Source of the DNA: an uncultured Lachnospiraceae bacterium
Lineage (GTDB): Bacteria; Bacillota; Clostridia; Lachnospirales; Lachnospiraceae
Assembly: GCA_949840805.1 (NCBI GenBank)
Contig: CATKXR010000004.1
Coordinates: 94,325-158,324 of the forward strand
Reading direction: 5' to 3'
Length of the DNA stretch: 64,000 nt
The translations under genes and the position numbers were made by a program. The notes below the pieces were generated by a model. That model was not told the origin of the DNA and made no database searches. It saw only the letters and a program-made list of their open reading frames with translations. Below, piece by piece: positions 1 through 64,000 of this stretch (positions within the stretch are counted from its first letter, which is position 1; each line of letters opens with the position of its first letter).

Positions 1-212
1 AGGATCCATCCGGCGGCCGGCCGGGCTGTGGAGAAAAAGTCTTTCCGAAAGGGCTGACGCTTCACTGCTTTGAGCAGCAGCAAAAAGCAGACGCCCACGG
101 CAAAACGGAAAAAGGTAATGTAGGCAGGGCTGAAATAGGGGCTGATCAGCTTGACGCAGGTTCCGCCAAAGCTGAACATCAGGGCAACACACAGAAGATA
201 TAAGTATCCCAT
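1..212 (-). CDS. EamA/DMT-family membrane transporter, N-terminal part
   Basis: The left edge carries the first ~70 codons of a minus-strand membrane protein; the rest is outside the window. It begins MGYLYLLCVALMFSFGG, a hydrophobic helix, followed by a short loop with Ser-Pro-x-Phe-Ser-Pro and a second hydrophobic helix (about residues 31-49). This layout is typical of the first two helices of EamA/DMT drug or metabolite exporters. The ATG at 210-212 has a weak AAGGAA about 10 nt upstream. It is transcribed divergently from the TetR operon. Family assignment from only two helices is tentative and no substrate can be inferred. Confidence 0.6.
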   Translation of the reverse strand, partial: MGYLYLLCVALMFSFGGTCVKLISPYFSPAYITFFRFAVGVCFLLLLKAVKRQPFRKDFFSTARPAAGWI

Positions 213-331
213 AAGAAAAGTTCCTTGTCTTTTAATCGTTTGCATGATTTTGGGTTTGCGGGGATAGTATATCATATTTTTGCGGAAGATGGCAGAAAAT
301 GTAAATTTTTATAAAAATTTTCTAATGTCTA

Positions 332-360
332 TTGACAACATGACAGGGTGTCATTATAAT
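332..360 (+). promoter_or_regulatory. Consensus sigma-A promoter of the TetR-RND operon
   Basis: TTGACA (332-337), exactly 17 bp, then TATAAT (355-360): a perfect housekeeping promoter. It lies in the 249-bp gap between the divergent EamA gene and the tetR gene and is overlaid by the repeats at 341-395. A promoter this strong with operators inside it implies tight repression. Confidence 0.85.
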
Positions 361-395
361 GAGTGACAGATTGTCACAAAAGTGACAACATGTCA
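341..395. promoter_or_regulatory. Three tandem TGACA-N3-TGTCA operators
   Basis: Three copies of the palindrome TGACA-N3-TGTCA occur at 341-353 (spacer GGG), 364-376 (GAT) and 383-395 (ACA). The first sits between the -35 and -10 boxes; the second and third cover the start of transcription and the early leader. Centres are 23 and 19 bp apart, about two helical turns. The copies are identical in both half-sites. The likely ligand is the TetR-family protein encoded just downstream. Confidence 0.75.
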
Positions 396-461
396 TATAT
401 TCTGGTATGCAGGTTATAAAGGAGGGATTGAGAGTGCATCAGAGGGGAGAGGAGGAAAAGC

Positions 462-1088
462 ATGCCTACAGAACGGTTTTACCGTTTGCCTGAGACCAAA
501 AAGCAGGCAATACGAGAAGCAGCATTGAAAGAATTTGCAAGGGTTCCCTTTGATAAGGCTTCCATTAATCAGATCATCCACAATGCGGATATTTCCCGGG
601 GCAGTTTTTATACCTATTTTGTAGATAAGCAGGATGTGGTGGATTTTCTGCTGAAGGATCAGTTCGAAGAACTGCAGAAGCTTTGCAAGAAAGAGTTGGA
701 CAGCAATGGCGGCGATTATTTTGCCATGGTGGAACGGATGTTTGAATTTTTTGTGGAAAAGCTTTGTACAAACCCGGAGATGGTGACGGTAGCCCGGAAT
801 ATTTTTTCCAACAAGGAGAATATCGAACTTGTGGGGATGTCAGGATGGCCGGCCCCTGACTGTGAGGTAAAATGGATGTATGAGAACCTGGAAAGGAGTC
901 GTTTTCGGTTTGAGAAAGCGGAGGATTTTTCTGCCCTGGCCATATTAGCCATGTCATCGCTGGCGGTTTCCCTTAAACAGTATTACGAGAGTCCGGAGCA
1001 GTTGGAGAGTATTCGAAGGACATTGAAAAAATCCCTCGATATTTTAAAGTACGGGTCTTACAGGCAGGAACAACAAATATTAATTTAG
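462..1088 (+). CDS. TetR/AcrR-family transcriptional repressor
   Basis: A 208-residue protein with an N-terminal TetR helix-turn-helix (about residues 10-55; the recognition-helix region reads ISRGSFYTYFVDKQD) and a ligand-binding C-terminal domain of no recognisable class. The ATG follows GGAGG (451-455) at normal spacing. It is the first gene of a run ending at 7771 that encodes a complete RND efflux set, so it probably represses its own operon through the three operators in its promoter and is released by a pump substrate. TetR repressors of this layout (regulator first, pump behind) are common. The inducer cannot be predicted. Confidence 0.9.
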   Translation: MPTERFYRLPETKKQAIREAALKEFARVPFDKASINQIIHNADISRGSFYTYFVDKQDVVDFLLKDQFEELQKLCKKELDSNGGDYFAMVERMFEFFVEKLCTNPEMVTVARNIFSNKENIELVGMSGWPAPDCEVKWMYENLERSRFRFEKAEDFSALAILAMSSLAVSLKQYYESPEQLESIRRTLKKSLDILKYGSYRQEQQILI

Positions 1089-1158
1089 ATAAAGAAAAGC
1101 ATATAAAAAATCAATAGAAAGACAGAAGAAAGAAGATAAAAGGTAAGAGGAGACAGCG

Positions 1159-2277
1159 ATGAATAAAGGTATAATTATTGCAGGAGTTGTCATTGTGGCA
1201 GTTGGCGCTGCCATTATCGTACCCCGGGCGCTGAAGCCGAAGGCAGTCCTGGAGGAGGCCCCGGTTCCCATTGTGCAGGTGGAAGAACCGCGCCCGGCCG
1301 ATATTGTGCTGTACCGGAGTCTGGTAGGCACGGTAGAGCCATCGGATGTGGTATACATCTATCCCAAGGCAGCAGGGGAGATTACGAATGTGTTTGTAAA
1401 GGCAGGGGATGTGGTGGCGGAGGGCCAGGCTATCTGCAAGATCGATACCAAGCAGGTGGATTCCGCCCGGCTCAGCATGGAAGCAGCCAGGACGGCCATG
1501 GATAATGCCAACAGCAATTTAAGGAGGCAGCAGGCTTTGTATGCAGCAGGCGATATTGCATCCGCTGCCTATGAACAGGCGGATATGCAGGCCAAGAGCG
1601 CCCGGATCCAGTATGAGCAGGCCAAGCTGAATTACGATTACCAGATGGAATTCAGCAATATCACCGCGCCTATCAGCGGGATCGTGGAGCAATGTGACGT
1701 GGAGGTCCATGACAATGTAGCCCAGCAGTCCCTGATCTGCGTTATTTCCGGCGCAGGAAGCAAGGCGATCACATTTTCCGTTACAGAAAACGTAGTGGAC
1801 CAGATGCAGGTAGGAGATAATGTGACCATTGAAAAGAACGGGAAGGAATACCAGGGAAGCATCACGGAGATCAGCAGCATGATCGATGCGGCCACCGGAC
1901 TGTTTAAAATCAAGGCGTCCGTAGAGAAAGGAGACGCTCTGCCTACTGGTTCTGCAGTGAGCCTGTATGTGGTTTCGGACCAGGTCAGCCAGGCCATGAG
2001 TATTCCGGTAGACGCGATTTATTATTCAGGCGGCGATGCCTATGTATATACATATGATAACGGAATCGTGCATCATCTCCCGGTGGAGGTGGGAATCTAT
2101 GATTCTGTCCGGGCCGAGATTCTGTCCGGGATTGAAAAAGACGACCAGGTGATCACGACATGGAGTTCAGAGCTTGTGGAAGGAGCGCACGTGCAGGTTG
2201 CCGCAGATGCCCCGGCGGAATCGGACAGCAGTACAGGTCATGACAATGTGCAGACAGAGAGCACACAGGCAGAGTAG
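1159..2277 (+). CDS. RND efflux periplasmic-adaptor-type (MFP/HlyD) subunit
   Basis: A 372-residue membrane fusion protein. An N-terminal signal anchor (about residues 4-26) has no lipobox cysteine. Then come a first half-lipoyl segment (VYIYPKAAGEITNVFVKAGD, about 66-86), an alpha-helical hairpin (about 103-160), the second half-lipoyl segment (NITAPISGIVE), a beta-barrel and a membrane-proximal domain. In Gram-negative bacteria such adaptors bridge an RND pump to TolC; here it would sit outside the cytoplasmic membrane. The ATG follows GAGGAG. The gene lies 14 bp before the pump gene and is clearly co-transcribed. The C-terminal ~25 residues are Ser/Thr/Glu-rich and look disordered. Confidence 0.9.
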   Translation: MNKGIIIAGVVIVAVGAAIIVPRALKPKAVLEEAPVPIVQVEEPRPADIVLYRSLVGTVEPSDVVYIYPKAAGEITNVFVKAGDVVAEGQAICKIDTKQVDSARLSMEAARTAMDNANSNLRRQQALYAAGDIASAAYEQADMQAKSARIQYEQAKLNYDYQMEFSNITAPISGIVEQCDVEVHDNVAQQSLICVISGAGSKAITFSVTENVVDQMQVGDNVTIEKNGKEYQGSITEISSMIDAATGLFKIKASVEKGDALPTGSAVSLYVVSDQVSQAMSIPVDAIYYSGGDAYVYTYDNGIVHHLPVEVGIYDSVRAEILSGIEKDDQVITTWSSELVEGAHVQVAADAPAESDSSTGHDNVQTESTQAE

Positions 2278-2291
2278 GAGGAAAGACGGCT

Positions 2292-5200
2292 ATGGGATTA
2301 ACAAAATCAGTCCTGAAAAGGCCGATCACCACGGTGCTGGTGATCTTGTGCCTGATTGTGTTCGGCCTGCAGTCCGTGCTGTCGGCAAAGATGGAGCTTA
2401 TGCCTACCATGGATATGCCCATGCTGATCATTGCCACCATCTACCCGGGGGCAAGCCCGGAAGATGTCAATGATCTGGTGACTACGGAGATCGAGGATAA
2501 CATTGGTTCTTTAAGCGGTGTGGATACGGTTCAGTCCATGTCCATGGAGAATATGTCCATGGTAATCATCCAGTATGATTACGGCAAGGACATTGATGAA
2601 GCATATGACGATTTAAAGAAAAAGATGGATGTGCTGGAGGCCAGCCTGCCGGACGACTGCGAATCTCCGGTTGTGGTTGAACTGAATCTGGATGATATGG
2701 CATCCGTATATTTGTCGGTGAACCATAAGACGGAGCCGAACCTTTACAATTATGTGGACAATAAGGTGGTTCCGGAACTGGAAAAGATCACCACGGTTAC
2801 AGATGTGGATGTGAGCGGCGGCCAGGAGGAATATATTAAGGTCGAACTGGTTCCCGAGAAACTGCAGCAATACCATCTGAATATGAATTCCATTTCCCAG
2901 GCCATCGGCAGCGCCAAATTTACTTATCCGGCGGGCGATACGATAGTAGGCGGCCAGCAGTTGTCTGTCAGCGCGGGGATCGAGTACGATACCATGGAAT
3001 TGCTGAAAAAAATTCCGATTTCTCTGGGCAATGGCAACGTGATTTATCTGGAGGATGTGGCAAATGTCCATACCTCTTTAAAAGATGCTACAGGCGTAGC
3101 CCGTTATAACGGGAGAGACACCATTTCCATAGGAGTCAAAAAGCAGCAGAGCGCCACGGCCATGGAGGTTTCAAAAGCGGTTAACCAGGTTATTGAATCG
3201 CTGCAGGCGGAAGACGAGAATCTGGAAATTGTCGTAGTCAATGATACCAGTGATTCCATTCAGTCTTCTCTGGAAAGTGTGATGCAGACCATGGTTATGG
3301 CCGTGCTCGTATCTATGGTGATTATTTTCCTGTTTTTTGGGGAGATTCGGGCGTCCCTGATTGTAGGCACTTCCATTCCGATCTCAATACTGGCGGCATT
3401 GATTCTGATGCAGGCCATGGGCTTTACATTAAATGTCATCACCTTAAGCAGCCTGGTGCTGGGTGTAGGTATGATGGTGGATAACTCCATTGTGGTTCTG
3501 GAAAGCTGTTTCCGCTCCACCAAAGGGAAGGGGATTGTAGGATACCGGGATGCGGCGTTGGAAGGGAGCGGGATTGTACTCCAGTCCATTATTGGCGGTA
3601 CGGTTACTACCTGCGTGGTGTTTCTGCCGCTGGCGCTTTTGGAAGGAATGACCGGGCAGATGTTCAAGCCCCTGGGCTTTACCATTATTTTCTGCCTGCT
3701 GGCATCTCTCATAAGCGCTATGACCATAGTTCCTTTGTGCTATTGTACATTCCGGCCCCAGGAGAAGGAACATTCCCCGGCAGGCTGGATCCTGGCTAAA
3801 ATGCAGGACGGCTACCGCGACATGATGAAAGTGATCCTTCCGAGAAAGTTTACGGTGGTTGCGCTTTCCATTGTGATGCTTGGGGTGTCTCTCTGGATGG
3901 CTACCCAGCTTCGAATGGAGCTGATGGTGTCAGATGACACGGGAACGATAAGTGTTTCCATTGACACACGGCCGGGACTTACGGTAGCTGAGACAGATAA
4001 GATTCTGCAGCAGGTGGAAGCTGTTGTATCGAAAGACCCGGATCTGGAATCTTATATGCTGACTTCCGGAGGGAGTGGTATGAGTATGGGCGGCAGCGGG
4101 GCCACTCTTACGGCTTATCTTCTGGATGATCGGAAGCGGGAGACAGATCAGGTTGTAAAAGAATGGAAACCCTTGTTAAATCAGATTGCAGGTGCTAATA
4201 TATCCTTAGAGGCATCTTCTTCCATGAGCATGATGTCTTCTTCCAACGGAGTGGAATATATTCTGCAAAGCACCCAGTATGATGAGCTGAAGGAGGTTTC
4301 AGACAAGATAGTCAACGATCTGCTGGAGTGTGACGAGGTGACAAAAGTACACAGCACCCTGGAAAATGCGGCCCCGGTGGTAAAACTGGATATTGATGCC
4401 GTAAAGGCAAATGCAGAAAATATCACTCCCATGCAGATTGCAGGGGCAGTAAGCAATACATTGAGTGGCATTGAAGCCACTACTTTGGAGGTGGATGGAG
4501 ACGATATCAGCGTTATGGTGGAATATCCGGACGACGAGTATGATACCATCGACAAACTGAAAGGAATCGTTTTAACGAATAATTCAGGTGCTTCTGTAGC
4601 TTTGACTGATGTAGCAGATGTGAATTTTAAAGACAGCCCTGCCACCATTATTCGTACTGACCGGCAGTACCGGGTAACGATTACCGGTGATCTGCAGACG
4701 GATGATCCCCGCCTGATCGATGAGATTGAGAACCGGCTTTATGATGAGGTTGTGTCTAAATACATAAGCCCGACCCTTTCACGGGCTGTCAACAGCAGGG
4801 ATGAGGCTATGGCAAGAGAGTTCGGCAATTTGTTCGGGGCTATCGGCACGGCGGTATTTTTGGTGTTTGTTGTTATGGCTGCCCAATTTGAGTCACCGAA
4901 GTTTTCGGTTATGGTTATGACGACCATTCCTTTTGCCCTGATTGGTTCCTTCGGGCTTTTGTACCTGACCGATGTGCCAATCAGTATGGCATCTTTGCTG
5001 GGATTTTTGATGTTGTCAGGAACGGTGGTCAACAATGGTATCCTGTATGTGGATACGGTGAACCAGTATCGGCAGGAGATGGAGCTTCATACGGCTTTGA
5101 TTGAGGCGGGAGCCACCCGTCTGCGGCCTATCCTGATGACGACGCTGACGACGATTGTTGCCATGATCCCCATGGCAATGGCTTATGGCGACAGCGGAAA

Positions 5201-5333
5201 GAGCATGCAGGGATTGGCCCTGGTAGATGTGGGCGGCCTGATCGCCTCCACGGTGCTGGCGCTTCTGATGCTGCCAAGCTATTATCTGCTGATGAGCGGA
5301 CGGAAAAAGAAGAAAGAACCCAGCTATGATTAA
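2292..5333 (+). CDS. RND-family efflux pump permease
   Basis: A 1013-residue AcrB/MexB-type transporter with the duplicated RND layout: one N-terminal helix (about 10-30), a large extracytoplasmic loop, a cluster of helices (about 335-480), a second large loop and a final helix cluster (about 840-1005). The TM4 motif reads VDNSIVVLE with Asp397, equivalent to AcrB Asp407, while the following Asp is Asn398. The TM10 position held by Lys940 in AcrB reads Asn-Asn (about 914-915), a variant I know from other RND subfamilies. It is therefore probably proton-driven with a non-AcrB relay. Firmicutes do encode RND pumps such as B. subtilis SwrC. Substrate unknown; drugs, bile acids or lipids are all possible. 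Confidence 0.92.
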   Translation: MGLTKSVLKRPITTVLVILCLIVFGLQSVLSAKMELMPTMDMPMLIIATIYPGASPEDVNDLVTTEIEDNIGSLSGVDTVQSMSMENMSMVIIQYDYGKDIDEAYDDLKKKMDVLEASLPDDCESPVVVELNLDDMASVYLSVNHKTEPNLYNYVDNKVVPELEKITTVTDVDVSGGQEEYIKVELVPEKLQQYHLNMNSISQAIGSAKFTYPAGDTIVGGQQLSVSAGIEYDTMELLKKIPISLGNGNVIYLEDVANVHTSLKDATGVARYNGRDTISIGVKKQQSATAMEVSKAVNQVIESLQAEDENLEIVVVNDTSDSIQSSLESVMQTMVMAVLVSMVIIFLFFGEIRASLIVGTSIPISILAALILMQAMGFTLNVITLSSLVLGVGMMVDNSIVVLESCFRSTKGKGIVGYRDAALEGSGIVLQSIIGGTVTTCVVFLPLALLEGMTGQMFKPLGFTIIFCLLASLISAMTIVPLCYCTFRPQEKEHSPAGWILAKMQDGYRDMMKVILPRKFTVVALSIVMLGVSLWMATQLRMELMVSDDTGTISVSIDTRPGLTVAETDKILQQVEAVVSKDPDLESYMLTSGGSGMSMGGSGATLTAYLLDDRKRETDQVVKEWKPLLNQIAGANISLEASSSMSMMSSSNGVEYILQSTQYDELKEVSDKIVNDLLECDEVTKVHSTLENAAPVVKLDIDAVKANAENITPMQIAGAVSNTLSGIEATTLEVDGDDISVMVEYPDDEYDTIDKLKGIVLTNNSGASVALTDVADVNFKDSPATIIRTDRQYRVTITGDLQTDDPRLIDEIENRLYDEVVSKYISPTLSRAVNSRDEAMAREFGNLFGAIGTAVFLVFVVMAAQFESPKFSVMVMTTIPFALIGSFGLLYLTDVPISMASLLGFLMLSGTVVNNGILYVDTVNQYRQEMELHTALIEAGATRLRPILMTTLTTIVAMIPMAMAYGDSGKSMQGLALVDVGGLIASTVLALLMLPSYYLLMSGRKKKKEPSYD

Positions 5334-5387
5334 AAAGAGCAGGATGCCTGAAAGAGCAAAGGGATTAAGCTTTGAGAGGAGAATGAA

Positions 5388-6557
5388 ATGAAGATCTGGA
5401 AGCGTGCGGCCTCATTTGGACTGGCATGTGCAATGTTTTCTGCCATGCAGTTCCCGTCATGGGCGTCAAGCCCGGAATTTGCACGGTCGGCAGAAGAATG
5501 GGCGAGGCTGCGGGATGATGTGCTGGAGTATGATGAGATCGAGGATCTGATTGCAGAGTATAATGCCACCGTACAGGTCAACCAGTTGGATTTAAATGAA
5601 TTTAAGAGAAAATACGGGGATACCAAGGATGATGTGTCGGATAAATACCGGGACATGGCAAATGAGATTTACGCCAGCATAGATTATCCGGATTCCGATG
5701 ATCCGATGTACGGCATGATGGTGGCATCCGTCCTGGCGGCTGAGATCCAGGCCAAGAATATGCTTCAGCAGGCAGATGAGAACCTGGATGACAGCGAGAT
5801 AATTTATATCAACTATAAACAGGCGGAAAAGACACTGGTGACAGTGGCCCAAAGCAATATGATAAATTATGCCAAGGGGCTCCTTCAGCTTCAGCAGGCG
5901 GAACTGGCTCTTTCCCAGGCCCGTACTGCCATGGCCAGTGTGAATGTCAAACAGGCCAACGGGCTTGCCACCCAGATGGAGGTGCTGAGCGCAAAGGAAG
6001 CCTTGATGACAGCGGAACGAAATATTGAGTCGTCCAGGACCGGTGTGGAGAATGTGCGCCAAAAGCTTGTGGTCATGCTTGGGTGGCAGTTTGACGCCAG
6101 GCCGGAGATAAGGGAAATTCCTGCCGCGGATATAGGCAGGATTGCCAGGATGGATCCACAGGCTGACAAAGCGCGGGCAGTAGAAAACAACTATACCTTA
6201 AAGGCCAATAAGAAAAAGCTGGCCAATGCAAGCGCGGCCAATGTGATTGACAGCCTGAACAAAACCATCAGCGATAACGAGCAGAAGATCGGTTCTTCTC
6301 TCATGACCAGTTACCAGAATGTCCTGACCGCCAGGCTGGCATACAGTCAGGCGGTGGCGGAGCTGGATGTGGAGCTGAGGAACCTCCATTCCGTAGAGGT
6401 CAATTATCAGAACGGCAATGCCAGCCGCACCCAGCTCGAGAACCAGCAGTACGCGGTACAGAACAAACAGATTGCAGTAAAGATTGCGGATATGAACCTG
6501 TTCCAGGTCATGGAGACCTATGACTGGGCGGTAAACGGGCTTGCCGGTACTTCATAG
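5388..6557 (+). CDS. TolC-like (OEP family) protein, first paralogue
   Basis: A 389-residue exported protein with a signal peptide (about 1-26, ending near SWASS). Most of the rest is helical heptad-like sequence in two similar halves, as in TolC/OprM outer-membrane efflux proteins (for example LLQLQQAELALSQARTAM and YQNVLTARLAYSQAVAEL). It is shorter than TolC (mature 471 residues), and I see no alternating beta-strand pattern where the outer-membrane barrel strands belong. The first ATG in the leader (5383) runs into a stop at once, so 5388 is the start, behind GAGAGGAG. A paralogue follows directly; both end with METYDWAV. A TolC-like protein is unexpected in a spore-forming monoderm. Confidence 0.8.
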   Translation: MKIWKRAASFGLACAMFSAMQFPSWASSPEFARSAEEWARLRDDVLEYDEIEDLIAEYNATVQVNQLDLNEFKRKYGDTKDDVSDKYRDMANEIYASIDYPDSDDPMYGMMVASVLAAEIQAKNMLQQADENLDDSEIIYINYKQAEKTLVTVAQSNMINYAKGLLQLQQAELALSQARTAMASVNVKQANGLATQMEVLSAKEALMTAERNIESSRTGVENVRQKLVVMLGWQFDARPEIREIPAADIGRIARMDPQADKARAVENNYTLKANKKKLANASAANVIDSLNKTISDNEQKIGSSLMTSYQNVLTARLAYSQAVAELDVELRNLHSVEVNYQNGNASRTQLENQQYAVQNKQIAVKIADMNLFQVMETYDWAVNGLAGTS

Positions 6558-6574
6558 CAGGGAGGACATGAGCA

Positions 6575-7771
6575 TTGGGAAAAAAGAAAGGATATCTGGC
6601 ACTGGCTGTTTCTCTTGCAATGATAACGGCGCTTCCGGCCCAGGCGGCTCCCACAGGGCCGGGAGCGCCTCCGGAACCGGAAAAGTACAGCGCCGAGAAA
6701 TGGGCAAGGCTTCAGGATAACCGGATTGAGTATGACGAACTTGCGGATCTGGTCCATGAATATAACCCGGATATGTCCAAGGCATGGGACAGCTATCTGA
6801 CCATGAAAGATGATTATCTCAATATGGTGACAGAGCTGGAAAGCCAGTACCGGCATGTGGAGGAAACGACAGATCAGGTGGTCGCCGCCACCAAGTTTTT
6901 GAATGACCCAGCCATAGCGGCGCAGGCGGCCCAGGTGAAGATGCTTGACAAATCTTACCGGACAACGGTTCAGGCTATGCGTGACACCGTAAACAAATGG
7001 GACACGAATCCGAAAGCCACCAGTGCACTGCACAGGGCGGAGCGGCAGATCACGGCAGGCGCCCAGAGCGCCATGATCGGCTATGAGACGATCCGGCAGA
7101 ATATCGCCACTCTGGAAACCATGGTAAAGCTGTATGAAAGGCAGGTTGAACTGGCAGGCCGCCAGGCTGTTCTGGGGCTGGCTACGGAAAACAGCCTGAC
7201 CAGCGCCAATGCCAGCCTTCTGGCTGCCCAGGTCCAGCTTAATTCTCTGAGGGACCAGCAGGAAAGCGTAAGGCGGACATTGTGTATGCTGTTAGGATAT
7301 GAACCGGATTCCAATCCGGAGATCTGTTCTGTCCCGAAATTTGATATGGCCAGGCTTTCCGAAATGAATCTGGAAGAGGATACGAAAAAGGCTATCGGCA
7401 ATAACCAGACACTCATCTCCCAGAGAACTTCGGCAAAGGGTACGACCAGCGACCAGATTGCGGCCAGGAGCAGGATGATCGCAGAGGGAGATCAAAAGCT
7501 GACCATAGAAATGCAACGCCTGTATCAGGACGTCCTGGATAAAAAAGCGGCTTATGACGCTGCCTGTACAGGTTTTACGGCGGCACAGATGAGCCGGGAT
7601 GCGTCGGAAAGGCAATATAATCTGGGACTTTTATCAGAGGTTCAGTATATTGGGACACAGATTTCCTATTGTCAGAAAAAAGCGGAAAAAGAATCAGCGG
7701 ATTTGAATCTTTTACAGGCTATGGAAACTTATGACTGGGCTGTTTTAGGGTTTGCCACGGTCAGCGACTGA
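6575..7771 (+). CDS. TolC-like (OEP family) protein, second paralogue
   Basis: A 398-residue signal-peptide protein starting at TTG 6575 behind GGAGG (6561-6565). The nearby ATG at 6568 is out of frame. It shares the N-terminal AE(E/K)WARL(R/Q)D box, the E-Y-D-E pattern and the C-terminal METYDWAV box with the gene just upstream, and is otherwise long helical coiled-coil sequence. The two are tandem duplicates that have diverged strongly in the middle. They may form a mixed alpha-barrel or serve different partners. Its 3' end overlaps the convergent spoIIR gene by 27 bp, which ends the efflux operon. Confidence 0.78.
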   Translation: MGKKKGYLALAVSLAMITALPAQAAPTGPGAPPEPEKYSAEKWARLQDNRIEYDELADLVHEYNPDMSKAWDSYLTMKDDYLNMVTELESQYRHVEETTDQVVAATKFLNDPAIAAQAAQVKMLDKSYRTTVQAMRDTVNKWDTNPKATSALHRAERQITAGAQSAMIGYETIRQNIATLETMVKLYERQVELAGRQAVLGLATENSLTSANASLLAAQVQLNSLRDQQESVRRTLCMLLGYEPDSNPEICSVPKFDMARLSEMNLEEDTKKAIGNNQTLISQRTSAKGTTSDQIAARSRMIAEGDQKLTIEMQRLYQDVLDKKAAYDAACTGFTAAQMSRDASERQYNLGLLSEVQYIGTQISYCQKKAEKESADLNLLQAMETYDWAVLGFATVSD

Positions 7772-8452
7772 CGGGGGCAATGAGCTGCCTTTGAAGGTAG
7801 GGAACAGCATAAACCGGATTTCTATTTCAGGGCGGTTATCTTTAAGAGCGAGATAATCGTCCTGTTTTAGTTCCTGTAAAAGCAGGGAAGAGCTCTTTTG
7901 GGGAATACCCGTGCATGCCTCATCTACGAAACAGAACTGCGGGTAAAGGATACACCACCAGTTATGCCCCCTGCCTTTGCCGAGCGTGATACGGGCAGCG
8001 TCATAATAGCCGCAGGGGAATACATAAGAGCCATAGTTCCGGGCGGGAAAGTAGCAGTTGGTGAGCTGTAAGTGGGCCTGGTAACAAAAACCCTGCTGTC
8101 TTAAGTAGGTGTTGGCAATGGTTTCGATTGCTTCCCGGTTTGCGGCAAGGTATGCAACGGTGTCTTTTTTATCTGCATAATCCGGCAGGTTCTCTTTTAA
8201 AAAGTCCAGTATCAAGCTGCGTACTTCCAGTTTGGCCTGCTGGTCTTTTTTGCTGTCACTGTCTGCCAGAATGTGGAACCGCAGTACAGACGGGGCCAGA
8301 CGTGCCGCCAGATCCTCCTGCTGCTTTCTGGCCTGGGTTTGCGTGAAAAGAAACGCCAGAAGAAAACAGCCCAGTGAGAGGGCCAGGTTTGTCTGCCAGG
8401 ATTTTGCCTTTTTGGAACGGCTTTTGGTAAAAAATGTATGGATTCTTTTCAT
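7745..8452 (-). CDS. spoIIR: Stage II sporulation protein R
   Basis: A 235-residue protein with a membrane anchor (about residues 20-42) and the SpoIIR signature segments VLRFHILADSDSKKDQ and GKGRGHNWWCILYPQFCFVD. In B. subtilis SpoIIR is made in the forespore under sigma-F and signals across the intermembrane space to activate SpoIIGA, which cleaves pro-sigma-E. Start at 8452 behind AGGAG. It stands alone, convergent with the efflux operon and divergent from ddl. No convincing sigma-F promoter was found by eye. It is one of the clearest signs that this organism forms spores. Confidence 0.93.
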   Translation of the reverse strand: MKRIHTFFTKSRSKKAKSWQTNLALSLGCFLLAFLFTQTQARKQQEDLAARLAPSVLRFHILADSDSKKDQQAKLEVRSLILDFLKENLPDYADKKDTVAYLAANREAIETIANTYLRQQGFCYQAHLQLTNCYFPARNYGSYVFPCGYYDAARITLGKGRGHNWWCILYPQFCFVDEACTGIPQKSSSLLLQELKQDDYLALKDNRPEIEIRFMLFPTFKGSSLPPSVADRGKP

Positions 8453-8494
8453 TTTTATGTTCTCCTAAAAATATTCCTGTTTTTTTGATTCCAC

Positions 8495-8522
8495 TTTCAA
8501 TTATTGACAGATATGATATAAT
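8495..8522 (+). promoter_or_regulatory. Probable promoter of ddl-murI
   Basis: TTTCAA (8495-8500), 16 bp, TATAAT (8517-8522). The -10 is perfect and the -35 moderate. A TTGACA at 8504 is too close to this -10 to pair with it. The predicted transcript would have a leader of about 80 nt before ddl. Confidence 0.55.
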
Positions 8523-8609
8523 TAAACGTAATGATTTACCGACAGGATCCTGCCGGGAGAATAAGCCTGCGGGTGCGGGGTAAATCAAAACATCAGGAGG
8601 AAGTATTTT

Positions 8610-9677
8610 ATGGCGAAAAAAAGAATTGCGGTGTTGTTTGGCGGACAGTCCTCGGAGCATGTGGTTTCCTGCATGTCTGCCGCCAACGTGATCGAACAGA
8701 TAGATACCCTGCGTTATGAGCTGTTTTTGATCGGTATTACAGAGGACGGCCGTTGGCTGAAGGCAGAGTCTGTGGAGGACATCAAATCCGGGGCATGGCG
8801 GACCGGCACCGTGGAGGCGGTAATCTCGCCGGACGCCACAAAAAAGGGCGTGGTCGTGACGGAAGAAGGCAGGAGCCGGCTGGTTGAAATTGATGTGGCA
8901 TTTCCCATTCTTCATGGTCCTTACGGGGAGGACGGCACCATCCAGGGGCTTCTGGAGCTGGCAAAGATTCCCTATGTGGGCTGCAATGTCCTGTCTTCCG
9001 CCGTCTGTATGGATAAGCTTTATACCAAGATTATTGTCGGTTCTTTGGGGATAAAGCAGGCGGACTATATACCGGTAATGGTGTGGAAGTTTAGAAAGGA
9101 CAGAGACGCCGTTGTGAGGCAGGTAGAGGAGCGTTTTTCCTACCCGGTCTTTATAAAGCCTGCCAATGCAGGTTCTTCCAGAGGAATCACAAAGGCGGGA
9201 AACCGTCAGCAGTTGATCGAGGGCCTGGAAGAAGCGGCCGGCCATGACAGGAAGCTTCTGGTGGAGGAGGCGGTCACAGGCCATGAGATCGAGTGCGCGG
9301 TGCTCGGAGGCGGCGAAAAGCCGGTTATGTCCTCGGGCGTGGGAGAGATCCTGCCAGGAGCCGAATTTTACGATTTTGACGCCAAATATTATAATGCCAA
9401 ATCCCGCACCGTGATTAACCCGGAGCTTCCGGGGGATTCTGTCATGGAAGTGAAAAAGGCGGCGGAGAAGATATTCAATGCCGTGGACGGTTACGGGCTG
9501 GCCCGGGTGGATTTCTTTGTGAAGGAGAACGGAGAAGTGATCTTTAACGAGATCAATACCATGCCCGGCTTCACCGCCATCAGCATGTATCCTGTGCTGT
9601 GGGAGGCCATGGGGCTTTCCAAACGTCTGCTGATTGATAAACTGATTCTGCTTGCCCTTGAGCGGAAGATGCAATGA
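8610..9677 (+). CDS. ddl: D-alanine--D-alanine ligase
   Basis: A 355-residue cytoplasmic ATP-grasp enzyme joining two D-alanines for peptidoglycan precursor synthesis. The N-terminal FGGQSSEHVVS motif, the ATP-binding loop KPANAGSSRGI and the metal-binding EINTMPGFT motif are all present. The omega-loop region keeps tyrosines (EFYDFDAKYYNAKSRT), which favours an ordinary D-Ala-D-Ala ligase over a VanA-type depsipeptide ligase, although sequence reading alone is not decisive. Start ATG 8610 behind AGGAGG. It is followed at 27 bp by murI, a natural partner that supplies D-glutamate for the same pathway. Confidence 0.93.
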   Translation: MAKKRIAVLFGGQSSEHVVSCMSAANVIEQIDTLRYELFLIGITEDGRWLKAESVEDIKSGAWRTGTVEAVISPDATKKGVVVTEEGRSRLVEIDVAFPILHGPYGEDGTIQGLLELAKIPYVGCNVLSSAVCMDKLYTKIIVGSLGIKQADYIPVMVWKFRKDRDAVVRQVEERFSYPVFIKPANAGSSRGITKAGNRQQLIEGLEEAAGHDRKLLVEEAVTGHEIECAVLGGGEKPVMSSGVGEILPGAEFYDFDAKYYNAKSRTVINPELPGDSVMEVKKAAEKIFNAVDGYGLARVDFFVKENGEVIFNEINTMPGFTAISMYPVLWEAMGLSKRLLIDKLILLALERKMQ

Positions 9678-9704
9678 GAGGAACAAAGAAAGAGGACAAA
9701 AGCT

Positions 9705-10523
9705 ATGGACAGAAATGCACCGGTAGGGATTTTTGATTCCGGCGTGGGAGGGCTGACCGTGGCCAGGGAGATCATACGCCAGATACCGGAGGAGCGGATC
9801 GTGTATTTTGGAGATACGGCCCGGCTGCCTTATGGAAGTAAATCAAAGGATACGGTGATCCGGTATTCCCGCCAGATCATCCGTTTTCTTAGGACCATGG
9901 ATGTAAAAGCCATTGTAGTTGCCTGCAATACGGCCAGCGCCTATGCCCTGGATGTGATACAGGCGGAATCGGATATTCCGGTGATCGGGGTGATCAATGC
10001 AGGAGCACGTACCGCCATCCATGCCACCCGCAACGGCAGAATCGGAATCATCGGTACGGAAGGCACTGTCAACAGCGGCATTTATACAGAGGTTATGCGG
10101 CAGTTGAAGCCGGATATAGAGGTGTTTGGGAAATCCTGTCCCCTGTTTGTGCCGTTAGTGGAAGAAGGGCTTTTGCATGATTCCGTGACGGATGAGATTG
10201 CTTCCCGGTATTTAAGCGTGCTGAAGGGAAAATATATTGATACCCTGGTGCTGGGATGCACCCATTATCCGCTGCTGCGCTCCACCATCCGCCGGCTGAT
10301 GGGGGAGGCGGTGACTCTGGTCAACCCGGCTTATGAGACCGCCCTGGAGTTGCGGGAACTTTTGAAAAGCCGGGATATGAACCGGCAGGAGCAGATGCCC
10401 TTTGAAGGGGAAAAGTATCAGTTTTTTGTCAGTGATCTGGCAGAGAAATTCACGGATTTTGCCACGGCGATCCTGCCAGGCGAGGTGAAGGAGACAAAAC
10501 AGATTTCGGTTGAGGACTATTGA
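9705..10523 (+). CDS. murI: Glutamate racemase
   Basis: A 272-residue cofactor-independent racemase converting L- to D-glutamate for peptidoglycan. The diagnostic motifs are FDSGVGGLTV (about 10-19), ACNTAS with catalytic Cys74, and GCTHYPLL with catalytic Cys185. Full length for the family. Lies 27 bp after ddl and before a DUF1934 gene, and the three appear to form one transcription unit ending at the hairpin at 11075-11110. Confidence 0.95.
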   Translation: MDRNAPVGIFDSGVGGLTVAREIIRQIPEERIVYFGDTARLPYGSKSKDTVIRYSRQIIRFLRTMDVKAIVVACNTASAYALDVIQAESDIPVIGVINAGARTAIHATRNGRIGIIGTEGTVNSGIYTEVMRQLKPDIEVFGKSCPLFVPLVEEGLLHDSVTDEIASRYLSVLKGKYIDTLVLGCTHYPLLRSTIRRLMGEAVTLVNPAYETALELRELLKSRDMNRQEQMPFEGEKYQFFVSDLAEKFTDFATAILPGEVKETKQISVEDY

Positions 10524-10578
10524 TTGCGCGTAACCGTTGCGGATGGATGCCTTTTGACGGACATTAAGGGGGAAACCT

Positions 10579-11019
10579 ATGACAAGAGATGTTTTAATAC
10601 GGATCAGCGGCCTGCAGGCAGTGGATGGAGATACCAACGACGTGGAAATCATCACCACCGGAGATTATTTTCTGAAGAACGGAAAGCATTATGTGATTTA
10701 TGAGGAAATGATGGAAGGGTTTGAGGGAAATGTCCGAAACACGGTAAAGATCACCCCGGATGTGATGGATATCCGGAAACAGGGGATAATCGGCACCCAT
10801 ATGACTTTTGAACTGGATAAAAAAAGCGAGACCCGCTATGCCACGCCTTTGGGAGATTTTGTGGTGGAGATCAGCACCAACCGGATCCGGATCGAGGAGC
10901 AGGAAGACAGCCTGAAGGTATCGGTGGATTATTCTTTGGGAATCAATTATCAGCATGTGTCGGATAACAGTATTGTCATGGATATCTGTTCCCGGGAAAA
11001 GGCGCAGCTCCGGCTGTAA
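10579..11019 (+). CDS. DUF1934 domain protein (YwiB-like)
   Basis: A 146-residue protein with the DUF1934 pattern: an N-terminal strand VLIRISGLQ, a central Y-V-I-Y-E-E, and a C-terminal beta-rich part ending LKVSVDYSLGINYQ. Members are small lipocalin-like barrels of unknown function in Firmicutes, often beside cell-wall or translation genes. Start ATG 10579 behind AAGGGGG. It is the third gene behind ddl and murI. No catalytic residues can be proposed. Confidence 0.8.
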   Translation: MTRDVLIRISGLQAVDGDTNDVEIITTGDYFLKNGKHYVIYEEMMEGFEGNVRNTVKITPDVMDIRKQGIIGTHMTFELDKKSETRYATPLGDFVVEISTNRIRIEEQEDSLKVSVDYSLGINYQHVSDNSIVMDICSREKAQLRL

Positions 11020-11074
11020 GACGGGCAGATGCAGGTATGCCGCAAAATGAGATAAAGTAGGATAATTAGGATAA

Positions 11075-11110
11075 AAAACGGATTCTTTCCCGGCGGGAAG
11101 AATCCGTTTT
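11075..11110. terminator. Bidirectional intrinsic terminator
   Basis: An inverted repeat of AAAACGGATTCTT and AAGAATCCGTTTT with a GC-rich centre and A/T tracts on both sides. It separates the ddl-murI-DUF1934 unit from the convergent small membrane protein gene. Confidence 0.85.
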
Positions 11111-11115
11111 CGATG

Positions 11116-11613
11116 TTATTTTGATTTCTTTTTCTTGCTTTTGGGAGACTCGTCCTTCTTTTCGTTCTTGTCCTTTTTGAAGCGGGCGAAAAAGCCTTTC
11201 TTTTTGGGGAGTGGCGTGACGGAACCGCCCCGGACGCTTTTGATATCGGTTATGTAGATTCCGCTGACCACAACCTTTGCTTCTGTCTTTATGGGAAGAA
11301 GCGCGAAAACCCGTTCGTCCGCCATCAGAGTCATGACCTTGGGCCCGACTTTTGCCTTGACGATGGGAACCTTCGCCCAGCGCATGTATTTGGGCGTCTG
11401 TTCGTAAACCATCTTTGGAAGTCCCGCATCTTTGATTTTCATCTTCTTTTTGTCAATGACCAGCATGGATACGGTCTGCTTGGCGGCCTCTAAAAGCGCC
11501 TGCTGTTCTACCTGCCTTTTTTCCAGCTTCCTTCCCAGAAAGTACAGGACTACCAGTGCCACTGCGGCAATGACCAGGATTACGATCAGTATCCTGAAAA
11601 TTAATTCCATCAT
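11116..11613 (-). CDS. Small membrane-anchored protein with Lys-rich tail
   Basis: A 165-residue protein not recognised by name. One N-terminal transmembrane helix (about residues 4-27) is followed by a basic segment, a short globular domain (about 35-130) and a C-terminal tail of alternating Lys, Ser and Glu/Asp that is probably disordered. The ATG at 11613 is preferred because GGAGGT (11621-11626, minus strand) sits 7 nt before it; the TTG at 11628 overlaps that ribosome site and is unlikely. The gene is transcribed convergently with murI and its promoter region abuts that of rpoB. Confidence 0.7.
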   Translation of the reverse strand: MMELIFRILIVILVIAAVALVVLYFLGRKLEKRQVEQQALLEAAKQTVSMLVIDKKKMKIKDAGLPKMVYEQTPKYMRWAKVPIVKAKVGPKVMTLMADERVFALLPIKTEAKVVVSGIYITDIKSVRGGSVTPLPKKKGFFARFKKDKNEKKDESPKSKKKKSK

Positions 11614-11705
11614 GGGGAATACCTCCAATATGATCTTTGAGTATCAGGTAAAAACCTGCCCAAACAGTATACCATTTTTTTAAGGATTTTGCAAGAAGAA
11701 AAAAC

Positions 11706-11734
11706 TTGACACCTTGACAGGGCTATGATATTAT
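11706..11734 (+). promoter_or_regulatory. rpoBC promoter
   Basis: TTGACA (11706-11711), 17 bp, TATTAT (11729-11734). A second TTGACA at 11714 has no matching -10. The leader would be about 75 nt. No rplJ-rplL genes lie upstream, so rpoBC has its own promoter here rather than being read from a ribosomal protein operon. Confidence 0.75.
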
Positions 11735-11816
11735 GGAATGTGCTCTATTGTGGCATGATGGGTTTTTTGCGCCCTTGCGCCGCAAAATCGAAAATATAAC
11801 AGGGGTGAAAACGTCA

Positions 11817-14800
11817 ATGGAGAAAAGCAGAATGCGCCCGGTATCGACCGGGAAAAGCGCCAGAATGAGCTTCTCAAGGCAGAAGGAAGTTCTTGAGATG
11901 CCAAACCTGATTGAGATCCAGAAAGTCTCCTATCAGTGGTTCCTCGATGAGGGGTTGAAAGAAGTATTCGAAGATATTTCCCCAATCTCCGACTTTGCCG
12001 GGCATTTAAGCCTGGAGTTCGTGGATTTTACCTTGTGCAGAGATAAGGTGAAGTACTCCATTGAGGAATGCAAAGAACGCGACGCCACTTACGCGGCTCC
12101 TCTGGAAGTCCGGGTAAGGCTTTACAATAAGGATAAAGAAGAGATCAATGAGCACGTGATCTTCATGGGTGATCTTCCTCTTATGACCGATACCGGTTCC
12201 TTTGTAATCAACGGGGCGGAGCGGGTTATTGTCAGCCAGCTTGTGCGCTCCCCTGGTATTTATTATGGCATCGGCCATGACAAGGTGGGAAAGGAGCTTT
12301 ATAGCTGTACCGTGATTCCCAACCGGGGGGCATGGCTGGAATATGAGACGGATTCCAATGATATATTTTACGTGCGTGTGGACCGTACCAGAAAGGTTCC
12401 GGTGACTGTATTAATCCGGGCCCTGGGCTACGGCACTAATGCGGAAATCATAGAACTGTTCGGCGAGGAACCGAAGCTTCTGGCAAGCTTTGGCAAAGAT
12501 ACTTCCGACAACTATCAGGACGGCCTGCTGGAACTGTACAAAAAGATCCGTCCCGGAGAGCCGCTGTCCGTGGACAGCGCCGAGAGCCTGCTCAACAGCA
12601 TGTTCTTTGATCCGAGACGTTACGATCTGGCAAAGGTCGGCAGATATAAGTTTAATAAGAAGCTCCACTTTAAAAACCGTTTAAAGGGCCAGACCCTGGC
12701 AGAGGATGTGGTGGATCTGGATACCGGAGAGGTTCTGGCCGAGGCGGGTACCGTGCTGGATAAGGATCTGGGAGAGAAGATCCAGAACGCCGGCGTGCCT
12801 TTCGTATATATCCAGGGGCCGGAGCGCAACTACAAGATCCTGTCCAATATGATGGTGGATCTGGCGGGCTATGTGGATTTTGATCCGGAGGAAGCGGGAA
12901 TTACGGAATTAGTATATTACCCGGCCCTCAAAACTATTCTGGAAGAAGCTGGCGGGGATGCGGCCGTTCTCAAGGATCTGGTGCAGCGGAATGCAACGGA
13001 GCTTGTGCCAAAGCATATTACAAAGGAAGATATTGTCGCTTCTATTAATTATAATATGCATCTGGAAGGCGCCATCGGCACGGCAGACGATATTGACCAT
13101 CTGGGCAACCGGCGGATCCGCGCCGTGGGAGAGCTTCTGCAGAACCAGTACCGGATCGGCCTTTCCAGGATGGAGAGGGTGGTGCGGGAGCGGATGACCA
13201 CCCAGGATATGGACGGCATTACCCCGCAGTCCCTTATCAATATCAAGCCTGTGACGGCGGCAGTGAAGGAGTTTTTCGGAAGCTCCCAGTTGTCCCAGTT
13301 CATGGACCAGAACAACCCTCTGGCAGAGCTGACCCACAAGCGGCGTCTTTCTGCCCTGGGACCCGGCGGCCTTTCCAGGGAACGTGCAGGATTTGAGGTG
13401 CGTGACGTCCATTATACCCATTACGGCAGGATGTGTCCCATTGAGACCCCTGAAGGTCCCAATATCGGCCTGATCAATTCCCTGGCGACTTATGCCCGGG
13501 TAAATCAGTATGGTTTCATCGAGGCGCCCTACCGGGTGGTAGATAAGACGGACAAGGCCAATCCGGTAGTTACGGATGAGGTGGTTTATCTGACCGCCGA
13601 CGAGGAAGACAATTTTATTGTGGCCCAGGCGAACGAGCCTTTGGACGAAGAAGGCCATTTTGTGCGGAACAATGTTTCTGGGCGTTTCCGTGAAGAGACG
13701 TCCGCGTTCCAGAAGAGCACGATCGATTTGATGGATGTGTCCCCCAAGATGGTATTTTCCGTGGCCACTTCCATGATCCCGTTTTTGGAGAACGATGATG
13801 CCAACCGGGCGCTGATGGGTTCCAACATGCAGCGTCAGGCGGTTCCCCTTCTGACTACGGAGGCGCCGGTGGTAGGGACGGGAATCGAGGCGAAGGCGGC
13901 GGTGGACTCCGGTGTCTGCGTGCTGGCCCGCCATGCCGGCGTGGTAGAGCGCTCGGCCAGCAATGAGATCATTATACGCAGAGATGACAACGGGAACCGG
14001 GAAGTTTACCACCTGACCAAGTTTAAGAGAAGCAACCAGTCCAACTGTTACAACCAAAAGCCTATTGTGTACAAGGGCGACCATGTGGAGGCGGGAGAGG
14101 TGATTGCAGACGGCCCATCCACCCAGAACGGAGAGATCGCCCTGGGGAAGAATCCTCTTATCGGGTTTATGACATGGGAAGGCTACAACTACGAAGACGC
14201 GGTTCTGCTTTCGGAGCGTCTGGTACGGGAGGATGTCTATACGTCCGTTCACATTGAGGAGTATGAGGCGGAAGCCCGCGATACCAAATTGGGACCAGAG
14301 GAGATCACCAGGGATGTTCCGGGAGTAGGTGATGATGCGTTAAAGGATCTGGATGAGCGAGGAATCATACGGATCGGCGCGGAAGTCCGTGCCGGAGATA
14401 TTCTGGTGGGAAAAGTGACTCCCAAGGGAGAGACGGAGCTGACGGCGGAAGAACGTCTTCTGCGGGCGATCTTCGGCGAGAAGGCGCGGGAGGTAAGAGA
14501 TACTTCTTTGAAGGTGCCTCACGGCGCGTATGGAATTATAGTGGATGCCAAAGTCTTTACCAGGGAGAACGGGGATGAGCTGTCTCCGGGAGTCAACGAG
14601 ACGGTCCGGATTTATATTGCCCAGAAGCGTAAGATCTCCGTGGGAGACAAGATGGCAGGAAGACACGGCAACAAGGGTGTGGTCTCCCGTGTGCTGCCTG
14701 TGGAGGATATGCCGTTTCTGCCTAACGGGCGTCCCCTGGATATTGTATTGAACCCTCTGGGCGTGCCGTCCCGTATGAATATCGGGCAGGTGCTGGAGAT

Positions 14801-15701
14801 CCACCTGAGCCTTGCGGCCAAGGCATTGGGCTTTAATATTGCCACCCCGGTATTTGACGGGGCGGATGAGGTGGATATCATGGACACCTTAAGCATTGCC
14901 AATGATTATGTCAATTCCTCCTGGGAGGAGTTTTATGAGAAATACAAAGATACGGTGAAGCCGGAGGTTATGGACTATTTAGGTTCTCACCTGGAACACA
15001 GGGAGCTGTGGAAGGGCGTGAAGATCAACCGTGACGGAAAAGTCCGCCTCCGCGACGGGCGTACAGGAGAATATTTTGACAGTCCCGTCACCATCGGCCA
15101 CATGCATTACCTGAAGCTGCATCATCTGGTAGATGATAAGATCCATGCCCGTTCTACCGGCCCATACTCTTTGGTGACACAGCAGCCTTTGGGCGGAAAA
15201 GCCCAGTTCGGCGGACAGCGTTTCGGAGAGATGGAAGTGTGGGCGTTAGAGGCCTATGGCGCTTCCTATACCCTGCAGGAGATTCTTACGGTCAAGTCCG
15301 ATGACGTGGTAGGGCGTGTGAAGACCTATGAGGCGATCATCAAGGGCGAGAATATTCCGGAGTCAGGAATTCCGGAGTCGTTTAAGGTATTGTTAAAGGA
15401 ACTTCAGTCTCTCTGCCTGGATGTGCGGGTGCTGCGTGACGACAACACGGAGGTGGAGATTGGCGAGAATATTGACTACAGCGATACAGATCTGCGTTCC
15501 ATCATTGAGGGAGACCGTGGCTACGGCCAGGATGAATCCTTTGGCGATTACGGCTATCAGCAGCAGGAGTTTTCCGGCGGCGAGCTGGTAGACATAGATG
15601 CAGATGCCGTGGAAGAGGATGAGGACGACAGTGATTATGATGATTATGATGATGCCGATTTTGAGGAGCCCTCAGATTTAGAACCTTCAGATTTGGAATA
15701 G
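11817..15701 (+). CDS. rpoB: RNA polymerase beta subunit
   Basis: The catalytic beta subunit, 1294 residues from ATG 11817 ([20 protein letters not shown]). An in-frame ATG further upstream at 11733 lies in the promoter and is not the start. The rifampicin-site cluster (about residues 488-520) reads [20 protein letters not shown] with the later [11 protein letters not shown], so the His and Ser positions most often changed in resistance are wild type. The C-terminal end carries an acidic extension: by my count 22 of the last 41 residues are Asp or Glu, finishing with a duplicated EPSDLE-type motif. It is followed at 50 bp by rpoC. Confidence 0.97.
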
Positions 15702-15751
15702 GAGGCCCGGCAGAAACGGAAGCAATTTAATGATAGAAGGGAGTATCGCTC

Positions 15752-18700
15752 ATGCCAGAGACAAATGAAACTTATCAGCCGTTGACATTTGATGCCATCA
15801 AAATCGGCCTGGCTTCTCCGGAGAAGATCCTGGAGTGGTCTCACGGTGAAGTGAAAAAGCCGGAGACCATCAATTACCGGACTTTAAAACCGGAACGGGA
15901 CGGCCTGTTCTGTGAGAGGATCTTCGGCCCAAGCAAAGACTGGGAGTGTCATTGCGGCAAATATAAAAAGATTCGTTACAAAGGTGTAATCTGCGACCGA
16001 TGCGGCGTAGAAGTGACCAAGTCAAGCGTCCGGAGAGAGCGGATCGGCCATATTGACCTGGCGGCTCCTGTTTCCCATATCTGGTATTTTAAGGGGATTC
16101 CCAGCCGGATGGGGCTGATTCTTGACATTTCTCCGCGGGTGCTGGAGAAGGTGCTGTATTTTGCGTCTTATATCGTGCTGGATAAAGCCCAGACCAGCCT
16201 GCAGTATAAGCAGGTGCTCTCAGAGAAAGAATATCGCGAAGAACTGGAAAAGTGGGGGTACGGCGCGTTCCGTGTAGGGATGGGCGCCGAGGCAGTCCTG
16301 GAGCTTTTGCAGGCAATCGACCTGGAGAAAGAGTCCGAGATGCTCCGCAAAGAGCTTCGCGACTCCAGCGGCCAGAAGCGCGCCCGCATCATCAAGCGGC
16401 TTGAGGTGGTAGAAGCGTTCCGCAGCTCCGGCAATAAACCGGAATGGATGATTATGACAGTGATTCCGGTGATTCCGCCGGATATCCGTCCTATGGTGCA
16501 GTTGGACGGCGGCCGGTTTGCCACTTCCGACTTAAATGATCTGTACCGAAGGATTATCAACCGCAACAACCGTCTGGCCAGGCTTCTGGAGCTGGGGGCG
16601 CCGGATATTATCGTCCGCAACGAGAAGCGCATGCTGCAGGAAGCCGTGGACGCGCTGATTGACAACGGCAGGCGCGGCAGGCCGGTGACAGGGCCGGGCA
16701 ACCGCGCGTTAAAGTCGATTTCCGACATGTTAAAGGGAAAACAGGGCCGGTTCCGCCAGAACCTTTTAGGAAAGCGGGTGGACTATTCCGGGCGTTCCGT
16801 TATCGTCGTGGGCCCGGAACTGAAGATCTATCAGTGCGGTTTGCCAAAGGAGATGGCGATTGAGCTGTTTAAGCCATTTGTGATGAAGGAGCTTGTGCAG
16901 AACGGCACGGCTCACAATATAAAGAGCGCCAAGAAGATGGTGGAGCGTCTTCAGTCCGAGGTGTGGGATGTGCTGGAGGAAGTGATCAAGGAGCACCCGG
17001 TCATGCTGAACCGTGCCCCTACCCTTCACAGGCTGGGTATCCAGGCCTTTGAGCCGATCCTGGTAGAAGGTAAGGCCATCAAGCTGCATCCTCTTGTCTG
17101 TACGGCTTTTAATGCTGACTTTGACGGAGACCAGATGGCAGTCCACCTGCCTTTGTCGGTGGAAGCCCAGGCTGAATGCCGGTTTTTGCTGCTGTCTCCC
17201 AACAACCTGCTGAAGCCTTCTGACGGAGGCCTGGTGGCAGTCCCGTCCCAGGATATGGTGCTGGGGATCTACTACCTGACCCAGGAGAGGCCAGGCAGCA
17301 AAGGAGAAGGCAAGGCATTTAAGAGTGTCAACGAGGCGATCCTTGCCTATGAGAATAAGGTTGTGACCCTTCATTCCCGGATCAAAGCCCGGGTGACGAA
17401 AAAGATGGAGGACGGCACCATAAAGAGCGGGATCGTGGAGTCCACAGTGGGACGTTTCATCTTTAACGAGATCGTTCCCCAGGATTTGGGATTTGTGGAC
17501 CGGACCCAGGAGGAGAATGAGCTGAAGCTGGAAGTGGATTTCCATGTAGGAAAGAAGCAGCTCAAGCAGATCCTGGAAAAAGTATTTAACGTCCATGGAG
17601 CCACCCAGACGGCTATGACACTGGATGACATTAAAGCTATCGGATATAAATATTCCACCAGGGCGGCTATGACGGTGTCGATTTCCGACATGACGGTGCC
17701 GGCATCCAAACCGCAGCTTATTGCAGACGCCCAGGCCACGGTAGATAAGATTGCAAAGAATTTCCGCCGCGGTCTGATCACGGAGGAGGAGCGGTACAAA
17801 GAGGTTATCGAAACCTGGAAAAATACGGATGACCAGCTTACTCACGACCTGCTGAGCGGGCTGGATAAATACAACAACATTTTTATGATGGCAGACTCCG
17901 GAGCCCGTGGTTCTGACAAGCAGATCAAGCAGCTTGCAGGAATGCGCGGACTGATGGCGGATACTACCGGCCATACCATTGAGCTTCCTATCAAGTCGAA
18001 TTTCCGTGAGGGGCTGGACGTTCTGGAGTATTTCATCTCCGCCCATGGCGCGAGGAAGGGATTGTCGGATACGGCCCTGCGTACAGCGGACTCCGGATAC
18101 CTGACCCGCCGGCTGGTGGATGTGTCCCAGGATCTGATCGTCCGGGAGGTGGACTGCTGTGAAGGCAAGGATATTCCCTTTATGGAGATCAAGGCTTTTG
18201 CAGACGGCAAGGAGACCATCGAAGGCCTTCAGGAGAGGATTACCGGACGGTATATTGCAGAGACGATCACAGATCCGGATACGGGAGAGGTGGTAGTAAA
18301 GGCCAATCATATATGTACTCCCAAACGCGCGGCAGCAGTTATGAAGGTGCTTGAGAAGCAGGGAAGGGATTCCGTGAAGATCCGTACCGTGCTTACCTGT
18401 AAATCCCATATTGGTGTCTGCGCCAAGTGCTACGGAGCCAATATGGCTACCGGGCAGTCGGTGCAGGTGGGAGAGGCAGTAGGCATTATTGCGGCCCAGT
18501 CCATCGGTGAGCCGGGAACCCAGCTTACTATGCGTACCTTCCATACAGGCGGCGTGGCAGGCGGTGATATCACACAGGGTCTTCCTCGTGTGGAGGAGCT
18601 GTTTGAGGCCAGAAAACCGAAAGGCCTGGCCATTATTTCCGAATTTGGCGGCGTCGTCACCATCAAAGACACCAAAAAGAAGAGGGAGATCGTAGTGACG

Positions 18701-19516
18701 GATACGGAGACCGGCAATTCCAAGACGTACCTGATTCCCTACGGTTCCCGGATGAAAGTCCAGGATGAGCAGGTTATTGAAGCAGGCGATGAGCTGACGG
18801 AAGGAAGCGTAAATCCCCATGATATTTTAAAGATCAAGGGCGTCCGCGCGGTGCAGGATTATATGATCCGGGAAGTACAGCGGGTATACCGTCTCCAGGG
18901 CGTGGAGATCAATGACAAGCATGTGGAGATGATCGTCCGCCAGATGTTAAAGAAGATCAAAATCGAAGAGAGCGGCGACAGTGATGTACTGCCAGGTACA
19001 TCCATGGACGTGCTGGATTTCAATGAGATGAATGACGCTCTGATCGCTGACGGGAAGATTCCGGCAGAGGGCAAGAGGGTAATGCTGGGGATTACCAAGG
19101 CATCTCTTGCCACAGATTCATTCTTGTCGGCGGCATCTTTCCAGGAGACCACTAAGGTTCTGACAGAGGCAGCCATTAATGGCAAAGTCGACCATCTGAT
19201 CGGGCTGAAAGAGAATGTGCTGATCGGAAAGCTGATCCCGGCCGGTACGGGAATGAAGCGGTATCGTTCCGTGAAGCTGGATACGGATTTTGCCATGGAA
19301 GATGAGATCGTCTTAGGAGAGGATGACGAACAGGTTCCTCTTGCGGACGAGGGTGACGATATGATGGAGGAGGCTCCGGAAGTGTTTGATATTGACGACA
19401 GCGAGGAGCCGGATTTCCTTGAGGAGGATGAAATGCCGGGTGATTCGGAAGAGCCGGAGGAAGCCGGTCTGGAGGAACTGGCAGAGGCGGATGAGCCGGA
19501 AGAAGGATTGGATTAA
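15752..19516 (+). CDS. rpoC: RNA polymerase beta-prime subunit
   Basis: The beta-prime subunit, 1254 residues. The N-terminal zinc ribbon has Cys66, Cys68, Cys81 and Cys84; the active-site magnesium motif NADFDGD is at 454-460; and the second zinc site includes [11 protein letters not shown]. The protein ends in a strongly acidic tail: by my count 37 of the final 72 residues are Asp or Glu, with no Lys or Arg. The beta subunit also ends in an acidic tail, and such tails resemble in composition the C-terminus of the Firmicute delta subunit. Start ATG 15752 follows GAAGGGAG. The operon ends at the terminator just downstream. Confidence 0.97.
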
Positions 19517-19532
19517 AGAATAGATGAGAAAA

Positions 19533-19577
19533 AAGAAGGTTCTCTCGTAACGGAAAGCAGTTGCGGGGGAACCTTTT
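19533..19577 (+). terminator. rpoBC terminator
   Basis: An A-tract and AAGGTTC arm pair with GGAACCTT followed by a run of T, directly after the rpoC stop. Spacer of about 25 nt. Confidence 0.75.
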
Positions 19578-19615
19578 TTATTCGGGAACATGATATTGCG
19601 AAAGAATATAAATTA

Positions 19616-19665
19616 TGAAAATGGTTATCAAAATCATTGACAAATATCCCAAAGGGAGGTACAAT
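19616..19665 (+). promoter_or_regulatory. Fur-box-like site and promoter of the FeoB-associated peptide gene
   Basis: TGAAAATGGTTATCA (19616-19630) matches the 7-1-7 Fur consensus TGATAAT-N-ATTATCA at 12 of 14 positions. Six bases on is TTGACA (19637-19642), then 17 bp, then TACAAT (19660-19665). Iron-Fur binding at the upstream edge of this promoter would be expected to repress the small Cys-rich gene at 19758. Fur control is inferred from the site alone. Confidence 0.6.
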
Positions 19666-19757
19666 GCAAAAGAAGACGAGGACATTTCGTTCTGGTTATT
19701 TTTAGTTGTAGATTGCGGATACACGGAATAGAATGAAAAAGGAGGCACGGGGTTAAA

Positions 19758-19910
19758 ATGGCAGATATTGTAATTTTTGTCTGTATTGTGGGGGCAGTTG
19801 GTGCGATCGTGGGAAAAAAAGTAAAGGACCGAAAAGCAGGCAGGACGGCTTGCGGGTGCGGATGCTGCGGGTGTTCCGGATACGGAGAGAAGAAAGATTG
19901 CCATCAGTAG
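19758..19910 (+). CDS. FeoB-associated Cys-rich membrane protein
   Basis: A 50-residue protein. One transmembrane helix (MADIVIFVCIVGAVGAIVG) is followed by a basic stretch and a Cys-rich tail with Cys32, 34, 36, 37, 39 and 48. This helix-plus-Cys-cluster layout is that of the small FeoB-associated proteins encoded beside ferrous iron permease genes in Firmicutes. Here no feoA or feoB lies nearby; the gene is monocistronic between a Fur-like promoter and a terminator. GGAGG lies 12 nt before the ATG, a slightly long spacing. The role is probably in ferrous iron uptake, by family association only. Confidence 0.75.
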   Translation: MADIVIFVCIVGAVGAIVGKKVKDRKAGRTACGCGCCGCSGYGEKKDCHQ

Positions 19911-19920
19911 AGAATGGGAA

Positions 19921-19959
19921 GAACCGGCATGGCGGGAGGCTGTGGCGGTTCGTTTTTTT
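19921..19959 (+). terminator. Terminator of the Cys-rich peptide gene
   Basis: GAACCGGCA (19921-19929) pairs with TGGCGGTTC (19943-19951) with one mismatch, followed by seven T (19953-19959). The remaining bases to 20068 hold no gene. Confidence 0.8.
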
Positions 19960-20068
19960 GGAGTGGCTGCGGATTCCTGTTGACTTTATGAAACAGGGTG
20001 GATTACAATAGAGGTGGCAGATTTACTGGAAAATAAAGAATCTTTAAGATATAAGCGGAGAGGTTGAA

Positions 20069-21481
20069 ATGTCAGAGGAGAGAGCCTGGGAAGTGCAGAT
20101 GGAACGGATGAAGAATATGGAAGGCAATGGAAAAGGGCGGATTGAGCAAAAATGGAAGGAGAGAAGAGAAAAACAGGAGGAATTACAGATATATAAACAA
20201 CATGCCAAGCGGACAATGCTGCTTTTATGTGTGCTTGCCGTCGGGGTGGGGACGGCCGTTTTGGTGGCGGGACGGCTGAAGGAAGTCCGGGAAGGGCTTA
20301 GCGTGGGTGGCAGCAAGACGGAGAGAGTCCGGGCAGAGATGCCCCTGGAGAGCCAGAGGGAGCGTCAGACCGTGGAGATCCGACATCCGGAACCGGAAAT
20401 TTCTTATGACGAGCTTCCCAGAATCGGCGCTCTGTATGGCATTCATGTGCAGGGGAAGGGATGGAGTAATTATTTTCCTGACAATGCTTACGGAATGGCG
20501 CCTGCAGGCGGGTATATTACTGCTTTGCGGGCCACGTTACATAATCAGCCTGAGGATATGACGGGGACCATAGAATATCAAGTGAATTTAAGCGGAAGCG
20601 GATGGATTTCCTGGCAGTCGGACAGCCAGGAAGCGGGAGATTCTACGGGGGATATGCCGTTAGAAGCCGTATGTATGCGTTTGACAGGGGATTTGGAGAC
20701 CTATTACGATGTGCTGTACAGTGTTTTGCAAAATAATGCCTGGACTGACTGGGTGAAGAACGGACAGGAGGCAGGAATCGCCGGCCAGGGGCTTCGGGTG
20801 GATGGACTGCGGATTTCCGTGGTGCGCAAGCAGGAAGGAAAAGAGACTTTTGCAGGGGAGATCGATCCGTCAAAGCCCATGGTGGCGCTGACTTACGATG
20901 ACGGGCCTTCCAGAGACTCTACGCCGCGAATTCTGGCAAAGCTTAAGGAATGCGGCGGCCGGGCTACTTTCTTTATGGTGGGAAACAGGGTAGGGAAGTT
21001 TGCGCCAACCGTCAGCCAGATGGTAGAACAAGGGTGTGAGGTTGCAAACCATACTTATGACCATACTCTGATGACAAAGGTTGCCCCTGAGGAGCTGGAA
21101 CGGCAGCTTATGACGACCAACCAGGTAGTGGCGCAGGCCGGAGGGGTTACGCCGGTTCTGATGCGTCCCTGCGGAGGGGCTACCAATAATGCCGGAATGG
21201 GGATTGCAGGGGCTATTTCTATGCCGGCGATTATGTGGTCGATAGATACGCTTGACTGGAAAACGAGGAATGCGGAGTCAACGGTTTCGGCGGTACTGGA
21301 TAATGTAAAGGATGGGGATATTATTTTAATGCATGATCTCTACGGGGCTACGGCAGATGCCAGCGAGATCATTATTCCGGAGCTGATTAAGCGGGGATAT
21401 CAGCTTGTGACGGTCAGTGAGCTGGCTTCATACCGGGGCGGGATGATACCGGGGAAGTCTTATCATATGTTTCGTCCTTAA
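20069..21481 (+). CDS. ChW-repeat polysaccharide deacetylase
   Basis: A 470-residue surface enzyme. A charged cytoplasmic N-terminus, one transmembrane helix (about 49-68) and a linker are followed by about three ChW-type repeats (about 120-160, 165-207 and 215-252; patterns such as GKGWSNY and GSGWISW). A C-terminal NodB deacetylase domain follows (from about 270). The catalytic set looks complete: TYDDGP (275-280), His328 and His332 in HTYDH, MRPCGG, SIDTLDW and LMHD. It probably removes acetyl groups from peptidoglycan or another surface glycan. ChW repeats are clostridial wall-associated modules; their fusion to NodB is uncommon in my experience. Start ATG 20069 lies behind AGCGGAGAGG. 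Confidence 0.88.
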   Translation: MSEERAWEVQMERMKNMEGNGKGRIEQKWKERREKQEELQIYKQHAKRTMLLLCVLAVGVGTAVLVAGRLKEVREGLSVGGSKTERVRAEMPLESQRERQTVEIRHPEPEISYDELPRIGALYGIHVQGKGWSNYFPDNAYGMAPAGGYITALRATLHNQPEDMTGTIEYQVNLSGSGWISWQSDSQEAGDSTGDMPLEAVCMRLTGDLETYYDVLYSVLQNNAWTDWVKNGQEAGIAGQGLRVDGLRISVVRKQEGKETFAGEIDPSKPMVALTYDDGPSRDSTPRILAKLKECGGRATFFMVGNRVGKFAPTVSQMVEQGCEVANHTYDHTLMTKVAPEELERQLMTTNQVVAQAGGVTPVLMRPCGGATNNAGMGIAGAISMPAIMWSIDTLDWKTRNAESTVSAVLDNVKDGDIILMHDLYGATADASEIIIPELIKRGYQLVTVSELASYRGGMIPGKSYHMFRP

Positions 21482-21550
21482 AGGGCATATTTTTGCAGCT
21501 TCTCTCATATTTTGGAAGTAGCCGGTTGGGCAACGAGTGGAGGGGCAGGT

Positions 21551-22531
21551 TTGAACGACAATTATCTGGATGTTATGGAACAGTATGAAGGGGAGACCTT
21601 AGAGGTTCGCCGGGGACGGGGGGCATGGATTTTTGAACGCTCTGACGGGTTAAAGCTTTTAAAGGAATATCGGGGCAGCGTAAAGCGTCTGGAGTTTGAA
21701 GAGATGGTTCTTTGCGGCCTGAAGAATCAGGGTATCACTGCAGTGGACCAGTATGTGCGGAACCGGCAGGGAGAGCTGGTGACGGCAGCGGAGGATGGGA
21801 CGAAATATATTTTAAAGGACTGGTTTGTGAACCGGGAGTGCAACCTGAAAGACGGAAGGGAGATTTTGACGGCCGTTACATGGATTGCCAGGCTTCACCA
21901 GGCATTCAGGAAGATCCCCTGGCAAGAAGAATGGAATACAGGTTCTATGCTGCCTCCGGGGCTGAGCACGGAAATGCGGCGACATACCAGAGAGATGAAG
22001 CGGGTGAGGACCTTTGTCAGCAATAAACGCAGGAAAAGCGAGTTTGAGCTTTGTGTCATGGAACATTTTGCGGAATTTTATGAGCAGGCCCTAAAAGCCC
22101 AGGAAGGGTTGGAAGCTTTGGAAAAGAAGCAGGATGAGAACAGGCTTTTCCTGTGCCATGGAGATTTGAACCAGCATCATCTGCTAATGGGGACCGGGGA
22201 TGTGGCGGTGATTGAGTTTAATCAGATGCACCGGGGAAAACAGATGGCAGACCTGTATCATTTTATGCGCAAGGTAATGGAAAAGCACGGATGGGATGAA
22301 GGGCTGGGAATATCAATGACAGAAGGGTATGATAAGGTGCTGCCAATGGATGAAGAAGACAGGGCATGTCTTTATTTTCTGTTTTTGTATCCGGAGAAAT
22401 ACTGGAAGCAGCTAAATTACTACTACAATGCCAACAAGGCATGGATTCCGGCAAAAAATGTAGAAAAGCTGCGGAGCATAAAAGAGCAGCAGGAGGCGAG
22501 GGTGCGTTTTTTGGATAGGATAAAAGGATAA
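21551..22531 (+). CDS. CotS-family spore coat (kinase-like) protein
   Basis: About 326 residues of aminoglycoside-phosphotransferase/CotS fold. The Brenner-type motif reads CHGDLNQHHLL and the later motif VIEFNQMHRG; the Asn normally following the catalytic loop and the Asp of the second metal motif are replaced, so it may be a pseudokinase. CotS proteins are spore coat or coat-assembly components. I prefer TTG 21551, which follows GTGGAGGGG; the TTG at 21512 also opens the frame but has no ribosome site. It lies 69 bp after the ChW deacetylase and probably shares its transcript. Confidence 0.75.
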   Translation: MNDNYLDVMEQYEGETLEVRRGRGAWIFERSDGLKLLKEYRGSVKRLEFEEMVLCGLKNQGITAVDQYVRNRQGELVTAAEDGTKYILKDWFVNRECNLKDGREILTAVTWIARLHQAFRKIPWQEEWNTGSMLPPGLSTEMRRHTREMKRVRTFVSNKRRKSEFELCVMEHFAEFYEQALKAQEGLEALEKKQDENRLFLCHGDLNQHHLLMGTGDVAVIEFNQMHRGKQMADLYHFMRKVMEKHGWDEGLGISMTEGYDKVLPMDEEDRACLYFLFLYPEKYWKQLNYYYNANKAWIPAKNVEKLRSIKEQQEARVRFLDRIKG

Positions 22532-22562
22532 GGGGCGGTTCTAATTTTGTTTTAGAAACCTT

Positions 22563-22591
22563 TTGACGAAGGATTTATCTTATTATATAAT
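22563..22591 (+). promoter_or_regulatory. Promoter of the phosphosugar mutase gene
   Basis: TTGACG (22563-22568), 17 bp, TATAAT (22586-22591). Leader about 80 nt. Confidence 0.8.
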
Positions 22592-22678
22592 AGAGACAAT
22601 TGAAAGTAATTACATACGGGCTTTCATTTAGTAATTCTGCTGAACTGGCAGGAAGTATACAGGAGGGAGTATTAAGTT

Positions 22679-24415
22679 ATGAAGGATTACATGAAGATTT
22701 ATGAGGAGTGGCTGTCGAATCCGTACTTTGATGAAGGGACAAAGGAGGAACTGCGGGCGATCGCGGGCGATGAGAATGAGATCAAGGAAAGATTCTACAT
22801 GGATCTGGAGTTTGGCACGGCCGGCCTGCGGGGGATTATCGGTGCGGGGATTAACCGGATGAATATCTATGTGGTCCGCAGAGCCACCCAGGGCCTGGCA
22901 AACTATATTATCAAGCAGGGCGGGGCGTCAAAGGGGGTTGCCATTGCCTATGATTCCAGGAGGATGTCGCCGGAATTCGCCGATGAGGCGGCACGCACCC
23001 TGGCGGCTAACGGGATCAAGGCTTATAAATTTGAGTCTTTGCGCCCCACGCCGGAGCTGTCCTTTGCCGTGCGCGAGTTAGGATGTATCGCCGGAATCAA
23101 TGTGACGGCCAGCCATAACCCGCCGGAGTACAATGGATATAAGGTATATTGGGAGGACGGTGCGCAGTTTACCCCGCCTCATGATAAGGGCGTGACCGAG
23201 GAGGTCCTGGCTATTGAGGATCTGTCAACCGTAAAGACCATGAGCGCTTCTGACGCAAAGGCGGCAGGGCTGTATGACGTGATCGGCGCGGAACTTGACA
23301 ATAAATACATTGCCAACGTAAAAGCCCAGGTAGTCAATCAGGAAGCTATCGACCAGATGCAGGACAAGATCAAGATCGTGTATACCCCGCTTCACGGCAC
23401 AGGTAATATTCCGGTCCGGCGGGTGCTCAAGGAGATCGGGTTTACGCATGTATACGTGGTTCCGGAGCAGGAGCTGCCTGACGGGGAATTCCCCACTGTC
23501 AGCTACCCCAATCCGGAAGCGGCGGAGGCTTTTGCCCTGGGTCTTAAGATGGCGAAAGAGATCGATGCGGATCTGGTGCTTGCCACTGACCCGGATGCAG
23601 ACCGTTTGGGCGTATATGTGAAGGACAGCAAGTCAGGAGAGTATATTTCCCTGACCGGCAATATGTCCGGTTCCCTGCTTTGTGAGTATGTGCTGAGCCA
23701 GAAGAAGGCGCAGAAGGCAATTCCCGCAGACGGAGAGGTGGTTAAGTCCATTGTCAGCACCAATCTGATCGATGCGGTGGCAGCTTCTTATGACTGTAAG
23801 CTGATAGAGTGCCTGACCGGATTTAAGTGGATCGGACAGCAGATTTTAAGGGAAGAAAATACAGGCGTCGGACATTATATGTTCGGTATGGAGGAGAGCT
23901 ACGGATGTCTGATCGGTACATACGCGCGGGATAAGGACGCGGTATCGGCCACTGTGGCCCTGTGTGAAGCTGCGGCTTATTATAAGACGAAGGACATGAC
24001 GCTGTGGGATGCCATGATGGCTATGTATGAGAAGTACGGTTATTACAAAGACGCCGTCAAGTCTATCGGCCTGTCAGGAATCGAAGGGCTGGCCAAGATC
24101 CAGTCTATCATGGAGACTTTCCGCAATGAGACGCCTGCCGGCTTTGGAGAATACAAAGTAGAGTATGCCCGGGATTATAAGATGGATACGGTTAAGGATA
24201 TGGCTACCGGAGAAGTGAAGCCTACCGGACTTCCGTCTTCCAATGTGCTGTATTATGATATGAATGATAATGCATGGCTGTGCATCAGGCCGTCCGGCAC
24301 AGAGCCCAAGATTAAGTTCTATTACGGAGTGAAGGGAAGTTCTTTGGCGGACGCGGATGCTAAGTCTGCGGCTTTGGAAGAAGCGTTAATGGAGGTTGTG
24401 AACAAACTGCTGTAA
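22679..24415 (+). CDS. Phospho-sugar mutase (phosphoglucomutase/phosphomannomutase)
   Basis: A 578-residue alpha-D-phosphohexomutase. The phosphoserine loop reads NVTASHNPPEYNGYK, the metal loop ATDPDADRLG, the sugar-recognition region MEESYGCLIG and the phosphate-binding loop RPSGTEPKIKFY. It interconverts hexose 1- and 6-phosphates, linking glycogen, wall sugars and glycolysis. Length and sequence fit the PgcA-type enzymes of Firmicutes. It is monocistronic between a strong promoter and a strong terminator. Choice between glucose and mannose phosphate cannot be made from motifs alone. Confidence 0.93.
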   Translation: MKDYMKIYEEWLSNPYFDEGTKEELRAIAGDENEIKERFYMDLEFGTAGLRGIIGAGINRMNIYVVRRATQGLANYIIKQGGASKGVAIAYDSRRMSPEFADEAARTLAANGIKAYKFESLRPTPELSFAVRELGCIAGINVTASHNPPEYNGYKVYWEDGAQFTPPHDKGVTEEVLAIEDLSTVKTMSASDAKAAGLYDVIGAELDNKYIANVKAQVVNQEAIDQMQDKIKIVYTPLHGTGNIPVRRVLKEIGFTHVYVVPEQELPDGEFPTVSYPNPEAAEAFALGLKMAKEIDADLVLATDPDADRLGVYVKDSKSGEYISLTGNMSGSLLCEYVLSQKKAQKAIPADGEVVKSIVSTNLIDAVAASYDCKLIECLTGFKWIGQQILREENTGVGHYMFGMEESYGCLIGTYARDKDAVSATVALCEAAAYYKTKDMTLWDAMMAMYEKYGYYKDAVKSIGLSGIEGLAKIQSIMETFRNETPAGFGEYKVEYARDYKMDTVKDMATGEVKPTGLPSSNVLYYDMNDNAWLCIRPSGTEPKIKFYYGVKGSSLADADAKSAALEEALMEVVNKLL

Positions 24416-24426
24416 GAAGACAGGAA

Positions 24427-24469
24427 AAAACTGCTGCCACAGAGGGAAAACCGTGGCGGCAGTTTTTTT
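24427..24469 (+). terminator. Terminator after the mutase gene
   Basis: CTGCTGCCAC (24431-24440) pairs with GTGGCGGCAG (24453-24462) with one G-T wobble, flanked by A6 and T7. Confidence 0.92.
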
Positions 24470-24567
24470 GTGATGGGAGATTCCTATATCCAGGCGGAGC
24501 TTCTTAAAACAGGAACCGTGAGTCATGACAGCCATGGAAAGACAAGAGAATATGCAGGTTTCTCTGC

Positions 24568-24596
24568 TTGCGCAGGATAGTAAAGTGTGCTACAAT
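24568..24596 (+). promoter_or_regulatory. thrC promoter
   Basis: TTGCGC (24568-24573), 17 bp, TACAAT (24591-24596). It lies inside the upstream in-frame extension of thrC and so supports the later start at 24681. No T-box or attenuator was seen in the ~80-nt leader. Confidence 0.6.
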
Positions 24597-24680
24597 CCTC
24601 TAGGAAAGATTGAAAATAGAAAGAAAAAAGCAAGCCTGAAAAGAGGCTATTATTTAAAGAACAGAGAGGATTGGCTGAGT

Positions 24681-26177
24681 ATGGAGAATTTATCTTATCA
24701 GAGTACCAGAGGCGGGGAAAAGGGATTGACAGCTTCCAGTGCAATTTTAAAGGGACTGGCAAAAGACGGCGGACTGTATATGCCTTCGGTGATCCCGAAG
24801 CTGGAGATCTCTGCAGATAAGCTGGCAGGTATGTCTTATCAGGAGACAGCCTATGAAGTGATGCGGTTATTTTTGACGGATTATACAGAAGAGGAATTGA
24901 AATACTGTATCCGTTCTGCTTACGACAGTAAATTTGATACTGAGGATATTGCGCCCTTACGGGAGGCGGACGGAGTTTACTACCTGGAATTGTTTCATGG
25001 AAGTACTATAGCGTTTAAGGATATGGCGCTGTCCATTTTACCCTACCTGATGACAACGGCTGCAAAGAAGAACCATGTGGAGAATGAGATTGTGATTCTG
25101 ACGGCTACTTCCGGAGATACGGGAAAGGCCGCTATGGCAGGATTTGCAGATGTGCCGGGTACGCGGATTATCGTGTTTTATCCTAAGGGGGGAGTCAGCC
25201 GGGTTCAGGAACTGCAGATGGTGACTCAGAAGGGGGACAACACGGCAGTGGTGGCGATTCATGGAAATTTTGACGATGCCCAGACTGGGGTCAAGAAGAT
25301 TTTCGGAGACCAGGATTTTGGAAAACGGCTGGCAGAGCGGGGATTCCAGCTTTCTTCCGCCAATTCCATCAACATAGGACGACTTGTGCCGCAGGTAGTA
25401 TATTATGTCTACGCATATGCCAGGTTAGTAAGAGACGGAAAGATCATGGCGGGGGACGAGATCAATATTACGGTTCCCACCGGTAATTTTGGCAATATTC
25501 TGGCGGCTTATTTTGCAAAGCAGATGGGCCTGCCTGTGAAGACGCTTATCTGCGCTTCCAATGATAATAAGGTATTATATGATTTCTTCAAGACAGGAGT
25601 TTATGACAAGAAGAGAGAATTTATTCTGACAAGCTCCCCGTCAATGGATATTTTGATTTCCAGCAACCTGGAGCGGCTGATTTATATGAGTACGGGAATG
25701 GACGCGGAAGCGAACAAGAAACTTATGGCAGAGCTTGCCGGGACCGGCGCGTATACGGTGTCAGAGGATATGAAGTCCAAAATGGCAGACTTTAAGGGCG
25801 GATATGCCACGGAGGCAGAGAACGGGAAGGAGATCAAACGGCTGTTTGACAAGACCGGTTACATGATTGACACCCACACCGGAGTGGCTTCTGCAGTTTA
25901 TCAGAAGTACAAGGCAGAGACGAAAGATGTGGTTCCTACCGTCATCGCTTCTACCGCAAGCCCCTACAAATTTTCACATAGCGTAATGGAAGCCGTGTTT
26001 GGAGACCAGGGGGATAAGGACGAATTTGCCATTATTGACGATCTGTGCGCGGCTTCCAAAGTAGCCGTTCCAAGAGCCGTGGAAGAAATCCGGAATGCCC
26101 GGATACGTCATAAGAGGGAGTGCGATGTGGATTCCATGGAGGAGACGGTAGCGGAAATTCTTGGGCTGCAGGCATAG
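24681..26177 (+). CDS. thrC: Threonine synthase
   Basis: A 498-residue PLP enzyme making threonine from O-phosphohomoserine. The N-terminus (NLSYQSTRGGEKGLTASSAI) and the PLP-lysine segment HGSTIAFKDMALS are typical of the long ThrC group, and the phosphate-binding TSGDTGKAAMAGF is present. ATG 24681 has AGAGAGGA upstream. An open frame continues back to 24525, but that extension is not homologous-looking and contains the promoter. Homoserine dehydrogenase, the earlier step, is encoded far away at 61704, so the threonine genes are scattered in this genome. Confidence 0.94.
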   Translation: MENLSYQSTRGGEKGLTASSAILKGLAKDGGLYMPSVIPKLEISADKLAGMSYQETAYEVMRLFLTDYTEEELKYCIRSAYDSKFDTEDIAPLREADGVYYLELFHGSTIAFKDMALSILPYLMTTAAKKNHVENEIVILTATSGDTGKAAMAGFADVPGTRIIVFYPKGGVSRVQELQMVTQKGDNTAVVAIHGNFDDAQTGVKKIFGDQDFGKRLAERGFQLSSANSINIGRLVPQVVYYVYAYARLVRDGKIMAGDEINITVPTGNFGNILAAYFAKQMGLPVKTLICASNDNKVLYDFFKTGVYDKKREFILTSSPSMDILISSNLERLIYMSTGMDAEANKKLMAELAGTGAYTVSEDMKSKMADFKGGYATEAENGKEIKRLFDKTGYMIDTHTGVASAVYQKYKAETKDVVPTVIASTASPYKFSHSVMEAVFGDQGDKDEFAIIDDLCAASKVAVPRAVEEIRNARIRHKRECDVDSMEETVAEILGLQA

Positions 26178-26362
26178 GATTTGTCCAAAGTCCGCGGTAC
26201 TGTTATCAACAACCAATACCTGGCCGAAAAGATTGTGGAAAGTTACACTATTCAAACATGGGAAAATGCGTTATAATAGTGCATAATAGTACAGGCTGCA
26301 GTCTGTGCTTCCCACAGGAGAGGGAAAGTGGGAGTATAAATAACGAAATGGAGGATCTAAAA

Positions 26363-27226
26363 ATGTTAGTATCTGCAACAGAAATGCTGAAAAAAGCGAA
26401 AGCCGGCCATTATGCCGTAGGACAGTTCAACATCAACAATCTGGAGTGGACCAAGTCCATCCTGGCTACCGCGCAGGAGCTGAATTCCCCGGTTATCCTG
26501 GGTGTGTCCGAGGGCGCAGGCAAGTATATGACAGGTTTTAAGACAGTGGCCGATATGGTGAAGGCTATGATCGAGGAGATGAATATCACGGTTCCGGTTG
26601 CCCTGCATCTGGATCACGGCAGCTATGACGGCTGCTATAAGTGCATTAAGGCAGGATTTTCTTCCATTATGTTTGACGGTTCCCATTATCCTATTGAAGA
26701 GAATGTAGAGAAGACCAAAGAGCTGGTGAAAGTTGCCCATGCAATGGGGCTGTCCATTGAAGCTGAGGTAGGTTCTATCGGCGGTGAGGAAGACGGAGTT
26801 GTAGGTATGGGCGAGTGTGCAGATCCCAATGAGTGCAAGGCTATTGCGGATTTGGGCATTGATTTCCTGGCTGCGGGCATCGGCAATATCCATGGCAAAT
26901 ACCCCGAGAACTGGCAGGGATTAAGCTTTGACACCCTGGCTGCAATCCAGGAGAAGACCGGCGAAATGCCTCTGGTGCTTCATGGCGGTACAGGTATCCC
27001 GGCTGACATGATCAAGAAGGCCATTGACCTGGGCGTTGCGAAGATTAATGTGAATACAGAATGCCAGTTGTCCTTTGCGGCTGCTACCCGTGAGTATATT
27101 GAGGCCGGTAAGGACCAGCAGGGCAAGGGCTTTGACCCGAGAAAGCTTCTGGCACCGGGCGCGGCTGCCATTAAGGAGACTGTAAAAGAGAAAATGGAAC
27201 TGTTTGGGTCCGTTGGGAAAGCCTGA
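26363..27226 (+). CDS. fba: Class II fructose-bisphosphate aldolase
   Basis: A 287-residue zinc-dependent aldolase that splits fructose 1,6-bisphosphate into the two triose phosphates. Visible motifs: LDHGSYDGCYKCI (zinc and catalytic region), FDGSHYPIEENV, EAEVGSIGGEEDG, LHGGTGIP and INVNTECQ. The ATG at 26363 follows GGAGG (26350-26354); the open frame to 26120 is a chance extension overlapping thrC. A TATAAT at 26272-26277 with a poor -35 may serve as its promoter. The 42-bp palindrome at 27251 follows its stop codon. Confidence 0.95.
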   Translation: MLVSATEMLKKAKAGHYAVGQFNINNLEWTKSILATAQELNSPVILGVSEGAGKYMTGFKTVADMVKAMIEEMNITVPVALHLDHGSYDGCYKCIKAGFSSIMFDGSHYPIEENVEKTKELVKVAHAMGLSIEAEVGSIGGEEDGVVGMGECADPNECKAIADLGIDFLAAGIGNIHGKYPENWQGLSFDTLAAIQEKTGEMPLVLHGGTGIPADMIKKAIDLGVAKINVNTECQLSFAAATREYIEAGKDQQGKGFDPRKLLAPGAAAIKETVKEKMELFGSVGKA

Positions 27227-27250
27227 GAAAAGGGAAAACGGATAGTTTGA

Positions 27251-27292
27251 TACATGAGGGCGGTGATACATATGTATCACCGCCCTCATGTA
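27251..27292. repeat. Perfect 42-bp palindrome between convergent genes
   Basis: Every base from 27251 to 27292 pairs with its mirror base; the half-site is TACATGAGGGCGGTGATACAT. It lies between the stops of fba (plus) and the PPC gene (minus). As RNA it would form a very stable hairpin in either direction, so bidirectional termination is likely, yet no T-run follows it on either side, which is atypical. Confidence 0.85.
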
Positions 27293-27340
27293 TGCATCCC
27301 AAAACGGCCTTTAACGGCACCTTATTGCATGTTTTGTCTG

Positions 27341-27760
27341 TTAAAACCGATACAGATTCAGCCCGATCTCTTCATCCATCCTTCGTTCTATAGTCCCGTC
27401 CAGTTTCGTCACTGTGATCTCAGCCGTAGCAGATACATAACAGGCGTTCATATGGCCTCCCGATATGTTCATTTCTTCATCACACAGATTTACGTGAAAA
27501 TGCAGATAGGTTTTTCCGTCTTTTGTTGAAATATTTCCTACCAGAGAAGTAATCTCCATTGGACCTGTGAGTTCTTTTTTCTTATAGACCTTGTTGATTG
27601 TATCGAAAAGCCCTACGACAGCCTTGTTGGCTGCTCCAAGTCCCACGGCAGAGCCTACACGGATATTTTCCATGCGGCACAGTGTTTGAATTTGTTCCAG
27701 AATCTCTTCTCCCGGATCCACTCTCATAACATAATGGTTGCCCAATTGCTTATATTCCAT
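27341..27760 (-). CDS. PPC/DUF296 domain protein
   Basis: A 139-residue protein made of a single PPC (DUF296) domain. Signature pieces are HYVMRVDPGEEILEQI at the N-terminus, the glycine-rich VGSAVGLGAAN, and LHFHVNLCDEEMNISGGHMN, whose histidines are the conserved ones in bacterial members. Plant relatives are AT-hook nuclear proteins; bacterial single-domain forms are of unclear function and are sometimes annotated as DNA-binding. It is the last gene of the minus-strand catabolic operon, 18 bp after the AEC transporter. Confidence 0.85.
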   Translation of the reverse strand: MEYKQLGNHYVMRVDPGEEILEQIQTLCRMENIRVGSAVGLGAANKAVVGLFDTINKVYKKKELTGPMEITSLVGNISTKDGKTYLHFHVNLCDEEMNISGGHMNACYVSATAEITVTKLDGTIERRMDEEIGLNLYRF

Positions 27761-27778
27761 TATTTCCTCCTTTATTCA

Positions 27779-28753
27779 TCACAAAACCATTCTCCACAAT
27801 GGCACGGAAACCAGAGATAAAAAGGTAGATACCACGATGCATTTGGTTGCGAATTTGTAATCACAGCCATGCTTGGCAGCCAGGATCGCAGAGGTACTGC
27901 CTGCCGGCATCCCGGTTATTATCACTGAAATCCCGGTAATCAGCGGATCAATCTGTGCCAGGCGGCATCCTGCCAGTGCGATTGCCGGAAGGATTGCCAG
28001 GCGCAATACTGTTATAAAGGCCACATTTCCATCAAACATTTCTCCCGGTTTTACATCGGATATCATCATGCCGATCAGCACCATGGTCAATGCCGTTGTA
28101 CAGCCTCCGGCTGCCCGGACCGCTTTGTCCAGCGCCAAAAGAAACACGGATGTTACGGAACTTACCGCATGAATGCCGCAATTCATAACGCCATTGTAAA
28201 GAGAAGCCAGGGGCGCCTGAAAGACCAGCAATACCAGCCCGATCTCCACTGATATAATACAGGGGTGGAGCATTAATTTTTTCAGCACGCTTTTCATGTC
28301 CGGCGATTCCGTAAAACAGGAAACTCCGGCCGTCCACATCACGATTCTGGTGGGAACAATAAAAATCGCCGCATACATCAGCCCTTCTGCCCCAAAAATC
28401 CCTTCGGCAATCGGCATTCCCAGAAATCCCGAGTTGGACACCAAGGTGCAGTACTGCATTACCTGCCGGACTTCTTTTGATTTATGGTTGTAGAGCACCC
28501 GGCTTAAAATGAAATTTACCACCTGGATCAGCGTTGCAATCACCAGGCACAGGGCAAACTTTTTCAGAATTTCCATGCTGAATTCCATACGGAAGGAATT
28601 GATAATATTGCAGGGAAGGAAAAAATACAGGACGGCATCCGTCAGTATTCCCTTTCCTTCCGGTTTTAGAATTCCTGTTTTTGTCATCACTGCTCCTGCT
28701 GCCATCAACAGAAACATCATAATCTGCAAAGCCCACAAACTGCCCAGCTCCAT
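27779..28753 (-). CDS. AEC-family transporter (auxin efflux carrier type)
   Basis: A 324-residue integral membrane protein with about ten hydrophobic segments, the AEC layout of two five-helix bundles. The Asn/Pro-containing crossover segments (for example YFFLPCNIINSF and TGMPAGSTSAILA) fit the family. AEC proteins move organic anions such as malate or malonate. Embedded in a glycerate/tartronate-semialdehyde operon, it is the natural candidate for importing the starting sugar acid or dicarboxylate. Substrate not determinable from sequence. Confidence 0.85.
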   Translation of the reverse strand: MELGSLWALQIMMFLLMAAGAVMTKTGILKPEGKGILTDAVLYFFLPCNIINSFRMEFSMEILKKFALCLVIATLIQVVNFILSRVLYNHKSKEVRQVMQYCTLVSNSGFLGMPIAEGIFGAEGLMYAAIFIVPTRIVMWTAGVSCFTESPDMKSVLKKLMLHPCIISVEIGLVLLVFQAPLASLYNGVMNCGIHAVSSVTSVFLLALDKAVRAAGGCTTALTMVLIGMMISDVKPGEMFDGNVAFITVLRLAILPAIALAGCRLAQIDPLITGISVIITGMPAGSTSAILAAKHGCDYKFATKCIVVSTFLSLVSVPLWRMVL

Positions 28754-28782
28754 AGCCTGTCCTCTCCGTTTTTACACAATGC

Positions 28783-29928
28783 TCAGGATTTTTTTAAATC
28801 CATTCCTGCTTTTAACAGCCGGAACATCCGCTCTGCCGCTCCTGCATACAATTCCTCAGCCCGGTCGCAGGCCTCCTGGATATCCATCGCCCCGTTGATG
28901 GTGGGCAGTATACTGTCAATGCCATATTCAAAAATTTTATCGGCTCCCTGGCCCATGCCGCCTACAATGGCAACTGCCGGAATCCCCCTGGATTTACAGC
29001 GCTGTCCGATACCGCTGGGAACCTTGCCGAATGCCGACTGCCAGTCAATGCGCCCTTCGCCTGTCACTACCAGGTCCGTCCCCTCCAGAAGCCCGTCGAA
29101 GTCGATCAGATCCAGAACGGTGTCAATTCCTGACTTCAAAGTAGCATCCAGAAATCCGCAGAGCGCCGCACCCAGGCCTCCCGCAGCCCCGGCGCCGGCT
29201 TTCGTCTCCACATCGATCCCCAGTTTATCGCGCATTACAGCCGCGTAATTTTTCATCCCGGCTTCCAGCTCATCCAGAATCTCCGGCGTTCCTCCCTTTT
29301 GTTTGCCAAATGTGTAGGTGGCCCCGTCCGGCCCTGTCAGAGGATTGGTTACATCACACATTACTGTGATCTCGGCTTCTTTGACTGCCGGGTCAAGGCC
29401 GCTCACGTCAATATCTGCAACCTTGGCCAGATCTGAGCCAAAGCCTGCCAGCTCCTTCCCTTCCGCATCCAGAAAACGGATACCCAGCGCACGCATGGCT
29501 CCCATCCCGCCGTCATTGGTAGCGCTGCCTCCGATAGCGATAGACAGTTTGCGCAGTCCCTGGGTAAGGGCGTCACGAATCAGTTCCCCCGTGCCGTAAG
29601 TAGTGGTATTCAGAGGATTTCTTTTTTCCATCGGAACCATGGGGAGTCCGGAAGCCGCCGCCATCTCAATGACTGCCGAATCTCCGTGAAATACACCATA
29701 GAAGCCTTCCACATCCTCCATCAGGGGCCCATGGACCATAACCTTACGCCAGCTTCCCTTCGTGGCGTCCACAACGGCTTCCACGGTTCCCTCGCCGCCG
29801 TCTGCGACTGGCACTCCGGCCGTTTCACACCCGGGAAAGATTTTATTGGCCGCTTCTGTAAGCAGCCGGATGCTCTGTTCTGAAGTGATGGTTCCCTTGA
29901 AGGAATCTGAAGCAAATAAAAACCTCAT
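28783..29928 (-). CDS. Glycerate 2-kinase (GarK/GlxK family)
   Basis: A 381-residue kinase phosphorylating D-glycerate. Family features are the start MRFLFASDSFKGTITSEQ, GVPVADGGEGTVEA, SIAIGGSATNDGG and LVVTGEGRIDWQS. ATG 29928 follows AAGGAG; an open frame further upstream to 30042 is not part of it. In the GarL-GarR-GarK pathway of E. coli this step converts glycerate to 2-phosphoglycerate, feeding glycolysis. The gene for the preceding reductase lies two genes upstream in the same operon. Confidence 0.93.
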   Translation of the reverse strand: MRFLFASDSFKGTITSEQSIRLLTEAANKIFPGCETAGVPVADGGEGTVEAVVDATKGSWRKVMVHGPLMEDVEGFYGVFHGDSAVIEMAAASGLPMVPMEKRNPLNTTTYGTGELIRDALTQGLRKLSIAIGGSATNDGGMGAMRALGIRFLDAEGKELAGFGSDLAKVADIDVSGLDPAVKEAEITVMCDVTNPLTGPDGATYTFGKQKGGTPEILDELEAGMKNYAAVMRDKLGIDVETKAGAGAAGGLGAALCGFLDATLKSGIDTVLDLIDFDGLLEGTDLVVTGEGRIDWQSAFGKVPSGIGQRCKSRGIPAVAIVGGMGQGADKIFEYGIDSILPTINGAMDIQEACDRAEELYAGAAERMFRLLKAGMDLKKS

Positions 29929-29955
29929 ATCTTCTCCTTTCATGATATGCAACAA

Positions 29956-30048
29956 GCCGGCAAATGTCCAGGAGGAATGCCGGCATGTCATCGGTATGGC
30001 GCTGGTAACGCGGCTGCATCTGCAGGTATCACTTGGCACCATACCGAT
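29956..30048 (-). other. Tandem hairpins in the operon gap before glycerate kinase
   Basis: Two inverted repeats lie in the 167-bp gap. ATCGGTATGG (29990-29999) pairs with CCATACCGAT (30039-30048), with the small hairpin CTGCA-TC-TGCAG in its loop. GCCGGCA (29956-29962) pairs with TGCCGGC (29978-29984). Neither has a U-tract, so they look like a processing or stability element rather than a terminator. Confidence 0.55.
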
Positions 30049-30095
30049 ATATATTATGGTAGTAAAGTAGCTTTTATTTTAACAGCCGATCTGTA

Positions 30096-30995
30096 TCAGA
30101 TCAGTCCGGCCTTTTTCATCTCTGTCTTGATCTTGTCAAGCACAGGTCCCTCCGGAGTGGCAAGGTTCGGAGTATAGGGAACGCCAATATTTCTGCCCCG
30201 CAGATTTGCCATATCTTTGGCAGCTACCGGGAAGCTTGCGCCGTCCATGGACAGACGAACCGGATTCAGCTTAAACTGCGCTTCCAGGGAGCCTTCCAAA
30301 TCACCGGCTACATACTTATTGTACACGTCCGTGATCAGTTCCGGCATAAAGTTGGCGGCTGTGCAGACACCGCCTACGGCGCCGTGGCACATAGATGCAT
30401 ACAGGAGCGTATCTTTTCCGCCAAATACTTTAAAATTCACGTCTCTGGTCCTGCGGATAAACTCGGCAGTCTGCGTAATATCTCCGCTGGTATCCTTCAT
30501 CCCGATGATATTCTCTACTTCGTGGGCAAGGCGCTCCACCAGATTGCCTGACATGGTGTAGCCTACCCGTCCGGGATTGTTGTACAGAAGCACCGGAGTC
30601 TCCGGAACAGCCTCGGCGATGGTTTTAAAATGCTGAAAAAGCTCGGTCTCTGTCGGCTTCAAGAACATGGGCTGCAGGATGGAAATACCTGCGGCGCCGT
30701 TGGCCACCGCCATCTTGGCAAGGCGGACACATTTCTTTGTGCTGATAGCGCCGATGCCGAAATATACCGGAACCCGGCCGGCGGCCTGATCTACCATGAT
30801 CTTTAAGCCCCGCTCCATCTCATCTTCTTCGATTACATAGAACTCACCGTTGCTCCCGAATGCCAGGATGCCCAGCACCCCGCCGTCTATCACATAGTCT
30901 ACCTGCTCCCGCATTTTTTTCTCATCGATTTTCTCATCGGCGTCGATAGGGGTCAGGATCGGAACCACTACACCCTTGATAAAATCTGTATTCAT
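30096..30995 (-). CDS. DapA/NAL-family lyase
   Basis: A 299-residue class I aldolase-type TIM barrel. The Schiff-base lysine lies in IIGMKDTSGD, the conserved tyrosine in YNNPGRVGY, and the substrate loop reads GSNGEF. The GSNGEF form, unlike the GTTGES of true dihydrodipicolinate synthase, is shared with 4-hydroxy-2-oxoglutarate aldolase-like members. Start ATG 30995 behind AGAGGAG. Between a tartronate semialdehyde reductase and a glycerate kinase, it probably cleaves a 2-keto sugar acid to pyruvate and tartronate semialdehyde, the step GarL (an unrelated fold) performs in E. coli. That role is inference; lysine biosynthesis seems unlikely. Confidence 0.85.
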   Translation of the reverse strand: MNTDFIKGVVVPILTPIDADEKIDEKKMREQVDYVIDGGVLGILAFGSNGEFYVIEEDEMERGLKIMVDQAAGRVPVYFGIGAISTKKCVRLAKMAVANGAAGISILQPMFLKPTETELFQHFKTIAEAVPETPVLLYNNPGRVGYTMSGNLVERLAHEVENIIGMKDTSGDITQTAEFIRRTRDVNFKVFGGKDTLLYASMCHGAVGGVCTAANFMPELITDVYNKYVAGDLEGSLEAQFKLNPVRLSMDGASFPVAAKDMANLRGRNIGVPYTPNLATPEGPVLDKIKTEMKKAGLI

Positions 30996-31055
30996 ACCTA
31001 ATCTCCTCTCTGAAATCACAGCTTTTATGACATCTTCTGCACACAGGTAAATTGA

Positions 31056-31940
31056 TTATGATTCTACGGTAGTATTGGCAATCTTCTCATAGTATTTAAC
31101 AATACTGGAGTGGTCCTCTTTTTCATATCCGTCGGCTTTGAGTCCCTGCATGATTTCCATTAACTGGCCGGTCAGCGGAACCGGGGAGCTGATTGCATGG
31201 GCGGCGTTCAAAGCATTATTCAGGTCCTTGATATGCAGCTCAATACGGAAACCCGGCTTAAAGTTTCTTGCCAGAATCATGGGAGCCTTGGCATCCATAA
31301 CCGTGGATCCTGCCAGTCCGCCACGGATTGCCTGATATACCAGCTCCGGATCGGTGCCGGCTTTTTTGGCAAAGGTCAGTGCCTCGGAAACGGCGGCAAT
31401 ATTTACGGCAACCACGATCTGGTTGGCAAGCTTTGCAACATTACCGGAACCTAATTCACCGACATAAACAACAGAACCGGCCATTACCATCAGCATATCA
31501 TAATATTTGTCAAACAGCTCTTTTTTACCGCCTACCATTACGGATAAGGTTCCGTCGATAGCCTTGGGCTCGCCGCCGGACACGGGGGCGTCCAGCATCT
31601 CGATTCCAAACTTGGCAGCCTCGGCTCCGATTGCCTTGCTTTCGGTTGGGTCGATGGAACTCATGTCAATCAATACCAGGCCGGGCTTTGCGCCTTCTGC
31701 CACGCCGTCTTTGCCCAGGACAGCGCTTCTCACATGGGGAGAGTTGGGAACCATAGTGATGACTACTTCTACCTGAGAAGCCACTTCCTTACCGTTTGCG
31801 GCAGAAGTTGCCCCGCAGGACACCAGATCCTCTACGGCTTCTTTATTGAAATCAAAAACTACTACATCGTGGCCTGCTTTCACCAGATTCTTTGCCATTG
31901 GCCGTCCCATGATACCTAATCCGATAAATCCAACTTTCAT
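31056..31940 (-). CDS. garR: 2-Hydroxy-3-oxopropionate (tartronate semialdehyde) reductase
   Basis: A 294-residue beta-hydroxyacid dehydrogenase. The Rossmann motif GFIGLGIMGRPMAKNL, the substrate motif DAPVSGGEPKA and the catalytic lysine segment GNVAKLANQIVVAVN are all intact. It reduces tartronate semialdehyde to glycerate. First gene of the minus-strand operon, with a sigma-A promoter at 32049-32077. Other beta-hydroxyacid dehydrogenases, such as 3-hydroxyisobutyrate dehydrogenase, are possible by sequence, but the adjacent glycerate kinase favours GarR. Confidence 0.88.
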   Translation of the reverse strand: MKVGFIGLGIMGRPMAKNLVKAGHDVVVFDFNKEAVEDLVSCGATSAANGKEVASQVEVVITMVPNSPHVRSAVLGKDGVAEGAKPGLVLIDMSSIDPTESKAIGAEAAKFGIEMLDAPVSGGEPKAIDGTLSVMVGGKKELFDKYYDMLMVMAGSVVYVGELGSGNVAKLANQIVVAVNIAAVSEALTFAKKAGTDPELVYQAIRGGLAGSTVMDAKAPMILARNFKPGFRIELHIKDLNNALNAAHAISSPVPLTGQLMEIMQGLKADGYEKEDHSSIVKYYEKIANTTVES

Positions 31941-32048
31941 TGTTTTTCCCTCACCTTTCTTTATTTTACGGTTTAACGGCCGCTTTCCGGAACACTGCGA
32001 ATTTTCCGCTTTTCCTGAAACGGTTCGTCAACCATCATCTATGTCCGC

Positions 32049-32077
32049 ATTATAAAAGATTATTGCAGTTGTGACAA
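32049..32077 (-). promoter_or_regulatory. Promoter of the garR operon
   Basis: On the minus strand TTGTCA (32077-32072), 17 bp, TATAAT (32054-32049). One mismatch from consensus in the -35. It is a sigma-A, not a sigma-54, promoter. The repeats at 32143-32190 lie about 70-110 bp upstream of it. Confidence 0.8.
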
Positions 32078-32142
32078 TGGACGGAATTCACGAATAAAAG
32101 GCATACTTTCATACAAAAAGAATAAAGTTTCATTTTTTAAAA

Positions 32143-32190
32143 TCATATATCATATTTGTTTCATATTTGAATCATATTTAATTCATCTGG
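32143..32190. promoter_or_regulatory. TCATATTT repeats phased at 11 bp
   Basis: TCATATTT occurs at 32150, 32161 and 32172, each exactly 11 bp apart, with a partial TCAT copy at 32183 and a variant TCATATAT at 32143. The array lies between the garR promoter and the stop of the PrpR-like regulator gene. One-turn phasing suggests binding on one face of the helix, most simply by that regulator. Confidence 0.55.
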
Positions 32191-32216
32191 TTTTCGCGTT
32201 TTATGTTGTTTTTGCC

Positions 32217-34133
32217 CTATTCGATTCCGTATTTTTTTCTGTGCCTCCATAAGGTTGCTTTGCTGATTCCCAGCTCTTTTGCAGCCTTTTCCCGGTTCCC
32301 TCCGTATTTTCGAAGGGTATCCGCAATCCGCTTTGCTTCTATATTTCCCCCGAACGGCAGATGCTCCCCGGCCTGTTCCGTATGGAAAACCCTTTCGCAG
32401 GCTGCCGTGTCTTCTGATGTTTCCGGATATAATTCATCCAGCAGTTTTTCCACGGCAATCTCGTCTATGGACCTTTTCTTTGCTGTCAAAATCAGGCGGT
32501 CGCAAAAGCTTTCGATTTGAAACAGATTCCCTTTCCAGGGGTATTCAAGAAGCCGTTTTTTTGCCCCTGTTGTCAGCACATGATACCGGGAATATCGCTC
32601 GCAGCACTCTCTTACGGTGCTTTCCAGCTTTTGCCGCAGATCTTCCGCCCGTTCCCGCAGAGGAGGAACCACAAGCTCCAGGCCGGACAGAAGATATCCC
32701 AGATCCTGCCTGAGCCTTCCTGCGGCCATCAATCTGGCCGGAGCTTCTTCTAAAGTGACCATCACCCGCACATTTACCCGGCGCAGGCTTGCGATATCCG
32801 CGCCATGGCAGACCCGGAAGCGGATTAGCTGATACAGCCTGTACTGATTGTCAGGGGTTAGCTCCTGGGCATCCTGGATCAGCAGCGACCCGCCATTGGA
32901 CTGCAGGACTGCTCCACGTTCACCAAAGATCATAACGCGCTGTGCTTCTCCCGTCAGCCCGTCACAGGGGACATCCAGAAAGGAGGCGTTTCCACGGCAG
33001 CTTCCGTTGTGGATGGCTTCTGCCAGCATTCTCCGCTCTGTTCCCGGTTCTCCCATCAGTACTACCGGCCGGTCGGACAATGCATAAAGCCGGGCCAGGT
33101 ATATACAGTCCTGCATGGCTTTTGACTGCTGTAAAATATCCTCAAACCGCACCAGCGGAGGCAGGCCTTTTCCGGCGCTGCCCTCATTTCTGGAAACCGC
33201 CGGCTTTTTCTTCATCTTATGGCAGGTAATGATCGCCCCGTCCACCCGGTCTTCATACAACACCGGAGCCATGACGGCGAACACGGTTCCCCTGCCCCAT
33301 TCCAGAAAAAGAGAATATTCTTCCCCTTTTTCCAATACCCTTTTTAACTCTTCTTCACCGATCTGGGGCGCCGCGTCCCGGATTTCCGTTCCTTTTAGTT
33401 CCTGCTGGCTCTTTCCGGTCATATCCTCCATCAGCGGATTCACCGCCGTAATAATACCGGCTCCATCCAGCCGGATCACGCCGTTGTAGGAATAATCCAG
33501 CAGTGTTTCGATCTGCGCTGCCGTTTTCTTTTCCACACTTACCGCATAATCCATCCGTTCCGCCATCACAAATGCCTGGCGTAAAGAGTCTTCCGTCATA
33601 GAGAGAAACAAAGACGGCACCCCTGCCTCGGTTGCCCTGGCAACGGCCTGGTCTCCTCCTATGATCAGATCCGCCCCTTCCCTGACTGCCTGTTCCACAG
33701 CAGTGGTAAGTTCTGTTCCCTGGCGCACATAATAAGTCCGCAGATTGATCTCATACAGCTCATCAAAGTAGGACATATCGCAGAACATATTACGAAAACC
33801 TACCACTGCAATTGCCGGTCTGGGTTTTTTTATGATCTGTCTGGCTCTTGTCACCAGAAGGGCCATTTCCTGTGCCGTCAGAACAATCTCCACTACCGGG
33901 ATATCGGTATATTGTTTGATCAGGGATGCCTGCAGCCCTCTGGCAATGATGATGGACGCGCCTCCGCTGATGGCGCGGCGGGCCTCCGTGACGGCCGAAT
34001 CCGTATCGATGACCCGCATTTCATGGATTTCATATTGCTTTTCCTGCAAAATATTATGAGCCTGGTGAAGCATTTCTTCTCTGGATACTAAAAGTGTGAT
34101 TTTCCCCATAAACGCTTGTCCTGCTCCTTTCAT
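32217..34133 (-). CDS. PrpR-like regulator with degenerate sigma-54 AAA+ domain
   Basis: About 638 residues: PrpR N-terminal sensor domain (about 9-190), PAS domain (about 200-300, GVIRLDGAGIITAVNPLMED), AAA+ domain of the sigma-54 activator family (about 330-560) and a C-terminal Fis-type HTH (KAAKELGISKATLWRHRKKY). The AAA+ core is eroded: Walker A reads GEPGTERR (no GK[ST]), the GAFTGA sigma-54 contact loop is absent, and the Walker B acidic pair reads Gln-Asp in LLIQDAQEL. The start at 34133 has GGAG about 8 nt upstream. It probably binds a small acid and controls the adjacent garR operon without sigma-54. Function inferred from neighbours. Confidence 0.85.
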   Translation of the reverse strand: MKGAGQAFMGKITLLVSREEMLHQAHNILQEKQYEIHEMRVIDTDSAVTEARRAISGGASIIIARGLQASLIKQYTDIPVVEIVLTAQEMALLVTRARQIIKKPRPAIAVVGFRNMFCDMSYFDELYEINLRTYYVRQGTELTTAVEQAVREGADLIIGGDQAVARATEAGVPSLFLSMTEDSLRQAFVMAERMDYAVSVEKKTAAQIETLLDYSYNGVIRLDGAGIITAVNPLMEDMTGKSQQELKGTEIRDAAPQIGEEELKRVLEKGEEYSLFLEWGRGTVFAVMAPVLYEDRVDGAIITCHKMKKKPAVSRNEGSAGKGLPPLVRFEDILQQSKAMQDCIYLARLYALSDRPVVLMGEPGTERRMLAEAIHNGSCRGNASFLDVPCDGLTGEAQRVMIFGERGAVLQSNGGSLLIQDAQELTPDNQYRLYQLIRFRVCHGADIASLRRVNVRVMVTLEEAPARLMAAGRLRQDLGYLLSGLELVVPPLRERAEDLRQKLESTVRECCERYSRYHVLTTGAKKRLLEYPWKGNLFQIESFCDRLILTAKKRSIDEIAVEKLLDELYPETSEDTAACERVFHTEQAGEHLPFGGNIEAKRIADTLRKYGGNREKAAKELGISKATLWRHRKKYGIE

Positions 34134-34199
34134 CTGAAATCTCCGTACCATTCTAATATATCATATTTTATTTTCCATATGAAGACGGAATAATAGTGA

Positions 34200-34228
34200 T
34201 TGACAAGAAGATTTTTCTCTGCTAAGAT
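34200..34228 (+). promoter_or_regulatory. Promoter upstream of the yitT-like gene
   Basis: TTGACA (34200-34205), 17 bp, TAAGAT (34223-34228). Transcription would start near 34235, only a few bases before the terminator hairpin at 34242. Confidence 0.75.
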
Positions 34229-34241
34229 GAATCACAGGAAG

Positions 34242-34283
34242 AGCTTAGGCGAATTATAGATAATAATTCGTCAGGCTTTTTTT
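34242..34283 (+). terminator. Intrinsic terminator in the leader of the yitT-like gene
   Basis: CGAATTAT (34250-34257) pairs with ATAATTCG (34263-34270). The stem extends downward through GG/TC and AGCTT/AGGCT with one bulged A, then seven T (34277-34283). It sits between promoter and gene, so it acts as a leader attenuator or ends a transcript of about 50 nt. Confidence 0.7.
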
Positions 34284-34332
34284 GTTTCTGCGCAATTAAT
34301 TGTACAAAGTTTAAGGAAGGAGGAACAGCAGA

Positions 34333-35277
34333 ATGTATGGAATAGTGAATATAAATCCGTTCAAAAAGAATCGGAAGGGAGTAAAAAAGGTAAGGGAAGA
34401 AGACAGAAGATCCCGGGAAGCCTGGAGAGAGATGGCAGTGGATATTGGATGCGAGATTTTAGGGAGCCTGATTCTGGCGGTTACGACCTACAATGTGGCG
34501 CTTTATGCGGAATTTCCCATGACGGGGTTTTCAGGGATCGCCATGATTTTATACCGGCTGTTTCAAGTCCCGATGGGGCTTTCCACAATCCTTCTCAATA
34601 TTCCGGTGGCATTTTTGTGCGCAAAGCTGATCGGAAGACGATTTTTGGTGAAATCTTTTCGGTGTATGGTTATTTCTTCTTTTATGCTGGATTATTTGGC
34701 GCCCCTTTTGCCGGTGTACCAGGGTGACAGGATGGTTGCCGCACTGATTACCGGTTCTGTGGGGGCGCTGGGATATGCGATGATATATGTGCGGGGGTCT
34801 TCTACCGGAGGGTCGGATTTTATCAATATGGCGGTGAAAGCGGTGAGGCCTCATGTGAACCTGGGAACCATTGCTTTTTTATCCGACGTTGGAATTATTC
34901 TGGCAGGCGGGGTGATTTTCCGGGACCTTGACGGGATTGTGTATGGGATGATCATCAATCTGTTGTTTGCGGTGGTGGTGGATAAGGTGATTTTAGGCAT
35001 GAATGCAGGAATGGTGGCTCTGATCGTCACGGAACACGGAAAGATGGTGACAGAGGAGGTAGACCGATGCTGTATGCGCGGTTCTACTATATTGAAAGCC
35101 GAGGGAGGCTATCAGTATAAAAAGAAGGATGTCGTTATGGTGGCAGGCAGTAATAAGGATATTTATCAGGTGCAGAGGCGGATTCGGGAGGTGGAGCCGA
35201 AGGCATTTATGATTATTATGGATTCACATGAAGTTCATGGGGAAGGATTTCGGATTACACGGGTGGCAGGCGGATGA
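34333..35277 (+). CDS. YitT-family membrane protein
   Basis: A 314-residue protein with a charged cytoplasmic N-terminus, about five or six transmembrane helices (about 38-235, including YVRGSSTGGSDFI, the conserved GG-rich YitT motif) and a C-terminal soluble DUF2179 domain (about 245-305). YitT proteins are widespread in Firmicutes and of unknown function; a transporter role is generally assumed. Start ATG 34333 behind AAGGAGGA. The gene has its own promoter with a terminator in the leader. Confidence 0.88.
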   Translation: MYGIVNINPFKKNRKGVKKVREEDRRSREAWREMAVDIGCEILGSLILAVTTYNVALYAEFPMTGFSGIAMILYRLFQVPMGLSTILLNIPVAFLCAKLIGRRFLVKSFRCMVISSFMLDYLAPLLPVYQGDRMVAALITGSVGALGYAMIYVRGSSTGGSDFINMAVKAVRPHVNLGTIAFLSDVGIILAGGVIFRDLDGIVYGMIINLLFAVVVDKVILGMNAGMVALIVTEHGKMVTEEVDRCCMRGSTILKAEGGYQYKKKDVVMVAGSNKDIYQVQRRIREVEPKAFMIIMDSHEVHGEGFRITRVAGG

Positions 35278-35410
35278 AAAAATAATTTTTGCATATACTG
35301 TCAGCGATGTCAGAAAACCACGTTTTGCACATATAAGAAAGCTTATGGAAACCATTTCCTTTATGTCTTTCGTATGTCGTGAAGAACACATGAATTACGG
35401 AGGGAAAATT

Positions 35411-35584
35411 ATGAAGCGCGATGAGATTGTATGCAATTGTATGGAAGTGACAGCAGGGATGATCCGGGATGCCATAGAAGGAGGGGCTAAGACCGTGGAA
35501 GATATTCAGGAAGCCACCGGAGCCGGTACGGTTTGCGGGGGATGCCTGGACGAGATTCAGAAGATATTGGATGAATCTGTATAA
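35411..35584 (+). CDS. BFD-like [2Fe-2S]-binding protein
   Basis: A 57-residue protein consisting of one bacterioferritin-associated ferredoxin-like domain. Four cysteines in the CxC...CxxC arrangement (Cys8, Cys10, Cys42, Cys45) are set as for a [2Fe-2S] cluster. Start ATG 35411 follows GGAGGG at 6 nt; an upstream open frame overlapping the yitT-like gene is not used. In Firmicutes stand-alone forms of this domain are common but their electron partners are mostly unknown. No bacterioferritin gene is nearby. Confidence 0.85.
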   Translation: MKRDEIVCNCMEVTAGMIRDAIEGGAKTVEDIQEATGAGTVCGGCLDEIQKILDESV

Positions 35585-35829
35585 ATGGCAGCAAACAGCC
35601 TTCATGCTGCATGGTAATAAATTTGTAAGAGAACCGTTTTCATTTATCAATGGTATTGGAAGGAATTGTCTGGTATACTGATCTTGTCACGGAATATCTG
35701 CCAAACCGGACAGCCGGTATTATTTACCCGGGAAATAATGGAATGACGTATCGGATGAAAGATAAGGCAGGGATTTCATATTCCGGGCAGGAAGCAGAAA
35801 GACAAGGAAAAACAGGAGAGGATATTGAA

Positions 35830-36522
35830 ATGAGTAAGATCAAAAATAAGATGATGGCCGCAATGTGCTGTACAGGGCTTTTGGTGCTGGGCAGTGTAGG
35901 ATTGGCCCAGGCCCAGTCGCCTACTATTTTGGCAGGAGGGAGGTACCAGGAACGGCAGTCAGGCCCGGGAGTTAAGGATGCGTGGGAACAGGAGAACGAT
36001 ATCATCCGGATCTGGGGACCGGTACTGGGAACGGAGGACGGATCGATCCGTATTGACAATCAGTCGGGAATCTCTTTTGAAGGAGAGATCGTGCTCAATA
36101 TTGATAAGGAGCATTCCCGTGTCCTGGAGGGAGTGAACGGATTTCCGGTGGAGGTCCGTGACATAAAAGAAGGCGATTTTATTTATGCCTATATTGGGCC
36201 GGCCATGACCATGAGCCTTCCGCCTATGACTACGGCGGAGATGGTGGTCTGCCAGATACCCCAGGATAAATCGGCGCCAGGGTATGTAAAGGTTAAGTCC
36301 ATGCAACAGCAGGAGACCGGTGACTGGAACCTGACGGCGACGGACGGGACGGTGTATCACGTGCCGGAGGACTGTCAGATATTGCCGTACCTTACGCGAA
36401 ATATTGTAAGGCTGGAGGATGTAACCGATTCCAGTACCTGCATGGTCTGGACCGATGCCGCGGGAAGCGTGGAAAAGATTGTGCTGTTTGCCCGGGATGC
36501 GGAGCAGGCGGCCGGAGAATAA
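35830..36522 (+). CDS. Secreted protein of unknown function
   Basis: A 230-residue protein with a clear signal peptide (about 1-29: KIKNKMMAAMCC, then a hydrophobic core ending LAQAQ). The mature part is beta-rich with two similar-looking halves (RIWGPVLGTEDGSIRIDNQ and KVKSMQQQETGDWNLTATDG). No catalytic motif was recognised. ATG 35830 follows AGGAGAGG; the longer open frame from 35650 would bury the signal peptide. A weak extended -10 (TGGTATACT, 35671-35679) may be its promoter. It precedes the zinc-ribbon/LRR pair by 53 bp and could share transcription with it. Confidence 0.7.
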   Translation: MSKIKNKMMAAMCCTGLLVLGSVGLAQAQSPTILAGGRYQERQSGPGVKDAWEQENDIIRIWGPVLGTEDGSIRIDNQSGISFEGEIVLNIDKEHSRVLEGVNGFPVEVRDIKEGDFIYAYIGPAMTMSLPPMTTAEMVVCQIPQDKSAPGYVKVKSMQQQETGDWNLTATDGTVYHVPEDCQILPYLTRNIVRLEDVTDSSTCMVWTDAAGSVEKIVLFARDAEQAAGE

Positions 36523-36575
36523 TATGATCAGCCAGGGGCCGAAGTGTCGGTTCCTGGCTTTTTGGGGAATGTTTT

Positions 36576-37559
36576 ATGGGACATGTACAGAAGTGTGAAA
36601 AGAAGCCGTCTGTCTGCGAATCCTGCGGAGGGCAGCTGGAACGTAAGAATCCGTATACATATTATTGCCCTTCCTGTGGAATGGAGTATTATATCTCGGC
36701 GAACCGGACCCATAAGGTATCAGTCCGGCTGTCTGCCGGGAAGATGATCTTGATATGCGCAGCTGCGGCAATTGTGACGGCTGCGGCAGCAGTGCTGGGG
36801 TATCAGGTTTATACAGGGCATCTGGTCATGTCGGCAAGCCGTTTTTCCGTAATTGTCCGGGATTTTTTGATGGAAGCCTGTGACAAGCCGGCTGCAGAGA
36901 TCAGCCAGGAGGAACTGGAGCGGATAAAGTATCTGAAAATAGAGTGGAACAAAGGATATCAGTTTACATATGGCTATGAGGATTATTATGATTATAAGGA
37001 CAGAGGCCGGTATGAAGAAACCTTGAAAACCATAACAATCAAAGGAACCAGGGAGGATTTTTCCCCCACGGACATTCAATACTTTACTGGTCTTACCAGA
37101 CTGGAGCTGTATACGGGAGCTTGGGAGAATTATGCTTTGCCTGAAGAAAATAAGCTGCGTTGCATTTATTGTGTTGACGGGATGTCCAAATATGGCACGC
37201 CTGACTTCTTTGACCGGGTAAATCCTGATACTTTGGAAGAAGTTGCAATTCTGGATGCAGATGGGCTGAAGGACTTTGCGTTTATGGAAAACCTGAAAGG
37301 GGTTAAACGTTTTTTACTCGAGAAGGCCGTGCTGGAAGACGGGAAAATTTTTGAGGGATTTGACCGGCTGGAGGAACTGTACCTGCTTTATGTGGACATG
37401 GAGGAGGAAAAGGCGGGATTGATTATGGAGGAATTTCTTTCCCTTCCGTCCCTGAACTGCTTTTATGTGGAAGGGAAGTCAGCCTGGTATATTTCCCAGG
37501 AGCAATGGGAAGCGTGGCAGCAGGATTACAGTGGGAAGATTTCTTTGGAGAGAAAATAA
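36576..37559 (+). CDS. Zinc-ribbon, single-TM, LRR-like protein (short paralogue)
   Basis: A 327-residue protein of unnamed type. The N-terminal zinc ribbon has Cys14, Cys17, Cys31 and Cys34; one transmembrane helix follows (about 56-76); then an extracytoplasmic domain opens with an alpha-beta segment and continues as irregular leucine-rich repeats (LTRLELYTGAW, LEEVAILDADGLK, LEELYLLYVDMEE). The ribbon is expected in the cytoplasm and the LRR part outside. It shares its whole plan and the FTGLTR box with the gene directly downstream. Function unknown; a sensor or adhesion role is conceivable. Confidence 0.75.
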   Translation: MGHVQKCEKKPSVCESCGGQLERKNPYTYYCPSCGMEYYISANRTHKVSVRLSAGKMILICAAAAIVTAAAAVLGYQVYTGHLVMSASRFSVIVRDFLMEACDKPAAEISQEELERIKYLKIEWNKGYQFTYGYEDYYDYKDRGRYEETLKTITIKGTREDFSPTDIQYFTGLTRLELYTGAWENYALPEENKLRCIYCVDGMSKYGTPDFFDRVNPDTLEEVAILDADGLKDFAFMENLKGVKRFLLEKAVLEDGKIFEGFDRLEELYLLYVDMEEEKAGLIMEEFLSLPSLNCFYVEGKSAWYISQEQWEAWQQDYSGKISLERK

Positions 37560-37633
37560 GGAGCCGTCCGGAAGGAGAACGGCCGGGACAAAATGCCGTT
37601 ATGGAAGGATATATTCAGGGAGGATTGACAAAG

Positions 37634-39418
37634 ATGAAGGATGAAAAACAAGATCCATATGTGATCCGCACCTCGAACCAAAATGAGAAAGCGGAGCTTT
37701 TGAGGCTGGAATGTACAAACTGCGGAGCCTCTCTCGAACTTATGGACCGAACCCATGCCAGATGTCCCTATTGCGGCCAAAAATATCTGATTGATGAGGC
37801 AAAAGGCACAATCATCCATGTACAGGTGGATTACAGCGGAAGTGACGAGATGTATGAAGCGGTCAGCAGCACGAAAAAAGTCCTGATCGTGTTTCTGATT
37901 GTGGCATCCGTGATTGCGCTGATTATTTTTGGTTTTAATGTGGCGGCCAAAAAGTCTGTATTTTCCAGATCCGATGAGAATATCCCGGTGGATGCCAATG
38001 GAGAGCTGCTGGTGATTTTTTGTAAGGATATTTTCGGAAAAGAGTACAAGGAGATTACGGAAGAAGAGTTTGCATCGATCCGGTATCTTCGCTGTTCTTA
38101 TGAACGGGAAGGCGCCGAGAATTACAATATGATTTCCTACAGTTTTGTAAATTATGAGGATTGCCAGAGCGAGGAGGAATTCCAGGAAACCGTGAAAAAA
38201 TGGACTTACCGGACAAAGCGGGTAAGCTGGCCTTCAGACTATACCATGTTTACCGGTTTGACCAGAATCGATACTACCGACGCGGTCTGGCTTTCTCTGC
38301 GTAAATTTTCCCCTGACAGCAGGATTACCTATATAGATACGGATGACAGCCTCGACACGATTTCCCAAGTGCTGAATCCGGAAAATATCAAAGTGATGCA
38401 CATAGGCATAATGGGAACGGACCTGAAAGGGATAGGGCAATATAAAAATCTGGAGGAACTGGATGTAGACACCAATCTGACTGCCCGGTCCGTTGATATA
38501 AACGGAATCGAACAATGCAAAAATTTAAAAAGACTCCGGCTGCGATGCGGTGAAGCCTATGAAGGCCTGGAAAATATAGGGTCTTTGGCTTGTCTTAAAA
38601 GCCTGTATATAGACCAGGTGCCTATAGAAGAGTGTACGTTTTTAAGGAATCTTCCCCAGTTGGAAGAATTATCTGTTTACACAGGAGAAGAGGCCGGTTT
38701 GTCTGTTTTTGACGACCTTCCCAATCTGAAAAAAGTGGATTTTCTGGATATGAATTATATTCCTCCCGGAGAGATACACAGGCTGCAGGGGGTGGAAGAA
38801 TTGTCCATAGCAGTAAATGAAACGGAGGGAGTCAATGAGATTGCTTCTTTGAGTTCCCTGAAAGCTTTGGAGCTGCATATGGCAATACATGAATACAATG
38901 CGCCTGTAGATATCTCCGTACTTGGAACCGCTCAGGGGCTTCAAAGGCTTTGGCTGGATAATTTCTGGGGAGGCGAGATAACAGGAGCGGAGCAGATCTT
39001 AAGGCTTCCGGAGCTTTCCGTGCTCTGGATAGGCAGGAAAGGCACAAGCGATGTGGAGCTTTTATTAGATGCGGAGAGCCTGGAAGACAATCCTTCCGTT
39101 CAGGAGCTGGGATTCTGGGCATGTTTTCCGGAAAATGCGGCTGACAAAGAAAAACTGGATTTTTCTTTTCTGCTCCATTATCCTAATGTAAAACGGCTGT
39201 ATCTGGAGGACTGCGGCCTGGAGGATATCTCTTTTCTGTCAGAGATGGAGGATCTGAGAGCCTGCAGCCTTCAGGAAAACGAGATCAGCAGCCTTTCGCC
39301 GCTTCTGGAATGCAAGAAGCTGGAGATCGTTGCCGCGGATCAGAAATCCGCAGCAGGAGTCCGTTTTCCGTCTGACGTTGTGGTGAACTTGGAACCTTTT
39401 GCGCGAATTTATGAATAA
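37634..39418 (+). CDS. Zinc-ribbon, single-TM, LRR protein (long paralogue)
   Basis: A 594-residue protein with the plan of its upstream neighbour: zinc ribbon (Cys27, Cys30, Cys44, Cys47), one transmembrane helix (about 82-103), a shared ectodomain start (EYKEITEEEFASIRYLRCSY, FTGLTRIDTTDAVW), then about ten leucine-rich repeats in SDS22/internalin-like spacing (LEELDVDTNL, LKRLRLRCGEAYE, LKSLYIDQVPIEE, VKRLYLEDCGLEDISFL). Start ATG 37634 behind GGGAGG; earlier in-frame ATGs lack a ribosome site. The gene is 74 bp from its paralogue. No sortase or secretion motif was seen; anchoring is by the helix. Confidence 0.78.
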   Translation: MKDEKQDPYVIRTSNQNEKAELLRLECTNCGASLELMDRTHARCPYCGQKYLIDEAKGTIIHVQVDYSGSDEMYEAVSSTKKVLIVFLIVASVIALIIFGFNVAAKKSVFSRSDENIPVDANGELLVIFCKDIFGKEYKEITEEEFASIRYLRCSYEREGAENYNMISYSFVNYEDCQSEEEFQETVKKWTYRTKRVSWPSDYTMFTGLTRIDTTDAVWLSLRKFSPDSRITYIDTDDSLDTISQVLNPENIKVMHIGIMGTDLKGIGQYKNLEELDVDTNLTARSVDINGIEQCKNLKRLRLRCGEAYEGLENIGSLACLKSLYIDQVPIEECTFLRNLPQLEELSVYTGEEAGLSVFDDLPNLKKVDFLDMNYIPPGEIHRLQGVEELSIAVNETEGVNEIASLSSLKALELHMAIHEYNAPVDISVLGTAQGLQRLWLDNFWGGEITGAEQILRLPELSVLWIGRKGTSDVELLLDAESLEDNPSVQELGFWACFPENAADKEKLDFSFLLHYPNVKRLYLEDCGLEDISFLSEMEDLRACSLQENEISSLSPLLECKKLEIVAADQKSAAGVRFPSDVVVNLEPFARIYE

Positions 39419-39471
39419 AGAAGGACGGCGGCAGCCAAAAGAAAGAGGATACAGGCTGCCGCGGCAAGGTT

Positions 39472-40122
39472 TTATGCGACAAATGCATACATCATAATAT
39501 AATGGCACAGGCTTCCGCCCATCACAAACAGGTGAAATATCTCATGGGAACCGAAATGCCGGCACCGGCTGTTGAAAATAGGCAGCTTCAGCGCATAGAT
39601 GACGCCTCCGATCGTGTAAATGATCCCGCCGGCCAGCAGCCAGTAAAACGCGCTCTTAGGAAGCGCGGCGGTGATCTTGCCGAAGGCCAGTATACAGACC
39701 CATCCCATGGCAATATAGATCAGGGAAGAAAACCATTTGGGGCAGGTGATCCATAAGGCGTTGATCAGGATCCCCACAAAGGCGATTCCCCATACTAATC
39801 CCAGCAGGGCCCATCCGGTGCGGTCTCCCAGAACCAGCATACATACAGGAGTGTACGTTCCCGCAATCAGGATAAAGATCATCATATGGTCCACTTTGCG
39901 GAGAATCTGGTTAATCTTAGGAGAAATATCAAGGGTGTGGTAAGTAGTGCTGGCGGCGTACAACAAGATCATACTGATGATGAAAATGGTAAGAGCCAGC
40001 ACGTGGGTCTGCCCCGGAGAACGGGCGGCTTTGATTAAAAGCGGCGTGGCTGCGAAGAGTGCCAGAAGCATCCCGATAAAATGAGTAATGGCGCTGCCAG
40101 GGTCTTTGATTTTAAATGTCAT
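39472..40122 (-). CDS. Hemolysin III family (PAQR-like) membrane protein
   Basis: A 216-residue protein with seven hydrophobic segments and the conserved features of the YqfA/HlyIII group: an early ITHFIGMLLAL, the SxxYHT-type ASTTYHTLD, a central DHMMIFILIAGTYTP, and late histidines in FGSHEIFHLFVM. These residues form the metal site in PAQR-like proteins. Start ATG 40122 behind AAGGAGGG. The family name is historical; physiological role in bacteria is unclear. It is monocistronic, convergent with the LRR genes. Confidence 0.9.
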   Translation of the reverse strand: MTFKIKDPGSAITHFIGMLLALFAATPLLIKAARSPGQTHVLALTIFIISMILLYAASTTYHTLDISPKINQILRKVDHMMIFILIAGTYTPVCMLVLGDRTGWALLGLVWGIAFVGILINALWITCPKWFSSLIYIAMGWVCILAFGKITAALPKSAFYWLLAGGIIYTIGGVIYALKLPIFNSRCRHFGSHEIFHLFVMGGSLCHYIMMYAFVA

Positions 40123-40204
40123 AATCAATCCCTCCTTTGACGAGATCAATGTCAATGCCTGTATGAAAAGGCATTCTTTATATAAAGTGACTAAAAACCA
40201 TACG

Positions 40205-40225
40205 ACATAGTTTTTAAAACTATGT
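40205..40225. promoter_or_regulatory. 21-bp palindrome upstream of the hemolysin III gene
   Basis: ACATAGTTTT and AAAACTATGT flank a single central T. It lies 83 bp upstream of the start codon, in an A/T-rich segment that must hold the promoter, and has the form of a dimeric repressor site. No regulator gene of its own is adjacent. Confidence 0.4.
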
Positions 40226-40315
40226 TTAACTGTTTGTTATACTATACTCCTTTTGCGCAAAAAAAGCAAGTGATTTAATAAAAAAGCAAGAAATCATTTA
40301 CAGACTGCGGTTTAT

Positions 40316-40370
40316 CGAAAACAGGGCTGCCAGGATATGGAAAGATCCATTCCTGACAGCCCTGTTTTCG
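40316..40370. terminator. Long intrinsic terminator after the ArsR-type gene
   Basis: A 20-bp stem with one mismatch (CGAAAACAGGGCTG with CAGCCCTGTTTTCG at its base), continuing through ATGG/CCAT with a short loop. A and T tracts at both ends make it usable in either direction. Confidence 0.85.
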
Positions 40371-40392
40371 ATGGGCAATATTATCCCGATCT

Positions 40393-41382
40393 TTATAAAT
40401 AAGTCAGATTCATTATGATTCCCTGGGGATAATCCCCGTATTTTTCTCCGAATAAGTTGATACCCCCCACATTTCTGGCATCATCCTTGACGGCGATTTT
40501 CAGAGAGATATAAGGATATTTTTCCAGTTCCAGGTCACTTAGGCCGATCAGCGGATTCTCTGGTTTTCCGTCTAAAAAGCTGCCTCTCTCCCGGACGGAA
40601 AAGGTTTTCAGAAATCCGTATTGGGTATTTCCGTTGGGCCATACCGGCGGGGTGAGCCTTCCCCGTCGTGTTCCGAAATCTCCCGGGGAATGAAAGGTTC
40701 CGATTTCCACTTCATTAACGGAGACTGTGATGTCTGACGGCCAGTTTTCAAGAAATCCCGGAGCCTCCGAGCAGATCTCCATAGAGAAGGAGATCTCTCC
40801 CAAAGGCAAAAGCGGGTTGAAAATATTGGGAAACCGATATTCCACATAGCCTTTGGTGAACCAGATAAGCTGGGCGTGGGTCCGGGCAGGGGTGTAAAAG
40901 GACTGAACCGTATCGTATGCTTCGATAGCGCCGTTTTCATCTGCCAGGCCGCAGGTGGGATGGATGTCGCAACTGCTGTAATTTCCGATGGGCATGTCCA
41001 CGGAGATGGTTTTGTTTTCTGAATCGATATCGGCGTCAAAGGTTTCCAGGCGAAATGACTGCATACTGCAGATGCAGACCCGCATGGAACCGCGGATGCC
41101 TGGCTGGGTTTCCGTGACGATAAGTTGAGCCTCTTCCAGGGTCTTGATGTGGAGCGCGGCAGAGGAGAGAGGAATATCAAGGATGGAAGCGATCTCCTGC
41201 AGGGAGCGGGGCGTGTTTTTCAACATGTCAAGAATCTGCAGGCGGGTGGAGGAGGATAACGCCTTGCCGATCCGGATGATCCGTTCCCGGTGGGCAGGGT
41301 TGCTTAAGTGCAGGCAGATATTTCTCTCGCCGATAATCCGGACCGTGCGTTTTTCTTTTACAGGTTTTTCTTTTGCAGCCAT
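40393..41382 (-). CDS. ArsR-type regulator with large C-terminal sensor domain
   Basis: A 329-residue protein. A winged-helix ArsR/GntR-like DNA-binding domain (about 35-105; RLQILDMLKNTPRSLQEIA, SSAALHIKTLEEA) is joined to a ~200-residue, beta-rich C-terminal domain rich in aromatic and Gly/Pro residues, of jelly-roll appearance, that I cannot name. No metal-binding Cys pair typical of small ArsR sensors is present in the HTH. It is divergent from a sugar ABC transporter operon and probably senses its sugar. Promoter and operator-like repeats occupy the 313-bp intergenic region. Confidence 0.8.
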   Translation of the reverse strand: MAAKEKPVKEKRTVRIIGERNICLHLSNPAHRERIIRIGKALSSSTRLQILDMLKNTPRSLQEIASILDIPLSSAALHIKTLEEAQLIVTETQPGIRGSMRVCICSMQSFRLETFDADIDSENKTISVDMPIGNYSSCDIHPTCGLADENGAIEAYDTVQSFYTPARTHAQLIWFTKGYVEYRFPNIFNPLLPLGEISFSMEICSEAPGFLENWPSDITVSVNEVEIGTFHSPGDFGTRRGRLTPPVWPNGNTQYGFLKTFSVRERGSFLDGKPENPLIGLSDLELEKYPYISLKIAVKDDARNVGGINLFGEKYGDYPQGIIMNLTYL

Positions 41383-41428
41383 AAAGAAGGATTCCTTTCT
41401 TCCAATATTTTTATTTTATGCTTTTTTT

Positions 41429-41457
41429 ATTATAACATTAATTACATAAAATGTAAA
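41429..41457 (-). promoter_or_regulatory. Promoter of the ArsR-type gene with overlapping palindrome
   Basis: On the minus strand TTTACA (41457-41452), 17 bp, TATAAT (41434-41429). The perfect palindrome TTACAT-AAA-ATGTAA (41442-41456) covers the -35 and spacer, a layout typical of autorepression. Confidence 0.65.
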
Positions 41458-41490
41458 GTAAATATACATATGCAACAATATAAGGTGGGT

Positions 41491-41566
41491 AATTTCGTGG
41501 ATAAACAACGAAATTCAAACAAAAATAAAAATGAATATTGTAAAAATAGATAAAATATTGTAAAAT
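41491..41566 (+). promoter_or_regulatory. Operator-like repeats and promoter of the sugar ABC operon
   Basis: AATTTCGT (41491-41498) and ACGAAATT (41508-41515) form an inverted repeat with a 9-bp gap. AATATTGTAAAA is directly repeated at 41534 and 41554. Within the repeats lies a plausible promoter, TTGTAA (41538-41543), 17 bp, TAAAAT (41561-41566). The rest of the intergenic region up to 41695 is leader sequence. Confidence 0.5.
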
Positions 41567-41695
41567 AAATCATGTAATAAAAAGATCACAAATGGGGTGC
41601 AGGCGATTATTAAAAAATTATGGCACAAGAGTCGGCAACCCGGAGCGTGACGGGAACCAGTAGGTAGAATCATCTCAAAAAAGGAGAGAAAGAAA

Positions 41696-42748
41696 ATGAA
41701 AAAAGCAGTTGCGATCATGACGGCAGCAATGATGGTAATGTCCTTAGCGGCATGCGGCGGTTCCGACCAGGCGGCGGCCACTACGGCGGCTCCGGCGGCA
41801 GAGGCTAAGACAGAAGCTCCGGCAGCAGGAGGCACAGATGCAGAAAAGCCGGCATCCGAACCTTCTGCGGCAGGCAATATCTTAGAAGGCAAGACCGTAG
41901 GCTTTGCCCAGACAGACAGCATGTCCGCGTGGCGTACCACAGAGACGGATGATATCAAGAAGTTTGTCGAGGAAGCGGGCGGACAGTTTATCGTTAAGGA
42001 TGCAGGCGGCGATATTGCTACCCAGGAGTCGGATATCCGTGACTTAGTGGCGGCAGGAGTAGATTTTTTGGTGGTGGCCCCGTTGGAGGACAATGGTCTT
42101 CAGGGTGCTTTGCAGGAAGCTATGGAGAATGAGATTCCGGTTATTCTTGTAGACCGCGCGATTGCCGGTGAGGCGGGAACCCATTACACCACGGCCATCA
42201 TGTCTGATTTTGTGTGGGAAGGCGAGCAGTGTGCCAAGGCTCTGATGGAGGCTCTTCCGGACGGAGGGAACATCGTTATTATCAATGGCGGTTATGACTC
42301 CTCCACTTCCACGGACCGCCAGGACGGATTTGTCAATGCCCTGGATTCCGCTAAATATCCGATCGTAGGCGAGCAGGACGGCGAGTGGCTGATGGACAAG
42401 GCCCAGTCCGTGATGGAGAATATTATTCAGGCCCAGGGCGGCGAGAACATTGACGCGGTGTTCTGTGTGACAGACGATATGGTCCAGGGGGCCATGAATG
42501 CTATCGATGCGGCGAATCTGGAGCCGGGCAAAGATATCCTGACTCTGGGGATCGACGGTACAAGGGCTGCTTTTGAGGCGGTTGAGAGCGGACGTCAGCT
42601 TGCTTCTTGTACCTGCACTCCTTACTTTGGCGGGATCGTGGTAGAAACGATTGGAAAGATCATTAACGGAGAGGATATTCCGGCTAATATTACAAACCAG
42701 GATACTCTTTACACCAAGGACAACGTAGAGGTGGAATTGGGCTTCTGA
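41696..42748 (+). CDS. Sugar ABC transporter substrate-binding lipoprotein (YtfQ-like)
   Basis: A 350-residue type I periplasmic-binding protein. Lipoprotein signal with lipobox LAAC (Cys20), an Ala/Thr/Glu-rich linker to about residue 62, then the two-lobe sugar-binding fold. Segments such as VGFAQTDSMSAWRTTET, VDFLVVAPLEDNG, PVILVDRAI and CVTDDMVQGAMNAI closely resemble E. coli YtfQ, the galactofuranose binder. The following genes (one double ATPase, two permeases) match the YtfR-YtfT-YjfF set. A partial terminator after this gene should give more binding protein than membrane components. Ligand by resemblance only. Confidence 0.88.
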   Translation: MKKAVAIMTAAMMVMSLAACGGSDQAAATTAAPAAEAKTEAPAAGGTDAEKPASEPSAAGNILEGKTVGFAQTDSMSAWRTTETDDIKKFVEEAGGQFIVKDAGGDIATQESDIRDLVAAGVDFLVVAPLEDNGLQGALQEAMENEIPVILVDRAIAGEAGTHYTTAIMSDFVWEGEQCAKALMEALPDGGNIVIINGGYDSSTSTDRQDGFVNALDSAKYPIVGEQDGEWLMDKAQSVMENIIQAQGGENIDAVFCVTDDMVQGAMNAIDAANLEPGKDILTLGIDGTRAAFEAVESGRQLASCTCTPYFGGIVVETIGKIINGEDIPANITNQDTLYTKDNVEVELGF

Positions 42749-42783
42749 TTTTTATAGTTCACTTTTCATAGTCCGAAAGGAAA

Positions 42784-42820
42784 GCTGCTGCAAAGAAAAC
42801 AGGTTTTGCAGCAGCATTTT
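42784..42820 (+). terminator. Internal attenuating terminator in the ABC operon
   Basis: GCTGCTGCAAA pairs with TTTGCAGCAGC, followed by a short T-run. Placed between the binding protein and the ATPase genes, it would allow partial read-through, a common way to raise binding-protein level. Confidence 0.8.
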
Positions 42821-42872
42821 TATAACAGTGATATTGGGGCTGTTATGCTTCTTATAAGGAGGGAATGATCGT

Positions 42873-44396
42873 ATGGCAGAGATTTTGTTGGATATCAAAG
42901 ACCTGGAAAAGACATTTCCCGGAGTCCGCGCGCTGAAAGGGGTTAAGCTGACGGTAAGCAAGGGAGAGGTCCATGCCCTTATGGGGGAGAATGGAGCCGG
43001 AAAATCTACACTGATTAAGGTCCTGACCGGAATCTATCAGAAAAACGGAGGAACCATTAATTTTGACGGCGAGGAGATCGATTGCCGCACGCCAATGGAG
43101 GCAAACGACAAGGGGATTTCCACCATTTATCAGGAGCTGAACCTGGTGCTTTTCCAGACGGTATATGAAAATTTGTTTTTGGGACGGGAACCCAGGGATA
43201 AGTTTGGCAGAGTTGACAGAAAGACGATGATCGCCGAAGCGGATCGGATTCTTAAGGATTTGGGGATTGACGTGGACGTGAGCGCGCCGCTGAGCCGCTA
43301 TCCTACCGCCATTCAGCAGATGGTGGCAATTGCCAGGGCGGTCAGCATCAACGCGAAGCTGGTTATTATGGATGAGCCTACCTCTTCCTTAGACGCCCAG
43401 GAGGTGCAGGTGCTGTTCCGGATTATCCGGCAGTTAAAAGGACAGGGGATCAGCGTTATTTTTATCAGCCATAAGCTGGACGAGATTTTTGAGATCTGCG
43501 ACCGTCTGACCGTATTTAAGGACGGCGAGTATGTGGGAGATTATGACATTAAGGACTTAAACCAGTTTAAGCTGATTTCCCTGATGGTAGGCAAGGACAC
43601 CGTGACTCTGGAAAGAAAGAAGGAGGGCTATGATTTTGCAGATGCCACTCCGATCGTAAATATGAAAAACATCCGTCAGGGAATGCGCCTTAACGGGCTG
43701 GATGTGGAGCTGCGCCAGGGCGAGGTGGTAGGTCTGGCAGGGCTTTTGGGATCCGGAAGGACGGAGCTGGCCCAGGTGCTTTTTGGAACCAGCATGCCGG
43801 ACGACGGCGAAGTGTTCTGGTGGGGGGAACCGGCTAATATCCACTCTCCGTCAGATGCCATCAAGAAGGGGATGGGTTTCTGCACGGAGGACCGGAAAGT
43901 GGAAGGAATCGTGCCGCACCTTTCCGTAAAGGAGAACATGACCCTTGCCCTGCTTCCGAAGCTGAACCGTTTTGGCTTTGTAAAATTCAAGGAGCAGGAT
44001 GAGATTGTCCGTCACTATATTGAACGGTTAAAGATCAAGACCCCAACGCCGGAGCAGCAGATCTGCAATTTGAGCGGAGGCAATCAGCAGAAAGTGCTCC
44101 TGGCCCGATGGATGTGTATGAATCCCAAGCTGATTATATTAGACGAGCCGACCCGCGGAATCGATGTGGGAGCTAAGGCGGAGATCGAGGATTTGATCCA
44201 GGAGCTGTCAAAGAGCGGGATATCCATATTGATGATCTCTTCGGAGATTGCCGAGCTGGAGAGAAATTGTGACCGGATCATTGTTATGAGAGAGGGGAAA
44301 GTAGCAGGAGAGCTGGTTGACAAGGATATCCATCAGGACAAGATCATGGAAGCAATAGCAAAAGGCAGTGAAAGTGAGGGAAAGGTCCATGAATAA
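42873..44396 (+). CDS. Sugar ABC transporter double ATPase (RbsA/YtfR type)
   Basis: A 507-residue protein with two ATP-binding cassettes. The first has Walker A GENGAGKST (38-46) and Walker B LVIMDEPTSSLD but a degenerate signature. The second has a degenerate P-loop (GLLGSGRTE), a good signature LSGGNQQKV and Walker B IILDEPTRGID. This asymmetry is usual in the RbsA/MglA/XylG/YtfR carbohydrate group, in which a single polypeptide supplies both ATPases. Start ATG 42873 behind AAGGAGGG. The stop overlaps the start of the next permease. Confidence 0.95.
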   Translation: MAEILLDIKDLEKTFPGVRALKGVKLTVSKGEVHALMGENGAGKSTLIKVLTGIYQKNGGTINFDGEEIDCRTPMEANDKGISTIYQELNLVLFQTVYENLFLGREPRDKFGRVDRKTMIAEADRILKDLGIDVDVSAPLSRYPTAIQQMVAIARAVSINAKLVIMDEPTSSLDAQEVQVLFRIIRQLKGQGISVIFISHKLDEIFEICDRLTVFKDGEYVGDYDIKDLNQFKLISLMVGKDTVTLERKKEGYDFADATPIVNMKNIRQGMRLNGLDVELRQGEVVGLAGLLGSGRTELAQVLFGTSMPDDGEVFWWGEPANIHSPSDAIKKGMGFCTEDRKVEGIVPHLSVKENMTLALLPKLNRFGFVKFKEQDEIVRHYIERLKIKTPTPEQQICNLSGGNQQKVLLARWMCMNPKLIILDEPTRGIDVGAKAEIEDLIQELSKSGISILMISSEIAELERNCDRIIVMREGKVAGELVDKDIHQDKIMEAIAKGSESEGKVHE

Positions 44397-45348
44397 AACA
44401 AAACAGGATACCATTCAGTTGGTGAAAAAATACAGTGCAGTTACCATGTTGTTATTCTTTATACTGCTCAACTCCCTGTTTACCCCGAACTTTTTCAGGC
44501 TGAGCAATTTAAACAACATTATTACCCAGATCTGCCCTACCATTCTTTGCGGAATGGGGATGACCCTGGTGATTTCCACCGGCGGTATTGATATTTCCGT
44601 AGGTTCGGTAATGGCGCTTTCCGGGGTGCTCACAGCTCAGCTCATGTCAAACGCGGGACTTCTGCCGTCCATCGTAGCGGCAGTGGCGGTGTCCGTGCTG
44701 GTAGGGTGTTTTACGGGATTTATGGTAGGAAAACTGCGTTTGCAGGCTATGGTTATTACCCTGGGCCTTCAGTTGGGACTGAGAGGTGTGGCCCAGGTGC
44801 TCTGCGGAGGCAGGGATATTTATTTTAATAAACTGGGAGAAGTGGGGAAACAGCTTTCCTTATGGGGAACTTATAAGATCGGCGGGGCTATTCCCATACA
44901 GATCGTACCGATTGTCCTTTCGATTGTGGTAGTGTGGATAATGGTGGAAAAGACGGTTTTAGGGCGTCAGATCGAAGCGGTGGGAGACAGCCTGCGGTCC
45001 AGTATCTTAGCCGGTATCCATGCTTCGGTGATCTTGATGATCGTGTATGGGATCAGCGCGTTTTTTGCGGCATTTGCAGGAATCTTCCAGGCGGCAAAGG
45101 TGTCCGTGGCTGCAGGAAGTTCCCTGGGACAGCTTGCAGAGCTGGATGCCATTGCGGCAGTGGTTATCGGAGGCACGCCTATGAGCGGCGGCAAGGCGCG
45201 GGTCATGGGCACGGTAGTAGGCGCCCTGATGATGCAGATGATCACCCTGACCTGTGTCATGAATAATATTCCGGATCAGTACGCCCAGGTATTTAAAGCG
45301 GCGATTATTGTGTTTGCAGTATTTATTCAGAGAGAACAGGCTAAGTAG
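44389..45348 (+). CDS. Sugar ABC transporter permease 1 (YtfT-like)
   Basis: A 319-residue permease with about 8-10 membrane helices and the family motifs LVISTGGIDISVGSVMAL and AAVVIGGTPMSGGKARVMGT (a cytoplasmic coupling loop). ATG 44389 overlaps the ATPase stop by 8 bp, implying translational coupling; the frame also opens at 44368, but inside the ATPase gene without a ribosome site. Unlike RbsC-type systems with a single permease, a second, different permease follows. Confidence 0.93.
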   Translation: MNKTKQDTIQLVKKYSAVTMLLFFILLNSLFTPNFFRLSNLNNIITQICPTILCGMGMTLVISTGGIDISVGSVMALSGVLTAQLMSNAGLLPSIVAAVAVSVLVGCFTGFMVGKLRLQAMVITLGLQLGLRGVAQVLCGGRDIYFNKLGEVGKQLSLWGTYKIGGAIPIQIVPIVLSIVVVWIMVEKTVLGRQIEAVGDSLRSSILAGIHASVILMIVYGISAFFAAFAGIFQAAKVSVAAGSSLGQLAELDAIAAVVIGGTPMSGGKARVMGTVVGALMMQMITLTCVMNNIPDQYAQVFKAAIIVFAVFIQREQAK

Positions 45349-45361
45349 GAGGTGAAGGGGT

Positions 45362-46360
45362 ATGAAAACAAAGAATGATATTCGGCAGATGATTTTGTCA
45401 AGAAGTACGGTTGTAGCATTTTTAGCCCTGGTCATCGTCACGAGCATTGTGTTTAGGGATAAGAATTTTCTGTCTACCAATAATGTGGTCAATATTTTAT
45501 TGAAGGCAGCCAAGAATGGCGGATTTCTGGCGCTTGGCATGACTTTTGTAATCCTTTGCGCGGAGATTGACCTGTCTGTGGGGGCGGTATTTGCCCTGAG
45601 CGGCGTAGTGATGGGGCTTGTAGGAGAAATTAATCCGTTTTTGGGAATTGTCTGCGGGATTTTGGTGGGTGTGGTCTCAGGGCTGATGATCGGTTATATG
45701 GTGACGAAAATGAGGATATCTTCCTGGATTGCTTCTCTGGCGATGATGTTTGCCTTACGGGGCGTGATCTTGATTATTGCCAAAAAGTCTGTGGCCATCA
45801 GCGGCGGAATTTTGACTTTTGCCAATGCCCAGTTTTTTAAAGGAATGGTGCCGGGAATGAAAAGCGGGATTTCCATTTTGGTATTTATTCTGTTCTTCAT
45901 GACATTTTTATGCATGTATGTGGCCAGGAACACCAAGTTCGGCATGGGGATATATGCCGTGGGCGGCAACTGTGAGGCAGCCCGGATGATGGGTGTGGAT
46001 GTGGACCGGATCAAGATCAAGGCTTTTGTGTGCTGCGGGACCATTGCGGCTTTTTCCGGCGTGCTTTTGGCCTCCAGCAGCGGAAGCGCAACTTTAAGCG
46101 CCGGCAATGTTTATGAGACTTATGCCATTGCCATGTGTGCGATCGGCGGTGTGAAGCTGTCCGGCGGCGAAGGCAAATTTTCAGGCACATTTTTTGGAAT
46201 TTTGATTTATTTCATAATCAATACTATTTTTACTTATTTGCCGGCAGGTATTTCCGTTCATTGGCAGTCCATTATTATGGGACTGTTGGTGCTGATTTCT
46301 GTGGGTGTCCAGTCAGAGGTTCTGCACAACATTAAATTGGGGAAGAAAAGGGCGGAGTAA
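45362..46360 (+). CDS. Sugar ABC transporter permease 2 (YjfF-like)
   Basis: A 332-residue permease of the same family as its neighbour, with FVILCAEIDLSVGAVFALSG and AIGGVKLSGGEGKFSGTFFG as the corresponding motifs. Two distinct permeases make a heterodimeric channel likely, as in YtfT-YjfF. ATG 45362 follows AGGAGG. Its stop codon is directly adjacent to the start codon of the RluA gene. Confidence 0.92.
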   Translation: MKTKNDIRQMILSRSTVVAFLALVIVTSIVFRDKNFLSTNNVVNILLKAAKNGGFLALGMTFVILCAEIDLSVGAVFALSGVVMGLVGEINPFLGIVCGILVGVVSGLMIGYMVTKMRISSWIASLAMMFALRGVILIIAKKSVAISGGILTFANAQFFKGMVPGMKSGISILVFILFFMTFLCMYVARNTKFGMGIYAVGGNCEAARMMGVDVDRIKIKAFVCCGTIAAFSGVLLASSSGSATLSAGNVYETYAIAMCAIGGVKLSGGEGKFSGTFFGILIYFIINTIFTYLPAGISVHWQSIIMGLLVLISVGVQSEVLHNIKLGKKRAE

Positions 46361-47056
46361 ATGTTGGAAATATTATTTGAAGATGCCCATCTCATTGTGG
46401 TATGGAAGCCGGGAGGGCTGGAATCCCAGTCTTCCCGGGGCATTGGGGCCGATATGGTAAGCGAGATCCGGCGGCATATCCACAATTTATCCACAGACAG
46501 GGGGATGCCCTATGTGGGAGTTGTCCACAGGCTGGACAAGCCGGTAAGCGGTGTTATGGTGTATGCAAAAGAAAAAAAGTCAGCAGGCGCCTTGAGCCGG
46601 CAGATATCTGACAGGACTATGGATAAGCGGTATTTGGCAGTGCTTTGTGGAAAAGTGGATAAAAATGTGGATAAGTATGTGGATTATCTGTTGAAAGATG
46701 AAAAAACCAATCTTTCCCGGATTGTTGATATGGGGACAACCGGGGCAAAGCGGGCGGAGCTGGAATACCGGGTGTTAAAACATTTGGAAACAGAAGACTA
46801 TGGGGACGTAACCTTGGCAGAGATTTCTTTGCTGACAGGAAGACACCACCAGATCCGGGTACAGATGGCAGGACATGGCGTTCCTCTTTTGGGAGACAGG
46901 AAGTACAACCCTGCGTTTGCCCGTGAGGGCAGAAGACCGGAAAATATTGCCTTGTCAGCATACCGGCTGGCCTTTGTTCATCCGGTTTCGGGAAAAAACA
47001 TGGAATTTTGCCGGAATCCGGATGACGGATTTTTTAAGCAACTGTTTAGCAGTTGA
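46361..47056 (+). CDS. RluA-family pseudouridine synthase
   Basis: A 231-residue enzyme that isomerises uridine in RNA. The catalytic motif HRLDKPVSGVMVYAKE and the later GRHHQIRVQMAGHG are intact. It lacks an N-terminal S4 domain, so it is of the short RluA/TruC-like type. The start codon touches the stop of permease 2, so it is translated from the sugar transporter transcript although functionally unrelated. The target nucleotide is unknown. Confidence 0.92.
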   Translation: MLEILFEDAHLIVVWKPGGLESQSSRGIGADMVSEIRRHIHNLSTDRGMPYVGVVHRLDKPVSGVMVYAKEKKSAGALSRQISDRTMDKRYLAVLCGKVDKNVDKYVDYLLKDEKTNLSRIVDMGTTGAKRAELEYRVLKHLETEDYGDVTLAEISLLTGRHHQIRVQMAGHGVPLLGDRKYNPAFAREGRRPENIALSAYRLAFVHPVSGKNMEFCRNPDDGFFKQLFSS

Positions 47057-47221
47057 AGACTGGGCATGGAAAAGTTGCCGTTTGCCGGTATCCGGCGGAC
47101 AGTAACTTTTTTCGCTTTTGTGGGATATTGCAGATTCAGGATAAAACTGATACAATGGTCATACAGGTTTCTCACACCAGTACTAGGCAGGAACAGAGAA
47201 ACGGAAATGAGAGGACAAGGA

Positions 47222-48730
47222 ATGAAAAGGGAGTGTGGAATGCTTCTTCCGGTGGCAAGCCTTCCGTCCAGGTATGGAATCGGCGCGTTTTCTAAGGAGG
47301 CATATGAGTTTGTGGACAAATTGGCGGAAGCAGGGCAGCAGTATTGGCAGATTCTGCCCCTGGGGCCTACGGGATATGGAGATTCTCCATATCAGTCCTT
47401 CAGTGCATTTGCAGGAAATCCTTATTTTATTGACCTGGAAAAGCTGGCGGAAGACGGCCTTTTGACAAAACAGGAGTGCGACGATACCGATTTCGGAGAT
47501 GATGCGAGAGACATTGATTATGGCAAGCTGTATAAGAACCGTTTTCCTTTGCTAAAGAAGGCTTATCTGCGCTGGAAAAAGAAGCAGGCCAGGCTGGGGA
47601 CGGACGGGATCCGGCTGTTTTTGGAGCGTTCCCTTCTGCCGGACACCCGGGAATACTGTTTTTATATGGCTGTAAAAAATGATTTTGCCGGGAAAAGCTG
47701 GGAAGAATGGGATGAAGATATACGCCTGCGGGATGTTGTGGCCGTAAAGAAGTATCAGGAACGGCTGGAAGAGGAGATCCTTTTTTATGAGTTTTTGCAG
47801 TATCAGTTTGAGCGCCAGTGGAAGCTTTTGAAGGCATATGCCAACCGAAAAGGGATCCGCATTCTGGGAGATATTCCGATTTATGTGGCATTTGACGGGG
47901 CGGATACCTGGGCTCACCCGGAGCTGTTTCAGTTTGACGAAGACTGCCGTCCGAAAGCAGTAGCCGGATGCCCGCCGGACGCTTTTTCTGCCACAGGCCA
48001 GCTTTGGGGGAATCCCCTGTATGAGTGGGATTACCATAAGAAGACCAGATATGAATGGTGGATCAGGCGGATGGAGTATAGTTTCCGGCTGTATGACACG
48101 GTGCGGGTAGATCATTTCCGGGGGTTTGACGAATACTGGTCCATTCCCGCGGGAGATAAAACGGCGAAAAACGGACATTGGGAAAAGGGGCCGGGGATTG
48201 AACTGTTCCGGGCCATGAAGTCTCATTTCGGGAAGATGGATATTATTGCGGAGGATCTTGGATTTTTGACTCCGTCCGTGAGAAAGCTGGTTAAGGATAC
48301 AGGGTTTCCGGGTATGAAGGTTCTGGAGTTCGCTTTTGACGACACACAGGACAGTGATTATCTTGTCCATAAGTATTCTGAAAATTGTGTGGTCTATACG
48401 GGAACCCATGACAATGACACCCTTCAGGGATGGTTTGGCACTCTGGATCCGGAACTCAGGCAGTTTGCGACAGATTATATAGGAAATAAATGGACGCCCA
48501 GAGGAGAGATTCATTGGGATTTTATCCGTCTGGCTCTGAGGAGCAAGGCAAGGATCGCCATTATTCCGGTACAGGATTACCTGGGGCTGGGGAACTGGGC
48601 CAGGATCAATGAGCCGTCTACTTTGGGAAAGAACTGGAGATGGCGGATGGCGTCGGAGGATCTGACGCCGGAGATATTGGAAAGGTGCCGTGATATGGCG
48701 AAGTGGTTTGGACGGACGGGGCGTTCATAG
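47222..48730 (+). CDS. malQ: 4-alpha-glucanotransferase
   Basis: A 502-residue GH77 amylomaltase, which transfers alpha-1,4-glucan segments between maltooligosaccharides. Landmarks are LLPVASLPSRYGIG at the start, LPLGPTGYGDSPYQSFSAFA, the nucleophile region VDHFRGF, the acid/base segment IIAEDLG, and THDNDT. ATG 47222 follows GAGAGG; the open frame back to 47066 encodes nothing like MalQ. It lies behind the sugar ABC/RluA cluster with a 165-bp gap, so common transcription is uncertain. Confidence 0.95.
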   Translation: MKRECGMLLPVASLPSRYGIGAFSKEAYEFVDKLAEAGQQYWQILPLGPTGYGDSPYQSFSAFAGNPYFIDLEKLAEDGLLTKQECDDTDFGDDARDIDYGKLYKNRFPLLKKAYLRWKKKQARLGTDGIRLFLERSLLPDTREYCFYMAVKNDFAGKSWEEWDEDIRLRDVVAVKKYQERLEEEILFYEFLQYQFERQWKLLKAYANRKGIRILGDIPIYVAFDGADTWAHPELFQFDEDCRPKAVAGCPPDAFSATGQLWGNPLYEWDYHKKTRYEWWIRRMEYSFRLYDTVRVDHFRGFDEYWSIPAGDKTAKNGHWEKGPGIELFRAMKSHFGKMDIIAEDLGFLTPSVRKLVKDTGFPGMKVLEFAFDDTQDSDYLVHKYSENCVVYTGTHDNDTLQGWFGTLDPELRQFATDYIGNKWTPRGEIHWDFIRLALRSKARIAIIPVQDYLGLGNWARINEPSTLGKNWRWRMASEDLTPEILERCRDMAKWFGRTGRS

Positions 48731-48797
48731 AGGATTGAAATTGCATACCTTGTTGTGCAGTACTATTCATAGGTCAATATTGTTAAGTTGAAGATTT

Positions 48798-49165
48798 TTC
48801 CGAAAGGTCCGCAGGAGAAGAGGGACAGAACGTTTTCAGACACGTTCTCACTCCGTTTTTCACGTAGCGGTACTAAGGCTGTAAAGGACACAGCCTAAGT
48901 GCCGACGTGAAAAGAGGGTCTTCAAACGTTCTGTCCCTCTTCTCCTGCTACGTTACTGGCACTACTTAACGGAAGACGTTGCCCCCATAAAACGGCCGAT
49001 AAAGTAGCCTGGTCTGTTACCCGTACCCCGGGAAACCCTCGAAGAACGTCGGCGCTTAATGAGCCGGGATGGTTTTCCCGGCGAATTTAGCGTCCGCTAC
49101 GTTCTTCACGGAGCGAGAGCGCGTTTTCCGGGGTACGGGTAACAGACCAGGCGGACCTTTCGGAA
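48798..49165. repeat. Nested multi-arm palindromic element, 368 bp, no ORF
   Basis: The outer stem is TTCCGAAAGGTCCGC (48798-48812) with its perfect complement at 49151-49165. Inside are two arms. Arm 1 (48811-48948) is closed by a perfect 25-bp stem, then a 9-bp stem (TTTTCACGT 48857-48865 with 48905-48913), then a 7-bp apical stem (AGGCTGT 48876-48882 with 48890-48896). Arm 2 (49007-49152) has the same plan: 25 bp perfect (49007-49031 with 49128-49152), 9 bp (GAAGAACGT 49041-49049 with 49099-49107) and an apical GCCGGGA hairpin (49063-49069 with 49076-49082). No credible coding frame or target-site duplication was seen. It may be a structured RNA or a non-autonomous mobile repeat. Confidence 0.85.
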
Positions 49166-49202
49166 TAACTGTAAATAACGTCAAACCCCACACGATAAAG
49201 TA

Positions 49203-49237
49203 TAAAAAATCCCGGAAGATAATTCCCGGGATTTTTA
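49203..49237. terminator. Bidirectional terminator after the palindromic element
   Basis: ATCCCGG and CCGGGAT pair around a 10-nt loop, with A-run before and T-run after. It serves malQ (or the element) and the convergent gene at 49263. Confidence 0.88.
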
Positions 49238-49262
49238 AAAGAATCTTATCACTCTTTGATAC

Positions 49263-50087
49263 TTATTCTATTACAATGGATGGCCCTCCGCTGTCAGAAG
49301 AAGGAGCCGTCTCTTCTGCTTCCGTACTGCCGTCCGGTGCCGGTGCTTCCGTGCCGGAACCGCCTTCTGCCTGTTCGATATCCCCTTCTTCGGAATTGAC
49401 CTCCAGCACATCTAAGTTTCCTTCTTTGTGGGTGGTAAAGGTCTTCTGGGCCTCGTTGCCGGCCTTGTCCTGGATATGGACATGGAGACTGTTCAGATCC
49501 ATCTCAAAGGTTATGCTGTAGGCAGTGGTGTTGTCGATGGTGTCTTCAATCCGTTCTACCGATAAAGGCGTGCGCTGAATCCCCTGGGAATCTGTGGCAT
49601 AAATGGCTTCGGAGTTGACCAGGGACTGGCTGTCTGTGACACGTAATGTCAGAATCCCGTCATCTAAAGTGGCATTCTCAAAAGAAGGGGGAATATCATC
49701 CAAAATATTTACATGATGAAAAACCGTGGCGGACATGCCGTTTAAGTTTACCACCGTAACTTCCAAAACGCCATTTCTTGTTATGGGAACCGTGTAGGTC
49801 CGCCGCCGGCCTTTGACCGGTTCCAATTCTTCGCCGTCCATGTTGAAGGAGACGGATTTTGTGGGAAACCAGGATTCAATGGACATGGTGGCATTTGTCG
49901 ACAGATAGTCGTTGGTATCCTCCACATCAAGGTTTATCTTAGGGGTGGAGGCGACACAATAAAAGAGGATGCCGTTAAAAATGATAAAGGGCAATATATA
50001 AAAGAGAAGAAGCTCCGGCAGGCCTCCGGAGGACTTTTGCGTGTGCTTTTTGCCGGAACGGTAGGGGGATTTCTGATAGTATTCCAT
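49263..50087 (-). CDS. Membrane-anchored protein with Ig-like ectodomain
   Basis: A 274-residue protein not recognised by name. A short basic cytoplasmic start (SPYRSGKKHTQK) is followed by one transmembrane helix (about 23-46), an ectodomain with two beta-sandwich-like parts (SVSFNMDGEEL to VTVVNLNG; ILTLRVTDSQ to HVHIQDKAGNEA, the last typical of bacterial Ig-like folds), and a disordered Glu/Ser/Pro tail. The start at 50087 has AAGGAG about 10 nt upstream. Function unknown; surface location is the main inference. Confidence 0.65.
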   Translation of the reverse strand: MEYYQKSPYRSGKKHTQKSSGGLPELLLFYILPFIIFNGILFYCVASTPKINLDVEDTNDYLSTNATMSIESWFPTKSVSFNMDGEELEPVKGRRRTYTVPITRNGVLEVTVVNLNGMSATVFHHVNILDDIPPSFENATLDDGILTLRVTDSQSLVNSEAIYATDSQGIQRTPLSVERIEDTIDNTTAYSITFEMDLNSLHVHIQDKAGNEAQKTFTTHKEGNLDVLEVNSEEGDIEQAEGGSGTEAPAPDGSTEAEETAPSSDSGGPSIVIE

Positions 50088-50178
50088 AAATGTACGGCTC
50101 CTTTGATTTTTCTTCACATAGCATAGCAGAAATGATAAGGTTTTACAAGTGAACTTTTTCTTACGTTCTTTCAGGCAC

Positions 50179-50208
50179 TTGCTATTGTTGTTTCTCATAT
50201 GGTATGAT
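50179..50208 (+). promoter_or_regulatory. Extended -10 promoter of cysE
   Basis: TTGCTA (50179-50184), 18 bp, TATGAT (50203-50208) preceded by TGG, an extended -10. The 122-nt leader shows no T-box or S-box features. Confidence 0.55.
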
Positions 50209-50330
50209 AGAGTAACATTTCAGGGGAGCGTTCTTCAGGCTGTTGCATAAAAAGGACATGTGTGAATGCCGTGACAGTGCAGGAGCGCGTCCGCATGGGG
50301 TGCAAATAAGGGAAAAAGAGGATTGTTCAT

Positions 50331-51020
50331 ATGATTATAAAAGATATTTGGCTGGATGTAAAGGCGGTTCAGGAACGGGACCCGGCGGCACGCAGTGCTT
50401 TAGAGGTGCTGCTGCTTTATCAGGGAGTCCATGCCATGATCTGGCATCGGTTTGCGCACTGGTTTTATAAACATAAAATGTTTTTTCTGGCAAGGCTTAT
50501 TTCTCAGATCGCAAGATTTTTTACATTGATTGAAATTCACCCGGGAGCTCAGATGGGGCATGGAATCTTGATTGACCATGGGTGCGGCGTGGTGATCGGC
50601 GAGACTACCGTGGTGGGAGATAACTGCACCATTTATCAGGGGGTGACTTTGGGAGGCGTGGGGCTCAATAAGGGAAAGCGTCATCCTACCCTGGGCAGTA
50701 ATGTGACGGTGGGAGCCGGGGCCAAGATTTTAGGGGCGTTTGAGGTGGGGGATAACTGCACGATCGCAGCGAACGCAGTTCTTTTGAAACCTTTGGAAAG
50801 CGATACCACTGCCGTAGGAATTCCGGCCCGCCCGGTGAAGGTAGGAGGAGTGCCGGTTCCCAAAAAGCAGATTGCCGCCGCTGTGACAATGGAGCAGTAT
50901 CAGCAGATGGAGGAGCGTGTCCTTATGCTGGAACAGGAACTGGAAGGCCTGCGTGGGCAGTTAAAGGAAGCAGGCGGCCATACCGGCCTTTCTGCAGACG
51001 TTACGAAAAATGTAGAATAA
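50331..51020 (+). CDS. cysE: Serine O-acetyltransferase
   Basis: A 229-residue enzyme making O-acetylserine, the carbon skeleton for cysteine. The N-terminal helical part (about 1-60) precedes the left-handed beta-helix with hexapeptide repeats (IHPGAQMGHGILIDHG, VVIGETTVVGDNCTIYQGVT, ILGAFEVGDNCTIAANA). Catalytic histidines lie in the IDHG and HPTLG segments. A C-terminal coiled coil follows. Start ATG 50331 behind AGAGG. No cysK lies adjacent; a TtcA-like sulfur-transfer gene follows at 18 bp, so the pair may share a link to sulfur metabolism. Confidence 0.95.
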   Translation: MIIKDIWLDVKAVQERDPAARSALEVLLLYQGVHAMIWHRFAHWFYKHKMFFLARLISQIARFFTLIEIHPGAQMGHGILIDHGCGVVIGETTVVGDNCTIYQGVTLGGVGLNKGKRHPTLGSNVTVGAGAKILGAFEVGDNCTIAANAVLLKPLESDTTAVGIPARPVKVGGVPVPKKQIAAAVTMEQYQQMEERVLMLEQELEGLRGQLKEAGGHTGLSADVTKNVE

Positions 51021-51038
51021 GAAAAGAGAAGAAGATTT

Positions 51039-51878
51039 ATGGAAGAACGCTGCCATGAGATAGAGAAGAGCATTATCAAACGGTTCCGGAAGGAGATTTG
51101 GCGCCCGTTCGTCCGGGCGCTGAACGAGTATGACCTGATTCGTGAGGGTGACATGATTGCTGTCTGTATTTCGGGAGGCAAGGATTCCATGCTGCTGGCA
51201 AAGTGCATGCAGGAGATTCTGCGCCATGGAAAGATGGAATTCGGGCTGAAATTTTTGGTGATGGATCCGGGCTACCATCCGGCCAATCGGAAGCTGATTG
51301 AAGAAAATGCAGCGCTTATGGGGCTGCCTGTCCATATATTCCGGTCTGAAATTTTTGATACGGTGGTGGATGCAGGCGGCTCTCCTTGTTATCTGTGCGC
51401 CCGGATGCGCCGGGGGAACCTTTATGCCAATGCCAGAGAGCTGGGGTGCAATAAGATTGCATTGGGCCACCATTTTGACGATGTGATTGAGACGATTCTG
51501 ATGAGTATGCTCTATGGAGCCCAGGTGAATACCATGATGCCAAAGCTTCACAGCACGAATTTTCAGGGAATGGAGCTGATCCGCCCTCTGTATCTGGTAA
51601 GAGAAGAACATATTCTGGCCTGGAAAGAATATAATCATCTTCGCTTTCTCCGATGCGCCTGCCGTTTTACGGAACAGATCGCCAGAGAACAGGCTGTGGA
51701 GGAGGAGGTCCTTACATCGAAACGTCAGGAGATGAAGGAACTGATCCGTCATTTCCGCCAGGTGAATCCCCATATTGAAATGAATATTTTTAAAAGTGTT
51801 GAAAATGTAAACCTGGACGCCTGCATTGGTTATGTGAAGAATGGCAGACGCCATCATTTCCTGGATGAGTATTCATAA
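51039..51878 (+). CDS. TtcA-family PP-loop ATPase (tRNA thiolation type)
   Basis: A 279-residue adenylating enzyme with PP-loop SGGKDS (45-50) and paired cysteines CYLC (117 and 120) plus CAC near residue 206, the arrangement seen in TtcA-type enzymes that bind an Fe-S cluster and thiolate cytidine 32 in tRNA. It is of the clostridial branch of the family and substrate identity is not certain. The ATG follows AGAAGA, a weak site. It lies 18 bp after cysE, suggesting co-transcription. Confidence 0.85.
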   Translation: MEERCHEIEKSIIKRFRKEIWRPFVRALNEYDLIREGDMIAVCISGGKDSMLLAKCMQEILRHGKMEFGLKFLVMDPGYHPANRKLIEENAALMGLPVHIFRSEIFDTVVDAGGSPCYLCARMRRGNLYANARELGCNKIALGHHFDDVIETILMSMLYGAQVNTMMPKLHSTNFQGMELIRPLYLVREEHILAWKEYNHLRFLRCACRFTEQIAREQAVEEEVLTSKRQEMKELIRHFRQVNPHIEMNIFKSVENVNLDACIGYVKNGRRHHFLDEYS

Positions 51879-51915
51879 TTTTTTCAGTACCCACATACAC
51901 TTTTTATAAAAAGAT

Positions 51916-52006
51916 ATACCCGTGAGCCAAATGATTTGCCAACACAATTTTTATATCTTCATAAAAGATATCGGAACATTTGGCAAATAAGTATGCTCGC
52001 GAGTAT
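51916..52006 (+). other. Nested hairpin upstream of sipL
   Basis: Three concentric inverted repeats: ATACCCGTGAGC (51916-51927) with GCTCGCGAGTAT (51995-52006), ATTTGCCAA (51934-51942) with TTGGCAAAT (51980-51988), and ATATCTT (51953-51959) with AAGATAT (51965-51971). No T-run follows. It ends 18 bp before the sipL start and could affect sipL translation or mRNA stability. Confidence 0.6.
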
Positions 52007-52024
52007 AAATAGAAAGTAAGGTGG

Positions 52025-53614
52025 GTGCTTTTTATGTTGGAGCTGGTGAAACAGAATATACATATGAATCGTTGGAAAAATCAGGTCAGCACGCAGGTGA
52101 CTTTGGATGATGATTTTATAGTGCCGGATACCATGAGTGATATAGCCCAGATTATCCTTGACACCGGGGAGATTCAAATGGAGCCGGTGAAGACACAGAA
52201 CGAGAAAGTGATCGTCCGGGGAAAACTGAATTTTCATGTGCTGTACCGAAAAGAAGAAGGAGGGCTTCAGACCCTTGGCGGCCTGATTCCCTTTGAAGAG
52301 ACGGTTAATGTGCCAGGCCTGGAGGAGAAGGACTATGTGGGGGTGAGCTGGCAGCTTGAGGATCTGAATACGGATATCATCAATTCACGCAAGCTCAGTA
52401 TTAAGGGAATTATTACCTTAGAGATCAAGGTGGAAGCCCTGTTCGATACGGAGGCGGCAGTGGATCTGGGGTCGGTGGAGGACGAAGAGGATAATATTCC
52501 ACAGGTGGAAACCTTAAAACGCACCATTGACGTGGCGGCAATTGCCTTGAGAAGAAAGGATACTTACCGCTTGAAGGAAGAGATCACCTTGTCCGGGACA
52601 AAGCCTGCCATTGACCGGATTCTCTGGACGGAAATGCGTCTTTCCGGCGTAACGGCACGGCCTCTGGACGGGAAAATTCATCTGGAAGGTTCTCTGATGG
52701 TGTTTGTGATTTATGAGGGCGAGGGAGAGAGCGCCATGGTTCAATGGGTGGAGGAGGCCATTCCTTTTTCCGGGGAATTAGAGATGCAGGGAGCTGTGGA
52801 AGAGATGATCCCGGCAATTTCGGCCAGGCTTATCCACAGGGGAGTAGAGGAAAAGCCGGATTACGACGGAGAAATGAGGGAACTGGATGTGGATGCCGTG
52901 ATTGAGCTGGATATCCGTCTGTATGAGGAGCGTCAGCTTGATATTTTGAGTGATCTTTACGCCACCAACAGGGAATTGGAGGTGGATACGGGAGAAGCCT
53001 GTTTTGACCGTATTCTCACGAAAAATGCAGGGAAATGTAAGATTGCGGAAAAAGTCGCCGTGGGGGGAGGCCCCAGGGCCCTGCAGATCTGCCATAGCAC
53101 CGGAATGGTAAGGCTGGATGAAGTGGAGGCAAGAGATAACAGCCTGGTTATGGACGGAGCGCTGGAAGTGAGGATCCTTTACCTGACAGACGATGACAGC
53201 CGTCCTATTCAGTCCGTCACAGAGCTTTTGCCCTTCCACTATGAGGCAGAGGTGCCGGATATTAGAGAAGACAGCGTTTGGTATCTGGAGACAGATATGG
53301 AACAGTTGACGGCTGCCATGATCGGCGGGGACACTGTGGAGGTAAAAGCAGTGATCCTTCTTGATATGCTTGTCCTGCAGCCGGTTCGTCAGCCGGTGAT
53401 ACGTCAGGCAGAGACAGCTCCGTTAGATACCAAAAAGCTGCAGCAGATGCCGGGAATCGTAGGTTATCTGGTTCAGGAGGGAGATTCTCTGTGGGATATT
53501 GCCAAACGGTTCCATACTACGGTGGATAATATTATCACTACCAATAATCTGGCATCCGATACGGTGCGTCAGGGTGACTGTCTGATCCTTGTAAAAGAAA
53601 TTGTGAGAGAATAA
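52025..53614 (+). CDS. sipL: SPOCS (DUF3794)/LysM spore protein, SipL-like
   Basis: A 529-residue protein of three DUF3794/SPOCS-type beta-rich repeats (about 30-150, 185-300 and 330-445) and a C-terminal LysM domain (about 480-525: VQEGDSLWDIAKRFHTTVDN). This is the plan of Clostridioides difficile SipL, which binds the coat base protein SpoIVA and is needed for coat localisation; there it is made in the mother cell under sigma-E. Start ATG 52025 behind AAGGTGGG. A sigma-E promoter could not be assigned by eye. Preceded by the nested hairpin at 51916. Confidence 0.85.
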   Translation: MLFMLELVKQNIHMNRWKNQVSTQVTLDDDFIVPDTMSDIAQIILDTGEIQMEPVKTQNEKVIVRGKLNFHVLYRKEEGGLQTLGGLIPFEETVNVPGLEEKDYVGVSWQLEDLNTDIINSRKLSIKGIITLEIKVEALFDTEAAVDLGSVEDEEDNIPQVETLKRTIDVAAIALRRKDTYRLKEEITLSGTKPAIDRILWTEMRLSGVTARPLDGKIHLEGSLMVFVIYEGEGESAMVQWVEEAIPFSGELEMQGAVEEMIPAISARLIHRGVEEKPDYDGEMRELDVDAVIELDIRLYEERQLDILSDLYATNRELEVDTGEACFDRILTKNAGKCKIAEKVAVGGGPRALQICHSTGMVRLDEVEARDNSLVMDGALEVRILYLTDDDSRPIQSVTELLPFHYEAEVPDIREDSVWYLETDMEQLTAAMIGGDTVEVKAVILLDMLVLQPVRQPVIRQAETAPLDTKKLQQMPGIVGYLVQEGDSLWDIAKRFHTTVDNIITTNNLASDTVRQGDCLILVKEIVRE

Positions 53615-54012
53615 AGGGGGTTTTACTGGAAAAAAATACAAGAGGTATCTGCCGGCGTTTTGGTAATACTATTTTTCGGATATCTGGATGAGCACATTTT
53701 CAGCTTACGCGGTATATATTATAATGTGAACAGAAAAAATTTACACGGCATCGGCCTTTGAACCTATTGGAGCCGATTGTCAGACGGCAGCCCGCATTCA
53801 GCTGGTGCTTCAGATAGATCAGGGAAACCTGGACGGTATGCGTGGACTTGCAAGCACGGATGCCGTCTACATAGCAGGTGCGGGTTCATAAGCTGTTTGG
53901 TTCTGGTTCACATGCAATTGGGAAACCGTGCCGTCTGCACGGTTTCCCAATGTCTCATCATGCGAAATCAGGCTGCCCTGAAGGGGATAGCTTTTATATC
54001 CGGATATCATCA
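53615..54012. other. 398-bp gap between sipL and hpf
   Basis: Apart from the terminator hairpin at 53917-53951 I find no supported gene. A fragmentary frame after sipL (about 53620-53760) looks vaguely coding (hydrophobic then basic residues) but has no good start and ends at a stop, so it may be a gene remnant. A TATAAT at 53720-53725 lacks a clear -35. Confidence 0.5.
53917..53951. terminator. Perfect hairpin between sipL and hpf
   Basis: ATTGGGAAACCGTGC (53917-53931) pairs perfectly with GCACGGTTTCCCAAT (53937-53951) around a 5-nt loop. No long T-run follows, so termination is probable rather than certain. Confidence 0.65.
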
Positions 54013-54540
54013 TCAGAATTCCGGTTCGATTAAACCATAGGAATGTCCCTTTCTTTTATATACCACATTGACTTCCTCTGTCTCTGCATTTAAAAAAACA
54101 TAAAAATTGTGGTTCAGAAGTTCCATCTGTACACAGGCCTCTTCCGGATCCATGGGCTTGATACCAAAACGTTTGGTCTTGACGATCTGGATCTCCTCGT
54201 CTTCTTCCGTCTCCTCATTCACGAAAAAGTCTGAAAATGCCTGAGCAGACTGTTTTTTGTCAATGATTTTGTTCTTATATTTTTTGAGCTGGCGTTCGAT
54301 GACCTCCTCTACCAAGTCAATCGATACATACATGTCACTGCTGGATTCTTCCGCACGGATGATGCTGCCCTTGACAGGGATGGTCACTTCAATTTTCTGT
54401 ATGTCTTTCTGCACGCTCAAAGTGACGATCACTTCTGTGTCCGGGTTGAAATAACGGTCCAGTTTTCCGATCTTTTCCTCCACGGCTCTTCGAATTCCCG
54501 GGGTTACGTTGACATTTCTTCCTGTAATCGTATAACGCAT
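54013..54540 (-). CDS. hpf: Ribosome hibernation-promoting factor, long form
   Basis: A 175-residue protein with an N-terminal ribosome-binding domain (about 1-95, MRYTITGRNVNVTPGIRRAV) and a C-terminal dimerisation domain (about 120-175, FGIKPMDPEEACVQMELLNH), as in long HPFs that pair 70S ribosomes into 100S dimers in stationary phase. Start ATG 54540 behind AAGGAG; the open frame to 54600 is leader. The promoter at 54572-54600 leaves a short leader. Divergent from secA across a 603-bp region holding the DnaA-box cluster. Confidence 0.95.
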   Translation of the reverse strand: MRYTITGRNVNVTPGIRRAVEEKIGKLDRYFNPDTEVIVTLSVQKDIQKIEVTIPVKGSIIRAEESSSDMYVSIDLVEEVIERQLKKYKNKIIDKKQSAQAFSDFFVNEETEEDEEIQIVKTKRFGIKPMDPEEACVQMELLNHNFYVFLNAETEEVNVVYKRKGHSYGLIEPEF

Positions 54541-54571
54541 AATCATCAGCTCCTTTTTTTGAGATGCTTTT

Positions 54572-54600
54572 AGTATACCATATATGTTTGGAAAATTCAA
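54572..54600 (-). promoter_or_regulatory. hpf promoter
   Basis: On the minus strand TTGAAT (54600-54595), 17 bp, TATACT (54577-54572). Close to consensus and about 30 nt from the start codon. Confidence 0.8.
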
Positions 54601-54797
54601 TTGATATCATTTAATTGTTACGACAATTCTTTGAGAAAAAGTCACTGTCCGCAGTGGTTCCGGAAGGTTTGCCCGGACCTGTTTAAACAGATATGAGATA
54701 AAGCGATTGAGACGCTGAGTGATAAGGGAAGACGATTTATGATAAATAGACAAATTAGCAGGGCGTAAAAAGGATTTGGAAAAGGTGGATTGGGGAA

Positions 54798-54913
54798 TGT
54801 GGATAATGTGGATAACTTGGTGTATAAGTCATTTTTGTGATAAACAGGACAAATTCGGATGTGGATAAAACGGGAAGAGTTGTACACAGAAAAAATGTGG
54901 ATAATGTGGATAA
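54798..54913 (+). promoter_or_regulatory. Cluster of five perfect DnaA boxes
   Basis: TGTGGATAA, the complement of the DnaA box TTATCCACA, occurs at 54798-54806, 54807-54815, 54860-54868, 54896-54904 and 54905-54913, all in one orientation; the first and last pairs abut directly. Near-matches (TGTATAA near 54821, TGTGATAAA near 54837) lie between. No dnaA, dnaN or other replication gene is in the window. The flanking segment 54613-54690 also contains small inverted repeats (AATTGT-TACG-ACAATT, CACTG-TCCG-CAGTG, CTGTTTAAACAG). Confidence 0.8.
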
Positions 54914-55012
54914 GTGGAATAACGAACATAGTTTTTGTGCAAAATAGTCAGCCGGCCTTTAAGAAGCATCAAAACGGCACTATTAATTTTTTGTGAACAA
55001 CTATTGTAGAAG

Positions 55013-55041
55013 TTGAATAAATTTAAGGTTAGTGTTACAAT
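55013..55041 (+). promoter_or_regulatory. secA promoter
   Basis: TTGAAT (55013-55018), 17 bp, TACAAT (55036-55041), about 100 bp downstream of the last DnaA box. Leader about 95 nt. Confidence 0.75.
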
Positions 55042-55143
55042 GTATAAGATTGACGGAAAAAACGGGTTTGAGAGAACACGGGTGAAAGAAGCGTTCACCT
55101 ATACCTGTATGTGCTGAAAGGCATGAACAGATTGGAGGAAATA

Positions 55144-57726
55144 ATGAATCTCATAGAGAAGATATTTGGCACTCACAGTGAACGGGAGCTGAAGATGATC
55201 TATCCCATAGTGGAAAAGATAGAGGCCTTGCGTCCGGACATGATGAAAAAGAGTGACGAGGAGTTGCGCGACCAGACAAGGATTTTTAAGGAACGACTGG
55301 CAGCAGGAGAGACTCTGGACGATATTCTGCCGGAGGCTTTTGCCACTGTGCGGGAGGCGGCGAGGAGAACCTTGAATATGGAGCATTTTCCGGTACAGCT
55401 TATCGGCGGTATCGTGCTGCATCAGGGAAGGATCGCTGAGATGCGGACCGGTGAAGGTAAGACGCTGGTGTCCACGGCCCCGGCGTATCTGAATGCCCTT
55501 GCAGGCAAGGGCGTCCATATTGTCACGGTGAATGATTACCTGGCAAAGCGTGACGCCGAGTGGATGGGAAAGATCCATGAGTTTTTGGGGCTGACTGTAG
55601 GAGTGGTATTAAATCCCATGACTTCCAAGGAAAGGAAGGAAGCTTACGGCTGCGATATTACTTATGTGACGAACAATGAGCTGGGATTTGACTATCTTCG
55701 TGACAATATGGCCATCTATAAGGAGCAGATGGTATTGCGGGAACTTGACTATGCCATCATCGACGAGGTAGACTCCGTATTGATCGACGAAGCGAGGACT
55801 CCTTTGATTATTTCCGGGCAGAGCGGCAAGTCCACCAAGCTGTATGAAGTCTGCGATATTCTTGCCCATCAGTTGATCCGGGGCGAGGCTTCGGGTGAAT
55901 TTACCAAGATGAACGCCATTATGGGTGAAGATATTGAAGAGACCGGGGACTTTGTGGTCAACGAAAAAGATAAGGTAGTGAATCTGACTGAAGAGGGCGT
56001 CAGGAAAGTGGAAGACTTTTTCCATATCGATAATCTGGCTGACCCGGAGAATCTGGAGATCCAGCACAATATTATCCTGGCCTTGCGGGCTAATTACCTG
56101 ATGTTCCGGGATAAGGATTATGTGGTGAAGGATGATGAGGTCCTGATCGTAGACGAGTTTACAGGGCGTATCATGCCGGGGCGGCGTTATTCTGACGGGC
56201 TGCATCAGGCTATTGAGGCCAAGGAGCACGTGAATGTACGCCGGGAGAGCAAGACTCTGGCAACCATTACCTTCCAGAACTTTTTCAATAAATTCCGCAA
56301 GAAGTCCGGCATGACCGGTACGGCGCTGACAGAGGAGAAGGAATTCCGCAATACTTACGGCATGGATGCCATCGCCATTCCCACCAACAAGCCGATAGCC
56401 CGTATTGACCATGAGGATGCGGTCTATAAGACCAAGAAGGAGAAATTTAAAGCCGTTGTGGAAGAAGTGGCGGAAGCTCACGAGAAAGGCCAGCCGGTAT
56501 TGGTCGGCACCATCACCATTGAGACGTCTGAGATGCTGAGCAAGATGCTGAACCGGAGAGGCATTCCCCATAAGGTGCTGAATGCCAAATACCATGAGCT
56601 GGAGGCTGAGATTGTGGCAGATGCCGGTATCCACGGCGCAGTGACGATTGCCACCAACATGGCCGGCCGTGGTACGGACATTAAGCTGGACGAGGAGTCA
56701 AGAGCTTTGGGAGGGCTGCGCATCATCGGTACGGAGCGCCATGAGGCCAGGCGTATTGACAATCAGCTCCGGGGACGTTCCGGGCGTCAGGGGGATCCGG
56801 GAGAGTCCCGTTTCTATATTTCTTTAGAGGATGATCTGATGCGGTTGTTTGGCTCGGAGCGTCTGATGGGGATGTTCACGGCCCTGGGAGTGCCGGAGGG
56901 AGAGCAGATTGAGCACAAGATGCTTTCCAATGCCATTGAGAAAGCCCAGATGAAGATCGAGAATAACAACTACGGAATTCGTGAGAACCTGCTGAAATAC
57001 GATGAGGTCAACAATGAACAGCGGGAGATCATCTATGCCGAGAGGCGCAAGGTGTTGGACGGCAACAATATGCGTGACTTGATTTTAAAGATGGTTACGG
57101 ATATTGTGGAGAATGCGGTAGACATGTCTATCTCCGAGGAGCAGAATCCGGAGGACTGGGATTTAGGTGAGCTGAACTCCCTGCTGCTTCCGATCATTCC
57201 TTTAGGCAAGATCACTTTGGAGAATCATCCGGTGGCCAAGCGGGACGAGCTGAAGCAGAAGCTTAAAGAGGAAGCCATCAAGCTTTACGAGACAAAAGAG
57301 GCCGAGTTCCCGGAGGCAGAGCAGATCCGTGAGATCGAACGGGTGATTCTTCTCAAGGTCATTGACAATAAATGGATGAGCCATATTGACGATATGGACC
57401 AGCTCCGCCAGGGGATCGGGCTTCAGGCATACGGCCAGCGGGATCCGGTGGTGGAATATAAGATGAATGCCTTTGAGATGTTCGAGGCCATGACCGCGGC
57501 GATCATGGAAGAGACCGTGCGTATACTGTTCCATATCCGTGTGGAGCAGAAGGTAGAGAGGGAGCCGGCTGCCAAGGTGACGGGAACCAACCGGGACACA
57601 TCGGCAGTACAGGCGCCTAAGCGCCGGGAGGTCAGAAAGATTTATCCCAATGATCCCTGCCCCTGCGGAAGCGGGAAGAAATTCAAACAGTGCTGCGGAC
57701 GGAAGCTCCTGCAGAATCAGGGATGA
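55144..57726 (+). CDS. secA: Preprotein translocase ATPase SecA
   Basis: An 860-residue motor driving protein export through SecYEG. Motifs: Walker [18 protein letters not shown], Walker [18 protein letters not shown], the helicase motifs [12 protein letters not shown] and [15 protein letters not shown], and a C-terminal zinc-binding SEC-C motif [16 protein letters not shown] 55144 follows GGAGG (55134-55138); the frame opens earlier at 55111 without a better site. The order hpf, secA, prfB is conserved in Firmicutes, although here hpf is inverted and separated by the DnaA-box region. Confidence 0.97.
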
Positions 57727-57814
57727 GCGGCTGAGGGTGAATAACAGAAAGCGTTTAAAAAGCAGCCGGACGGCAGTGCGGCATAAAATATAAGAACAGA
57801 AAGTGGGTGACACG

Positions 57815-58952
57815 ATGGTAGAACTGGATCAATTCAAGTACACATTATCTACGTTTCAAAAACCATTAGTGGAAGTGAGGGATTCACTTTGACCTGGACA
57901 ACAAGGTCAGAAGAATCGATGAGTTAGACAAATCCATGGAGGAGCCGGATTTCTGGAATGATGCCGACCGGTCCACCAGGCTGGTACAGGAGGCCAAGAA
58001 CTTAAAGGATACGGTAGAGCTGTACCGGGGACTGGAGCAGGAGTATGAAGACATCCAGGTCATGATTGAGATGGGATATGAGGAGAACGACGAATCCCTG
58101 ATCCCAGAGATTGACGATATGCTCCATGAATTTGAGGAAAAGCTGGAAAAGCTTCGCATGGAGACGCTGCTTTCCGGCGAGTATGACAAATGCAATGCCA
58201 TTTTGCGGCTGAATGCAGGCGCCGGAGGCACCGAGTCCTGTGACTGGTGCAGTATGCTTTACCGCATGTACTGCAGATGGGCAGATAAGATGGGATACAA
58301 GACGGAAGTCCTGGATTTTCTTGACGGTGACGAGGCGGGCATTAAGTCCGTGACGATTCAGATCAATGGAGAGAATGCTTTCGGATATCTGAAGTCTGAG
58401 CGCGGCGTACACCGGCTTGTGCGGATTTCTCCATTTAATGCCGCAGGAAAGCGGCAGACCTCTTTTGTGTCCTGTGACGTGATGCCGGACATTGAAGAAG
58501 ACCTGGATGTGGAGATCAACCAGGAGGATCTCCGGGTGGACACGTACCGTTCCAGCGGTGCGGGCGGCCAGCATATTAATAAAACATCCTCTGCAGTGCG
58601 CATTACCCACATTCCCACAGGCATCGTGGTTCAGTGCCAGAATGAGCGTTCTCAGTTTCAGAATAAGGATAAAGCCATGCAGATGCTTAAGGCCAAGCTG
58701 TTTATGCTTAAGCAGCAGGAGAATGCGGAAAAGCTCTCGGATATCCGCGGCGATGTGAAGGACATCGGATGGGGCAACCAGATTCGCTCCTATGTGCTGC
58801 AGCCTTATACCATGGTAAAGGACCTTCGGACCGGTGAGGAGACCGGTAATGTGGCCAACGTGCTGGACGGAGGCCTGGATGCTTTTATCAGCGCTTACCT
58901 TAAATGGCTGAGTTTAGGATGTCCGGACAGGAAAGCGGTGGCGGAGGATTAG
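57815..58952 (+). CDS. prfB: Peptide chain release factor 2, with programmed +1 frameshift
   Basis: RF2 is encoded in two frames: 57815-57889 (25 codons, starting MVELDQFKY) and, after a +1 shift over the T at 57890, 57891-58952, giving about 378 residues. The in-frame stop is TGA at 57890-57892, which RF2 itself reads, giving autoregulation. The product has the stop-codon-reading SPF motif (VRISPFNAAG) and the catalytic GGQ (SSGAGGQHINKTSS). It follows secA by 88 bp. Annotations starting at the internal ATG 57936 would lose the N-terminal ~40 residues. Confidence 0.95.
57878..57893 (+). promoter_or_regulatory. prfB programmed frameshift site
   Basis: The site has an internal Shine-Dalgarno-like GAGGGA just ahead of CTT-TGA-C (CTT 57887-57889, TGA 57890-57892), the conserved slippery arrangement of bacterial prfB genes. 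Confidence 0.93.
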
Positions 58953-59008
58953 GACTGAGAATGGCTTCCGAAAAGGCTGCAAAAGGCGTTAATAGCAGTA
59001 AATTATAA

Positions 59009-59061
59009 GGGGCTTTCGGGAAACGGACCTTTGCGGTTTTCGTTTCCTGAAAGCCCTTTTT
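59009..59061 (+). terminator. prfB terminator
   Basis: GGGCTTTC-x-GGAAACG pairs with CGTTTCC-x-GAAAGCCC around a loop of about 15 nt, followed by T5. It is also near the end of the convergent lipoprotein gene. Confidence 0.88.
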
Positions 59062-59080
59062 CGGTTGTCTTTTTAATGTA

Positions 59081-60844
59081 TTACTGTGCCGTTGAGTATA
59101 AGAGCATCTGATATCCCAGTTCAAAAGATATATACAGAGGTTCTGTGCCGCCTAAGGCTTCGTCACCTACCTCAAACAGGATAACTCCTTCCTTTGTTTC
59201 CCCCGGCTCCAAAGATTTGCCGTTCAGGCAGTCGCTGTAGGTCATGGCATCTACCGCAGGGTAATAATTTTCACCGCTTCCATCAAGGACTCCCGCAAAA
59301 AGAGCATTGTCAGCGGAAAGGTGGAGGTTCGCGGAAAGAAAAGTTTCTGTCTTATAGCCGCGGTTGGAAACGGTAAACCGCCCCCGCAAAAACTGGCAGC
59401 CATCGCTGGCTGAGTAGCTGAATATTCCGTCCTCAAAAGATTTTACGATCTCAAAGGAATTAAGAGTGATCTCCCATGGCCCAATGAGTCCGGTGCCGCC
59501 GGCCAGGAGAGGTTCTTCCATATTGCTGGTGTTGTCAAGGAGCGTCCTGTAAGTATCCGGTTCATTGATATTGTGGTAAATATAGGACAGGACATCCGCC
59601 GGCACCAGTTCCGGATACTGGCATGATTCCGAGCCTATGTCTTTAAAGATGGTATTGGACGGATTTTCCATCACATTTCCCACATGGCGGAGAAAAGCGC
59701 CTGTAGCGGCATCATAAAGGTCCAGGGAGCTGCTGGAATAGACTGCCTGGATCTTGGTTGAGTTTCCGGACTGATCCTGATAATAATTGCCGAATTGGTG
59801 GTCAGAGGTCAGGACGAGGTAATAGTCAGCCTCAGAAAGCGTGGCAGGAATCTCACTGTCCGGAAGTCCCATCATAAAGTCGCCCAGAATCCTCCAGGAC
59901 GGAGGCGCATCGATATCTTCTCCTGCAGTTGGATTGTAATAAAAGGCAGCCACTTTTTTTCCGTCCAGGTCAATGGTTTCCGGCAGGCCGTCTTCCTGGG
60001 GCTGTGATAACTGCAGATCTTCCCCGATTGTCACGGCAAGATCGGTGGAATAATACTCTCCGCCTGTCAAATCAGAGGCCTTCAGAAAAGTGTCCCTGCC
60101 ATAATTATTTTCCATTCCGGGAATCAGGGTGTCCCGCATATAGCGTACATAGGCCAGGCCATCGTCTGCGGTATCGGTTTTGACCAGATAAGGATCTGTG
60201 CTTTTGTGAAGAAAAGTTCCCGTCCAGTCATAGACGTTCCAGCCGTCAAAATAATTCATCTCCATTAAGGTATCGCCTATGGCGGCGAGCTTTCCGGGCC
60301 TGTTTTCAATCCAGTCATCAATGGCGTCTTTCATATATGTAGCATAGCTTCCGTCTGACGGCATGTTATTCATCAGGTTAGACAAAGTCTGTCCGTCCAG
60401 ATTTTTGGAGGCGGCAAACATGGGAAGAAAATAGTCGTAAGGATAGTAGGCATCGCTTAAAGATTCCCAGAAGGCGTCATTGTCCGTGTTGACCTTGGAA
60501 AAATAAGAGTCTACATAGGCTGATGTTTCCGGATAATCAAAGAGAAATACGTCGTGATTTACATAACCGCTTATCAGCGGAGAATCGCTTGCGGAAAGCT
60601 GGTCCTGATATTCTGCCATGCAGAGCAGGGCAACGGCTTTAAACTGCTGGCTTAAAGATTCTGCAGACTGGGCTTCTGCCTTTAGCGCTTCCAGCTCGTC
60701 CCGATGTTCGGTTACATAAGCGGCAGTGTCGCTGGATTTTTTTGCGGCAGTCCAGTTCTCCTCAGCCGGAGTGCCTTTTTTGGCGCAGGCTGTCAGGAGG
60801 GTGAGCGTCAGTCCTCCCAGGATCATCCATAATCGTTTTTTCAT
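59081..60844 (-). CDS. Large lipoprotein with C-terminal Ig-like domain
   Basis: A 587-residue lipoprotein (lipobox LTAC, Cys20). The long central part (about 60-440) is rich in Tyr, Asp and Asn and matches no family I can name. The C-terminal ~130 residues (from about ITLNSFEIVKSF) read like the DUF4352-type Ig fold found in many Firmicute lipoproteins (FTVSNRGYKTETF, LEPGETKEGVILFEV). Start ATG 60844 behind AAGGAG; the upstream extension to 61036 is not coding. It is monocistronic. Function unknown. Confidence 0.75.
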   Translation of the reverse strand: MKKRLWMILGGLTLTLLTACAKKGTPAEENWTAAKKSSDTAAYVTEHRDELEALKAEAQSAESLSQQFKAVALLCMAEYQDQLSASDSPLISGYVNHDVFLFDYPETSAYVDSYFSKVNTDNDAFWESLSDAYYPYDYFLPMFAASKNLDGQTLSNLMNNMPSDGSYATYMKDAIDDWIENRPGKLAAIGDTLMEMNYFDGWNVYDWTGTFLHKSTDPYLVKTDTADDGLAYVRYMRDTLIPGMENNYGRDTFLKASDLTGGEYYSTDLAVTIGEDLQLSQPQEDGLPETIDLDGKKVAAFYYNPTAGEDIDAPPSWRILGDFMMGLPDSEIPATLSEADYYLVLTSDHQFGNYYQDQSGNSTKIQAVYSSSSLDLYDAATGAFLRHVGNVMENPSNTIFKDIGSESCQYPELVPADVLSYIYHNINEPDTYRTLLDNTSNMEEPLLAGGTGLIGPWEITLNSFEIVKSFEDGIFSYSASDGCQFLRGRFTVSNRGYKTETFLSANLHLSADNALFAGVLDGSGENYYPAVDAMTYSDCLNGKSLEPGETKEGVILFEVGDEALGGTEPLYISFELGYQMLLYSTAQ

Positions 60845-61171
60845 AATATCTTCTCCTTGTGAGTATTTTGGATTTTTCAATCTGTATATCATTATCACAT
60901 ATCTCCTTTTTAAATTCAATCCCTTTTTGGCTTTCTTTCCGGCCGTTGCCTTCTGCAGAGCAAATCTTCTGTTTTGTCCCGTTCTCTCAGCATGGAAAGC
61001 CAGTGCTTTGGAATCCCCTGCAGCCCGTTTTACCACCTCTTCATAGTTTAATGGCTGTTCTGCTCACAAAAGGCTTGCACCATTTCTTTTTTTATGATAA
61101 TATCTCCCTCGTAAATACAAATGTGCATGAAGTGCGAACAACTGATTCCTTAGTATTTCAGAGGACTTATT
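60845..61171. other. 327-bp gap between the lipoprotein and ACT genes
   Basis: No gene is supported. It must hold the divergent promoters. A TTGCAC at 61075-61080 with GATAAT at 61096-61101 (15-bp spacing) is a weak candidate for the plus strand. No riboswitch or strong hairpin was recognised. Confidence 0.45.
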
Positions 61172-61618
61172 ATGACAGAGGAAAAAACCAAATATTTTGT
61201 AGTAAAGCAACGGGCAGTGCCAGAAGTGCTGCTTAAAGTTGTAGAAGCAAAAAAGCTTTTGGAATCCGAGCAGGTAATGACAGTGCAGGAGGCTGCCGAG
61301 CGGGTGGGGATCAGCCGCAGTTCTTTCTATAAATATAAAGATGACATTTTACCGTTTTATGATAATACAAAGGGCAAAACGGTGACGTTCGCCATGCAGA
61401 TGGATGACCGTCAGGGATTATTGTCTGATCTGCTGCATATTGTAGCGGTTTATCGGGCTAATATCCTTACCATTCACCAGAGCATTCCGGTCAATGGCGT
61501 TGCCACCCTGACTTTGTCAGTGGAGGTAAGGGCAAATACCGGCAATGTGGCCAAAATGGTGGAAGAGATGGAGGAACAGCAGGGAATCCACTATGTAAAA
61601 ATATTAGCCAGAGAGTAG
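61172..61618 (+). CDS. ACT-domain protein (PheB-like)
   Basis: A 148-residue protein: an N-terminal HTH-like part (about 35-60, VQEAAERVGISRSSFYKYKD) and a C-terminal ACT domain (about 70-147, TFAMQMDDRQGLLSDLLHIV). This is the layout of the PheB/UPF0735 family, encoded in many Firmicutes beside hom or pheA. ACT domains bind amino acids; a regulatory role in aspartate-family or aromatic amino acid synthesis is suggested by the homoserine dehydrogenase gene 85 bp downstream. Confidence 0.88.
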   Translation: MTEEKTKYFVVKQRAVPEVLLKVVEAKKLLESEQVMTVQEAAERVGISRSSFYKYKDDILPFYDNTKGKTVTFAMQMDDRQGLLSDLLHIVAVYRANILTIHQSIPVNGVATLTLSVEVRANTGNVAKMVEEMEEQQGIHYVKILARE

Positions 61619-61651
61619 AAAACCTGGCAGAAAGCAGCCATAATAATACAT

Positions 61652-61680
61652 TTGTTTTCAAAACCGAACGGCTGTATAAT
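61652..61680 (+). promoter_or_regulatory. hom promoter
   Basis: TTGTTT (61652-61657), 17 bp, TATAAT (61675-61680). It gives hom its own transcript with a leader of about 20 nt, too short for a T-box. Confidence 0.65.
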
Positions 61681-61703
61681 AACAGGGAATGAGGAGAACG
61701 ATT

Positions 61704-62954
61704 ATGATGTACGCAGCGATTATGGGATATGGCACGATTGGTTCCGGTGTGGCAGAGATTCTGGAAAAGAGCAGAGAGAGGATTGCCTGCGGCGCCGGGC
61801 ATGAGATTAAGCTGAAATACGTGCTGGATCTGCGGGACTTTCCTGACAGTCCGGTAGCGGACCGTATTGTCCATGATTTTAAAGTGATAGAAGAAGACGA
61901 GCAGGTGAAGATGGTAGTGGAGACCATGGGAGGGGTGGATCCTGCTTATCCATTTGTAAAAGCATGTTTAAATGCCGGAAAGCATGTAATCACTTCCAAC
62001 AAGGCACTGGTGGCGGCCCATGGGACAGAGCTTTTACAGATTGCGCGGGACAGGCACGTTAATTTTTTCTTTGAGGCCAGTGTAGGCGGCGGGATTCCTA
62101 TTATCCGGACCTTGTACCGTTGCCTGACGGGAGAGAAGATCCTGGAGATAACCGGAATTTTAAACGGAACCACCAACTTTATCCTGACAAAAATGGACCG
62201 GGAGGGAGCTGCTTTTGATAGGGTGCTTAGAGAGGCGCAGGAACTGGGCTATGCGGAACGGAATCCGGAGGCAGATGTGGAAGGCCACGATACCTGCCGG
62301 AAGATAGCCATCCTGACAGCCTTGGCCACAGGAAAGGAAGTCCATTACGAAGATATCAATACAGAAGGGATCACCAGGATCACGGACACGGACTTTCGTT
62401 ATGCCAAGATGATGGGAACTTCTGTGAAGCTTTTGGGAATAAGCCGTATCCAGGGAGGCAAGGTTTATGCGAGGGTTGCCCCGGTGATGATTGATAAAGA
62501 ACATCCGCTCTATTCTGTCTGTGGTGTATATAACGGGATTCTTGTTAAAAGCGATATGCTGGGTACTTCCATGTATTATGGCAGCGGGGCGGGAAAACTT
62601 CCTACTGCCAGCGCGGTAGTGGCGGATATGATCGAGGCAGCGCAAAACGCAGACGCCAACGTGTCTTTCGGGTGGAAGGCAGAACAGCAGGCCATTGCAG
62701 ATCGCGGCGAATGGGAGAGCCGTTATTTTGTACGGATTGCCGGAGATGCTAAAGATCATGCAGAGCAGGTAAAGGCTGCTTTTGGAGAGGTACGGACTTT
62801 TGTTCTGGAAGGAGCAGACGAATATGCATTTCTCACAGCTAAGATGAGCGAGGAGCGGTTCCAGAAGGCGGCGATCGCTTTTGACGGGGAGAGGCAGAAG
62901 AACGGTGAGGAAGGAATCAGGCAGATCATCCATGCGGAGCTTGAGGAGGATTAG
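61704..62954 (+). CDS. hom: Homoserine dehydrogenase
   Basis: A 416-residue NAD(P)-dependent enzyme reducing aspartate semialdehyde to homoserine for threonine and methionine. The Rossmann motif AIMGYGTIGSGVAEIL, the catalytic region NGTTNFILTKM with the following EAQELGYAERNPEADVEG, and a C-terminal ACT-like domain (about 335-410) are present. ATG 61704 follows GAGGAG at normal spacing; the earlier ATG 61689 does not. The C-terminal domain suggests threonine feedback. thrC is at 24681, about 37 kb away. Confidence 0.94.
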   Translation: MMYAAIMGYGTIGSGVAEILEKSRERIACGAGHEIKLKYVLDLRDFPDSPVADRIVHDFKVIEEDEQVKMVVETMGGVDPAYPFVKACLNAGKHVITSNKALVAAHGTELLQIARDRHVNFFFEASVGGGIPIIRTLYRCLTGEKILEITGILNGTTNFILTKMDREGAAFDRVLREAQELGYAERNPEADVEGHDTCRKIAILTALATGKEVHYEDINTEGITRITDTDFRYAKMMGTSVKLLGISRIQGGKVYARVAPVMIDKEHPLYSVCGVYNGILVKSDMLGTSMYYGSGAGKLPTASAVVADMIEAAQNADANVSFGWKAEQQAIADRGEWESRYFVRIAGDAKDHAEQVKAAFGEVRTFVLEGADEYAFLTAKMSEERFQKAAIAFDGERQKNGEEGIRQIIHAELEED

Positions 62955-62957
62955 GCA

Positions 62958-63278
62958 ATGCTTTTTTTGCCATGCCTGTTCCATGCGGTAACAGGTCTTT
63001 ATTGTCCGGGATGCGGGGGAACCAGGGCGGTTTGGTATCTGCTGCACGGGCATTTTTTCCTGAGTTTTCGTTTTCATCCGCTGGTTCCTTATGGTGCGGT
63101 AGTGATTTTTCTGGAAGGATTGACGTTTCTGGCGTCAAAATTCAGGGGAAGGCAGGAGATTTATCTGGGACATGAGAAGTTCTTTCTGTATGTAGCGGCA
63201 GGGATCGTGGCGGTAAATTTTGCGGTCAAGAACTATTTTTTGGTCCGGTACGGGATCGATATGCTGGCGGCTCCATAA
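62958..63278 (+). CDS. DUF2752 membrane protein
   Basis: A 106-residue protein with the DUF2752 signature CPGCGGTRAVWYLLHG near the N-terminus, followed by two or three membrane helices (about 42-60 and 75-95). Function unknown; the Cys pair suggests metal binding. Its ATG lies only 3 bp after the hom stop, so it is translated from the hom transcript. Confidence 0.85.
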   Translation: MLFLPCLFHAVTGLYCPGCGGTRAVWYLLHGHFFLSFRFHPLVPYGAVVIFLEGLTFLASKFRGRQEIYLGHEKFFLYVAAGIVAVNFAVKNYFLVRYGIDMLAAP

Positions 63279-63331
63279 AGGGCATTGCCAAAAAACGCGC
63301 CATGTCCATGCAGAATGAACGGTTAGATAGA

Positions 63332-63379
63332 AAAACAGCCTCCGGTTCCGTGAGATGCGCGGGAACCGGAGGTTGTTTT
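63332..63379. terminator. Terminator between DUF2752 and DUF4190 genes
   Basis: AAAACAGCCTCCGGTTCC (63332-63349) pairs with GGAACCGGAGGTTGTTTT (63362-63379) with one wobble pair. The A/T flanks make it work in both directions for these convergent genes. Confidence 0.92.
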
Positions 63380-63383
63380 GCCG

Positions 63384-63731
63384 TTATTTGGCGTTAAAGG
63401 CGTTAAACATATCTTGATATTGCCGCATGAGCTCCCTCTGCATTGCCACATAGTCAGGATTGTCCAGCATACGGATGGTAAACACATAAAAGCCTAAAAT
63501 GGCAAAGCTGCAGAGAATTCCGAAAATCCCCATAATGGTTCCGGCTACGGCGGGTCCGGTCATGGGCCGTCCGTTTCTGGAAATATATGCAGCCATCATC
63601 GCCGCCGCGCCAAGCAGTAGCTGTATGGGAGGGGAAACGCAGGCAAACAGGGCAAAAATGCCGACTGCCAGACTGAGGATGGCCAGGGTGTTGGATTTCT
63701 TGTCGGGTGATTGTATGTGATCTTGTTCCAT
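63384..63731 (-). CDS. DUF4190 domain membrane protein
   Basis: A 115-residue protein with two long hydrophobic segments (about 15-48 and 58-85) separated by a short polar loop (SRNGRPMTGP), the DUF4190 pattern (LAILSLAVGIFAL, GTIMGIFGIL). A short polar C-terminal helix (YVAMQRELMRQYQDMFNAF) faces the cytoplasm. Function unknown; small proteins of this type are frequent in Firmicutes. Start ATG 63731 has a GGAGG about 8 nt upstream. Confidence 0.8.
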   Translation of the reverse strand: MEQDHIQSPDKKSNTLAILSLAVGIFALFACVSPPIQLLLGAAAMMAAYISRNGRPMTGPAVAGTIMGIFGILCSFAILGFYVFTIRMLDNPDYVAMQRELMRQYQDMFNAFNAK

Positions 63732-63896
63732 AAAAGTTCCTCCGGGAGTATGTCAATGTAATCATTGTATGAGTTCGTTCCTTACGTGGATATGATACCA
63801 CGAACCTTTCGGTTTCACAAGCAGTTTTCATTTTTGAATAGTTCCTGAGCTTGCATAACTTTCCAATATGAATTATAATCCCATCTTTGACAGTCA

Positions 63897-63961
63897 AACA
63901 AAACAAAGCACCGTTGAAATGCCCATTCTACCAGGGATTTCCAGCGGTGCCGTTTCGTTTT
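63897..63961. terminator. Long bidirectional hairpin near the right edge
   Basis: CAAAACAAAGCACCG and CGGTGCCGTTTCGTTTTG pair, continuing inward through AAAT-x-CCC/GGGATTT. It probably ends a gene lying to the right of the window. The rest of 63732-64000 shows no gene. Confidence 0.75.
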
Positions 63962-64000
63962 GATATATAGTCTTTTTTCTGATAAAGAAATGTTAGAAAA

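Follow-up and report, generated by a model that had tools for sequence, protein, structure and literature searches.

We found that the long palindrome behind malQ in the window, the whole 64-kb stretch of DNA that was analysed, is the centre of a 459-bp repeat dispersed through its own genome. This repeat is probably a MITE moved in trans, carrying two inverted hairpin units with a conserved, predicted RNA-like core. Comparison with relatives makes it most likely that such MITEs carry a structured core that is under selection.

Fold, borders and copies of the element behind malQ

A preliminary description had drawn an outer stem enclosing two arms of three tiers each, and every stem was found in its place, with Watson-Crick pairs throughout. 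The outer stem comprises 15 bp. Arm 1 holds stems at 48811-48835/48924-48948 (25 bp), 48857-48865/48905-48913 (9 bp) and 48876-48882/48890-48896 (7 bp), and arm 2 holds stems at 49007-49031/49128-49152 (25 bp), 49041-49049/49099-49107 (9 bp) and 49063-49069/49076-49082 (7 bp). The GC ends of both arm stems are overlapped by the outer stem, as had been proposed. Folding went beyond chance: the MFE of 48790-49173 was -228.2 kcal/mol compared to -122.3 (sd 5.4) in 100 dinucleotide shuffles, none of which was as low (z = -19.7). Furthermore, the whole window contained 56 inverted 12-mer pairs with members no more than 400 bp apart, and 32 of these fell in 48745-49203, while three shuffled windows had 3, 0 and 0 such pairs.

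When the arms were compared using model R1, which was made from units that it then finds, matches on opposite strands revealed that arms 1 and 2 are inverted copies of one hairpin unit (Table 1). The complementarity reported between their internal loops (10 of 11 and 6 of 6) was reproduced; it arises because the arms are inverted homologues, and hence it does not speak for a tertiary contact. The extent first given, 48798-49165, held as the centre of a longer element. Likewise, the term ORF-free applies to frames lying wholly within the element, none of which reaches 80 aa, and does not cover a 150-codon frame (49069-49521) that begins inside it and extends antisense into the frame of the neighbouring gene. 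A terminator-like hairpin, AAAAAATCCCGGAAGATAATTCCCGGGATTTTT, was seen by eye at 49205-49236, directly downstream of the element and before the next gene. Across the window, Rfam gave a single match that reached the gathering score, RF02938 (COG2827 RNA), at 53801-53873 (+) with 68.4 bits.

Table 1. Features of the 459-bp element, in window coordinates
Feature	Positions	Strand	Basis
Whole dispersed element, 459 bp	48745..49203		borders by alignment with 21 near-complete same-genome copies
Left terminal inverted repeat, family form ATACCTTgTCGTGC	48745..48758	+	copy alignment; genome end-pattern count
Right terminal inverted repeat	49190..49203	-	copy alignment; 10 of 14 bases match left (by eye)
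Outer stem, 5' side	48798..48812		pairs with 49151-49165
Outer stem, 3' side	49151..49165		pairs with 48798-48812
Arm 1, one complete hairpin unit	48811..48948	-	R1 match 48828-48930, - strand, 109.5 bits
Arm 2, second hairpin unit, opposite orientation	49007..49152	+	R1 match 49024-49136, + strand, 77.5 bits
GNRA tetraloop (GAGA on - strand) of P3, arm 1	48846..48849	-	sequence
GNRA tetraloop (GAGA) of P3, arm 2	49115..49118	+	sequence
Inter-arm linker with third, weaker hairpin (48947-48960/48995-49008)	48947..49008		sequence and copy alignment

The own genome (5.0 Mb, 152 contigs) was then searched for dispersed copies. The window element gave at least 129 matching pieces with 40 of 85 first-look candidates scored, so the repeat is not unique, and model R1 gave at least 85 matches, two of them opposite-strand echoes, with 150 of 613 candidates scored. 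We aligned the window element with 21 near-complete copies drawn from 20 of 39 further regions retrieved. The resulting 22 rows showed that the repeat is bounded by ATACCTTgTCGTGC...GCACGAcAAGGTAT and that its copies vary by paired changes within stems. With one mismatch tolerated, the end pattern occurred 80 times in the genome compared to 15 times for the reversed control. The window element has several features of MITEs: it is short, has no transposase gene of its own, carries terminal inverted repeats and occurs in many dispersed copies. No target duplication was definable for the window family in the 18 of 22 aligned rows used. A transposase gene with matching ends was not found in the own genome, where one candidate stretch was examined and the fragmented assembly makes this a weak test. 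On contig C42, a stretch enclosed by inverted ends was considered as an autonomous element and rejected, as it holds agr-like genes.

Several other repeats were encountered among the copies. Pairs of the window family's end pattern on one strand, spaced 72 bp apart, appear to form a small repeat of their own (for example G000:C7:86825-86910, C42:25093-25178 and C42:29014-29099 in the own genome); on C42 the agr-like genes lie between two such pairs in facing orientation. In 3 of the 22 aligned rows (L027, L028 and L029) the apex of arm 1 contains another palindromic repeat, about 153 bp long and with GGAACTGTCTCGAAATCA at its ends, and short traces of the end of that repeat are present in L018 and L030. 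A lone unit, L138 (G000:C61:15524-15628), is nested in a far longer palindrome with arms of about 120 bases. Twelve contigs begin or end within copies (C8, C18, C35, C46, C48, C51, C60, C62, C69, C84, C85 and C134), indicating that the repeat probably breaks the assembly and may be more abundant than counted.

We looked for the malQ region in 15 congeners and obtained 12 loci, none of which (0 of 12) carries a hairpin unit at malQ. The flank-to-flank gap was about 450 bp shorter than that of the window in G022 and G010, with other shortfalls in several congeners; in G023 it was about 50 bp longer, yet without the unit. The congener flanks were 66-81% identical, a level at which the exact junction is not readable. 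With dispersed copies, terminal inverted repeats and the absence of the unit from all the congener loci, the initial suggestion of a non-autonomous mobile repeat was supported.

The hairpin unit, its core and its stem

Single-arm relatives were folded at 24 loci and 27 units were aligned; six near-duplicates among the 27 extracted units were omitted, giving alignment A1 with 21 units. The units follow a common plan in one orientation, in which a long stem, P1, is joined by a helix, P2, and a small P3 hairpin with a tetraloop. P2 has the form ACGT-CGGYACT-T-AGGC..GCCT-T-AGTACCG-CT-ACGT, its pairing interrupted by a two-base bulge and a T.T mismatch. When the 21 units were aligned plainly with MAFFT, RNAalifold recovered P1, P2 and P3 unaided, and two-sided changes were found at 24 of the 27 RNAalifold pairs. 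For the specified structure we counted 179 two-sided cells compared to 64.4 (sd 6.9) after shuffling, a value reached in 0 of 500 shuffles, and sliding the structure by one base lowered the paired cells from 84% to 37-42%. The stems therefore covary among homologues, as expected of a structured RNA family.

A GNRA loop, present in seven sequence versions, capped P3 in 116 of 118 model-aligned units, with 100 chosen loci as the input preceding this count. The alignment used for it (A2) was fitted to R1, so loci selected by the P2 pattern alone were counted separately, and the GNRA hairpin was in place in 76 of these 80 loci compared to 7.7% after shuffling. Judged from the alignments, each unit consists of a conserved core enclosed by a long stem that is specific to the lineage or locus; within the core a bulged helix stands beside a small GNRA-capped hairpin. 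The predicted fold of this core is a three-way RNA junction bearing a GNRA tetraloop, and the conservation of the loop favours RNA. DNA hairpins with GNNA-type loops can also be stable, so GNRA is compatible with DNA as well. The structured RNA suggested at the outset thus stands as a fold, on the basis of compensatory changes and GNRA loops, and not as a transcript or a function.

To place the unit, we used draft assemblies representing one genome per species. Single-arm relatives matched in 16 of 61 genomes searched. Under strict filters, model R1 matched at least 122 of the 299 genomes sampled from the window's family, nearly one genome per genus, and gave no match in 177. A sample of the order yielded at least 14 matching genomes among 196; 13 belong to the window's family, and the only match outside it, G501, was weak (E 1e-4). 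When named genomes were scanned with the pattern, and 80 of at least 111 stretches were considered, most records were labelled Lachnospiraceae or Butyrivibrio and some only Clostridiales, Firmicutes, bacterium, Eubacteriaceae or Clostridiaceae. The named records point to Lachnospiraceae as the home of the unit. The window element was not found in phages and plasmids, nor the exact core pattern in viral contigs. In one locus, L164 (G157:C21:12430-12906), three units of the same orientation stand in tandem with a 187-bp period.

The P1 arms behaved differently from the core. By eye they appear unrelated between genera, and among 11 units taken from G253 the arms matched in 0 of 55 locus pairs (E 0.01) while the core matched in 44. 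In 115 of the 118 matches (three lay too close to the locus end) the aligned arms had a median length of 46 bases (7 to 77) and 88% complementarity. G253 and G345 share 11 orthologous unit sites in ten locus pairs that are 82-95% alike; L152, L153, L158 and L343 of G253 had no partner among the G345 loci compared. Across 649 pairs in these orthologues, 26 had changed on both sides and 26 on one side and were still paired, and 40 were broken. With 40 broken among 92 changed pairs, the change is concerted yet not strictly constrained. Unit sites diverged by 9.9% at paired and 11.0% at unpaired positions, compared to 7.2% in the flanks.

We also looked at the mismatches in the stems. Under symmetric scoring P1 contained 144 G.T, 128 A.C and 417 other mismatches (G.T versus A.C, p 0.36), and P2 of the model-aligned units contained 41 G.T and 32 A.C (p 0.35). 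An excess of G.T in P1 (66 versus 42, p 0.03) seen in the model-fitted alignment was set aside, as that alignment favours G.T. The lack of strand preference in P1 is expected if pairing is maintained at the DNA level, and templated correction of palindromes is a possible mechanism for this. The orientation of units to flanking ORFs was classified for 78 of 109 units (18 lay at an edge and 13 had no clear orientation by motif), disregarding frames of less than 900 bases that overlapped a unit. We counted << 32, >> 27, >< 12 and <> 7, and the two same-direction counts indicate no orientation bias toward genes. A DNA cruciform, another early suggestion, may form, being compatible with both the absence of strand preference in stem mismatches and the absence of orientation bias. 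No linked protein emerged, the largest cluster of neighbouring ORFs covering 5 of 80 named loci (80 of at least 111 stretches).

These data bear on an explanation in which a host-level functional core, DNA or RNA, spread long ago and is kept by local selection, with MITEs as occasional vehicles. Such a core would fit the 11 unit sites kept at 10 orthologous G253/G345 pairs with their 26 two-sided paired changes, and the contrast in G253 between a core matching 44 of 55 locus pairs and arms matching none. However, no unit was matched in 177 of 299 family genomes under strict filters, 40 of the 92 changed pairs were broken, unit sites diverged slightly more than their flanks, and there was no common neighbour gene (5 of 80 loci at most, from 80 of at least 111 stretches). 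We consider this explanation unlikely.

Probable movement of the element and what may drive it

Two sites of G253 were compared with G345. L152, next to a rapZ-like gene (named by eye), is an insertion of 183 bp in G253 and is absent from G345 with no trace and no target duplication; in seven other genomes the flank gap was 159-216 bp shorter than in G253, so these are also without the insertion. Searching with L152 revealed that its core alone matches other copies and its arms do not. Between the ilvN- and ilvC-like genes (named by eye) that flank L158, 13 bases stand in G345 compared to 177 in G253, and these 13 bases start a short (5-bp) inverted repeat, a possible decayed copy.

The copies of G121 align from GTAAC to GTTAC as a single 216-217-bp hairpin, and their end pattern occurred 181 times in that genome compared to 1 in the control. 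A closed end pair was present at 8 of the 15 places examined, comprising the core-bearing L446 and seven elements that were core-less by model R1. Perfect 8-bp target duplications flanked five of the seven core-less elements (L439, L440, L443, L444 and L449); L441 had a duplication of 6/8 and L442 had inverted flanks. Among five core-bearing elements with both ends, L404 had a duplication of 8/8 and L405 of 7/8 (8-mers by eye), and L400, L403 and L446 had no clear duplication. By eye, core-less elements of 110 bp resemble internal deletions of the 216-bp form. Since the core-less siblings have common ends and 8-bp duplications, the ends, not the core, suffice for movement in G121. The GTAAC..TCAGC ends and the 8-bp duplication are as expected for an IS66/ISBst12-driven MITE. 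The ends in Butyrivibrio RUI181 differ once more, and next to the unit of L205 there is a palindrome that lacks the core and has related arms.

A second explanation is a giant REP/BIME-like element, in which a Y1 (TnpA_REP/RAYT) transposase would read a GTAG foot and hairpin as ssDNA, move the unit and keep the core conserved. Units are intergenic and multicopy, and ssDNA transposition would leave no target duplication, as at the 183-bp L152 insertion. In unit orientation both window arms have a GTAG foot, and they are inverted as REPs are in BIMEs in the excerpted account of these elements (PMC8266576). However, the Y1 transposase (PF01797) was absent from the unit-rich genomes G084 (96% complete) and G121 (88%) and present in G009 and G082, neither of which gave an R1 match under strict filters. 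The GTAG foot is absent in many genera, the units measure 130-220 nt compared to the 20-50 nt given for REPs in that excerpt (PMC8266576), and the G121 siblings move core-less with 8-bp duplications. We regard this explanation as quite improbable, and a RAYT partner was rejected as a requirement because G084 and G121 are rich in units and have no Y1 gene.

Alternatively, the core itself may be mobile and insert into the centres of existing palindromes, which become its stems. This would account for unrelated arms around one core and for core-less palindromes with related arms, and a different palindromic repeat does occupy the arm-1 apex of L027-L029. The joint absence of the L152 arms and core from G345 argues against it, as does the resemblance of the G121 110-bp core-less elements to internal deletions; at L158, the 5-bp inverted repeat that stands alone in G345 could be either a nascent hairpin or the relic of one. 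We hold it to be very doubtful. A palindrome born of chance or assembly, which a genome in 152 contigs with 12 of them starting or ending inside copies might suggest, is refuted by the covariation (0 of 500 shuffles), by the spread (at least 122 of 299 genomes) and by the recurrence of homologous units, compensatory changes included, across many genomes assembled independently; the sequence counts contradict the unique segment, free of compensatory change and insertion polymorphism, that had been named as its mark.

For the favoured MITE moved in trans, we propose that a transposase supplied from elsewhere would act on the terminal inverted repeats of the 459-bp element, and that the window copy would have moved as the G121 MITEs did, with its own, different ends. 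P1 would stay paired through fast concerted change, by templated palindrome correction, selection or both. We infer that the core acts, if at all, in read-through RNA; it would be kept because it is functional when folded in read-through transcripts, where it would probably serve in processing or insulation and so render insertions between genes tolerable. Having one unit per strand, the composite would offer a correctly oriented core to transcription from either direction. Counted against an RNA role are the missing orientation bias, the missing G.T excess in P1 and P2 and the 40 broken among 92 changed pairs. Counted against mobility are the lack of a duplication in the window family and in L152, the lack of a clear one in three of the five core-bearing G121 copies, the absence of a transposase gene with matching ends from the one candidate stretch examined and the longer malQ gap of G023.

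More tentatively, one core could be the cargo of unrelated MITEs throughout the family, a mobile RNA cassette with ends and stems that are swapped or rewritten, of which the window composite would be a strand-symmetric form; this is a possible reading rather than a probable one. If true, it would invert the usual rule for small transposons, in which the ends are conserved and the middle drifts, since here the middle is conserved and the ends are variable. The structured motif occurs in about two fifths of the genomes sampled from this major family of gut bacteria (at least 122 of 299), with up to dozens of copies per genome, and scattered intergenic hairpins thereby become one testable family. 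They offer a natural system for learning how near-perfect palindromes persist and what a mobile RNA-like fold does to its neighbours.

Comparison with known systems

The preliminary description knew no named element of this form, and our searches agreed. None of 4227 Rfam families matched the element's region of the window, and seven unit loci searched at E up to 5 gave nothing beyond noise of 18-23 bits. No published description was found in a literature search judged mostly from titles and abstract openings. The unit is structured, covarying and GNRA-capped like many Rfam RNAs, and matches no family among them.

With REP, BIME and TnpA_REP systems, as far as the excerpt describes them, the element shares intergenic palindromes, a GTAG foot (on the window arms) and inverted pairs (PMC8266576). 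Unlike REPs, the present units are several times longer, have a conserved apex and a variable stem, and do not need Y1; the combination expected of REP/BIME, a GTAG foot at a 20-50-nt palindrome with Y1 in the genome, is not that of the unit.

A likeness to an insertion sequence was seen at the ends of the G121 MITEs. In the part of the report covering ISDge4 (IS66 family, ISBst12 group), its end GTAACTGCTCAGCA agrees with the G121 MITE end GTAACAGTTCAGCC at 11 of 14 bases by eye, and both have an 8-base direct repeat (PMC12898284). This likeness is limited to the G121 ends, and the ATACC ends of the window element differ.

The pneumococcal repeats BOX, RUP and SPRITE are similarly dispersed, highly structured, likely parasitic and thought likely to affect co-transcribed genes, according to the portion of the source that treats them (PMC3049150). 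They are described there as almost wholly missing from other streptococci (PMC3049150), whereas the core found here occurs in at least 122 of the genomes sampled, close to one genome for each genus.

The closest parallel to the whole element lies in bacterial MITEs such as MITEAba12, which in the excerpted description are also short and ORF-less with terminal inverted repeats and many copies, and G121 adds target duplications to the likeness (PMC6382973). MITEAba12 is about 113 bp long with weak predicted secondary structure (PMC6382973), whereas the middle of the present element is a strongly conserved fold and the ends differ between genera.
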